From Bedellia somnulentella (lineage: Eukaryota; Arthropoda; Insecta; Lepidoptera; Bedelliidae): DNA of 64,000 nucleotides. The DNA is taken from the NCBI GenBank assembly GCA_963576735.1, contig OY755178.1:3596001-3660000 (forward strand), given 5' to 3'. The notes beneath the pieces were generated by a model that saw only the letters and a list, made by a program, of their open reading frames with translations, made no database searches and had not been told where the DNA came from. Each line of letters begins with the position of its first letter. Positions within the stretch are counted from its first letter, which is position 1. Below are positions 1 to 64,000 of the stretch, piece by piece. The translations under genes were made by a program, and so were the position numbers.

Positions 1-160
1 GTGATTTTTGGGCGATGTGGTTGGAGACCTGTCACCAAAAACATTTATTATTACCATCTTTTCCCCAATCAACTTTCAAAAGTGGCTGAGGAATTTTTCA
101 TTCCAAAGCTCTGGCTACCCCGCTAAGGGATTTATAGCCGTGACTATATGTATGTGTGTA
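1..160 (+). repeat. SINE-A copy, left part outside window
   Basis: SINE-A is a working name for a family of about 250 bp. It starts near GTGTAGTGTCGGCTTAGAAT, has GGTTGGAGACC in the middle (one mismatch from a Pol III B box) and ends CCGTGAGTATATG plus TATG repeats. This copy begins at GGGCGATG and keeps the tail. Confidence 0.8.
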
Positions 161-246
161 TGTGTGATACACAATATAAATTTTCTCATTTGCTATACAC
201 AATAATTTAGATGTGCTCACAAACATTAAAACTCATTATACTCATA

Positions 247-728
247 ACATAAACATAAACGTTCACGCCGAATATCCTCGAAGGGGTTGGCAGAGGTACT
301 AATACTTCTGAACCTCACGTGACTCTGTCACCTGGTGTTCAGAGTACCCACGTTTTGCATGGACAGTCTACTCACGTGATAGGGGGCAGGCCTATCGTCG
401 TTTTTTACTTATTTTTATTTTTTTTATTTTATTTTCTTTGGAAGATTAACAGACAAATACAAACAATATAATACTTATTATGAATACATAATGCCATTTA
501 CAAATCTTCACCTATAGAAATGAATATTACGAATACACTGTCACATGACTGAATACAACTCAGCCATGTGGGTTTCCTCACGATGTTTTCCCTCACCGTT
601 AACAATCGTGATAAATTAACCACACATATGTCTTTCAAAAAGACAAATTGGTGTAGGCCCGACCCGGGATTTGAACACCAGTCGCTTACACATTAACCGG
701 TGTTCTACCCATAGAGCTATCACGTCCT
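247..728 (-). repeat. SINE-B copy with 15-bp target duplication
   Basis: SINE-B is a working name for a tRNA-headed SINE. Read on its own strand it has A box TAGCTCAGTGGG, B box GGTTCAAATCC, a body with CATCGTGAGGAAACCCACAT, and ends GCGTGAACGTTTATGTTATG. This copy is flanked by direct repeats CTCATTATACTCATA at 232..246 and 729..743. A T-rich stretch near 403..535 is a secondary insertion. Confidence 0.85.
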
Positions 729-746
729 CTCATTATACTCATATCT

Positions 747-778
747 ATAAATCACAATGAGAGGTAGCCAGAGCTTCA
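747..778 (-). repeat. SINE-A scrap
   Basis: About 30 bp matching the SINE-A 3' region (GGTAGCCAGAGCTT) directly after the SINE-B target duplication. Confidence 0.4.
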
Positions 779-803
779 GAACTATACTATTATTATCGAT
801 CGA

Positions 804-1295
804 TAATACATACATACATATTCTCACGCCGTTAGTGCCCATTGGGGTAGGCAGAGACTATCAAACGCCACTTTGTACGATCCTGGCAAACCTCTCTAGC
901 TTCGTTCACATCCATCAATCTTTTCATACATGCTCTTTTAATCCTTCTCTTACAATATCATCTTTTACACCACACCTATCACAAATCACATCATTCCTCA
1001 CACGATCACATAACCTTACATTACAAACTTCTCTGAGGGACCTCATCTCTACTGCATTCACTCTGCTTTCATGCTTCTTCTGCCAAACCCAACATTCGCT
1101 GCCATACATAAGCGTAGGAACAAGAACAGCATCATGCACAGCCACTCGGGCCTTTTCAGACACCAATTGACTAGACTTAAGACTATCCAGTGCTCCATTT
1201 ACCGCATTACCCTTCTTCACTCTTCTCTCGATATCTTCATCACACTTTTCATCCCTAGTAAACAAAATTCCCAAATATACAGACTCTTTAGATAA
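804..1295 (-). mobile_element. LINE-T fragment, reverse-transcriptase C-terminal region
   Basis: LINE-T is a working name for a non-LTR retrotransposon with a (TATG)n tail. The minus strand encodes a run at 1274..924 with DIERRVKKGNAVNGAL, VPTLMYGSECWVWQKK and ESRVNAVEMRSLR, typical of the part after the RT domain. About 75 residues are missing before the conserved end near [11 protein letters not shown], so the copy is internally deleted. The tail (CATA on plus) is at 804. Confidence 0.8.
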
Positions 1296-1352
1296 TAGTC
1301 TCTGCCTACCTCAATGGGAACTAATGGCGCGACAATATGTATGTATGTACAA
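1296..1352 (+). mobile_element. LINE-T 3' tail, opposite orientation
   Basis: AGTCTCTGCCTACCTCAATG followed by GGCGCGACAATATG and TATG repeats. It abuts the minus-strand LINE-T copy head to head. Confidence 0.7.
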
Positions 1353-1450
1353 GTGGAAGTTGATTGGACAAAAGTTTCTAAGATAAAGAATGGTTGTTGA
1401 TGTTTATCCAGTCACATCGCCCAGTGATAAATTTAAAAGCTCCACGACCT
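1352..1450 (-). repeat. Degraded SINE-A
   Basis: Diverged match to the SINE-A centre (GTGGAAGTTGATTGG, CACATCGCCCA, TTAAAAGCTCCA). Confidence 0.5.
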
Positions 1451-2030
1451 TTTGTCACCTACTACAACTCTAACGAGAAAAAACAAGGTTACTGTTCTAA
1501 ACTAACACGTTAGAGTTACCATTCCAGAAAAATAAAGTAATAACCAACAAAATAGATGTCCTATCCTGAAAATAAGAACGTATTAATTTTTTGATATCAC
1601 CCTAACTTATAGCATACCCTTGTAGTGCCCGCACGTGATTTGCGTTCTAATAGGATATGTATTCATGAGGGTAGGCTGCTGTGGACCTCTATGGGCATAG
1701 ATTTGGTAATAAACGGAAGATCTCCCACAAAAAAGTAATTTGAATTTGACCCCGCGACCTTTTTGTGATTCCACCGGGTAAGGTCCGCATAATTGTTTCG
1801 AAAAGTTATTTTACGTTAGTAAGCGTTTTGTTGCGTAATGGTTATTTCATTCTCATTAAATTTGAGTAAACTTGAACTGGAAGAGGCAGGAATAATCGAC
1901 ATTGAATAATGTAGTAGACTGGATACGTAAATTATCATTTTTATTACTACCTAATCATATTTCAGAGGTTTTGTGTAACTAAATGTATTGAACATATCAA
2001 ATATCAATATAAATTTTCACTACTTTTATG
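1451..2030. other. Unassigned AT-rich DNA
   Basis: I recognise neither an exon nor a repeat family here. Confidence 0.4.
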
Positions 2031-2279
2031 CTGTGTAGTGTCGGCTTAGAATAGCACTACCCCATTTCTTCCGGTGGGTGTACGTAAGAGGCGACTAACG
2101 GTATTGGGGCTTTTAAGGGATTTTTGGCGATGCGGTTGGAGACCCTTCACCAACAACCTTTATTTTTACCATCTTTTCCCCACTATCATTTCCAAAAGTG
2201 GCTGAGGAATTTCTAATTTCTTAGCTCTGGCTATCCCTTCTAGGGATTTACAGCCGTGAGTATATGTAAGTATGTATGT
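2031..2279 (+). repeat. SINE-A copy, nearly full length
   Basis: Runs from CTGTGTAGTGTCGGCTTAG to GTGAGTATATGTAAGTATG. It is close to the consensus formed by the copies in this window. Confidence 0.9.
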
Positions 2280-3360
2280 TTTATTCATTGTGTATATAAA
2301 TATACACAATGATTAAAACTAGTTTTAACAATCCAACTAATCAGCGAGCTATATTTTTCGCTCATTTTGGTGATATACTCGTAGAATATATAATTTATTA
2401 TTTACTATTCATTATAATTATTATGTATACAATAATTCATGTATGTATGATATTTTTATATATTTTTGTTAGTATGTTAAGTATCATGTAAAATTATGAT
2501 GGTAGATTTAGTAACAAGATTTGTGCAAGTTGTCAACACACCTAGTACTAGTAGGGTGGCTTTCATATATTTTATTTAAAAAACAAAACATGTTATGTTA
2601 ACTGCCTGTTGTGTGATGCAAATACATAAATAAATATACATAAGCATTAGAACCGATAGCTTGTTAAAACAAATGCAGTCAATCGCATAAGTTCAATTTT
2701 AAGAACGATCTGCAGAGCAAGCACGAGCACTATTTTATCGACACGATAACGGTTGGAATGAGATGGCAGTATACGATACTAAGTAAGTGCGTAAGAGATG
2801 GCTGCTTTACCCCACGCGATAACTAGTATAAACACGGCTCGTGCTTGCCCTTCTGCAAATGAAATTGGTTCATGAGCAGTCAACCTAAATTTCCGTGCTG
2901 CGATCGAGCGGAACAGATGCAGGGCGAATAATTACCTCATATCAGTGAAACGTCGATTCCAAGAATCACTCTTCAGTTACTAGTTAAATGGTAAGTCTGG
3001 CGAATTTCTACATGAAGGTATTTTAGGTTATTCATTTCGTCAACCAGCGAGGGACTCAGGTTTTCTATGAATAGAGTAATTAGTCCATAGTCCACCAGAA
3101 TTTAGACAAAAACGGGTTGGCAGACAAATGATAACTATCGAAACCCATGAAGAACATCTATAAGGATGTAAGGCTGAGAATGTAAATATGTTGATAATGT
3201 ATGTAACATTATCAACATAATAACATTATTTTTCTTCGTAACAGCTTCAAGTTATAGTTTTTTTACGCATACGAATTTTATCAACTGACTTGGTTAAAAT
3301 TTATCAATAAACTATTTTTTATGCAGCTATATATAGTCTCTTTAAATAAATTTTTTTTTT
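2280..3360. other. Unassigned, with an imperfect inverted repeat and a hairpin
   Basis: Arms near 2711..2750 and 2817..2866 share GCAAGCACGAGC and its complement. A perfect 13-bp stem (TATGTTGATAATG, 7-nt loop) spans 3187..3219. At 2995 an ATG is followed directly by GTAAGT, which could be a minimal first exon but has no other support. Confidence 0.4.
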
Positions 3361-3606
3361 CATGGCCGTGAAGTACCAGCTTAGAATGTCACTACCCCTT
3401 TCAAACCACGGGTGTCGTAAGAGGTGACTAGGGGAGTACGGGGGTTTTGTAGTTTTTGGGCGATGCCGTTGGAGACCCATCAACAACAAAAATACTTTAT
3501 TTCTACCATCTTGTCCCCTATCTACTGCCAAATGTGCCTGAGGAGTTTCTAGCTCTAAAGCTCTGGCTACTCCTCTTGGGATTTATGGCCGTGAGTATAT
3601 GTAAGA
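3361..3606 (+). repeat. SINE-A copy, diverged
   Basis: Full-length but diverged; subtype with GGGTGTCGTAAGAGG rather than GTGTACGTAAGAGG. Confidence 0.8.
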
Positions 3607-4334
3607 ACTAGGTGGGCATGAATGCTTCGCATGCCGCAATTTTGAGCGAAGCCGGTCAAACATGCGTTGTTTTAAACTGTTTTATTGCTTCGCTGCATTC
3701 GAAGAATGAAAAGTTCTTTAAGCGCGTGCATTTCAAAGGTGATTATTCCTCAATGGTAACATCTATCTAAATTTTCTTTTCGTTAAAACATTGTCCTTGA
3801 TGTCTTGAACCATGGTGCAAAATTTGTTTAAGGAGGAGAGGACAATGAATAAAAAAATATATTGTAATGGACAAAAATATAATATTTAATAATCTTAAAT
3901 TTTATAAAGGCAAAATTCAAGATATGGAAGGTAAATTTAAAGGTAATGACTTAGCTTTTGCTTTAATCAAAGATACATACCCTGAAGCGGAGCGACACCT
4001 AAATGAAAGGATTTAAAATGAACCATTTCAATTAGTACAAAAATTAAGATCATCATTCATTCTATCATTATGATGCAGTGATAAGATATAAAGAAGAAGT
4101 AAATAATCTATGCTTTCTAAAGAAGTTTGTTCTTAACCTTATAAAAAAAAGTTTAATCTAATATAGTTCAGTATTTTTTGTCAATGGAGGTTCAAACAAA
4201 CCCTTTTGTATTTTTACTTATAATATTATCGTTTGCAAAATACAATTAACTTAATAGCTATATAAACTGAATGTTGGTCTATACTAAATTAACTAGATTT
4301 TAATCCAATAGATAATGGGTTTAAAGAGAAGAAC
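3607..4334. other. Unassigned AT-rich DNA
   Basis: A short GC-richer stretch (3607..3725) with GCTTCGCATGCCGC; no family recognised. Confidence 0.35.
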
Positions 4335-4462
4335 CTAAGAAGTTTGAAGAATAAAAGACCTTGTACTAAAATAATTATGAATGTAGGCAAAGGACAGGTT
4401 CTTAGAAAACGGCGATCAATTAGTGTCTGCCAACGCCAATAGGAACTAAATGAATTAAAAAG
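4335..4462 (+). mobile_element. Old LINE-T 3' fragment
   Basis: Weak but collinear match to the LINE-T end (TGAAGAATAAAAGA, GGCGATCAATTAGTGTCTGCC), with many changes. Confidence 0.5.
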
Positions 4463-5576
4463 AATAAACTTTTTTTTTTGCACAATTGTACAAATATATT
4501 TTTGTCTTACGTTCCGTTTTATTTTGAAATACATTTATTTTACACATAACATCTATTGCAGAAAACGAGCATTTAATATTACCATATAAAGTGAGATGCG
4601 GCCATTTTAGCCCACTTCCTCGTGTGGCGTATTCGTAGACAATTAATTGGTTAAAGTGATACGACGCGCCAAACTTAATGATGCACAATAAAAGCCCGCA
4701 ATGTTTATCCGTTGTACTTATTCAGCCCAACGTTTCACACTAACAGTTACTGACGACATCACAAAATTAACATACTGTATTTTCGGATGGCGTCCTATAT
4801 TTCGAATAATCACCGCAAGATTAGAACTAATACAGAAGCGTGACGGTTTCTAAAGTCGTCTGTTTGTACCAAAGACGCCCTTGTTCCGGGGTCTTAAAGT
4901 TCGTTTTACATTTAAACGAAATATGTGAAGTTTGCTTTTGTTATCCGTTTTGCTTATCCGCTGTTCGACAAGAGGGATGTTGTGATTTCGGCGTTGTTGT
5001 CTTGAGTGTTTTAAAGAGATTTATTTTTCGTTTACGTTTTAAAAAGAAGAAGTTCTATTGATAGAATAAATTGATTGCTAATCCGGGCTGTTGGAATATT
5101 GAAACCAGATTTTAATTTCAATTTGGAAACGTACACAAAAATAAGATCTGTGTAAAATTATAAGTTGGCTATTTCTTTGAATAAAATACGCAATAACAAA
5201 ATATGAAAGATTACATTATAAATGTTATCTTCCGAAGCTTAGTTGAATGATACAATTAATTACAGGGTTTTAAATCTCAATTAGCTATCTGTATGTGAAG
5301 GAAAGCTAGATAATTAAATTAGTAATGAAATAGCTCTAACTCCGTGTTGAGGGAGTGTACTGTAATCCATTATGCTAATATTATTTTATGGTATAACTCT
5401 TTTGTACTTATTGTAATAACAAGCTCAATTGATGTGTGAATTATAAAAATAATTGACATAGTGCATACATACATACATGACATACATATCACAGCCGTAA
5501 ACTAAGTAAGAGGTTACCACAGAGAATATTGTAATAAAACTGTTTAACAACTATTACTTAATCAAGACGCACGGCA
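4463..5576. other. Unassigned AT-rich DNA
   Basis: Short open frames only, with no similarity I know. A degraded (CATA)n run is at 5463..5490. Confidence 0.35.
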
Positions 5577-6480
5577 GTGCGTCAAGCCAAGCCAAGGCGG
5601 CGAGCGCGCACCGTATGTGTATATTACACGAACCATTTGGAGCGACTTTTTACAACATCATAACTCAAAATCTAATCAACATAAACCAACCAAATTTAGC
5701 TCATTTGTTGATATCAAGGATACAAACTAGTAGCCCAATTTCCATAAATACATAACAAAGGGTTATTAAGATATAAACGTCCAAAAATCGCGATTTTTTT
5801 AGTGACTCACTGACATATAGATCAAAAAGCTAACCCACTTCCAGATACCCCAGGAAGTTGAAATTCGGCATCCAGGTTGGTGATCAAATATTAACAAAGG
5901 AAAAAATCTGAAAACGGAGAATTTTTAAGATTTTTCAATATTTCCCTCACAAGAACATTTTGTATAGAAATCATAATAAATCCCATGATGAAATGTTGTT
6001 GACGCTAATATAAAACTCCGTTCTAAATAGGTTTAGGTATGCTATGCATACTTACTTGATCATTCATTAAACTTCGACGCTAAAGTTATTTGCAATTACA
6101 AAACTCAAACTATGAGTATAGGTACTAACTGTACTAGCACAGCCCGGTTGGTTGCGAACAATAGCAATACATTTCTTCAATATATAAAAACTCAGATTCG
6201 ATTCCTGTCGTACTAATTAATAGGTATCATAATACCTAGTACCTATCTCATGTCAGCAGAACGGCGACCACTGTATGAGTCATACAGTATGACACAACAT
6301 CGGATAGCGTTTTCATAATACATAGATACCTACTAATCATTAAACCTACGGAAATTAAATAAAATGATTTGATTTTGTGTAATATCAGCGCTCATAATCA
6401 TATTTAATAACATAATACTATTTATGATTGTAATAATGATAATTACATACATGAAATAACATAAACTAACTTAAACTTAG
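5577..6480. other. Unassigned; possible old transposon
   Basis: Opens with a GC-rich stretch (GGCGGCGAGCGCGCACCG), then AT-rich DNA. A 19-base palindrome ACTGTATGAGTCATACAGT is near 6270. No coding region seen. Confidence 0.3.
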
Positions 6481-6680
6481 TCGCTACCACGTCGCTACAG
6501 GCGTGGGGCCACAGGAGATCACAGGGCAAGACGCGCGGGGTGAGGGGCAGGAGCGGGGCATGACGGGATCTGCGAACGTACCAAAGCGAGCGCCAGCCGC
6601 GCTCATACGCGCGAGCGACCCCATGCTGTTCGGTTGTCTAGTGAAATCCCGCCTATAAGGTTGAGTTTTATGCTTCGTCG
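6481..6680. other. GC-rich patch in AT-rich surroundings
   Basis: Visibly GC-rich, with several CpG-dense runs such as GCGCGCGAGC-like motifs near 6608..6625. It could be a promoter-like remnant of a host or transposon gene; no product recognised. Confidence 0.35.
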
Positions 6681-6886
6681 TCGTATGAGTTACAGCTGGT
6701 AACGGTGTTGTAAATTCTGCTTTTTTTCTTGCTGATTGTTTTTAGATTGGGTTGTTTGTAGGTTTGTTTCTTTAGCCAAATTCATTGATTTGTTTGATTA
6801 AAATAGTAGATAGATAGTAAGGTAGGCATAAAATCAAACGCAGAAAAAAAAAATACCAACTTATTTCTTAACAAAAAGTAATGATA

Positions 6887-7338
6887 TCCCACCAAAAACA
6901 TTTTAAATGTAAAAAATGTTAGCCAAGCAAATACAATACAAAAATTTATAATATGTTAACTAAAAGACTTCGCAGACAAAAGGATTGATATCTGAATGGT
7001 TGCCAAGCACTGCAGATAATCCTGAAATACAAAGTAGATAACAAGTTAAATTAAAGATTTGATTTAATTTGGCTAGTTTTCACCACAAAATCAAATTAAA
7101 ATGTACCTAGCAGATAAGTTGATTATCATGATAACTCGTATGTGGAAACGAGTCAAGTTAAATCAAAACTTTAATTTAACTTGTTATCTACTTTGTATTT
7201 CAGGATTATCTGCAGTGCTTGCCAACCATTCAGATATCAATCCTTTTGTCTGCGAAGTCTTTTAGTTAACATATTATAAATTTTTGTATTGTATTTGCTT
7301 GGCTAACATTTTTTACATTTAAAATGTTTTTGGTGGGA
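6887..7338. mobile_element. 452-bp foldback element (long inverted repeats, TA flanks)
   Basis: Arms 6887..7056 and 7169..7338 are reverse complements over 170 bp; I find one mismatch (in GGTTGCCAAGC). Ends are TCCCACCAAAAACATTT and its complement, flanked by TA at 6885..6886 and 7339..7340, as for Tc1/mariner-type MITEs. The 112-bp centre has no coding capacity. Confidence 0.85.
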
Positions 7339-8056
7339 TATTACCTACTTGAATTATTTCAAAATCACCTGAAATTTGAAGTGTAAGACATTTTCAATTT
7401 CGTATACCTACATTTCTAATGTTTTTAACCCTTAAATCTGTACCAGCGAATGAGCAACATACTCAAATCGTAAAATATGTTTCTCCAAACCAAAAATGTC
7501 AAGGGACGCTTTTACTGAATACCTGCGAACTCGATTTTCTACCAACCAATATTTTTCATATTGTTAGATTGCATGTCTCTTTCTAAAGTTAAGTAAAGAG
7601 ACAAAGATGGCAAGAACCAGATAATAATTGTGTCTTGGTTGAGTTGTAAGGTAACTGCTATTTGTAGGTGTATGATCGTAGAAGCAGATGACAATCGTTG
7701 GTAGAATGACGTGTGGCGGGTAAGGAAATGATGAGCACCGGGGGACGACGTTTTGATGTTCACGAAAACTTGAGTTTCGTTGTGTTTCCCAGATGTTTGT
7801 GTAATATATATGAAGTTTTATTCTCTGTAGTGCCATCAGTTGCCCTAAGTTTGTATTATTTTTACAAATGTATGTGAACTGTAGCGTAAAATAAAAAAGG
7901 TGTGTATAAAATCGTTTAATAAACTTTATTTTTGGTAGTACCTTTTTAAAAAAAGACAAGAAATGCTCTCTTTAAACTAGTATCGATAATTTAAAGATTA
8001 TCAACAACCTTTATTTTTCGGTCTTTTTAAGAAACCGATTTTATAATGTCACTCTT

Positions 8057-8117
8057 CATACATACATACATACATATACTCACGCCATTAGTTCCCATTG
8101 GGGTAAGCAGAGACTAT
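8057..8117 (-). mobile_element. 61-bp LINE-T insertion with 10-bp target duplication
   Basis: Only the last 61 bp of LINE-T (tail to AGACTAT), flanked by TGTCACTCTT at 8047..8056 and 8118..8127. Copy 2 of the duplication has the empty site at the matching place. Confidence 0.9.
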
Positions 8118-8188
8118 TGTCACTCTTCCTGTTTGAATATATTTTTTTATTGCGTATCTAATTTCGGAGTCTTAAACTTACCATTAAT

Positions 8189-8486
8189 AATAAATAAAGA
8201 ATAAATAAAGTAAAGAAAAATTTTGACACAGGCGGGGATCGAACCCGCGACCTCAGGTAAACGCCCCGACGCTCTAAAAAGAGAAATAAAGGATATAAAA
8301 TAAATAAAGGATAGAAAAATTTCGCACTGGCAGCCAATTGACACGGTAGCTCAATTGGCAGAGCGTCGGGGCGTTTACCTGAGGTCGCGGGTTCGATCCC
8401 CGCCTGTGTCGAAATTTTTCTTTCCTTTATTTATTCTTTATTTATTAGTAATAATCCCCACATGAGGTTTTCATGAAAAAAAATAT
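8189..8486. repeat. Inverted SINE-C dimer inside one 17-bp target duplication
   Basis: SINE-C is a working name for a tRNA-headed SINE ending ATAATCCCCACATGAGG. The right half (8340..8486) is complete and on plus. The left half (8189..8275) is a 5'-truncated copy in reverse. The unit is flanked by TTAAACTTACCATTAAT at 8172..8188 and 8487..8503, absent as a pair in copy 2 of the duplication. Confidence 0.85.
8340..8410 (+). ncRNA. tRNA-like head of SINE-C (folds as a full cloverleaf)
   Basis: Acceptor GACACGG pairs with CTGTGTC; D stem GCTC/GAGC; anticodon stem TCGGG/CCTGA with loop GCGTTTA; T stem GCGGG/CCCGC. The anticodon would be GTT, but position 33 is C not T, and the unit lies within a SINE, so I do not call it a functional tRNA gene. 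A box TAGCTCAATTGG and B box GGTTCGATCCC could drive Pol III. Confidence 0.75.
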
Positions 8487-9012
8487 TTAAACTTACCATT
8501 AATACCTGCTCATACAAACAAACGGAAAAATAAATATTTATTTTGATTTACATAAGAAAAACAAAATTCACATAATACATGAGATGTTAGAGTTGTAGGA
8601 AGAATATATGGAGTTAGTATCAATTACAGCCACACCTGGTTGCAGGTAATAAGCGTTTTATGAAAATGCATTCTCCCTAAACCTTACCTGTTGATCCCCT
8701 GGATGCTGAAGACATCTGAGGTTTCGGGTTTTCAGGAATGTGGTATAAACTACTTTGAAATTGGAGGCTTGTTGAATAGCCAAGGATTAAACAAGCGGTC
8801 TGAGGAAGGATTAGGTTCCTTATGCGGGCCACCGCTCTTGCTGTACATTTAGAGAACACTGCAAACATTTTGAGGACACTTACGTTGATCTCCCAGAGCA
8901 GTGATTTATATGAATTTCTATAGTGTATCGGTTTAAATCGAGCTCATCTCCAAACACTTAGGCCCTATATCCTTTGCATTGTCCTAGAAATGCATCAACC
9001 CATTTCTTTCCA

Positions 9013-9257
9013 TGTGTGTATACATACAATCACGGCTATAAATCCCTAGAAGGGGTAGCCAGTGCTAAGGAATTAGAAATTCCTCAACCACTTTTGGAAA
9101 TGTGAGTGGGGAAAAGATGGTAAAAGAAAGGTTGTTGTTGATGGGTCTCCAACTGCATCACCCAAAAATCCCTTACAAGCTCCAATACCGTTAGTCGCCT
9201 CTTACGTACACCCACTAGAAGAAATGGGGTAGTGCTGTTCTAAGCCGACACTAAACA
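9013..9257 (-). repeat. SINE-A copy between the two duplicated segments
   Basis: Near full length, from a degraded CATA tail to GCCGACACTAAAC. Confidence 0.88.
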
Positions 9258-9360
9258 TCAACACGCTTCAGAAATATAAGGCTAGAAAGATTGACTTGAG
9301 TTGATTTGTATTAATGGTATTGTATTTACGATACTTGGAATTCGCATGAATACTCATATT

Positions 9361-10604
9361 AAATTATTTCAAAATCACTTGAAGTTTTAAATGTAAGACA
9401 TTGTCAACTTCATATACCTCAATTTCTCATGTTTTTACCCCTTAAATCTGTACTAGCGAATGAGCAACATACTCAAACCGTAAAATATGTTTCCTCAAAC
9501 CAAAAATGTCAAGGGACGCTTTTACTGAATACCTGCGAATTCAATTTCGTAACATGGAATTTTTTTTCAGTTAGTCAGATTGTACGTCTCTTTCTAAAGT
9601 TAAGCAAGAGATAAAGATATCAAGAATAAAATAAGAGAGTATTTCTTGGTTGAGTTTCAGGGTAACTGCTATGTGTAGGTGTATAATCGTAGAATCAGAT
9701 GACAATCGTTGGTAGAATGACGTGTGGCGGGTAAGGAAATGATGAGCACCGGGGGACGACGTTTTGATGTTCACGAAAACTTGAGTTTCGTTGTGTTTCC
9801 CATATGTTTATGTTAGATATATGAAGTTTTATTCTCTGTAGTGCCATCAGTTGCCCTAAGTTTGTATTATTTTTACAAATGTATGGGAATTGTAGCGTAA
9901 AATAAAAAAGGTGTGTATGAAATCGTTTAATAAACTTTATTTTTGGTGGTACCTTTTTTAAAAAAAGACAAGAAATGCCCTCTTTAAACTAGTATCGATA
10001 ATTTAAAGATTATCAACAACCTTTATTTTTCGGTCTTTTTAAGAAACCGATTTTATACTGTCACTCTTCCTGTTTGAATATATTTTTTAATTGCGTATCT
10101 AATTTCGGAGTCTTAACCTTACAATTAATACCTGCTCATACAAACCAACAGAAAAATAAATATTTATTTTGATTTACATAAGAAAAACAAAATTCACATA
10201 ATACATGAGATGTTAGAGTTGTAGTAAGAATAGATGGAGTTAGTATCAACTACAGCCACACATAGTATCAAGTAATAAGCATCGTATGAATATGTATTCT
10301 CCCTTAACCTTACCTGTTGATCCCCTGGATGCTGAAGACTGAGGTTTTGGGCTTTCAGGAATGTGTTATAAACTAATTTGAAATTGGACGCTTGTTGAAG
10401 AGCCAAGGATTAAACAAGCGGTCTGAGGAAGGATTAGGTTCCTTATGCGGGCCACCGGTCTTGCTGCACAGCTAGAGAACACTGCAAACATTATGGGGAC
10501 TTTTACGTTGATCTCCTAGAGCAGTGATTTATAAGAATGTCTAAAGTATATTTGAAATAATCAAGTTTTATGCAATATACCCCTTAAATTTTCCTCGAAA
10601 TGCA
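9361..10604. repeat. Direct duplication, copy 2
   Basis: Partner of 7351..8994; lacks the LINE-T and SINE-C insertions, so it shows the pre-insertion state of both sites. Confidence 0.85.
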
Positions 10605-10866
10605 GAGTACCCACGTTTTGTTTGAAGAACAGTGTGCTCAAATGATAAGGGGCGATACCGTTTTGTTCGAACACTTAGTCACATGGCTAATTATACTTGG
10701 CCATGTGGGTTTCCTCACGATGTTTCCCTCACCGTTAAGAACCATGATAAAATAACCATACATATGACTGTATAAAAGACAAATCGGTGTAGGTCTGACC
10801 CAGGATTTGAACCCACACCTGTCATCATGATAGTGTTGTGTTCTACCCATTGAACTAACACGGTAT
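10605..10866 (-). repeat. SINE-B copy, tail end missing
   Basis: Begins at GAGTACCCACGTTTTG and ends in the tRNA head (CAGGATTTGAACCC, TTCTACCCATTG). It abuts the end of the duplicated segment. Confidence 0.82.
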
Positions 10867-10902
10867 TAAACGTACATAACATATCTGAATTCCCATTTTC
10901 AT

Positions 10903-11152
10903 AGTTACATACATACATACATATTCTCACGGCTATAAATCCCTTAACGGGGTAGCCAGAGCTTTGGCATGAGAAATTCCTCAGCCACTTTTGGAAGTTG
11001 ATTGGGGAAAAGATAGTAATAATAAATGTTTTTGGTGACGGATCTCCAAACACATCGCTCAAAAATCACTTGAAAAGCCCCTATACCCTTAGTCGCCCCT
11101 TACGCCCAAGGGTAGAAACGGGTTAGTGTTATTCTAAGCACACACACTACAT
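10903..11152 (-). repeat. SINE-A copy
   Basis: Full length with a three-unit CATA tail at its left end. Confidence 0.88.
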
Positions 11153-11347
11153 GGCGATCTAAGCCGACACTACATATAGTTAATACGTTACAATTATCGT
11201 ATGTAAAACGATTAATTACCACGTCCATTGCTTTTCTCATTGTTCATTTACATTACTGTTTGTAAACATCTTGGAAACCTCATTGGTCGACCAAAGTCTA
11301 GTGAGAAAACTGAAACTAAGCTCTTGGGCTATATTATTGCTACATTA

Positions 11348-11412
11348 GAGTTGGCTTATAATAGCACTACCCTAGTTTTTCCCGAGAAGCAACTTAAGAC
11401 TGGGGCTTTTTA
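11348..11412 (+). repeat. SINE-A 5' fragment
   Basis: AGAGTTGGCTTATAATAGCAC to ACTGGGGCTTTTT, diverged. Confidence 0.5.
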
Positions 11413-11931
11413 AGTGAGTTAAGATAGACATGTAGAATGAGGTTTAAAAATGAACACAGTTGTAGTTAGGGTCAAGGTACGGAGTAGGCGTAATCGGCTG
11501 CATATCAATTCTAGTATAAAATCATGAGCAAGAAAGGAAAATCGAAATCACGTCAATACTTATATTATATAGATGGGAGTCCCTATGGAACGAGTAAGGA
11601 AAGTAATTAATTTTGGGATAGATTTCAGCAGTGATCTATCGTTTTGGAACCATGTTATAAAGGTATGTAAAACACATACAGAATATTAGGATCTGTACTG
11701 TAGAATTTCTGAGTTGCCTCTTATGACATCCGCGGGAAGAAATGGGTTAGTACACTGAACAGCAAGAAGATGTCAAAATATATGAAACATAAACATCAAA
11801 AACCTAAATTGTTCACTAACTAATCATGATGCCACAGATTTAGAGTATGGGACAGATGTAAAGCTTATTATCAGCCAATGCCAACTTCTAAAGTTTGCGG
11901 CCCACCACGTGACGGAAAATTGGATCACTTA
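11413..11931 (+). pseudogene. Unassigned DNA with a Jockey-like RT scrap
   Basis: Near 11560..11690 two plus frames give YYIDGSP then MERVRKVINFGIDFSSDLS, joined by a frameshift. This recalls the post-YADD region of Jockey/CR1 reverse transcriptases. A SINE-A scrap (TTGCCTCTTATGACATCCG) lies at 11712..11757. Nothing else recognised. Confidence 0.35.
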
Positions 11932-11964
11932 TAAATAACATAACATAACATAACATAACATAAC
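11932..11964 (-). repeat. SINE-B tail, left of the RTE insertion
   Basis: (ATAAC)n, the complement of the SINE-B tail repeat. The rest of the SINE follows the LINE at 15121. Confidence 0.65.
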
Positions 11965-14900
11965 ACAACAGGAGTGGAAGGGGGTCCAACAACATCTTTA
12001 GGACCCCAAGTCAACCTCACCTGCACGTGGTACACTCTGCTGACTAACGGACGAGGCTCTGGCAAACAACCCACCAACCCGCACTGGACCAGCGTGGTGG
12101 GCTTATGGTCCAAACCCCCCAACCATGAGTGTACACACACAACCCTGGCCCCAAGTTCCCGGCGCCTCTAGCGATGACGCTGGCTTTGACGGTAGCCGGC
12201 CTAGTCGCGGAGGCAGGGGTGCTAAGAATCCCCGGGCGAGATCCTCCCGTCAGACGACCATGGCAAATTCTAAAATGGACACCGAAATCTTAAGCATTCT
12301 AACCTTCAATGTCCGCACTTTGATGGAAGACGCCAAACTCATTGAGTTAGACAACGCGCTAAAAGACATTAAGTGGGATATTGTTGGTCTTTCAGAAACT
12401 AGACGACTAGGAGAAGAGACTGTAGAGAGAGACAATGGAATATTCTTTCACTTTGGAGTCACCAGCGGGTTGTATGGAGTAGGGTTTCTGGTGGCTAAGA
12501 AGTGGAAGGATAACATCATTGAATTCATCAGCTATTCGGATAGAGTCGCCGTTCTTAAATTTCGAGTGACGCTGACGCAAACCCTAACAGTGATCCAATG
12601 CTACGCTCCAACATCACGGAAGGACAACGACGAAGAGGTAGAGGAATTCTATGATCTTGTAAACAAGGCATGCGATGAACACCGAGGCACTTGGAACATA
12701 GTCCTCGGTGATTTCAACGCAAAAGTCGGCATAAGGCAAGACCTGGATAACGAAGACGTACTTGGACCACACGGGCTGGGATGCCGTAACGCACGTGGTA
12801 CTCGGTTGATCCAGTTCGCCTTTGGACAGAGCCTCAAAATAAGCAACTCTTTTTTCCTTAAAAAACCTCAACGTCGCTGGACCTGGCGCTCTTTCGACGG
12901 AAAAACAAAGAACGAGATAGATTATGTGCTTACTTCCGATCAATCTATAGTAAAAGATATAACTGTTTTAAATCAATTTAAATGCAGCTCTGATCATAGG
13001 GCTCTTCGTGCAAGAATATGCCTTAACACAAAAATTGCCCGCAAAAAAATATTTATTAAACAAATTAGAAAACATAGCCGCAATAACCTCGCTTTTAATG
13101 CTGATGCTTTTAATTTAGAACTATCAAACCAATTTTCAAATCTCAACTTAGACTTAGATGATGTAGATTCACAGCTAAAAAACCTTCAAAACGCTATTAA
13201 ATATGCAAGCAGCAAAATCAAACAATCTGAACCCTGCAAATACAAATTAAGTGCATCCACCAAAATACTGATAGACGAAAGAGAATCTATAGAAAAAGGC
13301 TCCAGAGAATATTACATTTTTGATAGAAAAGTTAAGCGTAAGATCAGAAAAGACCTAAGAACATTTAATACTAATTTGGTACAAACAGCGATACAGAATA
13401 ACACCTCACTCCGAGTTGCCAAACAAGGACTCTCCAAAGGTAAAACCTGGATCACGAGGTTGACAGACGAGAATGGAAAACAACAAGGAAATAGAGACAA
13501 AATTATCGAAATTTGCACAAACTTTTATAAAACACTTTATTCAAATATTTTAAAAACAGACAAAAACTTACAACACACTTGCCCCGATTCCATCCCCCTC
13601 ATAACAGCCACCGAAGTCAATCTCGTTCTCAAAAACATGAAATACAACAAAAGCCCAGGTGAAGATGGAATAACGACTGAAGCCCTAAAATATGGAAGAC
13701 CAGTTTTACTACCACACATCACAAATATTTGCAATACAATACTTTCGACAGGAAAACTCCCTCCAAAATTGTGCCATTCCAATATTGTTCTTATGCACAA
13801 AAAAGGCGATAAAAGTGACATCGGAAATTATCGACCTATTAGCCTCATATCCCACATCTACAAAGTTTTTATTAAAATAATAGAGAACCGAATTGCTGGG
13901 CAGCTTGACTCTCACCAGCCCCCAGAACAAGCTGGATTTCGTCCCGGCTTTTCCACTACAGATCACCTTCAAACACTAAACCAAATTATTGAGAAAAGTA
14001 ACGAATTTAATAAGACCCTCTATCTGGCTTTTGTTGACTATTCGAAAGCGTTCGATAGCATTATCCATTCATCCATTTTTTCGGCACTACATAACCAAAG
14101 TATCGACCCCACTTATATTAGCATTCTAGAAACAATATACCGAAACAGTACAGCCAATATTAAACTACATTCAGCAGGCCCCTCATTTCTAATAGAGAGA
14201 GGAGTCAAACAAGGAGACCCGCTATCTCCGAAACTATTCACCTGCACCCTAGAAGAGGTGTTTAAGAGGCTGGCGGCCCCATGGGCCGACAGAGGCATTA
14301 AAGTTGGTGACAGAAGACTCACAAACCTTCGCTTCGCCGATGATATTGTCCTGTTTGCCCCATCTGCACCCGAGCTCCAGCATATGTTACAGGAACTCAG
14401 TGACGCAAGCCTTGAAGTTGGACTGAAGATGAATTGGTCAAAGACCAAGGCCATGACCAACAGCAGAAAACGTAGGGTCGAGGTAGATGGGCAGGAGATA
14501 CAGTTTGTTGATGAGTACATTTACCTGGGCCAGATAGCTTCCTTCGAAAACAGGCAGGATAAAGAGATCGAAAGACGGATTTCTAACGCCTGGAAGAGCT
14601 ACTGGTCAATGAAGGAGCTAATGAAGGGTAGCCTCCCGCTAACACTCAAGCGCAAGCTCATCGACATGTGTATCCTGCCTATCCTAACCTACGGCGCTCA
14701 GACCTGGTCACTGACAGAACTTCAGAAGTCCAAACTCAAGGTTTGCCAGCGAGCAATGGAGCGCAGCATTCTCAGTGTTCGCAGGTCTGACCGCGTAAGG
14801 AACACCACACTGCGCTCCTTAACTGGCATTGCTGATGTGGGTGCACAAACCGCCAAGCTAAAGTGGAACTGGGCCGGTCACATAAGTCGTATGCACCCAG

Positions 14901-15120
14901 ACAGATGGGCGAAGATCGCCACAGACTGGGTGCCACAAGACGGTTACCGGCGTAGGGGCAGGCCTCGGCGGAGATGGCGGGACGATCTAGATAAGTTTTT
15001 GCCGGGGTGGCCGGAGGTGGCACAGAGCCGGGACGTGTGGACTCAACAGGGGGAGGCTTTTGCCCAGCAGTGGGACACTATAGTAAAGGCTACATAAAAA
15101 AAAAAAAAAAAAAAAAAAAA
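11965..15120 (+). mobile_element. RTE-like non-LTR retrotransposon, apparently full length
   Basis: Inserted in the CATAA-type tail of a SINE-B; CATAAC repeats flank both ends, so the exact target duplication cannot be set. The 5' leader (11965..12124) has two potential stems: GGGGTCC/GGACCCC near 11988 and GGACCA/TGGTCC near 12086. It has one long ORF, then 25 A residues. Confidence 0.88.
12125..15097 (+). CDS. RTE-like endonuclease/reverse transcriptase (ORF2-type polyprotein)
   Basis: 990 codons without a stop. It copies the element RNA into a nicked target. An apurinic-type endonuclease domain spans about residues 56..300: FNVRTL near 61, GLSETR near 87, LGDFNAKVG near 194, SSDHRAL near 289. 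The reverse transcriptase domain spans about 495..800: FVDYSKAFDS (motif A) near 636, GVKQGDPLSP (motif B) near 693, FADDIVLFA (catalytic FADD) near 735. The C-terminus has GRPRRRW and a Trp-rich end. Translation may start at 12125, but Met at 12260 or 12275, just before the endonuclease, is more like RTE proteins. The stop TAA is the first bases of the A tail. An intact frame and pure tail suggest recent insertion. Confidence 0.92.
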   Translation: MSVHTQPWPQVPGASSDDAGFDGSRPSRGGRGAKNPRARSSRQTTMANSKMDTEILSILTFNVRTLMEDAKLIELDNALKDIKWDIVGLSETRRLGEETVERDNGIFFHFGVTSGLYGVGFLVAKKWKDNIIEFISYSDRVAVLKFRVTLTQTLTVIQCYAPTSRKDNDEEVEEFYDLVNKACDEHRGTWNIVLGDFNAKVGIRQDLDNEDVLGPHGLGCRNARGTRLIQFAFGQSLKISNSFFLKKPQRRWTWRSFDGKTKNEIDYVLTSDQSIVKDITVLNQFKCSSDHRALRARICLNTKIARKKIFIKQIRKHSRNNLAFNADAFNLELSNQFSNLNLDLDDVDSQLKNLQNAIKYASSKIKQSEPCKYKLSASTKILIDERESIEKGSREYYIFDRKVKRKIRKDLRTFNTNLVQTAIQNNTSLRVAKQGLSKGKTWITRLTDENGKQQGNRDKIIEICTNFYKTLYSNILKTDKNLQHTCPDSIPLITATEVNLVLKNMKYNKSPGEDGITTEALKYGRPVLLPHITNICNTILSTGKLPPKLCHSNIVLMHKKGDKSDIGNYRPISLISHIYKVFIKIIENRIAGQLDSHQPPEQAGFRPGFSTTDHLQTLNQIIEKSNEFNKTLYLAFVDYSKAFDSIIHSSIFSALHNQSIDPTYISILETIYRNSTANIKLHSAGPSFLIERGVKQGDPLSPKLFTCTLEEVFKRLAAPWADRGIKVGDRRLTNLRFADDIVLFAPSAPELQHMLQELSDASLEVGLKMNWSKTKAMTNSRKRRVEVDGQEIQFVDEYIYLGQIASFENRQDKEIERRISNAWKSYWSMKELMKGSLPLTLKRKLIDMCILPILTYGAQTWSLTELQKSKLKVCQRAMERSILSVRRSDRVRNTTLRSLTGIADVGAQTAKLKWNWAGHISRMHPDRWAKIATDWVPQDGYRRRGRPRRRWRDDLDKFLPGWPEVAQSRDVWTQQGEAFAQQWDTIVKAT

Positions 15121-15478
15121 CATAACATAAACGTTCACGCCGAATAGCCCCGAAGGGGTTGGCAGAGGTACTAATACTTCTGAACATCACGTGACTTTGT
15201 CACCTGGTATTCAGAGTACCCACGTTTTGCATGGACAGTGTACTCACGTGATAGGGGGCAGGCCTATCGCCGTTTTGTACGAATACACTGTCACATGACT
15301 AAGTACAACTCAGCCATGTGGGTTTCCTCACGATGTTTTCCCTCACCGTTAACAACCATGATAAATTAACCACACATATGTCTTTAGAAAAGACAAATTG
15401 GTGTAGGCCCGACCCAGGATTTGAACACTAGTCGTTTGCACGATAACCGAGTGTTCTACCCTCTGGGCTATCACGGTT
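15121..15478 (-). repeat. SINE-B body, right of the RTE insertion
   Basis: Complete from CATAACATAAACGTTCACG to the tRNA head (GGGCTATCACGG); the same copy as 11932..11964. Confidence 0.88.
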
Positions 15479-15816
15479 GCTGAATTAGTTATTATAAGTC
15501 TTAGATCTAAGTTATTTTACAATAAAACTAAATTGGATAAATTCAGATGTACGAATATATATCTATTAAATATACAATGTTTTAGTTTCAAAACATCAAC
15601 GCCAATACTACCGTACTCATTTAAAGGTAGGTCACTTGCACTAAGCTGCTGATAAAGCTATATAACTCGTTCCGAAGACAGTTTTAGCTCTCCCGTCATT
15701 TGTGTAATGCTACAAAGGCACTGCACGAGCAAAATGTCATTGGCCGATATTTGCAATTGACATGGACGGAGGAAACACTCTTGGATTATTTATTGCTGTA
15801 TTTTACTTATTATAGC
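15479..15816. other. Unassigned AT-rich DNA
   Basis: No coding or repeat signal recognised. Confidence 0.4.
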
Positions 15817-16028
15817 CGTGTAGTGTCGGCTTAGAATAGCACTACCCCGTTTCTACCGATGGGTGTACGTGAAAGGCGACTGACGGAAATGGGGCTTTTA
15901 AGGTATTTTTGGGCGATGCGGTTGGAGACCCATCACCAACAACCTTTACTTTTCCATCTTTTCCCAACCCAATTTTCTAAAAGAGGCTGAGGAATAGGCA
16001 TATAGCCGTGAGTATATATGCTCAGGTA
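15817..16028 (+). repeat. SINE-A with internal deletion
   Basis: Full 5' half; after GAGGAATAGGC it jumps to ATAGCCGTGAG, losing about 40 bp. Confidence 0.85.
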
Positions 16029-16607
16029 TATATGTTTACTTATTCATGTATAATACATACTTAACTTAACTAGTCGATATACTAAGTAAGGTATTTTTTG
16101 TGGATGGTATCAAAATCGATTTAGTAAAAAGACACACGTTTCAAAGCAATTTCTTCAGGGCAATTCGTTTGAAATTGAGTATTTTCCAATTAATAACGTA
16201 AATTTGTTTCTCTTAATAAAAAAACATGATTTTTGGAAATGAATTATATTCTATTAACTGTAGTTTGTAATAAAAACTGGCAGAATAGCAATCTGTTTTT
16301 TTAACACACGATTTGAAAAACAGCAACTTATTTGCGAGAATTCTGTAAAAATAATAAATTTTTAAAACCTATCTCATATTTGCGTCAGCTACTACAAAAC
16401 ACTTCACAAATAAGGAACTCGTACTTAGCCATTTTCTAAGTGATATAAGCATGCTAGTGTGCATAATTATAATTGTTTGTGCATAAAATCTTATAATTGA
16501 TAAGCATTCTAATTTGCGTTTATGTATTGGATGTTTCTGCTAGTAGTGTGAGAGTTTTTACAATGTATTCTACAAAATGAATGTAGGTATGCGGGCTTAA
16601 TTCAATA
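16029..16607. other. Unassigned AT-rich DNA
   Basis: No coding or repeat signal recognised. Confidence 0.4.
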
Positions 16608-16859
16608 AACATACATACATACATATTCCCACGGCTAGAAATCCCTAGAAGGGGTAGCCAGAACTAAGGAATTATAAATTCCTCAGCCACTTTTGGAAGT
16701 TAAGTGGGGAAAAGATCGTGAAATAAAGGTTATTGGTGATGGGTCTCCAGCCGCATCGCCCAAAAATCCATTAAAAATCTCCAATACCCTTAGTCGCCTC
16801 TTACGTACACCCATGGGAAGAAACGGGGTAGTGCTATTCTAAGCCGACACTACACAGCA
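16608..16859 (-). repeat. SINE-A copy, full length
   Basis: CATA tail at the left, ends GCCGACACTACACAGC. Confidence 0.9.
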
Positions 16860-17800
16860 TTATAATCATAAATATAATTGAATAAAATATGACTATTACT
16901 GGAAAGACTTGAATCAGCATAGCGCTGAGAAAATTTACCAAAGCTATCTTTTTGTTGCCAGTATAATATTTCTCTCAAGCGCTTATACTTGACATTTGTA
17001 TTAGAGTCATAAGTTTGAAGTAAGATATTCATAAGTTCATAAGCTATTTTATTGCGAAAACATACAAACTGAAGGCTTTGCTTCCAATCGGATAAGTAAG
17101 ATATTCAACACAATGCTACCGTGGTTATAAATGAGCCGTTTTTTTATAACCCAAAGCATAAAAACTGCTTTATTAAAACCACATAAAGTTTTACATATGC
17201 CCTCTGTATTATTTAGAATTGTACATAACTAAATGTTTTTAAGTATTATTATTTATATAGCTCTTTACATATATTGTCTTTTCTTATTCCAGATTAAAAA
17301 TATATAATGAACAGCTTAAGTTCTTACTTCAATGGCACTAGGACACCTGAGTTCAGAAGAGGTTGGCTTTGTGCCTAGACACAGCGTCGCTCACATATTT
17401 TTTGTTTCATTTGGCTTTCAAACCAAATGTTAGCGCAAATAGAGCGTAGTGGTTGCATTTAACGAATACTCAGCTGGGATTGTATAAAGAACGTTTGTTT
17501 AGTTGTTTTAGTGCACTCGTGTTCGCATTCAGGAATCTTGAGAGAATGTAGCAATATTTATTTACATAAAGGAAATTAGCTATTGCGTTCACTTTAATGA
17601 TTCTGGTAGCTGTATCTTACAAGAGTAAACTTTTCGTTTATTATACCCATGTCGTAGTTGGTTAACTTCCGAACCCCAAAGTTGCTGGTTCGATTTGCGA
17701 TTAGGGGAATAATTTTTATGGTGAATATGAATATTAATTTCATCGACTTTGATGATATTTATATGAGTAGTATATTTTTATTTATTTTTTTCAGTTTGAA
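16860..17800. other. Unassigned AT-rich DNA
   Basis: No exon or repeat recognised. Confidence 0.35.
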
Positions 17801-17811
17801 CATTGTATTAT

Positions 17812-17899
17812 AACATAACATAAACATAAACGTTCACGCCGTTTATCCCCGAAGGGGTTGTCAGTGGTACCAATACTCCTGAACTCACATGGCAAGCGC
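17812..17899 (-). repeat. Short SINE-B 3' copy with 11-bp target duplication
   Basis: Only the last about 85 bp of a SINE-B subtype (AACTCACATGGCAAGCGC). Flanked by CATTGTATTAT at 17801..17811 and 17900..17910. Confidence 0.88.
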
Positions 17900-17910
17900 C
17901 ATTGTATTAT

Positions 17911-19661
17911 TTGAATACAAATTAACGTATTGTAAAATATAATAATATCATACCATTCTAAAATATTCATAATAAGCCCTTTAATTAGATACTTAACCAT
18001 TTGTGGAATGATAAAGAATATAATATAAATATGCTCTATTCATACCCAAGCATATACTATGAAAAATGGAATTAAAATTTGAGACGAAATGAAATTGAGT
18101 GATATAATATATATTTTTTAATAAAAGAACTCAAGCAGACTCAGCACTGTAAATTAAAACGGGCAAGTGTATGTCGACTACATAACAGACATGAGTCAAG
18201 ATAAAAATGTAGCCTTCATGGGCGTAGTCGCCGGCGAAAAGCTAGTAATATTTATAAAAGAAACCCACCTTTCATTGACCTCAGTAAAAACTTGCTTCAT
18301 TGAATACTCGAAGAATTTTAATTAAAAAGACATAAACAAATTTAAGTCTTCTTATTCACTGCATCATAACGAGTTTCCGAAGTCAGTTTAATATCATTAA
18401 GAAACGTTTCATTTGAATCGAAATCGCAATTAAATACTTTCCAAGAACGATCGAGGATGTCGAAGTTTGCCGACGTGTTAATAGTAGTGTAGTAACTTAA
18501 CTAGTGTTAAGGTAGATACTTGTCGATTCTAACTGCTAGGTCAATACTCAGACTTTGAGCTACGCGACAAGAGACAGAAAAATTGGCCACAAACTTAAAT
18601 AAAAGACAAAAAAAAACTGGAAACAAGATGAGATATGTCAATCATGTCATCATGGGAAAATTGAAACACGTACAAATTGCGTTTGATTGGTTTTACATTT
18701 GAGAAATTTGAATAACCTTAATTGTTACCTGCGATATTTTTTATGATTCTTTTTTGCAAAAGTTGTTTTACTTTACTAGTTCGTTTTTTCATTCATAATA
18801 ATTTGAAAAAGTCACGTTGTCATTGTACCCCCAAAATAATTAATTAATTTAATATATTTTGCATAAGGGCTTAAAGAAGTGTATATTTATTCGTCTTCAA
18901 AACCTATAGTTTCATATTTTAGACTGCAAACATTTATTATCTTTAGTAGCCTATCGCTTCTCTTTTTCTTAGATTCTCATACTTTCGTGTTGAAACTTAA
19001 AACGAAGTTACCTGAATCTCTTTGCGTGAAAACTTGTTGGATAAAATCAGTGGCAGAACTTTTAGTTAACGAACTTTTCTCTGCATCTGTCAACTTGGTT
19101 TCTGCTTTTATTTATTCTAACATTTGCAATTAATTTCCTATAGTTTTTTTCCATTACCGGTAAAAATATATTATTTATTCCTAATTAAAACTGAGTGACT
19201 TTTTTTGTATTATTAGCGTAGTAACTTTATAATCAGCGCAGTTAATATACAAAATATTATGTAAGATATTTCTGTATCAAATGATAAATTTAAGGTTAAT
19301 ATTAAACGGAGCTAAAATATAAACTCAAGTGCCAAAGCAAGCACTAAAACGGCATTATCCCTATACTAAAACATAAGTTATGAGCTGTTACAAGTCAGCA
19401 ACTAGGTACCATCTATGAGTTACTGCTTCAAAATGTAATTAATTTGCTGTTAGAACAGATTTAAGACATTTTAGTTGATATAGTAAAGGACATTTGTCTT
19501 GACCATTAAAATGATAATAAGGACCTCTCGGGAACAATACAGTAAATAGCGTAATGCTATCTCTAGTTTTGCATATTATAACGCTCAGAATTGAGTAATG
19601 TTAAGATGGGGTACTTTTTTATGAACTGGTCCCAAAATTTTAGTGCTGTTTTGATAAAAAG
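17911..19661. other. Unassigned AT-rich DNA
   Basis: Apart from the Helitron-like end at 18228..18245, I see no gene or repeat. An open run at 18879..19133 has no recognisable similarity. Confidence 0.35.
18228..18245 (+). mobile_element. Possible Helitron 3' end
   Basis: A 10-base palindrome TCGCCGGCGA, four bases, then CTAG followed by T. This resembles Helitron 3' ends, but the hairpin is closer to CTAG than usual and no 5' end was found. Confidence 0.3.
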
Positions 19662-19913
19662 ATACATACATACATACATATACTCACGGCTATAAATCCC
19701 TAAAAGGGGTAGCCAGAGCTGAGAAATTTAAAATTTCTCAGCCACTTTTGGAAGTTCAGTGGGGAAAAGATATTAGAATAAAGGTTGTTGGTGATGGGTC
19801 TCCAACCGCATCGCTCAAAAATCCCTTAAAAAGCCCCAATACCGTTAGTCGCCTCTTAAGTACACCCACCGGAAGAAATAGGGTAGTGCTATTCTAAGCC
19901 GACACTACACAGC
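19662..19913 (-). repeat. SINE-A copy, full length
   Basis: Four CATA units, close to consensus, ends GACACTACACAGC. Confidence 0.92.
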
Positions 19914-20205
19914 TAAATCTAAAATGATAAAAAGATCTAGTTTTCATATTTATACTAACGATTTATAAAAATACTTTTTAAAACAAATAAACACAGTTTA
20001 CTGTATTATTTCTGGAAAGGTTCCTGACTTGTAGAGTTTTCGATTATTTATCTACTTCACTACATCCAACTAGTTCATAATACCTATCTCTTTATCCAGA
20101 TATTGTGACATGAAAGGATTTGGTGATTTCACGAAGGTGCATGAAGATAAGGTCGTGAAATAGATGCAAAGACTCAGCGTCGGTAGAGTTGTAGGTAGAA
20201 GATGA

Positions 20206-20452
20206 ACATACATACATATACTCACGCCATTAGTTCCCTTTGGGGTAGGCAGACACTGTTGATCACAACTTCGTACGATCCTGACAAACCTCTCTAGCTT
20301 CGTTTACATCCATCAATCTTTTCCTACATGCTCTTTTATTCTTCATACTTCGGACGCCAGCCTTTTTGAGCACACTCTCAATTTGGTCCAAGTGTGTTCT
20401 CCGTGGTCGTCTTCTACTAACATTACCATCCAGACTAGCTCTATAGATGAAT
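20206..20452 (-). mobile_element. LINE-T 3' fragment with C-terminal coding
   Basis: The minus strand encodes a run with RRRPRRTHLDQIESVLKK, then KAGVRSMKNKRAC and NEAREVCQDRTK, the LINE-T ORF end, then the tail. Confidence 0.85.
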
Positions 20453-20566
20453 ACTATAAACATATAAAAATAAAAACATATATGCTAAAAGAATGATGTT
20501 AAAGTTCTGATGAATATATGTAACTAAAAGGTTTTCGATGATTTGCATGTTAATATATTTCATAAC

Positions 20567-20815
20567 ATACATACATACATATACTCACGGCTATAAATCC
20601 ATAGAAGAGGTAGCCAGAGCTTAGGAATAAAAAAATCCTCAGCCACTTTTGGAAATTTAAGTGGGGAAAAGATGGTAATATAAAGGTTGTTGGTGATGGG
20701 TCACCAACCGCATCGCCCAAAAATTCTTTAAAAGTCCCAATACCGTTACTCGCCTCTTACGTACACCCACCAGAAGAAATGGGGTAGTCCTATTCGAAGC
20801 CGACACTACAGGGCA
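20567..20815 (-). repeat. SINE-A copy, full length
   Basis: CATA tail at left; ends GCCGACACTACAGGG. Confidence 0.9.
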
Positions 20816-20922
20816 CTATTTTATAAGTGTAACTTTTTGCTGAATTGGATGATGCCTTTGCTTTTTATGTATATAACATTTTAAAATTATTATAACTTAC
20901 AATGCAACTTTAAAAAATAAGA

Positions 20923-21090
20923 TATACACATATATTCAGGCCATTATTTCTCCTTAGGGTAGGCAGGAATTATCGATCGCCACTTTTTACTATCCTGGCA
21001 AACCTCTCTAGCTTCGTTTACAACAATTCATATTTTCCAACATGTTCTTTTATTTTTCCTACTTCAGTCGCCGGCCTTTTTGTATATAAT
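20923..21090 (-). mobile_element. LINE-T 3' fragment, diverged
   Basis: ATATATTCAGGCCATTATTTC, CTTAGGGTAGGCAGGAATTA and GCAAACCTCTCTAGCTTCG match LINE-T with many changes. Confidence 0.75.
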
Positions 21091-21407
21091 TTTATGTGTG
21101 AAACCTGTAAACAGTTTTAAAAATAATTTGTATATAAATCCAATAAAAACAATAAGTGTAAAGTTTCGGCAAAATAAATGCTATAACTATACGAATTTAA
21201 TGCTACAGCGACTCAAATTTTATCCTCAAAATAAAAATGAAAGAATCTGAAAAACAATAATCTGTAGTATTAATTTAAATTACTGTTGATTCATAATGAC
21301 CATTAAAAACATTTGTGTGTGTGCAATCAACACTTAAAGAATTGTAAGATATAATTCAGGTCAGGAGCAAAGGGTTGAAATTTGTGTAATATATATTATG
21401 TAGGATT
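21091..21407. other. Unassigned AT-rich DNA
   Basis: Lies between two opposed LINE-T fragments; nothing recognised. Confidence 0.4.
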
Positions 21408-21650
21408 GATGACAGTAAAATGGTGAGACAGATCTATAGAGCTAAAGTGGAAGGTAATGTTATTAGAGGACGACGACGTAGAACGCATTTAGACCAGATA
21501 GAGATCAAAAAGGCAGGCGTCCGAAGTATGAAGAATAAAAGAGCATGTATGAAAAGATTGATGGATGTTAACGAAGCAAGAGAGGTTTGCAAGCACAAAG
21601 TGGCGATCGATAGTCTCTGCCTACCCCAATGGGAATTATGTCCCGTCGTC
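21408..21650 (+). mobile_element. LINE-T 3' fragment with C-terminal coding
   Basis: Open from 21420: [40 protein letters not shown], then CTCTGCCTACCCCAATGGG. The final TATG tail is lost. Confidence 0.85.
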
Positions 21651-21978
21651 GGTAATTTTTATGATAAGTTCATTAGACACAGAAGAGTTCCATTCAGTTA
21701 TTTATAGTAGGTAGTTAATACTGATACCGAAATTATTATTCGACAAAGGCTATTACACAATATATAGTCACGTTTTAATTACATACCCGAAGATATTGCA
21801 AGCACTTATGTCTTCATTGAATATGGATAATATGAATATGAAGCAAAAATAATCAAAAATATATCGTTTTACGTCCTTGGTGTCCTTTTAAATAGTCATT
21901 CGTTTCTGTTTTTATTGCGTACAATGCAATACTATATAATATTTAACAAGATGAACATTGAAATGCACACAAACTCCA
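21651..21978. other. Unassigned AT-rich DNA
   Basis: Nothing recognised. Confidence 0.4.
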
Positions 21979-22220
21979 ATGTTCACGCCCCGAATATCCT
22001 CAAAGGGGTTAATAAAAATACCAATACTTCTAAACATTACGTAAAATTGTCTCATGGTAACCCACGAGTCTGCTTAAACAGTGTACTCACTCGATAGGAG
22101 GAGGTCGATCGCCGTCTTGTACAATCACACTGTCACATGACTAAGTACAACTGAGCCATGTGGGTTTCCTCACGATGTTTTTCCGCACCGCTAACAATCA
22201 TGATGAATTAACCACACCAG
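21979..22220 (-). repeat. SINE-B copy, head missing
   Basis: From TGTTCACGCC to TGAATTAACCACACC; stops before the tRNA head. Confidence 0.82.
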
Positions 22221-22228
22221 GAACCATT

Positions 22229-22292
22229 CCAACGTTCAGAAGTATAAGTAAATCCGCAAACTCATTCGGGCACAAACGGCGTGAACGTTTGA
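22229..22292 (+). repeat. SINE-B 3' scrap
   Basis: CGTTCAGAAGTATAAGTA and GGCGTGAACGTTTGAATT, in opposite orientation to its neighbour. Confidence 0.55.
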
Positions 22293-22639
22293 ATTATTAA
22301 AAATATTGACATCTATTTTTGCTTGTATAAAAACATAAAAATTATATTTGACAACCAAAAAGGATTATGTTTTACATCACTAGCGATTACTTTAAATAGC
22401 TGAAGGCAAATCGCGAACATATCCAAATTTAAAAAGTTTGCATTGTTAATGTTGAGTTATTAAAACTGAATGCATTCATTCATGACCACTTAATTTCCGT
22501 TTTACTGGAATTACCGGTAAAACTATGAAATAAATGAACGATTTTATAAAATGAAAATGAATTGAAATTTCGCCGTTTTATAAGTTTGAAATATTAATAA
22601 CGTTACTGCGCAATGAAATCTAGCAAACCGTTTATGCAA
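22293..22639. other. Unassigned AT-rich DNA
   Basis: Nothing recognised. Confidence 0.4.
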
Positions 22640-22907
22640 CTGTGATAGCTCAGTGGGTAGAACACCGGTTATCGTGCAGACGATGAGGGTTCAAATCCCG
22701 GGTCGGGCCTACACCAATTTGTCTTTACTAAAGTCAAAGTCATATGTGTGATTAATTTATCATGGTTGTTAACGGTGATCAAAATCATCGTGAGGAAACC
22801 CACATGGCTATGTTTTACTTAGTCATGTGACAACAGGCTTGCCTCCTACCACGTGAGTGCACCGTCCAAGTAAAATCCTTTAGGCATATTCAACGTGAAT
22901 TTTTGAG
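22640..22907 (+). repeat. SINE-B copy with well-preserved tRNA head
   Basis: The head has A box TAGCTCAGTGGG and B box GGTTCAAATCC; the body ends near TTCAACGTGAATTTTTGAG. This is the best copy for the Pol III boxes. Confidence 0.9.
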
Positions 22908-24049
22908 TGTTTTTCTTTTTTACATAGGGATGGATCTAATTCGTAACAGATTTTTTATCTAAGCCTGCTTTCGTTTGCATCATTGGCAAACCATTTGGTG
23001 GAAATTAATATAGGTGACGGTTTATTTTACAAATGCTATGTGGGCCTTTAACTTAGTTTATGATTTTGGTCGGCTGAATTGATAAAAATAGCAGCACAGA
23101 ATAATAAGGTATCTCGCATAAATTTTAGCCCATTTTCATCTAGCCTTCCAGTAATCACGTAATGATTAGTTCTACTATATTATTAGTAGTATTAAATTTA
23201 TTAATTTGTCACCCGTCTAGAAAATTGTAAGCTATTATCATTTAATCACTAAACTTTGGTTAAATAATTAATATCATGGATATTTTCTGGTTGTCTATGT
23301 GTGATGGTACTTATGATGGTTTTATGTGTCCATTCCCTAAGATTAAGATAAGGCTATAATGTTAAAGGTAATTAGGTAACTAAATTAATTTTACCCTACT
23401 TAAGGGCATGTCTTCTGCCATATTGTTTTGAAGGAATGCTATATATACAAAATGCCAATAAAATGCTATATATGATACAAATTTTTCAAGCATTTTTATT
23501 TTGTTGATAATATCACAATGCTGATAAATCTGAAGTATTTTATTTATATCACAATCATTGAAATCATATTGAAATTATTTTATGGTGCAGAACTGACATT
23601 TTTTTCATACAATCCTACCTTATTTCATTCAGTTTTCTGCAAAGTCATGACGGACTACTATACAAATTGTAAAATTTAAGTAAATCAAGGTTTATTTCCA
23701 CATCACGTTGCTAGTTTATTCGAAATACAGAAAATAGGAGGAGTGCACTCCACGTTCTATAACTCAGACATACCGCTGCGGATTTAATAAGGATTCCACA
23801 AATTATTTTAAACTTTCATTCGTTACCCACTCTCTACTAATGTTGTTCTGCTTTTGTTGACGTAAACATGTGTTATTTATACAAGGACCACTTTGCATCG
23901 CGGATGAGAGTCTGTTTTTACTGTTTGTTGCAACTAAGTTGAGGTCTGCTAAAGCGTTACATTGAAACCTCGTCCATGGTAACAATACTAACAAGCCGCT
24001 AGAAGAACGTCATTCTCGTATTTGAAGTTTTTTGATAGTTGATTCGAGA
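22908..24049. other. Unassigned AT-rich DNA
   Basis: A short repeat of AAAATGCCAATAAAATGC type near 23449. No exon or known family. Confidence 0.35.
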
Positions 24050-24266
24050 ACATACATACATTTATACATAAATTCCGGGATAAAAATTCCTAAAAGGGGG
24101 CCAGAGCTTCAAAATATAAGATTTCTCAGCCACTTTTGGAACTCGAGTGGGGAATAGATTGTTAAATAATGGTTATTACCCAACCGTATCACCCGGGAAC
24201 CTCGCAACTCGAACACCCATGGGTAGAAATGAGATAGTGCTATTCTGAGCCGAAACTACATAGCTA
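24050..24266 (-). repeat. SINE-A copy, diverged with deletions
   Basis: Recognisable by TCTCAGCCACTTTTGGAA and TAGTGCTATTCTGAGCCG; the middle is shortened. Confidence 0.78.
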
Positions 24267-24690
24267 TCCAAGAACAATATGGTATTGAAATAAATTTTTG
24301 GTAAAATATTGTGTACCTAACTTATATCATAAATATATTATGCTGCTCTTGACACTAGTCGATAAGATCTTACTCTTAAACTCTTTACTCTCTTTACAGT
24401 AAGTAGTCAGTGTCTAAGACTCAGGTGGCATTCCACACCGCTGGGAACCAGTGTCAACTTAATGGAACAACTTTTAGGGCCTATGCATACTGCGTTATCC
24501 TCTCGTGGGAGCTTACCGGGAACGACGACAAAATGAAAATGGGGTCATGCTTGTCAGCGGGCTGTTTTTAAATATTAATATTGCAGGATGTTTTAACTTT
24601 ATGATTTTAGTTGTGGCTTTTGTAACTGAGTAGGTTTTTGCGGAAATTAGAACATAATTATAAATGATCATCTTTGTGATTGTAGTAAAA
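24267..24690. other. Unassigned DNA
   Basis: Nothing recognised. Confidence 0.4.
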
Positions 24691-24760
24691 AATACATATA
24701 CTTACACTGTTATTTACCATTGGGGTAGACAGGAACAATCGAACGCCACTTTGTTTTGTA
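24691..24760 (-). mobile_element. LINE-T 3' tail fragment
   Basis: ACTGTTATTTACCATTGGGG, TAGACAGGAACAATCGAACG; about 70 bp. Confidence 0.65.
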
Positions 24761-24957
24761 CATGTGTGGTGATACTACATCTAATGAAGATATTCTTTAT
24801 ATAATAATCCAACTTCTTATATATCAAATAATATCAGGTCTTTCTCTCTGGTCAAAGTGTATTAAATTAATGGAGGGAAGCTTATCATCGCCAAGTTTAG
24901 ATAGATTTATCATTGTACTACAAACAGCAAGCCATGAGAGTTCTGTTTTTTGATTTC

Positions 24958-25192
24958 ATACATACGTACAAACATTTACTCACGGCTATAAATCCCTAGA
25001 AGGGGTAGCCAGAGCTATGGAATAAGAAATTCCACAGCCACTTTGGAAGTCAAGTAGGGATAGAATTGTAAAAAAAAGGTTTTTAGTAATGGGTCTCCAA
25101 CCACATCGCCCAAAAATCACTTAGGAAGCCCTAACACTCTTAGAAGAACGCTATCTTTGGGTAAAGCTATTCTATGCCGACACTACACAGCC
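24958..25192 (-). repeat. SINE-A copy
   Basis: Near full length; deleted around the CGCCTCTTACG block; ends CGACACTACACAGC. Confidence 0.87.
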
Positions 25193-25383
25193 TTTTTTTC
25201 CTCCATCATCAACATTAAACTTAACCCTTCCGCGGTTGACAGGCATTATTTGTGATAGTTATAAAGACTTATTTTGCATGCTAAATTGTAGCCACCGTGA
25301 TCGATGAATTATTTTAGCGGAAATGCTAAAACTTTCAAACGGCGTTCTTCTGAGGGGTTAAAAGAAACACAGAGCACATTAAT

Positions 25384-25470
25384 GTGAAGTGTCGGCTTAG
25401 AATAGCTCCATCCAATTTCTTTTCGTAGATTCCTTAAGAGGTGACTAAGGGTTTTGAGGCTTTTACTTTA
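25384..25470 (+). repeat. SINE-A 5' fragment
   Basis: GAAGTGTCGGCTTAGAATAG to TTTTGAGGCTTTTAC. Confidence 0.65.
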
Positions 25471-25617
25471 TATATAAATTAATTTATATTTTTTTCCTTA
25501 CTAAACTAACAAGAGTGGCTTAAGTTTATTTCGTAGCTGTTGGTTTGGGAATAAATGAAGGTGAATCAAAGTCTATTTTCATTATTTGATTTGGTATAAA
25601 TCAAAGTCTCAAAGACT

Positions 25618-25685
25618 GAAACGTTCACGCTGAATATCCCCGAAGGAGTCGGCGGAGGTACTAATAGTTTTGAACATCATGTACA
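25618..25685 (-). repeat. SINE-B 3' fragment
   Basis: GAAACGTTCACGCTGAATAT through GAACATCATG. Confidence 0.65.
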
Positions 25686-25696
25686 ATCAAGTGTTT

Positions 25697-25857
25697 ACAT
25701 ACATACATACATATTCTCACGCCGTTAGTTCCCATTGGGGTAGGCAGAGACTATCGATCGCCACTTTGTACGATCCTGGCAAACCTCTCTGGCTTCGTTT
25801 ACATCCATCAATCTTTTCATACATGCTCTTTTATTCTTCATACTGCGGACACCTGCC
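25697..25857 (-). mobile_element. LINE-T 161-bp insertion with 11-bp target duplication
   Basis: Tail plus the last coding bases, truncated at its 5' end. Flanked by ATCAAGTGTTT at 25686..25696 and 25858..25868; the tail joins the left copy directly. Confidence 0.9.
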
Positions 25858-26089
25858 ATCAAGTGTTTCTTGAATGATTTATAGGTTCTTTATTCCTGAC
25901 CACCAAAAGACGTGTTTGGTCTACTATTTAATTGAAGCAGACCACTTAAGAAAAGGTCACTAAGTGTCTGTGAGAAAATGACAGGTGAATTTTCGTCCTA
26001 AGTCTTATACAGTGGTTTATAGTTTGTCTTTTAAGTTCTACAAAGAAAGTGATGTTTTCGATTTAATGTTAAATAAAAATATTTTCATA

Positions 26090-26245
26090 CAAACACACAT
26101 GCATATATTCACGGCTATGAATCCCTGAAAGGGGTAGCCAGAGCTTCAAAATAAGGCAGATTAGGAAGTTGATAAAAGAGAATATATGGTAGAAATAATG
26201 TATCGATGTTGATGGGTCCCCGCATCGCCCGAAAACCATTTAACA
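26090..26245 (-). repeat. Degraded SINE-A
   Basis: TATTCACGGCTATGAATCCC, GGGGTAGCCAGAGCTTC, then a deleted middle and CCGCATCGCCC. Confidence 0.65.
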
Positions 26246-26321
26246 TTAAACATCTTGAATATATGAGCAGCTGTAAGGTAAGTAAGGTATAAAATGTAGA
26301 AATTACATTGAAAATTATTCA

Positions 26322-26752
26322 AGACGTTCACGCCATGTATCCCCGGAAAGATGGACGCATAACATTTCTGAACATCACATGACACCTAAACTAAACTTAA
26401 CCCTTTATTAGGCAGAGCTATGATCAAAAATTCATTGTATTTCAGTGCTATTTGGAGGTAGGTAAGGTAGAAATTATGGTGTCCAATATAAAACCAGAGC
26501 CTTACAAAGAATCAAATAACACCGGGTACCCACGTTAGAGGGTAGGCCTGTCGCCGTTTAGTATAGATACGCAGTCACATGACTAAGTACGACTGAGCCA
26601 TGAGAGTTTCCTCAAGGTTTTTCCCTCAATTTTAACAACACACACATATAAATAAAACAGACAAATAGATATAGGCCCGACCCGGAATTTGAACCCACCC
26701 CTGTCTGCTTAATAGGCGGGTTATTTACCCATTGAACTATATCATCCGCATG
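26322..26752 (-). repeat. SINE-B copy split by about 135 bp
   Basis: SINE-B parts at 26322..26387 and 26521..26752. The separating DNA (TAAACTAAACTTAACCC...) is not SINE-B; ACACC-like bases on both sides may be a target duplication. Confidence 0.7.
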
Positions 26753-27182
26753 TTATGTGAAATAACTTCAAATTTAAGAGAGAGATGGCACAAAAGTCTC
26801 ATTTAAAATATCTCACATAACCATTCGTTTTTTTTAATGTATGCTCTTTTTTCATACTTATGACGCGAAAAACATAAAACGTTATCTAGTTTCACAATAA
26901 AATAGAACACACGCATGGCAAGACAAAAAAATTTTACGATTCCAAACATAAGGAAAACTCGTAAAATCAGTGTAGTAAAAGTTGCTACTTTCTCACATAA
27001 CAACTGCTGTTCGAAACTATAAAATTAATTTGTGTGCATACAGAATGGCGCTTTTAAATGCTCTACATCGTTTATACCGTCATAAAAGTGTAAGCTGTAG
27101 AACTGTTCAAAGCTTTCGAAGTTTCGAATATTTTATTCTACATCATGTGATTTGATGGCTTCGTAATATGAAAGTTGCTAGC
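26753..27182. other. Unassigned AT-rich DNA
   Basis: Nothing recognised. Confidence 0.4.
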
Positions 27183-27345
27183 CCAGATAAAATAAAGGCG
27201 GGGCTCAAAAGTGAGAAGAATGATATAACATGTATGAGAAGATTTATAAATGTAAGAGAAGCAAAAGAGATTTTTCAAAATCGTAAAACTAGCGAACGAT
27301 AGTCTCTGCCTACCCTAATAGGAATAATGGGCGTGAGTATAAGTT
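27183..27345 (+). mobile_element. LINE-T 3' fragment
   Basis: ATGTATGAGAAGATTTATAA, GATAGTCTCTGCCTACCC, GGGCGTGAGTATAAG; diverged. Confidence 0.75.
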
Positions 27346-27580
27346 GGTTATATGAACCTAGGACCTATCAAACTGACACTCAGTCAGGACATATAAGTTC
27401 ACAGCAAACTGAAGTGCGTATTAGACGACAAGGTATAAAGACTATGCTAGCAAGTGAATGTGTAGTGTGATAAGCTAAATAAGTCTAAATTGCATTTATT
27501 GCTATAGTACTCTTTGTAGGTATCGTGAATTGTAATACCGACTTAGTCGAAAGCTAAAATTATTTAGGTTATCTTAAAAT

Positions 27581-27889
27581 TTCAAATCCCGGGTCGGGCC
27601 TACACCAATTTGTTTTTTCTAAAGACATATGTGTGGTTAATTTATCATGGTTGTTAACGGTGAGGGAAAACATCGTGAGGAAACCCACATGGCTGAGTTG
27701 TACTTAGTCAGGCGACAGTGTATTCGTACAAAACGGCGATAGGCCTGCCCCCTATCACGTGAGTGCACTGTCCATGCAAAACGTGGGTACTCTGAACACC
27801 GGGTGACTAAGTCACGTGATGTTCAGAAGTATTAGTACCTCTGCCAACCCCTTCGGGGATATTCGGCGTGAACGTTTATGTTATGTTAT
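27581..27889 (+). repeat. SINE-B copy, 5' truncated in the B box, intact tail
   Basis: Starts in the B box (TTCAAATCCCGGGTCGGGCC) and ends CGTGAACGTTTATGTTATGT; close to consensus. Confidence 0.9.
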
Positions 27890-27899
27890 CTTAGTCACA

Positions 27900-28135
27900 T
27901 ACGTACATACAAACATATACTCACGGCTTTAAATCCCTAGAAGGGGAAGCCAGAGCTAAGTAATTAAAAATCCTCAAACCCTTTTGGAAGTTGCGTGGGA
28001 AAAAGACGGTAAAATAAAGGCTGTTGGTGATTGGTCTCCAACCGCATCGTCGAAAAATTTCTTAAAAGCCCCAATACCGTTAGTTGCCTCTTAACTACAC
28101 CCCCCAGAATAAATGGGGTAGTCCTATTCAAAGTA
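27900..28135 (-). repeat. SINE-A copy directly after the SINE-B tail
   Basis: From a degraded CATA tail to ATGGGGTAGTCCTATTC. Confidence 0.85.
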
Positions 28136-28149
28136 CCAACTTATTCCTT

Positions 28150-28256
28150 GGAAAGTCAGGAGATAAAAGCCAGGCCCATCACCGCTTTATACTAATATGA
28201 TGTCACATGACTAAGTTTTACTCGGCCCTCTGAATTCTTCGCCATGTTTTTGTCAT
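28150..28256 (-). repeat. Degraded SINE-B body
   Basis: AGCCAGGCCCATCACCGC, TGATGTCACATGACTAAG, TTCTTCGCCATGTTTTTG. Confidence 0.55.
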
Positions 28257-28658
28257 ATTTAATGCCAATTTCTTATAACTTCTGTATCAAATAAGTAACA
28301 ACAAGTAATTTACAGAATTCGATAAAAAGGAAAAATATGTAATAATACCGACCATCTAAAATTAATCTTAGCATTCTATAACGGTAAATTTATTTGTGTC
28401 TTGGCACCAGCCCAAAGCAAGTCAATGTATTGATGGCTCTCTCCACCATTGTGTCAATAGTTCACGCCCCATAACTCCTTTATTGCTATTCCGACCTTTG
28501 TCATTGAGGATTGAGCATTTTGGAAGCTTCTGAAGGTTTCCCCACTCTAATAATTTAGTTATTTTAGGAAAGTTTCTGTCAGTTATTTCCTGCATATTTT
28601 ACTTCTTTGGTCTTTAAGTTAAGTGTATTGTGTAAGTTGAGAGTAGAACGAATGTAAT
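28257..28658. other. Unassigned DNA
   Basis: Nothing recognised. Confidence 0.4.
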
Positions 28659-28848
28659 TTACATACATACATATACATATACTCACGCCGTTAATTCCCA
28701 TTGGGGTAGGCAGAGACTATCGATCGCGACTTCGTACGATCCTGGCAAAACTCTCTTGTTTCGTCTACATCCATCAATCTTTTCATACATGCTCTTTTAT
28801 TCTTCACACTTCGTACGCCTGCCTTTTTGACCACACTTTCAATTGAAT
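28659..28848 (-). mobile_element. LINE-T 3' fragment
   Basis: CATA tail, CACGCCGTTAATTCCCATTG, then C-terminal coding ending near TTTTGACCACACTTTCAATT. Confidence 0.85.
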
Positions 28849-29283
28849 GAAATTTGTTTTTAATAAAGGTGTTAGACTATTTTATATAATTAAAACTGTC
28901 GTTATTATATACGGGATTTGATTTTTCTACTATGTTTTGTAATTTTTACTTGATTTAGAATACTTTGAACTGGAATTCAACTCTAGTTTTCTTTTATCAA
29001 AAAAGAACTAATTCCATTAAATAATATTTTTCGCTTAGATATTTTGCGTGAAAAGTCTGAAAGGATTTATCGTAAAACAACAAAAGCTAATAAAATGATA
29101 CGTGTAAAGGTGTGGCAGCTATAAATTCGATACGTGATCGTTTGCAAATATCTCGAATATGAAAACCTTTGTTTACAGTGATTTTAATATTAAACCAGCC
29201 AAGAGTTTTAATGCAAATTCATAGAAATAGATAATTTTCATGCTTTAAATAGTTTGAAGAAGCGAAGTGAAGTTTGAAGTGAG
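28849..29283. other. Unassigned AT-rich DNA
   Basis: Nothing recognised. Confidence 0.4.
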
Positions 29284-29527
29284 CTGTGTAGTGTCGGCTT
29301 AGAATAGCACTACCCCATTTCTTCCGGTGGGTGTACGTAAGAGGCGACTAACGGTATTGGGGCTTTTAATGGATTTTGAGCGATGCGGTTGGAGACCCAT
29401 CACCAACAACCTTTATTTTCCCATCTTTTCCCCACACAACTTCCAAAAGTGTCTGAGGAATTTCTAACTCCTTAGCTCTGGCTACCCCTTCTAGGTATTT
29501 ATAGCCGTGAGTATATGTATGTATGTT
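29284..29527 (+). repeat. SINE-A copy, full length
   Basis: CTGTGTAGTGTCGGCTTAG to GAGTATATGTATGTATG. Confidence 0.92.
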
Positions 29528-29542
29528 TGAAGAAGTGAAATG

Positions 29543-29886
29543 CTTGCCGTGTACTGCTGTCTTAGAAAGACACTTCAACTTTCTACCCTAGGGTGTCGTG
29601 AGAGGTGACTATCGCCCGATTTCTGTATTGAGTATTCAGGCTGAGAATGACTAAAGTATCGTTTTGTTTCATTCAGTTGTCAAGATTTCAATGCGACAGA
29701 ACGATACTTAAGTTGTTCTCAGCTGGAATACTCAATTCAGAAATCGGGCGTTAGGGTATGGATGGAGACCCACCACCAATGATACTTTATTTCTACTATC
29801 TTATCCCCTATCAACTTCCAAAAAGGGGTAAGAAGTTTCTAGTTCTGAGGCTCTGACTACCCCTTTTTGGGATTTAGCCCGTGTGG
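29543..29886 (+). repeat. Second SINE-A, diverged and split by a MITE
   Basis: Follows the previous copy in the same orientation. 5' part 29543..29611 and 3' part about 29752..29886 flank the foldback element at 29613. Confidence 0.8.
29613..29750. mobile_element. 138-bp foldback MITE
   Basis: The ends CGCCCGATTTCTGTATTGAG and its near-complement continue as a hairpin over most of the element. Flanks are CTAT and TTAG, compatible with a TA or TWA target; the exact duplication is unclear. Confidence 0.8.
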
Positions 29887-31037
29887 GAACAGTAAAGATA
29901 TACTGGCCAGTACACCCTGCTGTGTACCAACTTATAATTTGCATTTATGTTTAGCTAGAAAAACATTTCGATACCGCGATGTACGATTTTTTATGACGCT
30001 GCTAGTGTGCGAGTGAGTTCGCCGTCTAGCGGCCGCCACACCCGTGACGATATGTACGAGTAGGTATGCATGTAATAAAAAAATGCGTAAGTCTGCACTA
30101 AAGTTATTTTAAAATAAAATAGAAATTTACTTAGTGAAATAAAAATAAGCTATTCTGAGACTTTTATCTTCGGATGAAGAATAGAGAAAAAAAAACGTAA
30201 ATTGGTGTACGAGATACCAAGTCAAGGTAAATAGTGACTTCTTTATCTGTATGTGTGTTGTTATGGCGATTGTTGAGCAATTTGGCTGGTTCAACATCAC
30301 CATCTATACCGAATTTCATTTTTTAAAATTTAATTATTCCTATTCAATAACTCTGCCTAACCTTTTTGGGAAGTTATGAGTATAGGTGAAGATAGGTTGC
30401 CAAATTTTAATAGAGAGTTGAATTTTCATATACATCTCCGAAAGAAAATATATCAATATTGGTCCCCTTAAATTTCTGTTGTGTATAAACTATGCAGTAA
30501 AATTATATTGGTATTAATATTTCACTACAAAATTTCAAACTAGCAGTTGAGACGGTAAATTTTACGTTCACATCAATTTAATAACTGGCAACGGCCTGAT
30601 ATAATCAATGAACATATTTAATAAAGCACTCCCACGCATCTTGAATGCGTAAAGACACAACAACCCACTAATTTGACTCCGTTTTAAAAATATATACACA
30701 ATTGCTGCTCCTCTTGACTTCAGTCTGACATATAAATATTTCAGGTCAGTATTTTTAAGAATAGAACGTTCAAGACAACAAACTCATGAGCTTTATAAGG
30801 TTGAAATTCTAGGTATCTGATTAAATATTGGATACATGTTACCATACCATATTTAAGCATATTTTCAAAAAAGTTAGGTTTGACTTTTTATAATTTTCTT
30901 ATAACGTTTGTAAATTACTATAAGGCATTGCTTCCTAGAAGTGGGAGAAGATGACATTATCTTACTCGAATATCCTAAAAAGATACTCGTAGATTTACAC
31001 TTCCTTTAATATTGAAAAATACTTCAAACTTTGATGT
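29887..31037. other. Unassigned DNA
   Basis: A GC-rich stretch near 30000..30050 (GCCGTCTAGCGGCCGCCA) in AT-rich DNA; no exon or repeat recognised. Confidence 0.35.
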
Positions 31038-31196
31038 GTAAAAACTTTTGGGCGATGCGGTTGGAGACTCATCACCAACAACCTTTATTCTACCATCTTT
31101 TCCCCACTCAACTTCAAAAAGTGGCTGACGAATTTGTAATTCCCTAGTTCTGGCTACCCCTTCTTGGAATTAATAGCCGTGAGTATATGTATGTAC
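31038..31196 (+). repeat. SINE-A, 5' truncated
   Basis: Begins at TTTTGGGCGATGCGGTTGG and ends with the TATG tail. Confidence 0.85.
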
Positions 31197-31254
31197 TGCA
31201 AACGAATCGTGGTTTTTTTATACTCTGTGAATAAAAAACTATTAAACTCCCCAC

Positions 31255-31462
31255 AGGGGGAGGGACCCCACACGGCTGAGTTGTACTAAGTCATGTGACA
31301 GCGTATTCGCACAAAACGGCGATAGGCCTGCCCCCTGTCACGTGAGTACACTGTCCAAGAATAACGTGGGTACTCTAAACACCCAGTGACATAAAATGTG
31401 ATGTTCGATGTATTATTACCTTTGCCAACCCCTTCGGTGATATACGATGTGGACGACGATGT
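31255..31462 (+). repeat. SINE-B, 5' truncated
   Basis: CACACGGCTGAGTTGTACT through CCAACCCCTTCGGTGATA; the tail is degraded. Confidence 0.8.
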
Positions 31463-31790
31463 GCAAACTGAGTTGAGTTATATTTTTCTGTCTATGCGAA
31501 ATGTAACCAGTAAGCTAGCGTAGAATAATTTTAATAATCACAAAAGACGCGCCTTATCAAAAAGATCTTACACACAATATTCCCCCGTCGTTCTTGGGTT
31601 GCCAGTCGGAAATAATTAAAACCGACACGCCTCGACGAAAAACAAGGTTTGCGTTAGGCATAACATTCTGAGGTTGCTCTCATTACGAGCTCTGGTGTAT
31701 GCAACATTAACATGAGATATAACTAGATGAAGGGTTGACGTCTTATGAGGGCTGCGAGAGATTATTACACAAAACATTATATTGTCTCAA
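31463..31790. other. Unassigned DNA
   Basis: Nothing recognised. Confidence 0.4.
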
Positions 31791-32100
31791 CTCAAACTTT
31801 CACGCTTCATATTTCCGAAAGGATATACATATGAACATATGAGCATCACGTGACATTGTCATGTTTGCTTGGACAGTGTGCTCACGTGGTAGGGGGCATG
31901 CCTATCGCCGTTTTGTACCCACATTACGAAGTAGAACTTAGTAATGTGGGTTTCCCACTATGTTTTCTTAACTTCTTTCTTTCTAATTAACTGCACATAT
32001 GATTTTAGCAAAGATACGTTGGTGTCGGCCAGACCCGGAATGTGAACCCTGATTTTTGTCACGATAAACGATGCACCCCACTGACCTATCACAGCACGGC
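31791..32100 (-). repeat. SINE-B copy, diverged
   Basis: CTCACGTGGTAGGGGGCATG in the body and a weak tRNA head (CTGACCTATCACAGC) at the right. Confidence 0.8.
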
Positions 32101-32530
32101 GGCTATTATATTGTGTGCACCTTATTTTAAATTGTGAATAATATGCATTAGTGCTCGATATTTCCAGAATACCGCTCTGGACAAGATTGTATTAATTCTA
32201 TGTAAGAGGTATACTATTCATGCCAATTATGGTATAGGTTTTGATTAGCAACACCCCATTTTTTTACTGATAATAATATAATAAAACTAGTTGGACCGCC
32301 CCCGCTTTACACGGGTAGACATTTTTTAAAATATCTAAGGTTTTCTATCGTTGTTTACCCCTTATGAAATTAAGCGCAATGATATTTAGCTTATATTTTT
32401 TCTGGAGTTAGTAAGTTTAAACACCGCTCGTACTAGCCGGGCTGGTGAGTGGATTTTTAGATCAGTTTAGTGGTTTCGGATCCTTTTCACTGAAACACCA
32501 TCACACAAAACACACCAATATTATTATTTT
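32101..32530. other. Unassigned DNA with a possible minus-strand Helitron 3' end
   Basis: On the minus strand a hairpin (CCCG...CGGG, plus 32301..32315) is followed after 10 nt by CTAG (32290..32287) and then T, the spacing expected of Helitrons. No 5' end identified. Confidence 0.35.
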
Positions 32531-32745
32531 CTCACAGCCCATATATATCCCCACCAAGGGGCTCGAGCCTACCCCATATAGGGCGATTTGGCCTTAGTCC
32601 ACCACGCTGGCCAATTGCGGGTTGGCAGACTTACGACTACTACCGTAATATTAGCTGGGACCAACGGCTTTACGTGCCCTGCGAAGCACGGAATCATCTT
32701 AATTTTCGGATAATCAGGTGATTCAAGCCTGCAATATTAATAAAT
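32531..32745. repeat. Lepidopteran interspersed repeat (TTTACGTGCCCTGCGAAGCA type)
   Basis: Contains GGGACCAACGGCTTTACGTG and TCGGATAATCAGGTGATTCA, which I recognise as a repeat common in moth genomes; its class is not clear to me. Confidence 0.6.
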
Positions 32746-32754
32746 GACGCCAAA

Positions 32755-32960
32755 CGCCTCGCTCGAAAGACACGCCCCAAGGTCTCCTACAACTACACTA
32801 CCAACGCAAGCGGTCAGTTGGAGTGCAGCATATGCAGCCGCACGTTTAAGACGAAATTCGGCTTCGCAAGTCACCTCCGAGCACACGCCAGGAACTGACA
32901 GGATGTCGCCGTCGACGGATACGTCGTGGAGGACATCATCATCATCATCATAAATAAATA
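32755..32960 (+). pseudogene. LINE ORF C-terminal fragment with CCHH zinc finger
   Basis: The plus frame ends [20 protein letters not shown] then RAHARN and a stop, a C2H2-like finger of the type at the C-terminus of some non-LTR polyproteins. An (ATC)n run and AAATAAATA follow as a tail. Too short to assign a clade. Confidence 0.55.
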
Positions 32961-34034
32961 CACCAATATTATTAACTATTCTTAGACTACAAACCAGATA
33001 GTCTAAATTAAAGGCGTTTGTTTAATGGGTAGAGTTTGCTAACAAAAAAAATTGAATACGTTTTCAGTGGATTTTCAGCCTATTCATTACAAACATACAA
33101 ACGTACGCCGGTTTTCTCTTTATAATATTGGAGAGGTATAAATAAGACACGACACATAAATTAAATACAAATAATCTCCAATGAAAAGCGGTAAAAGTAC
33201 ATAATGAACAAACTATAAAAAGTAAGTACCCATTCATTCAAAAACAAGCTCTCAAAAATGAGTCTATCCGAACGAGCACGAAAACCTAAAAAGGATCGTT
33301 TTAAACTTATTTCCACTCACAAAGCACGGAGCAGATGTGACGGGAATGCAAACGCAAATAGGATTAGACCAGAGTGGACTCGAGATGGTTTGTCGTATGA
33401 TTGAGCAAATCTGACCACGCTATGAAACGGCGTAATGAGGTTTAGCTCATGCAAACTGTATTGGATAGGACTTAAATTAAACAATCTTATAGGTTATTTG
33501 GAAATTAAATTAGCTACTAAGTAATGTTAGATATTGCTAGAATAATTCACACTGATAAATCATTATTAAGTTCGGGGGGTAGAACTCAAAACTATTGTAA
33601 CAAATACACTATACTTTTGTTATGTGAACGTGATACATATCTTTAAATATTGTTACTAAAACTTTATTTGAATAAAACATTTTTACTTTACTTTACTTTA
33701 CTTTACTTTACTTTATTATGGTTGACATAATTTGAACGAACTAATTAGTAAGTATCTTTTACACAACAATTTATCTAAGTACACTATATTTTCGAGTTTT
33801 TGTACCGAAAAGAAGATGACAAATGACGAAATATCTAAATAATTTATGCATTACCCTGCTCACTGCAAATAACACCTGCTCGTATCCCACATACGTACAC
33901 TGGCTTTGTTTTAAATATGGAAATGGACATCTGAGCTGAAACTCCGTGTTAACAAGGATTTGAAAACTGTTGGGGAATACCTAAGCATTCATTTCACGTA
34001 GCGCGTATACTTTAGACGAGAAATTATTTCAACC
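32961..34034. other. Unassigned AT-rich DNA with (TTTAC)n
   Basis: A TTTAC pentanucleotide run at about 33688..33716; otherwise nothing recognised. Confidence 0.4.
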
Positions 34035-34048
34035 ACAAAACATTTCAA

Positions 34049-34300
34049 CATACATACATACATACATATACTCACGGCTGTAATTCCCTAGAAGGGGTAG
34101 CCAGAGCCAAGGAATTATAAATTCCTCAGCCACTTTTGGAAGTTGTGTGGGGAAAAGATAGTAAAATAAAGGTTTTTGGTGATGGGTCTCCAACCGCATC
34201 GCCCAAAAATCCAATAAAAAGCCCCAATACCCTTAGTCGCTTCTTACGACACCCGTGGGTAGGAAGGGGTAGCGACATTCTAAGCCGGCACTACACGGCT
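34049..34300 (-). repeat. SINE-A copy with exact ends and 14-bp target duplication
   Basis: Flanked by ACAAAACATTTCAA at 34035..34048 and 34301..34314, which fixes SINE-A as AGCCGTGTAGTGCCGG to (TATG)n, 252 bp. Confidence 0.95.
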
Positions 34301-34416
34301 ACAAAACATTTCAAAGCAACCTTTAAATGAAAAAAAAAAGGTTTTGAAACCAAAACTTGTATTTTGACTTATTCAGGCTAATGTGAATATTACAAAGCGT
34401 TTGATTTTAACTATAC

Positions 34417-34788
34417 TCAAACGTCCACGCCGCAAATCCCTGAAGGGGTCTGCAGAAGTACTTTTACTTCTGCCCATCAAGTGACATCGTCACCTGGTGT
34501 CCAAACAAAACGTGGGTAACGTTTTGTTTGGACAGTGTACTCACGTGATAGACGCCGCAACAACTTAACCAGCCATTTTGTACGAATACACTGTCACATG
34601 GCTAAGTACAACTCGGCCATGTGGGTTTCCTCACTATGTTTTTTCCTCGCCGTTAAAAACCATGACAAATTAACCACCCATACAACTGTAGAAAAGACAA
34701 ATGTAGGTTCGATCCGGGATATGAACTAAGGCCTGTCTGTATTGACGTGCGAGTGTTCTACCCATATCAATTGACTATCACGTTTGAT
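34417..34788 (-). repeat. SINE-B copy with internal palindrome
   Basis: The body contains CCAAACAAAACGTGGGTAAC followed by its near-complement (34500..34530), an internal inverted duplication. Confidence 0.82.
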
Positions 34789-36195
34789 TTCACGTTGTTG
34801 ATTCTAAGATGATTATGAAAGTGACTTCAAACCTGATTATTCTTCTGAATAAATAGTTGATTAGATGGCATCGAGCTCAACGTCAGTCGTCCTTTCTCGT
34901 GCTAATTTAGTGCCCTCACGCGTTTCCTCAACCAACAGAATGGTTGTGCATTAATTTGTTACTTTATATAAGATGCCAATTTATATATTTCCCATTACGT
35001 GGTTTTCATTAAATAAATATTGTTTGTTTTTTCAAAGTTTTGTAATACTAATGGCAGAGACAAGACAAACACTATACATTTATTTATGTCTACATCATCA
35101 AAGTGAACCCACGCAGAATTCGACAACCCAATATATATGACGAAAGCCCCCTGCAGACGAAGAAAAGTTAGGTCACAATTAGCTTGTTTAGGTTAGTTAA
35201 TGTATAAAATGAGCGATCACAGCGCAGCTGAGCGAGCACCTTAAATGCATAATCTGTATTTTGAATGTATGGAAAATGATTTCATTGAAATAATATTATT
35301 CTTATTCAATCATTTCAACATAACAGACAATACTATCCTAGTAACAATATTATTAATTGTAACAATATGATCATTGAATGTTATGAAGATAAAAGTTCGT
35401 GAAAAAAATATAGTTTCATCAAAAATCTTAGTAGTAACATTATAAATAAAAAAATATGATCACTAACTGTTATGACCTACGTTAGTAGTATTAAAAATGT
35501 ATGAATAAATAAAGTATAAATGTATATATAAAATAAATAAAATAATGAAGAGTGTTTATTATGAACACAAATCGTAAGAAAGGCAACGATAATGATTTAG
35601 AATTTTATGTGAGCCAATTTGGACCCCCAAGAACCATTTCTTAACGTTATTTTCGAAGTACGATGACTACTAAAATATAGGTACCTACGTGGAGTTTAAT
35701 AAGTAATATTTGCGAGTTTAAAAGGCTTTAACTGCGACGTCAATGATTATAAGGTAGAGTGAAAATAATATAGTACCACAAAATCACCCCTTAATAGTTC
35801 ACTTGTACTCAATATATTCTCACTACAACGTACAAGGAAAATAATAGGGTAAACTTTAGAAGTAATTAATCAGTTTAAGTATCATATTATCTACTTTGAC
35901 AAAAAGTTGTCTTTGAAATGAAACAAATCATTGGGGAGAAGCAAACATGAGAAATGTTATTTTCTCGTTTCCTTCCGCCTGCTTTATTTGGTTTTCCTTA
36001 TTGTATCTCTGTTAGAAATGATTTATTTCAATTTAGATTATGTTTAGTAATTTCAGCATCATTACCAAATTTGTAATAAAAATTCACAGAAGTACAACGG
36101 GAATACGGGTCAACGGGAATGAGCATAAAATGACTGTTGAACATGATTTTTGTCTTATTTATTTGAAGTCATAAGGATGGTTACTATAATCTGGT
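34789..36195. other. Unassigned AT-rich DNA
   Basis: Near 35140..35190 a motif shared with 55860..55915 (CGAAGAAAAGTTAGGTCACA). No exon seen. Confidence 0.35.
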
Positions 36196-36725
36196 TGTTA
36201 ACGGTGAGGGAAAACATCGTGAGGAAACCCTCATAAATAAATTGTACTACTAATTGTACTAATACTTCTAAACATCACGTCACATCGTCACCTTGTGTTA
36301 AGAGTAACCAGTTAACCACGTTTTGCTTGGATAGTGTACTCACGTGATAGGGGGCAGGCCTATCGCCGTTTTGTACGAATAAACTGTCACATGACTCAGT
36401 TCAACTTAGCCATGTGGGTTTCATCACGATGTTTTACCTCAAAACTGTCCAAGCAAAACGTGGGTACTTTGAACATCAGGTGACAATGTCACGTAATGTT
36501 GAGAAGTATTAGTACGTCTGTCAACTCCTTCGGTGTTATTAGGCGTGAACGTTTGAGTTTGAGTTGTGTCTTTGAGGTTTTCCTCACCGTAACAACCATG
36601 ATAAATTAACCACACATATGACTTTAGAAAAGATAAATTGGTGTATGTTCGACCCGAGATTTGAACTCACGCCTCTCTGTATTGACAGGCGGTCGTTCTA
36701 CCCATTGGACTATCATGGCTGCAAA
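36196..36725. repeat. SINE-B mosaic with alternating orientation
   Basis: Four SINE-B segments: 36196..36240 plus, 36245..36440 minus, 36445..36560 plus, 36570..36725 minus with the tRNA head. Confidence 0.75.
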
Positions 36726-37021
36726 CATAGTCAATATTTAAAATCTATAATGGGGTTACTGTTAAATTAAACTAACCCTCTTCCACTATATTGACGTTCA
36801 ATGTCTCGACCCTTTTCAGTTAAAATATTATGAAGGGTAGTAAATGATCTCCATATCTCCACAAACTTAAAATAAACAATAAACCATGTCATGATTTTTG
36901 ACTATTTCTTTTAAATAATTATTATTTTCTATTAAATTTTCAATGACTCAGAAAAATGGATTGTGTTCTTTATCATACCCAAATAAAATAAATTTAAAAG
37001 TTACCAACTTAAAACCAAAAC
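36726..37021. other. Unassigned AT-rich DNA
   Basis: Nothing recognised. Confidence 0.4.
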
Positions 37022-37211
37022 TCTCTTATGTCATATTCGTTTTTAATTTATCAAGGTTGTGGACAATAATGGCAAATACTCTGAGGAAAATTAGGAAAAA
37101 CCACATGACTGAATTGTACCTAGTCATGTGACTGCGCTAATAAATTTCCGCAAATATCCTTATCATATTTTTCTCAACGTTAACAACCTCGAAATGAATT
37201 AACTACACATA
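37022..37211. repeat. Degraded SINE-B pieces left of a LINE
   Basis: Plus piece 37022..37135 (CCACATGACTGAATTGTACC) and minus piece 37155..37211 (CAACGTTAACAACCTCG). A likely continuation of the latter lies at 38738..38822. Confidence 0.55.
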
Positions 37212-38270
37212 GTCATATACACCGACATAGAAAAATGCTTCGACCGTACAGACCATAATGTTCTATTACGTAAACTACTCGAATTGGGCGTGCAGGGTGA
37301 CTTACTTCGCTGGTTGTCTTCTTATATTGGAAATCGGCACCAAGTTGTAGTGTTGGGAGGTTATAGATCCGACTACGTGGATGTACCCTCGGGGGTTCCC
37401 CAGGGATCTCATTTGGGCCCTCTTTTGTTTAACGCATACTTGTATGATATTTACAGCGTCTTTGGAGAGTCAAATTTTATTATGTATGCGGATGACAAAA
37501 AGATTTACTGCGACATTCGCAATGAAAACGACTGCGATAAGCTTCAAAGGGATCTCAATAGCTTGGCAGCATATTACAAAGCCAACAAAATAAACGTTAG
37601 CGTTTCAAAGTGCGTTCAGATATCTTTTTCACGCAACCTTCGACCTATCCAGCATACCTACTACTTAGATAACCAGCCAATAAAACGAGTTTACTCCGTG
37701 AAAGATCTAGGAGTCACCTTGGATTCGAAGCTCACTTTTGAAAATCATTTAGACGATATCACCGATCGCGCTTATCGTAATTTGGGCTTTGTTATGAGGG
37801 TATGTGAGCCTTTTAATGATCTTAATTGTATAAAATCTATTTATTACGCATATGTACGTAGTGTTCTAGAATTCGCTTCCTCTATTTGGTCCCCGCATTA
37901 TCTAAAGTATATTCAAATGATTGAGTCGATACAGCGCATATTTATACGTCACTTGGACTTCAGAACTAAACGATGGGACTGCACCTACGAAACGTCATGC
38001 AAACATCACAAAGTATTACAACTTGACTAGCGCCGCATTCTTTTAGACATGTTAGTTCTGCATGATGTTTTGAGTGGTTGCATGGATTGTCCCAACGTAG
38101 TTTCCCAAATTGGACTAAACACGCCTGCGCTCAGAACTCGCCATACTTTTAGAAAAATGTTTCACTTACCATTTGCTAGAACTAACTATGCTCATAACGC
38201 GCCTATTCAACGAATTTTAGATGAGTGCAACAAATATTTTTATTCCCTCGATCCGTTTGCACATAGCTAG
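37212..38270 (+). pseudogene. Reverse transcriptase of CR1/Jockey-like LINE, truncated, one stop
   Basis: Open from motif A (YTDIEKCFDRTDHNVLL) through GVPQGSHLGPLLF (motif B) near 37392, YADDKKIY (catalytic YADD) near 37482 and VKDLGVTLDSKLTFENH near 37700, to a TAG at 38268. A single in-frame TAG at 38028 breaks it. The endonuclease and ORF1 are missing. Near-intact coding suggests moderate age. Confidence 0.85.
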
Positions 38271-38735
38271 ACCATTTTAAAACGCTTGGTTCTAGACGCT
38301 ATAGTTGTTTAGGAAGATTCAACAATTTCTACGTACTATTATTTAAATAAGGTTTTACTATTATATAACGTTTATGCATATCAATACAATCACATTCACA
38401 TACATACACTCACATTCTCATATACACACTCACACATCATAACACACATTACACACACCACACACATTATCATTCAAGTATCATCAATCATCATTACTAT
38501 AAATTTTATTCTTTTCTCAATTGTGTAGCATTTTACATTTTTTTTTCTTTTTCTTGTTATTCATTTTGTCTTTAGATAGTTTAGTTTAGTTTTTCTTTCT
38601 TTTGAATTAACTGTGTGTGTATCTTGTTTTAACTTGTGATCATCTGTTATTGGCCTCATTTACTGTACTGTTTCAACTTACTATGTAATATGTTGTGCTG
38701 TTGATGATCCTTATATATAATAAATAAATAAATTA
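37212..38735 (+). mobile_element. CR1/Jockey-like LINE, 5' truncated
   Basis: RT region, C-terminal region, a CA-rich 3' UTR (38271..38735) and an ATAAATAAATAAAT end. It lies within an old SINE-B; no clear target duplication seen. Confidence 0.82.
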
Positions 38736-38737
38736 AA

Positions 38738-38822
38738 AGGACTAAAGGAAATTCAAACTGGTATCAGTATCACTACAGATAAGAAGCAGCGCTCATCTAA
38801 CTGAGCTATCAAGGTTGTTAAA
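38738..38822 (-). repeat. Degraded SINE-B head right of the LINE
   Basis: Ends CTAACTGAGCTATCAAGG, a decayed A-box region. Confidence 0.5.
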
Positions 38823-38906
38823 ATAGTATATTTTTTTAAATTACGTTTAGACAAATACAAACAAGTTTAAAAAACTGTATGGATTTTATTTTATTTCAAA
38901 CCATCA

Positions 38907-39157
38907 TCCGTGTAGTGCCGGCTTAGAATGTCGCTACCCCTTTTTACCCACGGGTGTCGTAAGAGGCGACTAAGGGTATTGAGGATTTTTATTGGATTTT
39001 TGGGCGATGCGGTTGGAGACCCATCACCAAAAACCTTTATTTTACCGCCTTTTCCCCACTCAACTTCCAAAAGTGGCTGAGCAATTTATGATTCCTTGGC
39101 TCTGGCTACCCCTTCTAGGGAATACGTATACGCCGTGAGTATACGTATGTATGTATG
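38907..39157 (+). repeat. SINE-A copy with 12-bp target duplication
   Basis: Flanked by TTCAAACCATCA at 38895..38906 and 39158..39169; TATG tail intact. Confidence 0.93.
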
Positions 39158-39169
39158 TTCAAACCATCA

Positions 39170-39539
39170 CTGCTAATTAGTTCTACTAATAACTACCAAA
39201 ATGAATGTGAATTAATACTGACACGTATAAAGGTACCTCGAAAAAAAATGATAGTTTATTCAGTGAGAGGAAGTGTGATTTGCAAAAGGTGTGGTGTAAG
39301 AGTTGATATCGAAACATCGTAGAACGGGAATATTCATATTGTTTGGGCACAAAGAAAAGATGGCTGTAAGAAAACTGATCAAAGGGATAAATTGAGCCAA
39401 AGTTTATGGTTATAGATCTAATACAAAATGTACTTAAAATGGCATGTTGTTGGATTTAGTAATACAAACTCTAATTCAATTAGTTGCCCTCATTATGGAA
39501 TCATCATTTTCTTTTTGTAATATTTCATCATTTTATGTA
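39170..39539. other. Unassigned AT-rich DNA
   Basis: Nothing recognised. Confidence 0.4.
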
Positions 39540-40305
39540 AGCTCTATCTGTCGCAAACAACAAAAAAGCGGCCAAGAGCGAGATGGACTCGCTAATGAAG
39601 GGTTCCGTAGCAGCACTAGCAGCAGGTAGGTAACATAGTAATATACAAGTTTAAAATGTTTAGTTTAAAATGTTATTTACTTATCACTGATTTACTATAA
39701 GAAAACAATGGTTCACGTTTTATGCGTAAGGCCTGTGATAGTAAAATTATTGTTATATATTTCAGTGAAATTAAGAAATTAGGTAAGTAATTTGATTTAT
39801 GACGTTTAAAAATAGAACTACTGGCTAGATCTCATTCAAACCAATTTTCGTTAGTAGTAAGATGTGTAGTAATACACATCATATATTTTTTTCAGTTTTA
39901 TCATGCCCATATTTTAGAAGTTACGGGGGGGGGATACATTTTACCACTTTGGAAAAGTCTCTCGCGCAAACTATTCAGTTTTGAAAAAAATGATATAAGA
40001 AACCTCAACATTATTTTCAAATACCTTTTGATAGATACCCCACACGTATAGGTTTGATGAAAAAAAAAATTGAGTTTCAGTTCTATGTATGGGGAACCCT
40101 AAAAATTTTGGTTTTTTTCAGATTTTATTTTAAAATCTTAATGTGGTTTACAGAATACATCTACTCACTAATTTTCAATAATGTAGTTCTTATAGTTTCG
40201 GAATAAACTGGCTGTGACATACGGACGGACGGACGGACAGACAGACAGACATGACGAATCTATAAGGGTCCCGATTTTTGCCATTTGGCTACGGAACCCT
40301 AAAAA
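39540..40305. repeat. Widespread insect interspersed repeat
   Basis: Starts near GGCCAAGAGCGAGATGGACT, has GATACCCCACACGTATAGG and a (GGAC)n(AGAC)n run at 40218..40251, and ends CTACGGAACCCTAAAAA. I recognise the end motifs as shared among many insect genomes; class unknown to me. Confidence 0.65.
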
Positions 40306-40810
40306 CACTATAAATATTTGATTGACTCATCTTAATATAAACTGACCGAGACCATAATACCCAACACGACCTATCACCCCAAATCTTGGAGAAAACTTTA
40401 ATCAGATACTAGTGAATAATGTTAGCTATTTGTTAACGTCACCCAATGTCTCCAAACTCGGTTCCATCCCAATTTTTTGCGTACAAAACCTACATATTGC
40501 CGTCACTATGCAAGACACGATGTGATTTATTACCACTTCTTTTGCGTTGCGTTATTTGCGTGATTGAATGGAAAAATAAAGCGACGGGTGCCGTGCGAGT
40601 TATTGCAGATTTGCTCAATTCCGCATGAACCGAGATGTAGCTCGGAATTTCCATCTGTTGATGATATGCGATGCGTGAAAAGAAAGTTTGAGGTTTAAAT
40701 AAAAGTACGTGTATTTTTGATGTTATATGCATTCCGGTATTTTTCGATATTTAATATTTTTTTTTAAAATATTTGATTAATTTCATTTAATAGTAGGCTA
40801 CAATGTATTA
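40306..40810. other. Unassigned DNA
   Basis: Nothing recognised. Confidence 0.4.
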
Positions 40811-40950
40811 AGGATAGAAGAATTTCGCGCTGGCAGCCATTGACACGATAGCTCAATTGGCAGAGCGACGGTGAATCCCGCCTGTGTCGAAATTTTTCTT
40901 TCCTTTATTTATTAGTAATAATCCCCACATGAGGTTTTCATGAACAAAAA
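40811..40950 (+). repeat. SINE-C copy with deleted anticodon region
   Basis: Keeps the 5' extension GGATAGAAGAATTTCGCGCT and the A box, loses the anticodon arm to B box, resumes CCCGCCTGTGTCG, and ends ACATGAGGTTTTCATGAA. Confidence 0.85.
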
Positions 40951-41121
40951 CATTCAAATTAGCAGATATTAAGACTGTTTTGTTCAATCGAGACAACTGA
41001 AACCCATCTGATAGCAATACCGTTTGTGGTTAAACTATAAAGCGATTGGTTTCATATATGGAAGTCTTGTCTTCGATTCCGGAGAGGGCAAACTCAGAAA
41101 TTAACTGTATCGAAGATTTGA

Positions 41122-41370
41122 CATACATACATACGTATACCCACGGCTATGATTCCCTAGAGGGGTAGCCAGAGCTAAGGAATTTGAAATTCCATCAGCC
41201 ACTTTTGGAAAGTTGAGAAGGGAAAAGATGGTATAATAAAGGTTGTTGGTGATGGGTCTCCAACCGCATCGCCCAATGTTCCTTTAAAAGCCCCAATACC
41301 GTTAGTCGCCTCTTACGCACACCCACCGGTAGAAATGGGCTAGCGCTATTCTAAGCCGGGACTACACAGC
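41122..41370 (-). repeat. SINE-A copy
   Basis: Near full length, ends GGGACTACACAGC, immediately before a second SINE-A. Confidence 0.9.
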
Positions 41371-41472
41371 AATTTGAAGATCTGACATACATATACATAC
41401 ATATACTCACGGCTATATTTCCCTAGAAGGGGTAACCAGAGCTAAGGAATTATGAATTCCTCGGCCACTTTT

Positions 41473-44042
41473 ACACTTAGCGGGCGCAAAGCACGTATGA
41501 CTAAAAAACCGCTTAAAGGTAGTGACGGTAGCCTCCTATGTACCTCAGACGAACAGTTGCAAAGATGGACTGAACACTTCACGAGCCTGCTAAAGCAAAC
41601 CCAGACGCCAGACTCTCATGAAACCAGCACTAGCTCACCAGTCACTGTATTAGACATTGCGACAGCACCTCCCTCATTTGATGAAACTTTATTAGCAGTG
41701 AAGTCTCTGAAACCAGGGAAAGCGCCAGGAGTCGACAATGTGCACGTGGATATGCTGAGAGCCGATGCTGCTACATCTGCTTCACTGCTGTATCCCCTTC
41801 TTACCCGCATTTGGGAGACTAATCTAGTTTGCAATAGAATCCAACAATCATGTAAACAAACCAAATTGTCACGATTACTCCGTAATCCCATACATTTGAC
41901 GATCAATTATGAACATAGTCTGATTTCAACGAACGCACCATTGTTTTCACATTATCTTCAACACGATTTAACTTGTATTTATAAGTTAAATTTGTTAAAA
42001 CATTTGCAACGTAAAAATTTCGAAGTATTTGACAAGCTGTCATCTTAGTTTTTTACTCATCGAACTCTATAAGTCATTGAAAAGTTAGTGTTGTTCGTAA
42101 TCTGAAGTTATCCTTTATTTTTAATTTAATAAATTATTTTAATATAATATTATTTGAATAAAATGAAAAAAAAATTTCAAGATCTTAATATAATTAACCA
42201 AAACGGATTGTATCCTAAGCCATAAAAATAATGGTTAGTTTTTAAAAATTGGCAGGTGGTTATTTTGTTAGAATTGTCATTCACAGTCATTCACTGTTCT
42301 GTGGATTCGCTGTGCATTAGTGTTTTCTGTTTCCGTTTTCTGTTTCCGATTTCTACGACTTTGCATTCTCATTTGGACTTTTGTTTTGCTCTACGATTTG
42401 GCTGGACATATTTTTCTTGGAACGACGACCTATGCAAGGCATCACGGACTTTGATATAGCATACGATTGGTATTTTTTAGTCAGTTTTATTTTAGTACCT
42501 ATCCTACCATGGGCCATAGTCTATGACTTAAACTTAAAATAATTAGAAAAATTAATTTAATTAAAATTAAATTAGAACACTATGACATCACTATGGGCAT
42601 AAACAATACGCTGTCAATGTCAGTCCGCCATATTTGTTTACATGATTGTTGGATTCTATTGCAAACGATTTTAGACAAGTTCCCGATGAATGGAAACAAG
42701 GCCTTCTGGTGAAAGTTCCTGGGAACGTGAAAGAAGGGTGATTTAACGCGATGTGATAACTGGCGCGGCATTACACTACTACCTTCCGCCGCAAAAGTTT
42801 TAGCGAAGATTCTGCTCAACCGCATCGCACCAGCAAGCAGTAGCTGAGACGCTGAGGGAAGAACAAGCCGGTTTCCGCTCCGGACGCTCCTGCACAGACC
42901 ACACTAACACCTTGCGCATACTGATCGAGCAGTGTGTCGAATGGCAGTCGGAACTACTGCTGGCATTCGTCGATTTCGAAAAAGCCTTCGACAACGTGAA
43001 CTGGGGCGCGTTGTGGTCCAGCCTTAGTCGCAGGGGCATCCCGCAGTGTATTATTGAGATAATCCGCGCCCTATACGAAGGTAGCACATGCCGGGTGATT
43101 CATGAAAAGGAGCTGGGAGCACCAATATGCATCTCTGCGGGCGTCAAGCAAGGATGCCTCTTATCGCCGCTTCTCTTCATTATTCTGTTGGACGACGTCA
43201 TGAGAGCGGTCACCCAAAAACCTCGAGGTGTGAAGTGGGGCGCTTCTGTCTTAGAAGACTTGGACTACGCGGACGACATTGTGTTAATCTCGCCAACTCT
43301 AGCCCATTTAGAAGCTAAACTTGAGAGCCTTAGAAAGCAAGCAGAAGTCATGGGCCTGCGAATTAATAAACGCAAAACCGTCGACATGCGGATAAATCCT
43401 TCAACGACAGAACCATTGAAGCTTCAAGATACCCCCCTAGAATCCGCTCGTAAGTTTGTTTACCTCGGTAGTGTTATTACGTGTCAAGGAGGTGCAGACG
43501 AGGATGTTGAAAGCAGGATACGGAAGGCAAACGCGGCCTTTGCCCAACTGAGACCTGTCTGGGAGTCAAATGTCCTTTCCCGTCGAGTAAAGATCTCCCT
43601 CTTCGAATCCGTGGTGAGATCCGTTCTGCTCTTTGGCTGTGAAACGTGGAGAGTGACAAAGGGGCTGACGAATAAGCTCCAAGTCTTCGTCAACAAGTCC
43701 CTGAGGTCAATCCTCCGCATTTACTGGCCAATGACAATCCGGAACGTGGACCTGTGGAACCAATGCCAGCAGACTCCAGTTGTGACTGACATCGCACTGA
43801 GAAAATGGAGGTGGATGGGGCACACATTTCGAAGAGGGACCACAAACGCCAGCATCGCATTCGGGTGGAAACTACCGGACGGCAAGCGAGCCCGCGGCCG
43901 TCCCGTACACACTTGGCGCCGGAGCGTGGAGAGCGAGCTGCGAGCGGCGGGACTGAGTTGGAGTGCGGCCAGGGAAGTCGCAGCAGACAGGAAGGCGTGG
44001 CGGGAGCTTGTGCAGGCCCTGTGCACCAGTGGGGTGCCATAG
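41473..44042 (+). pseudogene. Reverse transcriptase of RTE-like LINE, broken
   Basis: First part 41473..41826 ends at LLTRIWETN in the RT fingers (KSLKPGKAPGVDNVH near 41710). After the inserted element it resumes at QVPDEWKQGLLVKVP with frame breaks at about 42735..42840. It is then open from about 42833: AGFRSGRSCTDH, FVDFEKAFDNVNW (motif A), GVKQGCLLSPLLF (motif B), YADDIVLIS (catalytic YADD), LFGCETWR, RARGRPVHTWRR, and TAG at 44040. The endonuclease is missing. Broken by insertion and frameshifts. Confidence 0.87.
41827..42667. mobile_element. 841-bp DNA element with perfect 34-bp terminal inverted repeats
   Basis: Ends GTTTGCAATAGAATCCAACA... (41827..41860) and the exact complement at 42634..42667. 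No transposase. The target duplication is not clear (AGAC-like bases on both sides). Superfamily unassigned. Confidence 0.85.
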
Positions 44043-44250
44043 GACGACAACAACAGCCACTTTTGGAAGTTAAGTGGGGAAAAGATTGGTAAAAATAAAG
44101 GTTTTTGGTGATGGGTCTGCTACCGCATCGCCCGAAAATCCAATAAACAGCTCCAATACCCTTAGTCGCCTCTTACGACACCCGTGCGTAGAAAGGGGTA
44201 GTGACATTCTAAGCCTGCACTACTGAAGATCTGAGTTATGTATAATTTAG

Positions 44251-44258
44251 ATAATACC
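44251..44258. repeat. 8-bp direct repeat, left flank of composite TIR-E unit
   Basis: ATAATACC, repeated at 50114..50121 just outside the right end of the second TIR-E copy. Confidence 0.75.
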
Positions 44259-44689
44259 CACAGATCTGTATTTGAATAGATAACACAATTGTCATTTCTT
44301 GTATAGAAACCAAGCGTGCCATTATTTTTTGACCTACCGTGACGTCACACGAGCAATTTAGTGATGGGAACTTTCTGTGCGCGCGTAAACGATTCAATCG
44401 ATTACATTCGAGTGCATCGACAGACGAATGATAAATCGACAGATGAATGATAAATCTAGAATTATACCTGTTTTTAATGTTTCTATTTTCTCATGGTCTC
44501 ATGTTTATTCTGGACAACTCTTCCTACAATATTTTCGTCCACCATTACTTCTTCTAGGAGAACAACGATCTAAATCAGTGAGTAAGTGAGTAGTACAGTA
44601 GCCTTTATTATAATAATAACTTTTCGTTATTGATAACCTACCTACCTAATTAACTAGTTTTAATAATTTGTTCTCGGGTAAGATACAAA

Positions 44690-44845
44690 ATGAATAAAAA
44701 ACCACGAGATGATATTTTATCTACAAAAAAGGAAGCTAGTTGAAGGCGCTATGACGAAATATAATCCAACCCAGAACTAAGTCGGCTTGAAAAAAAACCA
44801 AATATAATTACTTGTAGAGAAAGAAAAATAATCACGTAGTTTTTT
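44690..44845 (+). pseudogene. Decayed ORF start in TIR-E copy 1
   Basis: ATG then NKKPRDDILSTKKEAS, stop, RRYDEI, stop, SNPELSRLEKK. The matching DNA in copy 2 (48304 on) reads REEILSTKRKASRRRYDKI with different lesions, so both derive from a coding ancestor with RRRY...NPEL. Function unknown; possibly the start of a transposon protein. Confidence 0.45.
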
Positions 44846-44957
44846 TCCGCTGTCTGTTTATCTACAGACTGTATCTCATAAACAGTGATAGCTAGAAAGC
44901 TGAAATTTTCACAAATAATGTATTTCTGTTGCCGCTATGACAACAAATACCAAAAAT

Positions 44958-44959
<2 letters not shown>

Positions 44960-45026
<67 letters not shown>
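44960..45026. repeat. (AT)n microsatellite
   Basis: A pure AT dinucleotide run of about 66 bp, only in TIR-E copy 1. Confidence 0.95.
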
Positions 45027-45029
<3 letters not shown>

Positions 45030-45279
45030 GGGGGTCCTCATTAAATTAAACGTGATTTTTTCCGTATTATTTTGCTCAATATCAAATTAGCCATAAGCAG
45101 ACACTTTAATTTTTTTACAGAATGTTTACTTGTATATCACCTTTCAAAAGAAATAATTAAATACTAGTAAAGTAAACATCAAAGGGTGGCTCCCATACAA
45201 AAACGTAATTTTATATTATAGATGATAGAACGGAACCCTTCATTTGTTCTTTACTGGAAATAAAAAAGAACATATGTAG

Positions 45280-45700
45280 GTAGAATTATCAGAAGCAGTA
45301 ACAAAAATATATTTTCTCATTTGCGTAAAGGCAGCACCTTTACTAAAGTTTGTAAACCAGTTAAAATCTATGAAAATAATTCAGGAGCTGTAGCTATTTC
45401 TAAGTATGGCAACTTTACAAAGAATTCTAAGCACATTGAAGTTCACTATCAAGTTAAGCAAGGAAGTAATAAAAATAGAGTCAGAAAATAAAATTGCAGA
45501 TATATTTACAAAAGCTTTAGAAAATTTTAATTTCACTAAATTTAGAAAAAAGTTGAATTCAAAGGAGTAAAGTTCCCTAATTGATAATTAATTATAATTA
45601 CTGTAGTACTTAGGAAGCCTTTCTTATTGTCATTGTTTTACAATATGGAGGCGTGTTGGTGTATATGTACATTTATATTGGCAATACTGAGTAAATAAAG
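45280..45700 (+). pseudogene. Copia-type RNase H remnant, polypurine tract and LTR start in TIR-E copy 1
   Basis: Fragments VKIYENNSGAVAISKYGNFT, KNSKHIEVHY and ENKIADIFTKAL match the end of Copia-type Pol (RNase H). A polypurine tract ATGGAGGCG is followed by TGTTGG at 45654, the usual start of a Copia LTR. Confidence 0.75.
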
Positions 45701-46439
45701 GAAATAAAAAAGGCTGACACATACCACGTTTTAGGAAATGTAGCCTAGATAAAAACGTGTAACTAAAATTAAACTGATCTTTTATTAAATAAACACAAAG
45801 TTAACACAAGAGTGTTCCAATTAATAATTCAACAGTAACATTGTAGTAATAAAAATATTTTGGATACAGGGAACACCTATCGCAAATATTATCATTCCTC
45901 TGGTCCCAAAATCGATTAGAATTATAATCGAATACAACTAACTGTACAAGTACAACACAATTTGCTTAAAATGACAGAAACATGACAATAGCCACCGTAC
46001 CGCGAAGCTGATTGACAAGTGAAAATATCGTTAATTTTAATGTTCATTGCGTGTTTTAATAGACAAGCCACACGAGAGCTTTGTATCAAAAAGCGGCAAT
46101 GTATTATAAATTATGCGATACACACTCGGTGAAATGTTTTTCAGTGTAAAACTATAATGAACATGAAATAATTGTTTTTGGAATAAAAACCACATTATTT
46201 TATAATAAAGTGACCTAGCGATGAAAGGAAATCTTTCCATTAACTCATCCCGCTTTATTTGGATAGTTTTTGCAACTCAATACGGCTCAATAAGGCATTT
46301 TTTATATTTGGCTTGATATCCGTCACCGAGAACATTCGTGCGCGGACTCAATCAAATGGCGCTAAACTAAGATAATTTCACTCAGTTTTTACACGCGAAG
46401 TACATGCACTTGCGTCATCTATTCAAATACAGATCTATG

Positions 46440-47204
46440 GCCAGAACCATAATGTGTCACACCACGGACTGTCTTATAAAATTATAATGTGTGACTATAT
46501 ACTATACGAGGTCGTATATATTACTAGATAAAAATATCGATATAACACACATACACAATATCTTGCATAATACATATATACACAAATTGATATCATATAT
46601 ATTACACTCTCTACGGGATAATCATATTACATTTTATTATTATATTATGCCCGAAACCAATGAATAATAAACACATTTTAAATAAACCAAAACATTCCAA
46701 ATATTCAAAACTTACATAAAATATAGCAAGAGATACATAAAATTACTTACAAAAAAGTGTGCTGGATGGAAGGGAAGGGGTTCTTCTGCAGATGATTAAC
46801 TTATGAACATGATTTACTTTTTTATTGTAGTAGGTATTACAAGAAGAAAAAAATTCGGCAATTATGAATGAAAAGTGAAATCTAGCAAATATCTACAACG
46901 CCGGCAATAGCCAATTCATTCATAAAAAAATAACACTTTTATGCAAAATTTCAGGTTTATTTCGGACATCACATTATGGATCTTGAATTTTTAGGCTGCA
47001 ATTGATTTGATTGGCTCGTATAGACTCTGTCTTTAAGACAGTTTGACTAAAAATAATTCAGTAGTATTAAATCACACAATCTAGCTGGCCATTTTACAGC
47101 AAAATTTTGTGATATTATGCGATTAGCAAATATGGTTTGAGATATTGGATTGAATAATTCGTTACTTTGCGGAAATCCATAGCAAAACTAATATTAATAA
47201 GTTT
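46440..47204. other. Unassigned AT-rich DNA between the TIR-E copies
   Basis: AT-rich, no exon seen. It belongs to the segment enclosed by the two TIR-E copies. Confidence 0.4.
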
Positions 47205-47861
47205 CTTCGCTGAATTCTCCCGAAGGCGGCAGGGTATGATAGGATTACTATCGAAATGCTGAGGGCTAGTAAAGGGTTGGTGGCTTCTTGGTTGTACTTC
47301 CTTTTCCAAAAATGCTGGTCAAGTGGCAAAGTTCCAAGAGACTGGTGCAAGACGATGATTGTGCCTCTATATAAAGGAAAAGGGTCACACCAAGAGGCTA
47401 AAAACTACCGCGGCATCAGCTTACTCAGCATTGCTGGTAAATTGTATGCAAAGATACTGATTGAAAGAGTGATGAATGAAACTGATGAGTAAATATGGGA
47501 TGTGCAATCGGGATTTAGGAAAGGAATGCGATGTATGGATGAAATCTTCTCTCTAAGGAGCATCACCGAAAAATTCTCAGCTAAGAACCAAAAGGTGTAT
47601 TACTCCTTCATTGATTTAGAGAAGTCGTATGATAGGGTGGTAAGAAAGTGTTTATGGGAAATGTTATCCAAGTTCGGTTTGGGGAGTCAACTTATACGTG
47701 CATTAGTATCACTCTATGAAGATTCTAGTGCATGTGTAAGAGTAATCGGGGAAAACACTGACTGGTTCGGAATCTCTAGGGGTGTCCGACAGGGATGTGT
47801 AGCTTCTCCGTGGCTCTTCAATTTGTTCATGGATGACAGAATTGACAGAGTGATTATGGAC
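47205..47861 (+). pseudogene. LINE-T reverse transcriptase, internal fragment
   Basis: The only copy here with the LINE-T RT core. WLYFLFQKCWSSGKVPRDW, PLYKGKGSHQEAKNYRGISL, a TAA stop at 47490, QSGFRKGMRCMDEIFSLRS, FIDLEKSYDRVV (motif A) and GVRQGCVASPWLFNLF (motif B). It stops abruptly at the TIR-E copy 2 end, before the YADD motif. Confidence 0.85.
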
Positions 47862-48506
47862 CACAGATCTGTATTTGAATAGATAACGCAAGTGTCAATT
47901 CTTGTATAGAAACCAAGCGTGCCATTATTTTTCCACCTACTGTGACGTCACATGAGCAATTTAGTGATGGGAACTCCCCGTCAGCACGTAAACGATTCAA
48001 TCGATTATATTCGAGTGCATCGACAGACGAATGATAAATTGACAGAAGAATGATAAATCTAGAATTATACCTGTTTTTAATAACGCTATTTTCTCATGGT
48101 CTCATTTTTATTCTGAGCAACTCTTCCTACATTATTTTCCTCCACCACCACATCTTCTCGGAGAACAACGATCTAAATCAGTGAGTTAATGAGTCAGTTA
48201 GTCAGTGAGTAGTTCAGTAGCCTTTATTATTATAATAACTTGTCCTTATTGATAACCTACCTAATTAACTAGTTTTAATAATTTGTTCTCGGAAAGTTAC
48301 AAAATGATTTAAAAAAAAACCCGAGAAGAAATTTTATCTACAAAAAGGAAAGCCAGTAGAAGGCGCTATGACAAAATATAATACAACCCAGAACTAATTC
48401 GGATTTGAAAAAAAAAACAAATAAAATAGCTTGTAGAGAAGGAAAAATTATCAAGTATTTTTTTTTTCGTTGTCTGTTTTTCTCCAGGCTGTATCTCATA
48501 AACAGT

Positions 48507-48636
48507 AAACGTTCACGTCGTTTATCCCCGAAGGGGTTGGCAGAGGTACCAATACTTCTGAACTCACATGGCAGCGCCATCTAGTGTCCAGAGAAGGTAC
48601 CCACACATACAAGTAAAAATAGGATTCACACACACA
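48507..48636 (-). repeat. Short SINE-B insertion in TIR-E copy 2, 11-bp target duplication
   Basis: Flanked by TCATAAACAGT at 48496..48506 and 48637..48647. Copy 1 has the empty site. The body carries GCGCCATCTAGTGT. Confidence 0.9.
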
Positions 48637-48982
48637 TCATAAACAGTGATAACTAGAAAGCTGAAATTTTCACAAATAACGTATTTCTGTTGCCACTATA
48701 ACAACAAATACAAGTAAAAAAAGGATTTTAAGGGGGGCCCCTTACAATAAACGTGTTTTTTCCGTATTTGTTTACTCGATATTAAAACGTTAATAAGTAG
48801 ATACTTAAAATTTTCACAGTATATTTACTTGTATATCACCTTTCAAAATAAATAATTAAATAACAGTAAAGTAAATATCAAAGGGGCTCCCATACAAAAA
48901 CGTTATTTTCTATTATAGATGAAAGTACGGAACTCTTCGTTTGTTCAATATTGGAAATAAAAAAAAAAACAAAGTAGTGTAA

Positions 48983-49340
48983 CAAACTCTTCAACATTTG
49001 CTGAATATGTAGAATTATCAGAAGCAGTAGCAGAATTAAATTTTCTCATTTGTGTAATGAATGATGTCTTTACTAAGGTTTGTAAACCAGTTAAAATCTA
49101 TGAAGATGATTCAGCAGCTGTAGCTATTTCTAAGTATGGAAACTTTACAAAGAATTCTAAGCATATTGAAGTTCACTATCATTTTGTAAATTAAAATGTT
49201 TAGCAGGGAAGTATACAAAATAGAGTCAGAAAATTAAATTGCAGATAACTAAATTTAAAGGAGTATAGTTCCCTAATTGATTATAATTACTGTAGTACTT
49301 AAGAAGCTTTGAACTTATTTAGGGAGGCGTGTTCGTGTAT
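48983..49340 (+). pseudogene. Copia-type RNase H remnant in TIR-E copy 2
   Basis: NSSTFAEYVELSEAVAELNF and VKIYEDDSAAVAISKYGNFT, better preserved at its 5' side than copy 1. GGGAGGCG then TGTTCG at 49330 marks the LTR start. Confidence 0.75.
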
Positions 49341-50113
49341 ATATGTACATTTATATTGGCAACACGGAGTGAAGGAAGGAAGTAAATAAAGACTGACACA
49401 TACCACACGTTAAGAAATGTAGCTTAGAGAAAAACTTGTAACTAAAATTAAACTGTTCTTTTATTAAATAAAAACAAAGTTAAAACAAGAGTATTCCAAT
49501 TAATTATTTAACAGAAACATTGTAGTAATAAAAATATTTTAGATACATGGAACATCCATCGCGAATATTATCATTTCTCTGTTCCCAAAATCGATTAGAA
49601 TTAGAATTGAATACAACTATCTGTGTAGGTACAACACATTTTGCTTAAAATGACAGAAATATGACAATAGCTACCGTACCATGTAGCTGATTGACAGGTG
49701 AAAATATCGTTCATTTTGATGTTCATTGCGTGTTTTAATAGACAAGCAATACTAGATAGCTTTGTAACTAAAAGCGGCAATGTATTATAAATGAAGCGAT
49801 ACACACTCGTTTTTTTCAGTGTAAAACCACAACGAACACGAAATAATTGATTTTGCAATAAAAACCACATAATCTAATAATAAAGTGACCTACCGATGAA
49901 AGTAAATCTTTCTATTAATTAGTCCCGCTTTATTTAGATAGTTTTTGCAACTCAATACGGCACAATTAGGCATTTTTATATTTAGCTTGACATCTGTCAC
50001 CGAGAACGTTCGAGCACGGACTCAATCAAATGGCGATAAACTAAGATAATTTTACTCAGTTTTTACACGCGAAGTACATGCACTTGCGGCATCTATTCAA
50101 ATACATGTCTGTG

Positions 50114-50121
50114 ATAATACC
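50114..50121. repeat. 8-bp direct repeat, right flank of composite TIR-E unit
   Basis: ATAATACC, identical to 44251..44258. Confidence 0.75.
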
Positions 50122-50261
50122 GCACTTTGGCGGCACATTGAACCGATCCCGGCTTTTATCACGGTTGTATACGTTAGGGTGCTAATCCACACTTGGTTGA
50201 CTATGGCTAATCTACCCAAAAAGAATAGGCTTAAGCCCCTCCATAGGGACATCTATGAGCC

Positions 50262-50360
50262 ATTGACAACGTATGTGGCCGAGTGGTCACTGGCTTGCTT
50301 GGTGACTGGCTTCTTGGTCCGGAGGTCACGGGTTTGAATCCCGCTGAGGGCAATATTTAT
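50262..50360 (+). repeat. tRNA-derived SINE of a third type
   Basis: A box TGGCCGAGTGG and B box GGGTTTGAATCCC at tRNA-like spacing with a long variable part, recalling a class II (Ser/Leu) tRNA. Single copy here; flanking 50122..50261 and 50361..50671 hold other repeat-like DNA (TACAGGGTGGCTCATTC) I cannot assign. Confidence 0.55.
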
Positions 50361-50671
50361 GTGATGAGTTTAGATGGTGCTTCTTAGTGCTGGATGTTAT
50401 TTATACAGGGTGGCTCATTCAAATCGGTCAGTATGGGAAAGTCTGAAACTATAAGATTTTGATAACAAGAAAAACTGCATTCATACATCTGAAAAAAAAC
50501 TGTACCCAGCTCGGGAATGGAACCCGGTTGTTTTGAAAAAATAAACTTACACTTATTTTATTTTGATATCGAATGTCTTAAGCTGTAAATATCTCCATAA
50601 AACATGATGTCTAAAATGAATAACATGCATTGTTTTGACATACTTTAATATCTCAAAGTTTATATGTGTTG

Positions 50672-50990
50672 GCAGAGGTACCAATACTTCTGAACTCACA
50701 TGGCGGCGCCATCTAGTGTCCAGAGAAGGTACCCACGTTAGTGTACTCACGTGATAGGGGGCAGGCCTATCGCCGTTTTGTACGAATACACTGTCACATG
50801 ACTAAGTACAACTCAGCCATGTGGGTTTCCTCACGATGTTTTCTCTCACCGTTAACAACCATGATAAATTTAACCACACATATGACTTTAGAAAAGACAA
50901 ATTGGTGTAGGCCCGACCCAGGATTGGAACTCACGCCCTTTTGTTTTCGGGCGGGTGTTCTACCCACTGGACTATCATGTTGTTTTTTCA
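50672..50990 (-). repeat. SINE-B copy, short-type 3' end fused to long-type body
   Basis: AACTCACATGGCGGCGCCAT (short subtype) joined at CCCACGTTAGTG to the long-subtype body, then the tRNA head. Contains GCGCCATCTAGTGT at 50706..50719. Confidence 0.85.
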
Positions 50991-51229
50991 TGTGTATTAT
51001 ATAATATTAAATATATCGTTGATTTAGTATCCCATACCACAAGTCATTAAGTTGTACTTACTTTGGGGCTAACTTGATCTGTGTCATATATCTGCATATA
51101 TTTATTTATTTACTATGGTTAATACTTGCCAAATGTGGAGACCGATGTTGTAGCTCTAGCTTCCGCTGCCAAACTTTATCTGATTGTTATAATGTGCCGT
51201 AAAGTTTTTTAACCGCTATAAATCCTAAT

Positions 51230-51477
51230 CATTTGCCGTGTAGTGCCGGCTTAGAATGTCGCTACCCCTTTCTGCCCACGGGTGTCGTAAGAGGCAACTT
51301 AGGGTATTGGGGCTTTTTATTGGATTTTTGGGCGATGCGGTTGGAGACCCATCACCAAAAACCTTTATTATACCGCCTTTTCCCCACTCAACTTCCAAAA
51401 GTGGCTGAGGAATTTATAATTCCTTGGCTCTGGCTACCCCTTCAAGGGAATTATAGCCGTGAGTATATGTGTGTGTG
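51230..51477 (+). repeat. SINE-A copy with 11-bp target duplication
   Basis: Flanked by TAAATCCTAAT at 51219..51229 and 51478..51488; the tail has become (GT)n. Confidence 0.92.
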
Positions 51478-51488
51478 TAAATCCTAAT

Positions 51489-52308
51489 TAATAAGCCAGG
51501 TTTTCTTCTTTGTACTTATTTGAATTATTTAACGTACAATTTAATTAAATTTTATAATAATGTAATGTTAGTAACATTGTTAATTATTTCAATCTTTTAA
51601 TCGAATGATGTGATTAGCCTATAATTGGTGTATTTAGTTGATATGTGTCATTTCATTTCAAGTACTTTTTAAGATTGTTTTCTATTTTCACTGTTGGCAA
51701 TCCATAATAAATAAATAAATAAATAAACGTATTGGAATCTTATATTCTCTGTAGAAGAACGAGTATCAGCTACAAGATCTACTATTTTATACGCTTCTTC
51801 GTCGATGCAAATATAAGGCTATGGCAACATAGTTAAATTATATATAAGATAGAATGATAAAAATATGTCAGATTATACTCAATCTAGACATCTTAGATAT
51901 TTAGCACATAACACAATCACATTATATATACTCCTTGTTAGAAAAGGTCAGTATCCAATATCGTCACCTTTTCGGCGTAATTTGCTCTTTCTTGAATTAG
52001 AACGATTGGTTGTCATTAATTTTCCCAACATACTAATGGATTTACTTGCTAGTTTACTGAAATTCGTTCTTAATACATTCGTTGATACTATACTATCGTT
52101 ATTTGGATTTATCTACATAGATATACTCAAAGCTATATATGCCAATAACGGATAAAGATATATAAATAAAAATGATTTATTCACAAGGACTAGAATTACA
52201 AATGATGTTCATTTCACAAAAAAAATCGTTTACTTGCTTTACCTCATGGCATGTGATAGTCATGGCTTTTGAAATAGGTAAAATTGAATGACATTGATTT
52301 CAAAGTTC
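51489..52308. other. Unassigned AT-rich DNA
   Basis: An open run at 51865..52155 shows no similarity I know; (AATA)n near 51708. Confidence 0.35.
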
Positions 52309-52372
52309 AGTCACCTTTGAAAGTTGAGTGGGGAAATTATAATGAAATAAAGAACGCTCAAAAACCACTTAA
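52309..52372 (-). repeat. Degraded SINE-A centre
   Basis: CACCTTTGAAAGTTGAGTGG and AAAAACCACTTAAAA. Confidence 0.5.
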
Positions 52373-52461
52373 AAATAACATCCTAAGACATCTCTTTTGA
52401 CACTGCAGTGAAAAACAACTCAGTTCGTAAGAATTAGAGTCAGTACTACAGTACTAACGCT

Positions 52462-52703
52462 GTGTAGTGTCGGCTAAGAATAGTACTACCCCCATTTCGT
52501 CCGGTGGGTGTACGTAAGAGGCGACTAACGGTAATGGGGCTTTTAAGGGATTTTTGGGCGATGTGGTTGGAGACCCATCACCAACAACCTTTATTTTATC
52601 ATCTTTTCCCCACTTTTCTTTCCAAAAGTGGCTGAGGAATTTCTAATTCCTTAGCTCTGGCTACCCATTCTAGGCACTTATAGCCGTGAGTATATGTTTG
52701 TAT
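52462..52703 (+). repeat. SINE-A copy, full length
   Basis: CTGTGTAGTGTCGGCTAAG to CGTGAGTATATGTTTG. Confidence 0.9.
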
Positions 52704-52741
52704 AAATTTGAGTAAATTTCGGGAGCTGCATTTACATTTAT

Positions 52742-52972
52742 ATATTTTTCATACATGTCCTTTTAATATTCATACTTTAAACGCCTGCTTTTTTAAGCAT
52801 ATTCTGCATTTTATCTTAATTTGACAAGCATGGCCGCTACTAGTGAATGACTGGGAACTTTGGGGACTATTATTCAGTTATGGTATCATTGGATTGATTG
52901 AGCTGCTTGGCCAAACGTGATCTAGAGTCTCTGCCTACCTCAACAAGAACCAACAGCTTGAGTATATGTAGG
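52742..52972. mobile_element. Two opposed LINE-T scraps
   Basis: Minus piece 52742..52822 (TTTCATACATGTCCTTTTAA) and plus piece 52915..52972 (GTCTCTGCCTACCTCAAC). Confidence 0.6.
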
Positions 52973-53195
52973 TTGTATATGTCGCAGGCGCATTGTATAA
53001 TCCGCCGTTTTACGTTACGGCTAGCCGTTTTCTAAAACAGCGTCGTTTTGTAATGCGGCGGTTCAAGCATTAGCCAGATTGTTGTTGCGATACGTTCTTC
53101 AATAAGGCGGCCCACGTTTAGCCGCATCGTACTATACTTGCGTGCGCTTTTTCTTACATAACTTTTTAACTCCCATCATATATAAAAAGACCAAG

Positions 53196-53238
53196 GGAGA
53201 TCCAGGGATTTATAGACGTGAGTATATGTATGTATGTA
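53196..53238 (+). repeat. SINE-A 3' end
   Basis: GGGATTTATAGACGTGAGTA plus TATG repeats. Confidence 0.65.
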
Positions 53239-53348
53239 CTTTCATCTACACGCCCCATGTTCTCCTCCATGTTATCATGCCTGTTTCTATTTCGCACACA
53301 ATTTTATATTTCACACTTCATAATTCAAGTTTTATTTCTCACCCTCTA

Positions 53349-53505
53349 CATACATACACAAATACATAGACTCACGCCATTATTCCCCATTTGGATAGGC
53401 AGAGACTATTGATTGCCACTTTGTACGATCCTAGCAACCTATCTTGGTTCGATTACATCCATCAATCTCTGCATACATGCTTTTTTATTCTCACTCTCTA
53501 GTTAA
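53349..53505 (-). mobile_element. LINE-T 3' fragment
   Basis: ACTCACGCCATTATTCCCCA, TTGTACGATCCTAGCAACC, ATCCATCAATCTCTGCATAC. It lies just past the GMC gene end. Confidence 0.8.
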
Positions 53506-53583
53506 ACCGTAAATAAACAATTTTTTAGAGAATAATAAGCTATTCGTGATAATGAAAGAAAACGACAAACAATTCTACTTTCA

Positions 53584-53589
53584 TTTATT
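53584..53589 (-). terminator. Likely poly(A) signal of the GMC gene
   Basis: AATAAA on the minus strand, 35 bases past the stop codon. It is the nearest canonical signal; cleavage there is inferred. Confidence 0.5.
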
Positions 53590-53623
53590 TTGCACTACTG
53601 AATGACTTATACTAAAACTATTC

Positions 53624-55195
53624 TCATATATTATAAGGACAGTAATCATTTTTTATTAAATCCGACACTCTTTCACCTATCATGATACAAGCAGCGTTTG
53701 TATTACTGCTAACAATAGAAGGCATTATGCTAGCATCAGCTACTCTTAGTCCCTTGATATGATGAACTTTCAAAACTCCATCTACTACTGATGTTGATGG
53801 ATCTGTTCCCATCCTTGCAGCACCAACAGGATGATAAAGAGTTGATGCAAAATTTTCTGCAATGCACTGCCAATACTCAAAGCTATCCAACTTAAAGTAA
53901 TTGCATTGTTGCCATCCCATATTTGATAATTTGCCGTTAATGGACTTAAAATATTTAGTTTCAGTTATTTTTGAAATCATTTGCAAGCCTTTAGCAGTTA
54001 TTTCTAGATCTCTTTTATCAAGAAAATAATTTGGATAGATACGTGGATAATCATGCGGATTACTTGATCTTATTGTTATATTTCCTTTTGAAAATGGATG
54101 GAGTAAATTTAAAACAAAAAAGTATAATGTCTTTTCCTTATTTTGATTTAACAAATAAGAAACTGTAGGTTCCTGGTATCTAAAAATTGATCTTAACGTT
54201 GAAGGTAAACTCAAAGACTTTTTGTTTATTATAGTTAAGTGAGTCTGAAAATCTGGATAGATTGCACTTTTATTCAACGCAAAAAACGACATTACGTCAG
54301 TGAATGAGCCTTGAGCAAGTATTCCAGATTTGTTTTTTAAATACTTTATTGTTTCAAATGCAAATTCTTCCTCAGATTCTTCGTCTGGATAATCGGCAAA
54401 AATTAGAATAGGTACTAATAAATGATCTTGTAAATTTTTACCAACTTCTGGTGAATGAACTATTTCTGGTATTCGAAACCTTTTTAATTCATCTCTCGGC
54501 CCAATACCAGATAGCATCAACAGTTGTGGGGTATTTATAGCACCAGCACTAACAATAACTTCTTTTTTAACATAATAGTTTTGTTTTTTTCCATTGTTTT
54601 CTGCTGTCACGCCGTACGTTATTTTATTTTCATTGATCAAAATTTTAGTAACTAGAACATTTGATACTATTTTAATATTTTTTCTATTTTTCAAATTCAC
54701 AAGATACGCAGTCGCAGTGTCTTCTCTTGTCCCACTCTTTGCTGTAACTGTTGTTATTCCAGAACGAAAAGCTTTAGCGGTGTTCAAATCTGCTACAGTT
54801 TCAAAACCTATTTCATCATACGCTTTCAAAACATTATTAATGATGGGTCTGAATGTACTGTTAAATTTGTTGATAACCAGCTGACCGTTCAAACCGTAAT
54901 TACCTCGTATCTGAGGATTTTGAAGTAGTTCTTGATTCTGCAAATTTTCAGCCTTTTTGAAATATCTGTCAACTGTATCAGGGTCCCACTCTGTATTACC
55001 TTCATTAAACCAATTCAAATAATCTTGTGGATGACCTTTTAAATATATCATGCCATTGATGTTACTGGAACCACCTAACATCTTCCCTCTTGGCCAAAAA
55101 ACTGAACCATTTATTATTCCTTGGCTTGACCTATGATCATTCTCCGAAAAGTATTGCCAGTCATATTTTGTTCCCATTACGGTCATATATGGTAT
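53624..55195 (-). CDS. GMC oxidoreductase exon 3 (last exon)
   Basis: Opens after the acceptor TTTATTATAG at 55196 and reads [13 protein letters not shown] to the TGA at 53626..53624 without interruption. The exon start fits better than the internal ATG at 55186, because four conserved residues precede that Met. It carries both GMC signatures and the His and Asn catalytic residues. Confidence 0.92.
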   Translation of the reverse strand: MPYMTVMGTKYDWQYFSENDHRSSQGIINGSVFWPRGKMLGGSSNINGMIYLKGHPQDYLNWFNEGNTEWDPDTVDRYFKKAENLQNQELLQNPQIRGNYGLNGQLVINKFNSTFRPIINNVLKAYDEIGFETVADLNTAKAFRSGITTVTAKSGTREDTATAYLVNLKNRKNIKIVSNVLVTKILINENKITYGVTAENNGKKQNYYVKKEVIVSAGAINTPQLLMLSGIGPRDELKRFRIPEIVHSPEVGKNLQDHLLVPILIFADYPDEESEEEFAFETIKYLKNKSGILAQGSFTDVMSFFALNKSAIYPDFQTHLTIINKKSLSLPSTLRSIFRYQEPTVSYLLNQNKEKTLYFFVLNLLHPFSKGNITIRSSNPHDYPRIYPNYFLDKRDLEITAKGLQMISKITETKYFKSINGKLSNMGWQQCNYFKLDSFEYWQCIAENFASTLYHPVGAARMGTDPSTSVVDGVLKVHHIKGLRVADASIMPSIVSSNTNAACIMIGERVSDLIKNDYCPYNI

Positions 55196-58100
55196 CTATA
55201 ATAAAATATTAAAAAGCATTTAATCATTGTTCTAATTTAATTCGATTAAAAATGTAATTGTCTCTAAATATCGCTGAGAAGCTTCAAAAGATCACGGCCA
55301 AAAGCGCACGATTAGCATTAAGTTAAACAGGAGAAAAATATTCATTTCATGCCAAAAACACTCAATTTCTTGAGGAAATGGATAACTTGTATATGGCTCG
55401 ATTAATTTATTTCTTATTTTTTTCGTATTGGTACAGTTATCTTTCGGGTGCGCTTTTTCTTAAATAATTTTTTAACTCCTATCATCGGACGTCCGAAAAT
55501 ATATCACATACCATTTAAAAACATAATGATTATTCTTCATAAAAATTTAAGTCATAAATATTATAAACTAAAATCATTGAATTTCATAATATAACTAATT
55601 ACTATTACTAATATTTATTTTAATATATTTGTTCATACTAATAATTGACACTCATAATCATTTCAATAAATAAACATAATATTCATAAATGTGTTTTGTA
55701 CTAATATATAAAATATAATAATGTCAATCATATATGTTTTTATCTATATTTGCTTGCTTGTTTCGAAATCGAAAGAAAATATGTTTTTTTAAAATTAAGT
55801 TAATAACTAAACTGCTCGCTTGGATGCATGGAAGGGGGTGCAGGGGGTTCAGGGGTTAAAGGCCCCCCGCAGGCGAAGAAAAATTAGGTCACATTTAGCT
55901 AGGTTAGGTTAGGTTGGGTTATGTTTAATTTGTAATTCAAATTATGTGATAGTTAGGCGCTATCAATATTTGCATTCTATCTGAAAAGGTAGACAAGTGG
56001 CCTTCCGAATTAGTAAAAAATTCGGAGGTAGGGAACGCAGACACTACACAAATTGACGGAGGCGTATACCCGAGGTCGCGGGTTTGAACCCCGCCGGTGT
56101 CGAAATTTTTCTTTCCTTTATTTATCTTTTATTAATAATCCCCACATGAGGTTTTTATGTCAAAAACATTAAAATAATATATATTTAATTTTTATATTAT
56201 TACATACATATACTCACGGCTATAAATCCCTAGAAGGGGTAGTGAGAGCTGATGAATTAGAAATCCCTCAGCCACTTTTGGAAAGTTGTGTGGGGAAAAG
56301 ATGGTAAAAATAAAGGTTTTTGGTGATGGGTCACCAACCGCATCGCCCAAAATTCCCTTAAAAACCCCCAATACCGTTAGTCGCCTCTTACGTACACCCA
56401 CCGGAAGAAATGGGGTAGTGCTATTCTAAGCCGACACTACACAGCATATACGTATATATACTATATATGTATGAAAAGATTGATGGATGTAAACGAAGCT
56501 AGAGAGATTTGTCAGGATCGTACGAAGTGGCGATCGATAGTCTCTGCCTACCCCAATGGGAATTAATGGCGTGAGTATATGTATGTATGTATGTATATAT
56601 ATCTATATCTATATACGTACTCACGGCTATATATGTATATATATATCTATATCTATACCCTTAGATCCTCTTACAAACACCCATGTGTAGAAATAGGGTA
56701 GTGCTATTCTAAGTCGGCACTAGACAACTTCATACATACATTCATATTTGATACATTGTGGGATTGTTTGTAAATATTAGATTCAAGCGCTCTATTAAAA
56801 CTTGGAAAACTGAAACAGTATTTTGAAAATTTAATTAATAACTTAACTGTATTATAATGAGTGTATATTTTACTAAATGCAAGCATTTTGGATAAGTATT
56901 AAATTTATCTATTTTTTTTGCCATTTCGTCGGCATCGGTTAATAAAGTAAAAAATGATATTTTCCTATTTAGAATGCAAGTCGAAAGAGATGTTTTTTTC
57001 TTGATGTTAATAAAGATCTTTTTTTGTCAAATAAAGGATGGTTTCATAATGGGGAAAGGTGCCCAATTGAAGTGGGATTGGGCAGGCCACGTTGCTCGGA
57101 TGCACCCGGACCGATGGGCCAAAAGAGCCACGCAATGGACCCCCGGTGCAAAGAGAAAGCTTGGCCGACCAAGGAAAAGATGGAGTGACGAGTTGGGTCT
57201 ATGGGGCAAGAAATGGTGGGAGACCGCTCAAGACCTGGAGTGGAAGAAGGGGAGAGAGGCCTTTGCTCAGCGATGGGACATAAATGGCTTATAATAATAA
57301 TAATAATAAAGGATGGTTGGTAATGATTTTCCAGCAACATCGCCTAACATCATATAAAAAGAAAAGCCCCAAAATAAATCACCGCTTTAATGGAAGAAAA
57401 TGGATTAGTAATATTCTGAGCACAAGCCATATTAGTTTACATTATTCAGTATACTTTTGTTTTCACATTCTTTAATGATTTGCTAGTAATCTTTTCAAAT
57501 TAAAAAAGAAAAACAACTTACTGATGCCTCTATAGGAGGTGGACCGCCTGCTTCTAAAAGAAGAATACTCCAATCTGTTATTTCGCTTAGTCTATTAGCA
57601 ATAACTGAGCCAGTACTACCTGCTCCTACTATAATAAAATCAAACTGTTCACCATCTGGAACAAGACAAAACAGCTTTATTCAATTGGTACATATGGTAC
57701 TACCGAAATACAACTTCATCAATTTCTTTATCATCATCAACTGTCATGTGATGCCGTCGAAGATTAGTTATCCGCAATTTCAATAAGTCATTTCATATAT
57801 TATACATTTTGCCACAGCGGCAATAACAACAATACACTCTTTGTGACATACGTACGGCTACACAAACTGCGAAGACTTTGTAATAGACGTTTAGGTACGG
57901 AATCTTAAAATGATGAATAAATCTATTTTGACATTCTACACAAATCACATTCACACTATTATTTAGGGTTCCATCCCGACCAAAGGGTGAAAAGAGAGAA
58001 AATGAAACGGCGTTATCTTTTATACCTGTCTATTCATCCCTTCAATCATTAGGATCTATCTCATGAACTATAATAGTTGGATAGCCTAAGTTTTCACAGA

Positions 58101-58472
58101 TGATATATTTTCGCCTATAATTAGGCAAATTATTTCCATTTTTATTGACGAAGAGTATCGATCGCCTTTGCAAGATCCTGACACCAAGTACAAATTGTAA
58201 TCTGAATAAAATAATTAAGCTCCCTTAAAAATTCGTTTTTTTTCACTCTTTATTTCAAAATGTTGCTAAGCTATTTATGGGCAAGCCGACAAACATTTGA
58301 TTTTTTTAATAATTAAACACTAGTAACCTGTAACTTCGCTTGTAGTTGGCAAATCTCTTTCGCTTGATATTGAACACTGAATTGCAGCAAAGTAGCTTAT
58401 TGCTGAAAGAAATGTTGAACTGGCAACTCCAGTGGTTGGCGCCAAGCAGGTATCATTGAAAAGTATATCCAT
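53624..58472 (-). CDS. GMC oxidoreductase (insect glucose-dehydrogenase-like), complete three-exon gene
   Basis: Predicted FAD-dependent GMC oxidoreductase, a family that oxidises alcohol or sugar hydroxyls. CDS is join(58472..58328, 57655..57522, 55195..53624): 145+134+1572 nt, 616 residues, the usual size for insect GMC proteins. Residues 14..34 are hydrophobic and may act as a secretion signal. The FAD-binding loop [11 protein letters not shown] lies near residues 53..63. GMC signature 1 (RGKMLGGSS) starts at residue 129, signature 2 ([15 protein letters not shown]) lies near 311..325. The active-site pair is present: His548 in [10 protein letters not shown] and Asn591 in SSNTNAAC. The last exon holds most of the FAD and substrate domains. 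Introns are 2326 and 672 nt and filled with repeats. A tandem paralogue lies at 63652. The fold and catalytic residues are clear; the substrate cannot be told. Exon joins are my inference from GT/AG sites and phase. Confidence 0.9.
55200..56034. other. GMC intron 2, AT-rich part
   Basis: Intronic. Contains TAGGTTAGGTTAGGTTGGGTT near 55899, short telomere-like TTAGG units seen interspersed in insect genomes. Confidence 0.45.
56035..56165 (+). repeat. SINE-C copy, 5' truncated, in GMC intron 2
   Basis: Begins in the anticodon arm (GAGGCGTATACCCGAGG), with B box GGGTTTGAACCCC and end TAATCCCCACATGAGG. Confidence 0.82.
56202..56450 (-). repeat. SINE-A copy in GMC intron 2
   Basis: Full length, same orientation as the gene's coding strand. 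Confidence 0.9.
56468..56603 (+). mobile_element. LINE-T 3' end with intact tail
   Basis: AAAAGATTGATGGATGTAAA, GATAGTCTCTGCCTACCC, AATGGCGTGAGTATATGT and TATG repeats; the best-preserved LINE-T end here. Confidence 0.88.
56615..56732 (-). repeat. SINE-A with internal deletion and (TATATC)n
   Basis: The tail end (ACTCACGGCTATATATG) jumps through microsatellite to CCCTTAGATCCTCTTAC and TAAGTCGGCACTAGAC. Confidence 0.7.
57044..57305 (+). pseudogene. RTE-like LINE C-terminal fragment with target duplication
   Basis: Open from [19 protein letters not shown], then [10 protein letters not shown] to [13 protein letters not shown], like the end of the LINE at 12125. The stop TAA is the first unit of a (TAA)n tail. 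ATAAAGGATGGTT flanks it at 57031..57043 and 57306..57318. It sits in a degraded SINE-A, within GMC intron 2. Confidence 0.88.
57306..57440 (-). repeat. Degraded SINE-A holding the RTE fragment
   Basis: TTGGTAATGATTTTCCAGCA, CATCGCCTAAC, AAAGCCCCAA and ATATTCTGAGC match SINE-A. Confidence 0.55.
57522..57655 (-). CDS. GMC oxidoreductase exon 2 (FAD-binding loop)
   Basis: 134 nt between an acceptor (TTGTTCCAG) and a donor (GTAAGT). It reads through [13 protein letters not shown] and ends near [14 protein letters not shown], the dinucleotide-binding beta-alpha-beta start of GMC proteins. It ends in phase 0, matching exon 3. Confidence 0.88.
57960..58190. repeat. Repeat remnants in GMC intron 1
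   Basis: 57960..58110 is a decayed copy of a CTATCTCATGAACTATAAT-type insect repeat also seen inside TIR-E. 58142..58190 is a LINE-T scrap (minus; AGTATCGATCGCCTTTGCAA). Confidence 0.5.
58328..58472 (-). CDS. GMC oxidoreductase exon 1 (start exon)
   Basis: Starts with ATG at 58472..58470 and encodes 48 residues plus one base. The peptide contains [17 protein letters not shown], the hydrophobic N-terminal type I know from insect GMC proteins. The exon ends in ACAG before a weak donor GTTACT. The leftover G joins AT of exon 2 to make Asp49, so phase fits. Confidence 0.75.
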
Positions 58473-58696
58473 TTTATATTCTAATGTATTTCATTACAGG
58501 TTTTATAAATATTCTAACGTGTATTCACTAACGACAACAACGTTCTTTTAAATGTTTTATCTATAAAATGCAATTAACAAAATAGTAGAATTATTTTATC
58601 GTTCTAATTGTGTTATCTTATTTGCATCGTTAAGTTTAGCACCTCCTGTCAAGCTATCATTTAAAAATATGAGTTTACAAGAATTGTATTTATTCA

Positions 58697-58772
58697 ACTG
58701 AAACTCAAATGTTTTCGCCTTTTATCCCCAAAAGGGTTGGAAGAGGTACTATTACTTCTGGACATCATCACC
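58697..58772 (-). repeat. SINE-B 3' fragment upstream of the GMC gene
   Basis: ACTCAAATGTTTTCGCC, CCAAAAGGGTTGGAAGAGG. Confidence 0.6.
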
Positions 58773-59012
58773 GGCTAATAGACGTCAATTGCTAGACATA
58801 TGCCTCTCCCAAGGATCTCCACAACGACCGGTCCTCCGCTGCCCTCATTCACCTCCTTCCCGCGATTATGACCAAGTCGTCGGTCCACCTTGTGGGAGGC
58901 CTACCTACACTACGTCGTCTGGTACGTGGCCGCCACTCCAGAACCTGCGAGCCCCGGCGTCCTTCAGCCACGGCCGTCGGTTCTGCGTAAAATGTTCCCT
59001 GCCTATTGCCAC
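58766..59012 (-). pseudogene. LINE ORF C-terminal remnant
   Basis: The minus strand gives RRTDGRG, RRRSVG, RWTDDLVIIAGRR, stop, MRAAEDRSLWRSLGEAYV, stop, QLTSI: the end of an RTE-type polyprotein with stops and frameshifts. Confidence 0.75.
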
Positions 59013-59064
59013 TTAAGTTTAGCAACTCTTCGGGTTATGTACTGACATATATATTCATTTATAT

Positions 59065-59315
59065 GCTGTGTAGTGACGGCCTAGAATAGCACTACCCCAT
59101 TTCTTCCGGTGGGTGTACGTAAGAGGCGACTAACGGTATTGGGGCTTTTAAGGGATTTTTGGGCGATGCGGTTGGAGACCCATCACCAACAACCTTTATT
59201 TTACCATCTTTTCCCCACACAACTTCCAAACGTGGCTGAGGAATTTCTAATACCTTAGCTCTGGCTACCCCTTCTAGGGATTTATAGCCGTGAGTATATG
59301 TATGTATGTATATAT
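59065..59315 (+). repeat. SINE-A copy, full length
   Basis: CTGTGTAGTGACGGCCTAG to GAGTATATGTATGTATGTA; GGTTGGAGACC at 59170..59180. Confidence 0.92.
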
Positions 59316-59882
59316 ATTCAGTCATACAAGTTCTTTTACGGATTTCCAGGTTGCTGATTCGATAGCGTAGTTAAACTCTTAACATAGCCCTCTCAATGAG
59401 AGGTTTTCTTTTTGAGAAATAAAAAAACAACATAGTTTCCTAGAGCTCTTTAGATGGCGTTGATGTAACTACGTTACTTACTTAAATTTTTTCTTCGTGG
59501 CCTCAATCGTGTTTCCACAATAACTTCGCCAATGTCAACTTTAAAAACATGTGTCACATCACCATAGAGTAACTTTTTGGCAAGTAAAAACAACAAAAAG
59601 AATGTTAAATATAAATACCGTCTTTGTTTATTTACTTTTAAGCTATCTTGGCTTAAACTGATATTTATTTAGACTTTCAAATCAGAACGTTTTTATGTAC
59701 GTTCCGTTTTACGATATCATTACATCCAAGTGTGAAAAACGGTGTGACGTTCCGTTCCTACCAGTAACATAGCAAGTCTGGCGCCATCTATCCTGAGAAC
59801 AGGGAAGAAGAAAAAAAGAAAAAAAGGAAAACCTCTCATTGTCCTTTGAGTAACTCGGAGCCTTCTGTTACTTACTTGTCTA
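59316..59882. other. Unassigned DNA
   Basis: A CTCF-like core TAGATGGCGC (minus) at 59781..59790; nothing else recognised. Confidence 0.35.
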
Positions 59883-60150
59883 TACTTCTAAACATCACGT
59901 GACATAGTCATCAGTATACTCACGTGATAGTGAACAGGCCTATCGCCGTTTCGTACGAAAATACTATCGAAACAAAGTACAACTAAGCCATGAGGGATTC
60001 CTCACGATGTTTTCCCTCGCTGTTAACAACCAAAATAAATTAACCACACATATGACTTAAGAAATGACAAATTGTTATAGGTCCGACCCGGGATGTGAAC
60101 CCTCATCGCCTGACGATAAGCGGTGATCTACCCACTTAGCTATCACATTG
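59883..60150 (-). repeat. SINE-B copy, tail end missing
   Basis: CTTCTAAACATCACGTGACA to the tRNA head ACTTAGCTATCACA. Confidence 0.85.
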
Positions 60151-61245
60151 TTTTTTTTTACAAAAGAATCGTATATTTGTAATTTCATTCGCTATTTTGT
60201 ACGAATATGTATGTTTATTCGTGTAACTATTATGTTGACAACCTAATATTCCAACAGATTATGAAATATTTGAATCATTAAGTCGAAACCTTCAAAATAA
60301 TGACTAAAATAGAAAAATGAAGTATGTCTCTTTTAATTTAATAGGTTTTAATATGATGACCCTCTGAGTATAATTTATGTTTGCACACTTTTTTATCATA
60401 ATGATAACAGTGATGTGAGTGAAAGTATAAACTTTTACTGACATTGCTGTTCAAATACGTCCTGTTGATAAGGCTGTCTTTCGTTCGTTTATTTGAAAAG
60501 GCAATGTCATCTTATCTTATAGATATCAGAGGCTGTTTGAGCAAATTGTACAGCGGTAATAACTTCTCCAAATCTGTAGTCAAGAGCCAAGAGAAGAATC
60601 GACAAATCATTAAAATTTCGGCTTGTAATTATTTACAGTAACAGTTACATCAGGAAACAATTTTTTTCTTCTAATAAGTCATGATTCCAAAAATATTCTT
60701 ACTTCGATGTTAAAAAAATCCTTTTCAATTGTAATTATTACATGCCACGGTCATACGCTGTTTACCAATATCTTAATAATTTGCTATCAATTTCATAAAT
60801 AAAAAATTTGGTAAGACTTATAATATTAGTTTTATAAAAATTTCATCTCAGCCCTTGTACATCAATTCCGAGGGCAGCGAGTCTATCATGCAGTAAATTA
60901 ATTTGGCAATAACCTAGCACATTGGTCTGCACGCAGAATACTTCACAATTACTACCGCGATAGAAATCAGGAACGATAGTTTAACGAGCCTTGCCAAGTA
61001 CGTAATCATCTTTACATTCAGAAAATTAGGCAATTCAAGCTTGCAATATCCTATTAAAAAGATTCCCTTGAAAATCGAACATGAAACCTCCGGTCGTTCG
61101 CTTTAACGTCAGTTAATGAGGCAATTAAATTTACGCTATGGAATAAATACATGATGGAAAAGCACGGTTTTTTACATTTCTTACACTTGCTCTCATAAAA
61201 CTAATCATAGTCAAGTTAAGTCAAAAGTATAGGAAAAACTACTAC
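60151..61245. other. Unassigned AT-rich DNA
   Basis: Near 60850..61050 a decayed copy of the repeat at 32531 (AATTAGGCAATTCAAGCTTG). No exon recognised. Confidence 0.4.
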
Positions 61246-61286
61246 GCCCTTTTTTTGAAAGCCGTGAGTAAATGTTTGTATGTAAA
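61246..61286 (+). repeat. SINE-A 3' scrap
   Basis: AAAGCCGTGAGTAAATGTTT. Confidence 0.5.
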
Positions 61287-62019
61287 AAAACATTACTTCA
61301 AGTGAAGGAATAATGTGAATTAGCAAAATTGTGAGTTTCGCTGATTATTACCACAGAATTAAACGTGACTATGAGAAAAGCCGACGTTGAAAAGTGAGTT
61401 CCTTTTATCAACCTCCCTTAGGACAACGTTGGGGAAAAGTAAAGCATGTAGTTAGGTAATTGTGTGATCTTTGCGCAACTTTAGTCTCTGGGGGCTAGGC
61501 TTGGTAAACTGCCCTTGGAAATACGATTTAGTGGTTACCGTGTTTTTTTCCGCAATTCAACCGCGAAAATTTAAGTATTAACTTACAAAAAGTGAAATAT
61601 TTCGCTCTTTCGGTCAAGTTCCACTCAAGATTATTTTCGTGATTTTGTAGATGTTCTTATTTTATTATGAACAAAATTTTCTAAAAATAATGTAGTGAAA
61701 CTTATCCTCTGAAACAGAGTATCTTAAAAGACAATATATAGGTACCTACCTAGACACTAGAAGTAATAAAATTCTTTAAAATATGCTTGAATTTGCATTC
61801 CTGTCTCCGGATCCATACTCATGTTGGCGTCATACGAAGAAGCTTTGGATGGCTTTCTGTGAAGTACACCACTCAACTCACGAACAAAGCATGCCGGTCA
61901 ATGTACATTTCTATTGCACACTCAGATTCGTATAAAAAAACAAGTCTTTTCAGTATGGATATAATACTTTGCTGTCAGATTTATCCTACCACATTGTGTA
62001 AATAAAAGAATTAATATTG
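61287..62019. other. Unassigned AT-rich DNA
   Basis: Nothing recognised. Confidence 0.35.
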
Positions 62020-62090
62020 TGATGTTCAGAAATATAAGTAGCTACGTAATCCTTTCGGGGAAATACGGCGTGAACGTTTCAGTTTGAGTA
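62020..62090 (+). repeat. SINE-B 3' fragment
   Basis: GTGATGTTCAGAAATATAAG and GGCGTGAACGTTTCAGTTTG. Confidence 0.65.
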
Positions 62091-62164
62091 AATATTATAA
62101 CATTTTATTTTTACCATATCTTTTATATTAGTTGGGTGGAGTTACATATAAAGTGATATTAGTA

Positions 62165-62648
62165 AATCCTCAGAACAAGAAATAATTCAGTTCATTTCGG
62201 AAGTTGAACGGAGGAAAAGGGTTGTAAAATAAGGGTTTATTTTTAATAAAACATTAAAACAAGGGGGCTCCCTACATGTTAAAGAAATATATATACAACT
62301 ATAAATTTAATGGTACTGTAGTAATAACTGTCATTCCAAGAAATAAAAGTTTGTTAAAACCCAAACTAAATATAATTTGTTCATCTGATATTCAGAGTAC
62401 CTCGTTTTGGATGGACAGAGTTTACATTATTGGGGGTAGGCCCGGTCACTGGGTGCTTTCTGCGAATACAGATATAACACTTATACATGATTTAACGCAA
62501 CTCAATAATGTGTATTTCTTTATTATTTTTTCTCTAAAATAAGCCCGTGCGTATTCGTAAGAGGCGGCTTAGGGTGTTGGGCCTTGTTGAGTGATTTTTG
62601 GACGGTGATTGTTGGAGACCCAGTACCAAAAACATTTACAGTTCCCCA
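62165..62648. repeat. Decayed SINE-A and SINE-B pieces
   Basis: SINE-A minus 62165..62280 (weak), SINE-B minus 62388..62520 (GATATTCAGAGTACCTCG), SINE-A plus 62544..62648 (GTAAGAGGCGGCTTAGGG). Confidence 0.5.
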
Positions 62649-63651
62649 AAATTAATAATGCGCATGCAGATCTTCGGTAATACTCGTATTCCGGAAAAAC
62701 CCGAATAGTTGATTCGTAAGCGCCCTAAACGATGCACTTGCATTTTGCAACTTGTCTGAAAAAAATACTAGACAATATCATTGTGTTCTCAAACGAAAAC
62801 AATTCGGGCGGGCAGTGGCTCTCGCCGGGCAGTTAAAGGTCCATCAATGTCAATCGACTTTCTTTATATATTGTTGGTGACCGCACCTGTTTTCTCTTTG
62901 TGGAATTATATAGAGCTGCTATCATACACCCTCCTTGGTTTTGTTATCAAATGTGAATTTAATTTTAGCTTTATTGGAGCGTAGCGAGCGAAGCTCAATT
63001 TACCCCCGACTTTTGTATTAGGCTTGTCACAGAACTCCTCCTTAACGCTTGATCCGATCACAGGCAAATTTTGCGCGATGGTTCAAGACATCAAGGACAA
63101 GGTTTTAAAAGTACTATACATTATATTTTTGCAGTATGTGAATCCAACAAAGATTGTAGCATATTCGCAACCGTGTGGATATCCTCGCATTTCGGACTTA
63201 TCGAACATCACAAAAATCGACATGGAATCATAGAATCACCTTTTTTTACTGATAAATTATGACATGCAATTAACCATTCTATATAAATATCGTCTCTTGA
63301 CGCTCGCGGAACACTATCGTTGCCGAATAGTGACGAAGATTTTTATGCGCATTATTAATTTTGGAGGACTGTACCTACTTTACAATTTCTGGCTACCCGT
63401 GCTAGGGTGCATGTAGATAAATTTGAGATTTACAAAAGTCAAGGTAGGAGATTTAACAATAAAAGTTTATTACTTTTTTAATGCAGACAATAATGAAATA
63501 AGCCATACAAAAAAAGAATTTTTTTATTACAAAACCCAGGATAAGCTTTAAACATACATTTTATTGAGAATAAATAATTGTGCAAAATATTTTTATTATC
63601 AAAGTCCTAAAATTCAGTTAAAAATATAATTGTTATTTTTTTATCAATTAA
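62649..63651. other. Unassigned DNA between GMC paralogues
   Basis: Short open runs (62781..62984, 63024..63233) lack similarity I know. It holds the 3' flank of the right-hand GMC gene. Confidence 0.35.
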
Positions 63652-63999
63652 TTAGAAACCATAATCATCTTTGATCAAATCCGAAATCCTTTCACCAATC
63701 ATAATGCAAACAGAATTTATATCACTGCTGACAGTAAATGGCATGACGCTTGCATCAGCCACTCTTAGTCCTGCAATAGAGTGAACTTTAAGGTTTCCAT
63801 CAACTACTGAGGTAGTTGGGTCATTACCCATTCTTGCTGTTCCTACTAGATTGTAACCGCTTGTGGCAATATTTTGTGCAACGCATTGCCAATATTGTAT
63901 ACTATCCAACAAATACTTATTACATGGTTCTATTTTTGTTTCTCCTAAACTTCCATTTACAGATTTAAAATATTTGGTATTTACAATTTGTGATAACAT
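63652..63999 (-). CDS. GMC oxidoreductase paralogue, C-terminal part, cut by window edge
   Basis: C-terminal 115 residues of a second GMC protein; the reading frame runs off the right edge. It aligns by eye with residues 500 onward of the neighbour at 53624, including [12 protein letters not shown] and CIMIGER, and ends with TAA at 63654..63652. Two active-site positions differ: the His of YHPVG is Asn (YNLVG, codon 63852..63850), and the Asn of SSNTN is Asp (SSDIN, codon 63723..63721). Otherwise the frame is open and conserved, so this is not obviously a decayed gene. It may be catalytically inactive or altered. TTTATT motifs near 63558 and 63590 could supply minus-strand poly(A) signals. 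Confidence 0.88.
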   Translation of the reverse strand: MLSQIVNTKYFKSVNGSLGETKIEPCNKYLLDSIQYWQCVAQNIATSGYNLVGTARMGNDPTTSVVDGNLKVHSIAGLRVADASVMPFTVSSDINSVCIMIGERISDLIKDDYGF

Positions 64000-64000
64000 C

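What the first reader, a model, noticed from the sequence alone, without database searches (positions are those of the whole stretch)
44251..50121. Two TIR-E copies and the DNA between them share a single outer 8-bp direct repeat
Seen: ATAATACC flanks the left end of copy 1 and the right end of copy 2. The inner flanks do not match each other or the outer repeat. The left inner flank of copy 2 is a LINE-T reverse transcriptase that does not continue beyond copy 2. Inference: the whole 5.9-kb unit moved as a composite transposon, or a circle carrying one TIR-E plus 1.4 kb recombined into a resident TIR-E.
Basis: partly seen in the sequence, partly recalled or inferred. Interest (0 to 1): 0.75.

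Follow-up and report, generated by a model that had tools for sequence, protein, structure and literature searches.

The report
Two transposons that jumped as one
Two copies of a DNA transposon and the 1.4 kb between them share one outer target-site repeat, so they most likely jumped together as one unit, an event well studied in maize and here seen as a probable fossil in what looks like moth or butterfly DNA.

Summary
Two complete copies of a TIR element (44259-46439 and 47862-50113, direct orientation, 33-bp inverted ends) flank 1422 bp. ATAATACC lies exactly outside the left end of copy 1 and the right end of copy 2. The inner 8-mers, GCCAGAAC and TTATGGAC, match each other and the outer repeat at only 3 of 8 bases. 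A random pair of nearby 8-mers matches exactly at about 4e-5. The LINE reverse transcriptase in the middle is cut at copy 2 and was not found to resume. Best reading: one transposition used the outer ends of two linked elements, making one 8-bp duplication (macrotransposition, as described for maize Ac/Ds). The copies are old relative to each other (about 10% mismatch, no change point). Two rivals give the same anatomy and cannot be excluded from one locus: a re-replication 'composite insertion', and recombination of an element-plus-1.4-kb circle (or ectopic gap repair) into a resident element. Empty site, donor and other copies could not be examined: the genome search did not complete (10 tries), and three exact-pattern scans of viral and bacterial contigs gave no copy. 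Superfamily undecided (P-like or hAT-like). New member of a known kind, modest interest.

The parts
44251..44258 (.). left copy of the outer 8-bp direct repeat ATAATACC
44259..46439 (+). TIR-E copy 1, 2181 bp, complete ends CACAG...CTATG; (TA)n expansion at about 44958-45027
44259..44291 (+). left terminal inverted repeat of copy 1 (33 bp)
46407..46439 (-). right terminal inverted repeat of copy 1; third base from the end changed (CATAG)
46440..47861 (.). middle segment, 1422 bp, no other match in the window
   Evidence: blastn E 1e-4, only the self match
47217..47861 (+). LINE reverse transcriptase fragment with one in-frame stop; similarity starts abruptly at about 47217 and the frame is cut by copy 2
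   Evidence: second ORF piece RVT_1 E 3.9e-16, profile 39-139/205, first piece no Pfam family; relatives incl. Parnassius and Eumeta; tblastn
47862..50113 (+). TIR-E copy 2, 2252 bp, complete ends CACAG...CTGTG
47862..47894 (+). left terminal inverted repeat of copy 2
50081..50113 (-). right terminal inverted repeat of copy 2
48507..48636 (.). insertion in copy 2 only, retroposon-like, ending in (CA)n and flanked by 11-bp TCATAAACAGT (48496-48506 and 48637-48647); parts recur elsewhere in the window
48961..49194 (+). remnant that reads like a Copia-type RNase H, inside copy 2 (counterpart in copy 1 at 45264-45491); the name is recalled from its motifs
   Evidence: ORFs; 39 related proteins, E down to 4e-21, none with a Pfam domain or a telling name (4 of 39 read); no Pfam family
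50114..50121 (.). right copy of the outer 8-bp direct repeat ATAATACC

Best explanation
Macrotransposition. At a donor site two TIR-E elements lay 1.4 kb apart in the same orientation, copy 2 having landed in a LINE reverse transcriptase. A transposase supplied by an unseen autonomous relative paired the left end of copy 1 with the right end of copy 2, cut there, and inserted the whole 5855-bp piece at ATAATACC, making one 8-bp duplication at the outer ends. Shown: anatomy, orientation, single outer repeat, unmatched inner flanks, truncated LINE. Inferred: the donor site, the transposase, and that the move was a single step.
For: The outer 8-mers match 8/8 exactly at the element boundaries while the other five flank pairs match 3/8; chance about 3-4e-5. 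Both copies are complete at both ends and in direct orientation, the arrangement needed. The LINE is interrupted at copy 2 and not found to resume, as expected if copy 2's right-hand donor flank was left behind. The copies differ at about 10% of aligned bases, evenly, as expected of two separate older insertions; the outer repeat shows no change. Macrotransposons of Ac with 8-bp duplications are described in maize (passages of PMC9910405 and PMC3260210), and macrotransposition was proposed for mosquito P elements (passage of PMC1562414).
Against: No donor locus, empty site or second TIR-E pair was seen; no transposase is known for the family. The right end of copy 2, which this model uses, differs from the left ends at two of its first ten bases, though its outermost six bases are intact. 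The same anatomy is predicted by two rivals.
Confidence: 0.6

Rival explanations
1. Homologous recombination into a resident element. One TIR-E sat at ATAATACC; a circle carrying a second TIR-E plus 1.4 kb, or ectopic repair of an excision gap copied from an E-middle-E locus, recombined within it and left two chimeric copies with the resident's duplication on the outside.
For: Gives the same outer repeat and unmatched inner flanks. Ectopic repair templates are mentioned for P elements (passage of PMC1562414).
Against: Needs a resident copy plus a circle or an E-middle-E donor, so more steps. No change point in divergence, although this test has no power to exclude it. The TIR comparison used for Galileo (passage of PMC2775673) is uninformative here: within copies 29/33 and 29/33, between copies 31/33 (left) and 29/33 (right).
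Confidence: 0.18
2. Re-replication composite insertion. The ends that face each other between two linked TIR-Es transposed during DNA replication; the elements and their outer flanks were re-replicated, and the two broken flanks were joined. The middle is then flank A plus flank B, not one contiguous donor piece. That this gives two copies in direct orientation is my inference from the published model.
For: Described in maize: transposon termini flanking re-replicated, joined flanks, with 8-bp duplications (abstract and passages of PMC4270019). LINE similarity in the middle starts abruptly at about 47217, while several relatives have upstream residues that do not align; this could be such a join.
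Against: An abrupt start is also the normal 5' truncation of a LINE. The 5-kb flanks on either side have no second copy in the window: the only non-self match of 300 bp or more is a dispersed repeat (50668-50977, 85%). This is weak, since such duplications can be far larger than the window, and composite insertions without one are also described.
Confidence: 0.12
3. Two independent insertions whose inner target repeats decayed or were lost by rearrangement, with the outer match a coincidence.
For: Copies are about 10% diverged, so some decay of old repeats is expected.
Against: Exact 8/8 outer match has chance about 3-4e-5 per pair. Each copy's own flanks match at only 3/8, far below what about 10% divergence would leave.
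Confidence: 0.03

Closest known systems
Maize Ac/Ds macrotransposons (Huang and Dooner 2008, seen only as cited by others; passages of PMC3260210 and PMC9910405)
   Same: Two linked elements, outer ends used, intervening DNA carried, 8-bp duplication outside
   Different: Maize cases were caught in genetic stocks with known Ac transposase and known progenitors; here only the product is seen, in an insect-like genome, from an unclassified element without a recognised transposase
Ac composite insertions by re-replication (PMC4270019, abstract and passages)
   Same: Transposon ends at both borders, 8-bp duplication outside, genomic DNA inside
   Different: The middle is two joined flanks; such a join is neither shown nor excluded here
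P-element MITEs of Anopheles gambiae (PMC1562414, passages)
   Same: 8-bp duplication, inverted ends of about 30 bp, non-autonomous, macrotransposition proposed as a source of AgaP2-P12MITE
   Different: No P transposase was found and the ends were not compared with P end sequences; the mosquito composite is a small MITE, not two full copies
Bacterial composite transposons such as Tn10 (recalled)
   Same: Two element copies moving the DNA between them as one unit with one target duplication
   Different: There the elements encode the transposase and carry a selected cargo; here no transposase is recognised and the cargo is a broken LINE

Membership tests
macrotransposon (Ac/Ds type) | two linked complete elements in direct orientation | tested here: met
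macrotransposon (Ac/Ds type) | single target duplication at the outer ends, none at the inner ends | tested here: met
   outer 8/8; each of the five pairs involving an inner flank 3/8
macrotransposon (Ac/Ds type) | empty site and donor locus, or observed mobilisation | not testable with these tools
   The genome search unanswered in 10 of 10 tries
re-replication composite insertion | middle made of two non-contiguous flanks joined end to end | tested here: inconclusive
   LINE similarity starts abruptly at about 47217; no relative of 46440-47216 to compare
hAT superfamily | 8-bp target duplication | tested here: met
   from this unit only
hAT superfamily | ends of the CAGNG kind (recalled; compare the four 8-bp silkworm families, called Pegasus-like in the paper, that begin CAAGGG or CAGTGG) | tested here: not met
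   ends are CACAG (3 of 4) and CATAG (1 of 4)
P superfamily | 8-bp duplication and inverted ends of 27-31 bp, as in Anopheles P | tested here: inconclusive
   8 bp and 33 bp with 4 mismatches within each copy; close, but ends were not compared with any P sequence
P or hAT superfamily | related transposase gene | tested here: inconclusive
   8 ORFs of 70-90 aa in the copies: no transposase family in Pfam; the autonomous relative could not be sought in the genome

The most novel reading that the evidence does not exclude
E-middle-E is itself an established, repeatedly mobile composite transposon of an insect genome: a multi-copy family whose outer ends move two full elements plus cargo as bacterial composite transposons do.
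Probability: 0.07. Interest if true: 0.6.

Novelty: new member of a known kind. Interest (0 to 1): 0.33.

Why it matters
If confirmed, it is a natural footprint of macrotransposition outside maize genetic stocks, probably in Lepidoptera. It would show that a non-autonomous element can carry unrelated DNA as a unit, one route for segmental duplication and for making new elements. The signature used here (one outer duplication, mismatched inner flanks) could be scanned for genome-wide to measure how often this happens in animals. No paper in the library held both 'macrotranspos' and 'Lepidoptera' (0 papers), but only open-licence papers are held.

Tried and rejected
Chance match of the outer 8-mers: rejected. 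An earlier global alignment gave 85.4% identity; it misaligned the region of copy 2's nested insert and copy 1's (TA)n, so the local-alignment figure (89.7%, 2013 columns, (TA)n columns dropped) is used. Further TIR-E copies: no further match to the end sequence in the window; no exact match to two patterns in viral contigs; 34 matches of a 17-mer in bacterial and archaeal genome contigs are chance-like: neither copy nor the middle has any similarity to the 34 fetched stretches. These collections are not insect genomes. LINE relatives in viral contigs: 14 pattern matches, none confirmed. TIR sequence in papers: 0 papers. A metazoan duplication paper (PMC8277862) held none of the six terms sought (only that and its listing were seen). 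Transposase in the copies: 8 ORFs scanned; the only family listed was Rad10 for 44239-44490 (18.5 bits, cut-off 28.1), taken as chance.

Full report
Observation. The two TIR-E copies lie at 44259-46439 and 47862-50113, in the same orientation, each with complete inverted ends. The 23-bp end sequence occurs four times in the window with up to 3 mismatches, at exactly these four ends, and not once in 100 shuffles. ATAATACC abuts the outer left and outer right ends. Of the six possible pairs among the four 8-base flanks, the outer pair matches 8/8 and the other five 3/8. The chance of an exact match at fixed positions is 2.8e-5 from composition and 17 of 400,000 random local pairs. The finding is real.

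Age and structure. By local alignment the copies differ at 208 of 2013 columns (10.3%; columns in copy 1's (TA)n tract dropped), evenly along their length (chi-square p 0.41; no change point, permutation p 0.31). Copy 2 has a private retroposon-like insertion with an 11-bp duplication. Both copies carry the same remnant that reads like a Copia-type RNase H (ORFs; 39 relatives, none with a Pfam domain or a telling name, 4 of them read; the Copia name is recalled), so this piece was in the element before the two copies parted. Eight ORFs of 70-90 aa in the copies gave no transposase family in Pfam (one Rad10 hit below its cut-off), so the family is taken as non-autonomous.

The middle. The 1422 bp between the copies match nothing else in the window. 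Its right part is a LINE reverse transcriptase whose similarity begins abruptly at about 47217, has one in-frame stop, and is traceable to 47837, 24 bp short of copy 2, with the frame running on into copy 2. The second ORF piece matches RVT_1 positions 39-139 of 205; the first piece matches no Pfam family but has 21 protein relatives. Five of the seven relatives of the second piece (P0002-P0006) read on past the cut. tblastn with three of them (P0002, P0004, P0005) found no continuation to the right of copy 2. That is inference; the organism was not identified.

Mechanism. A single insertion event using the left end of copy 1 and the right end of copy 2 explains the one outer duplication, the unmatched inner flanks and the truncated LINE in one step. 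This is macrotransposition, described for maize Ac/Ds (passages of PMC9910405; PMC3260210; the primary 2008 paper is not held) and proposed for mosquito P elements (passage of PMC1562414). Copy 1's right end has a changed third base (CATAG), which might have weakened it and favoured use of copy 2's right end; this is speculation, since the change could be later and copy 2's right end has two changes of its own further in.

Rivals. Re-replication composite insertions in maize have the same outer anatomy (abstract and passages of PMC4270019); there the middle is two joined flanks. The abrupt LINE start is compatible with such a join or with ordinary 5' truncation. The 5-kb flanks show no second copy in the window apart from one dispersed repeat, a weak argument against an accompanying duplication. 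Recombination of a circle, or ectopic gap repair, into a resident element also fits. Uniform divergence does not exclude it, and the 33-bp ends are too short for the chimera test used on Galileo (passage of PMC2775673; counts). These need donor, empty site or further copies, which I could not reach: the genome search did not complete in 10 of 10 tries, and exact-pattern scans of viral and prokaryote contigs gave no copies.

Membership. The 8-bp duplication fits hAT and P. The ends CACAG/CATAG do not fit the CAGNG pattern of hAT (recalled; the four silkworm 8-bp families begin CAAGGG or CAGTGG). The 33-bp length is close to the 27-31 bp of Anopheles P elements. Without a transposase the superfamily stays open.

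Verdict. A well-supported footprint of a known kind of event, in a probable lepidopteran genome; the exact route is about 60% macrotransposition. Interest is modest.

Noticed in passing
42804-44042 (+): A 412-aa open LINE reverse transcriptase fragment (RVT_1 34-203/205 and DUF6451) lies just left of the unit; it is a different LINE from the one in the middle segment (28-33% identity to that one's relatives).
   Followed up: partly
1158-1454 (-): A decayed downstream piece resembling the LINE of the middle segment (51% identity to P0005 over 51 aa), about 46 kb away; it does not abut the cut end.
   Followed up: partly
44054-44223 and elsewhere: A roughly 170-bp dispersed repeat; 17 further matches of 150 bp or more in both orientations at 77-91% identity. 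The copy here ends 27 bp left of the outer repeat.
   Followed up: no
48507-48636 and 50668-50736: The retroposon-like insert of copy 2 shares 69 bp at 99% with a repeat about 550 bp right of the unit, which suggests that this repeat family moved fairly recently.
   Followed up: partly
45264-45710 and 48961-49400: TIR-E carries what reads like the 3' end of a Copia pol and, by eye only, a purine-rich tract and the start of an LTR: a DNA transposon that captured or was invaded by a Copia-like element before it multiplied.
   Followed up: partly
8339-8412 (+): ARAGORN reports a tRNA-Asn (gtt), the only tRNA called in the window (run with the bacterial code).
   Followed up: no
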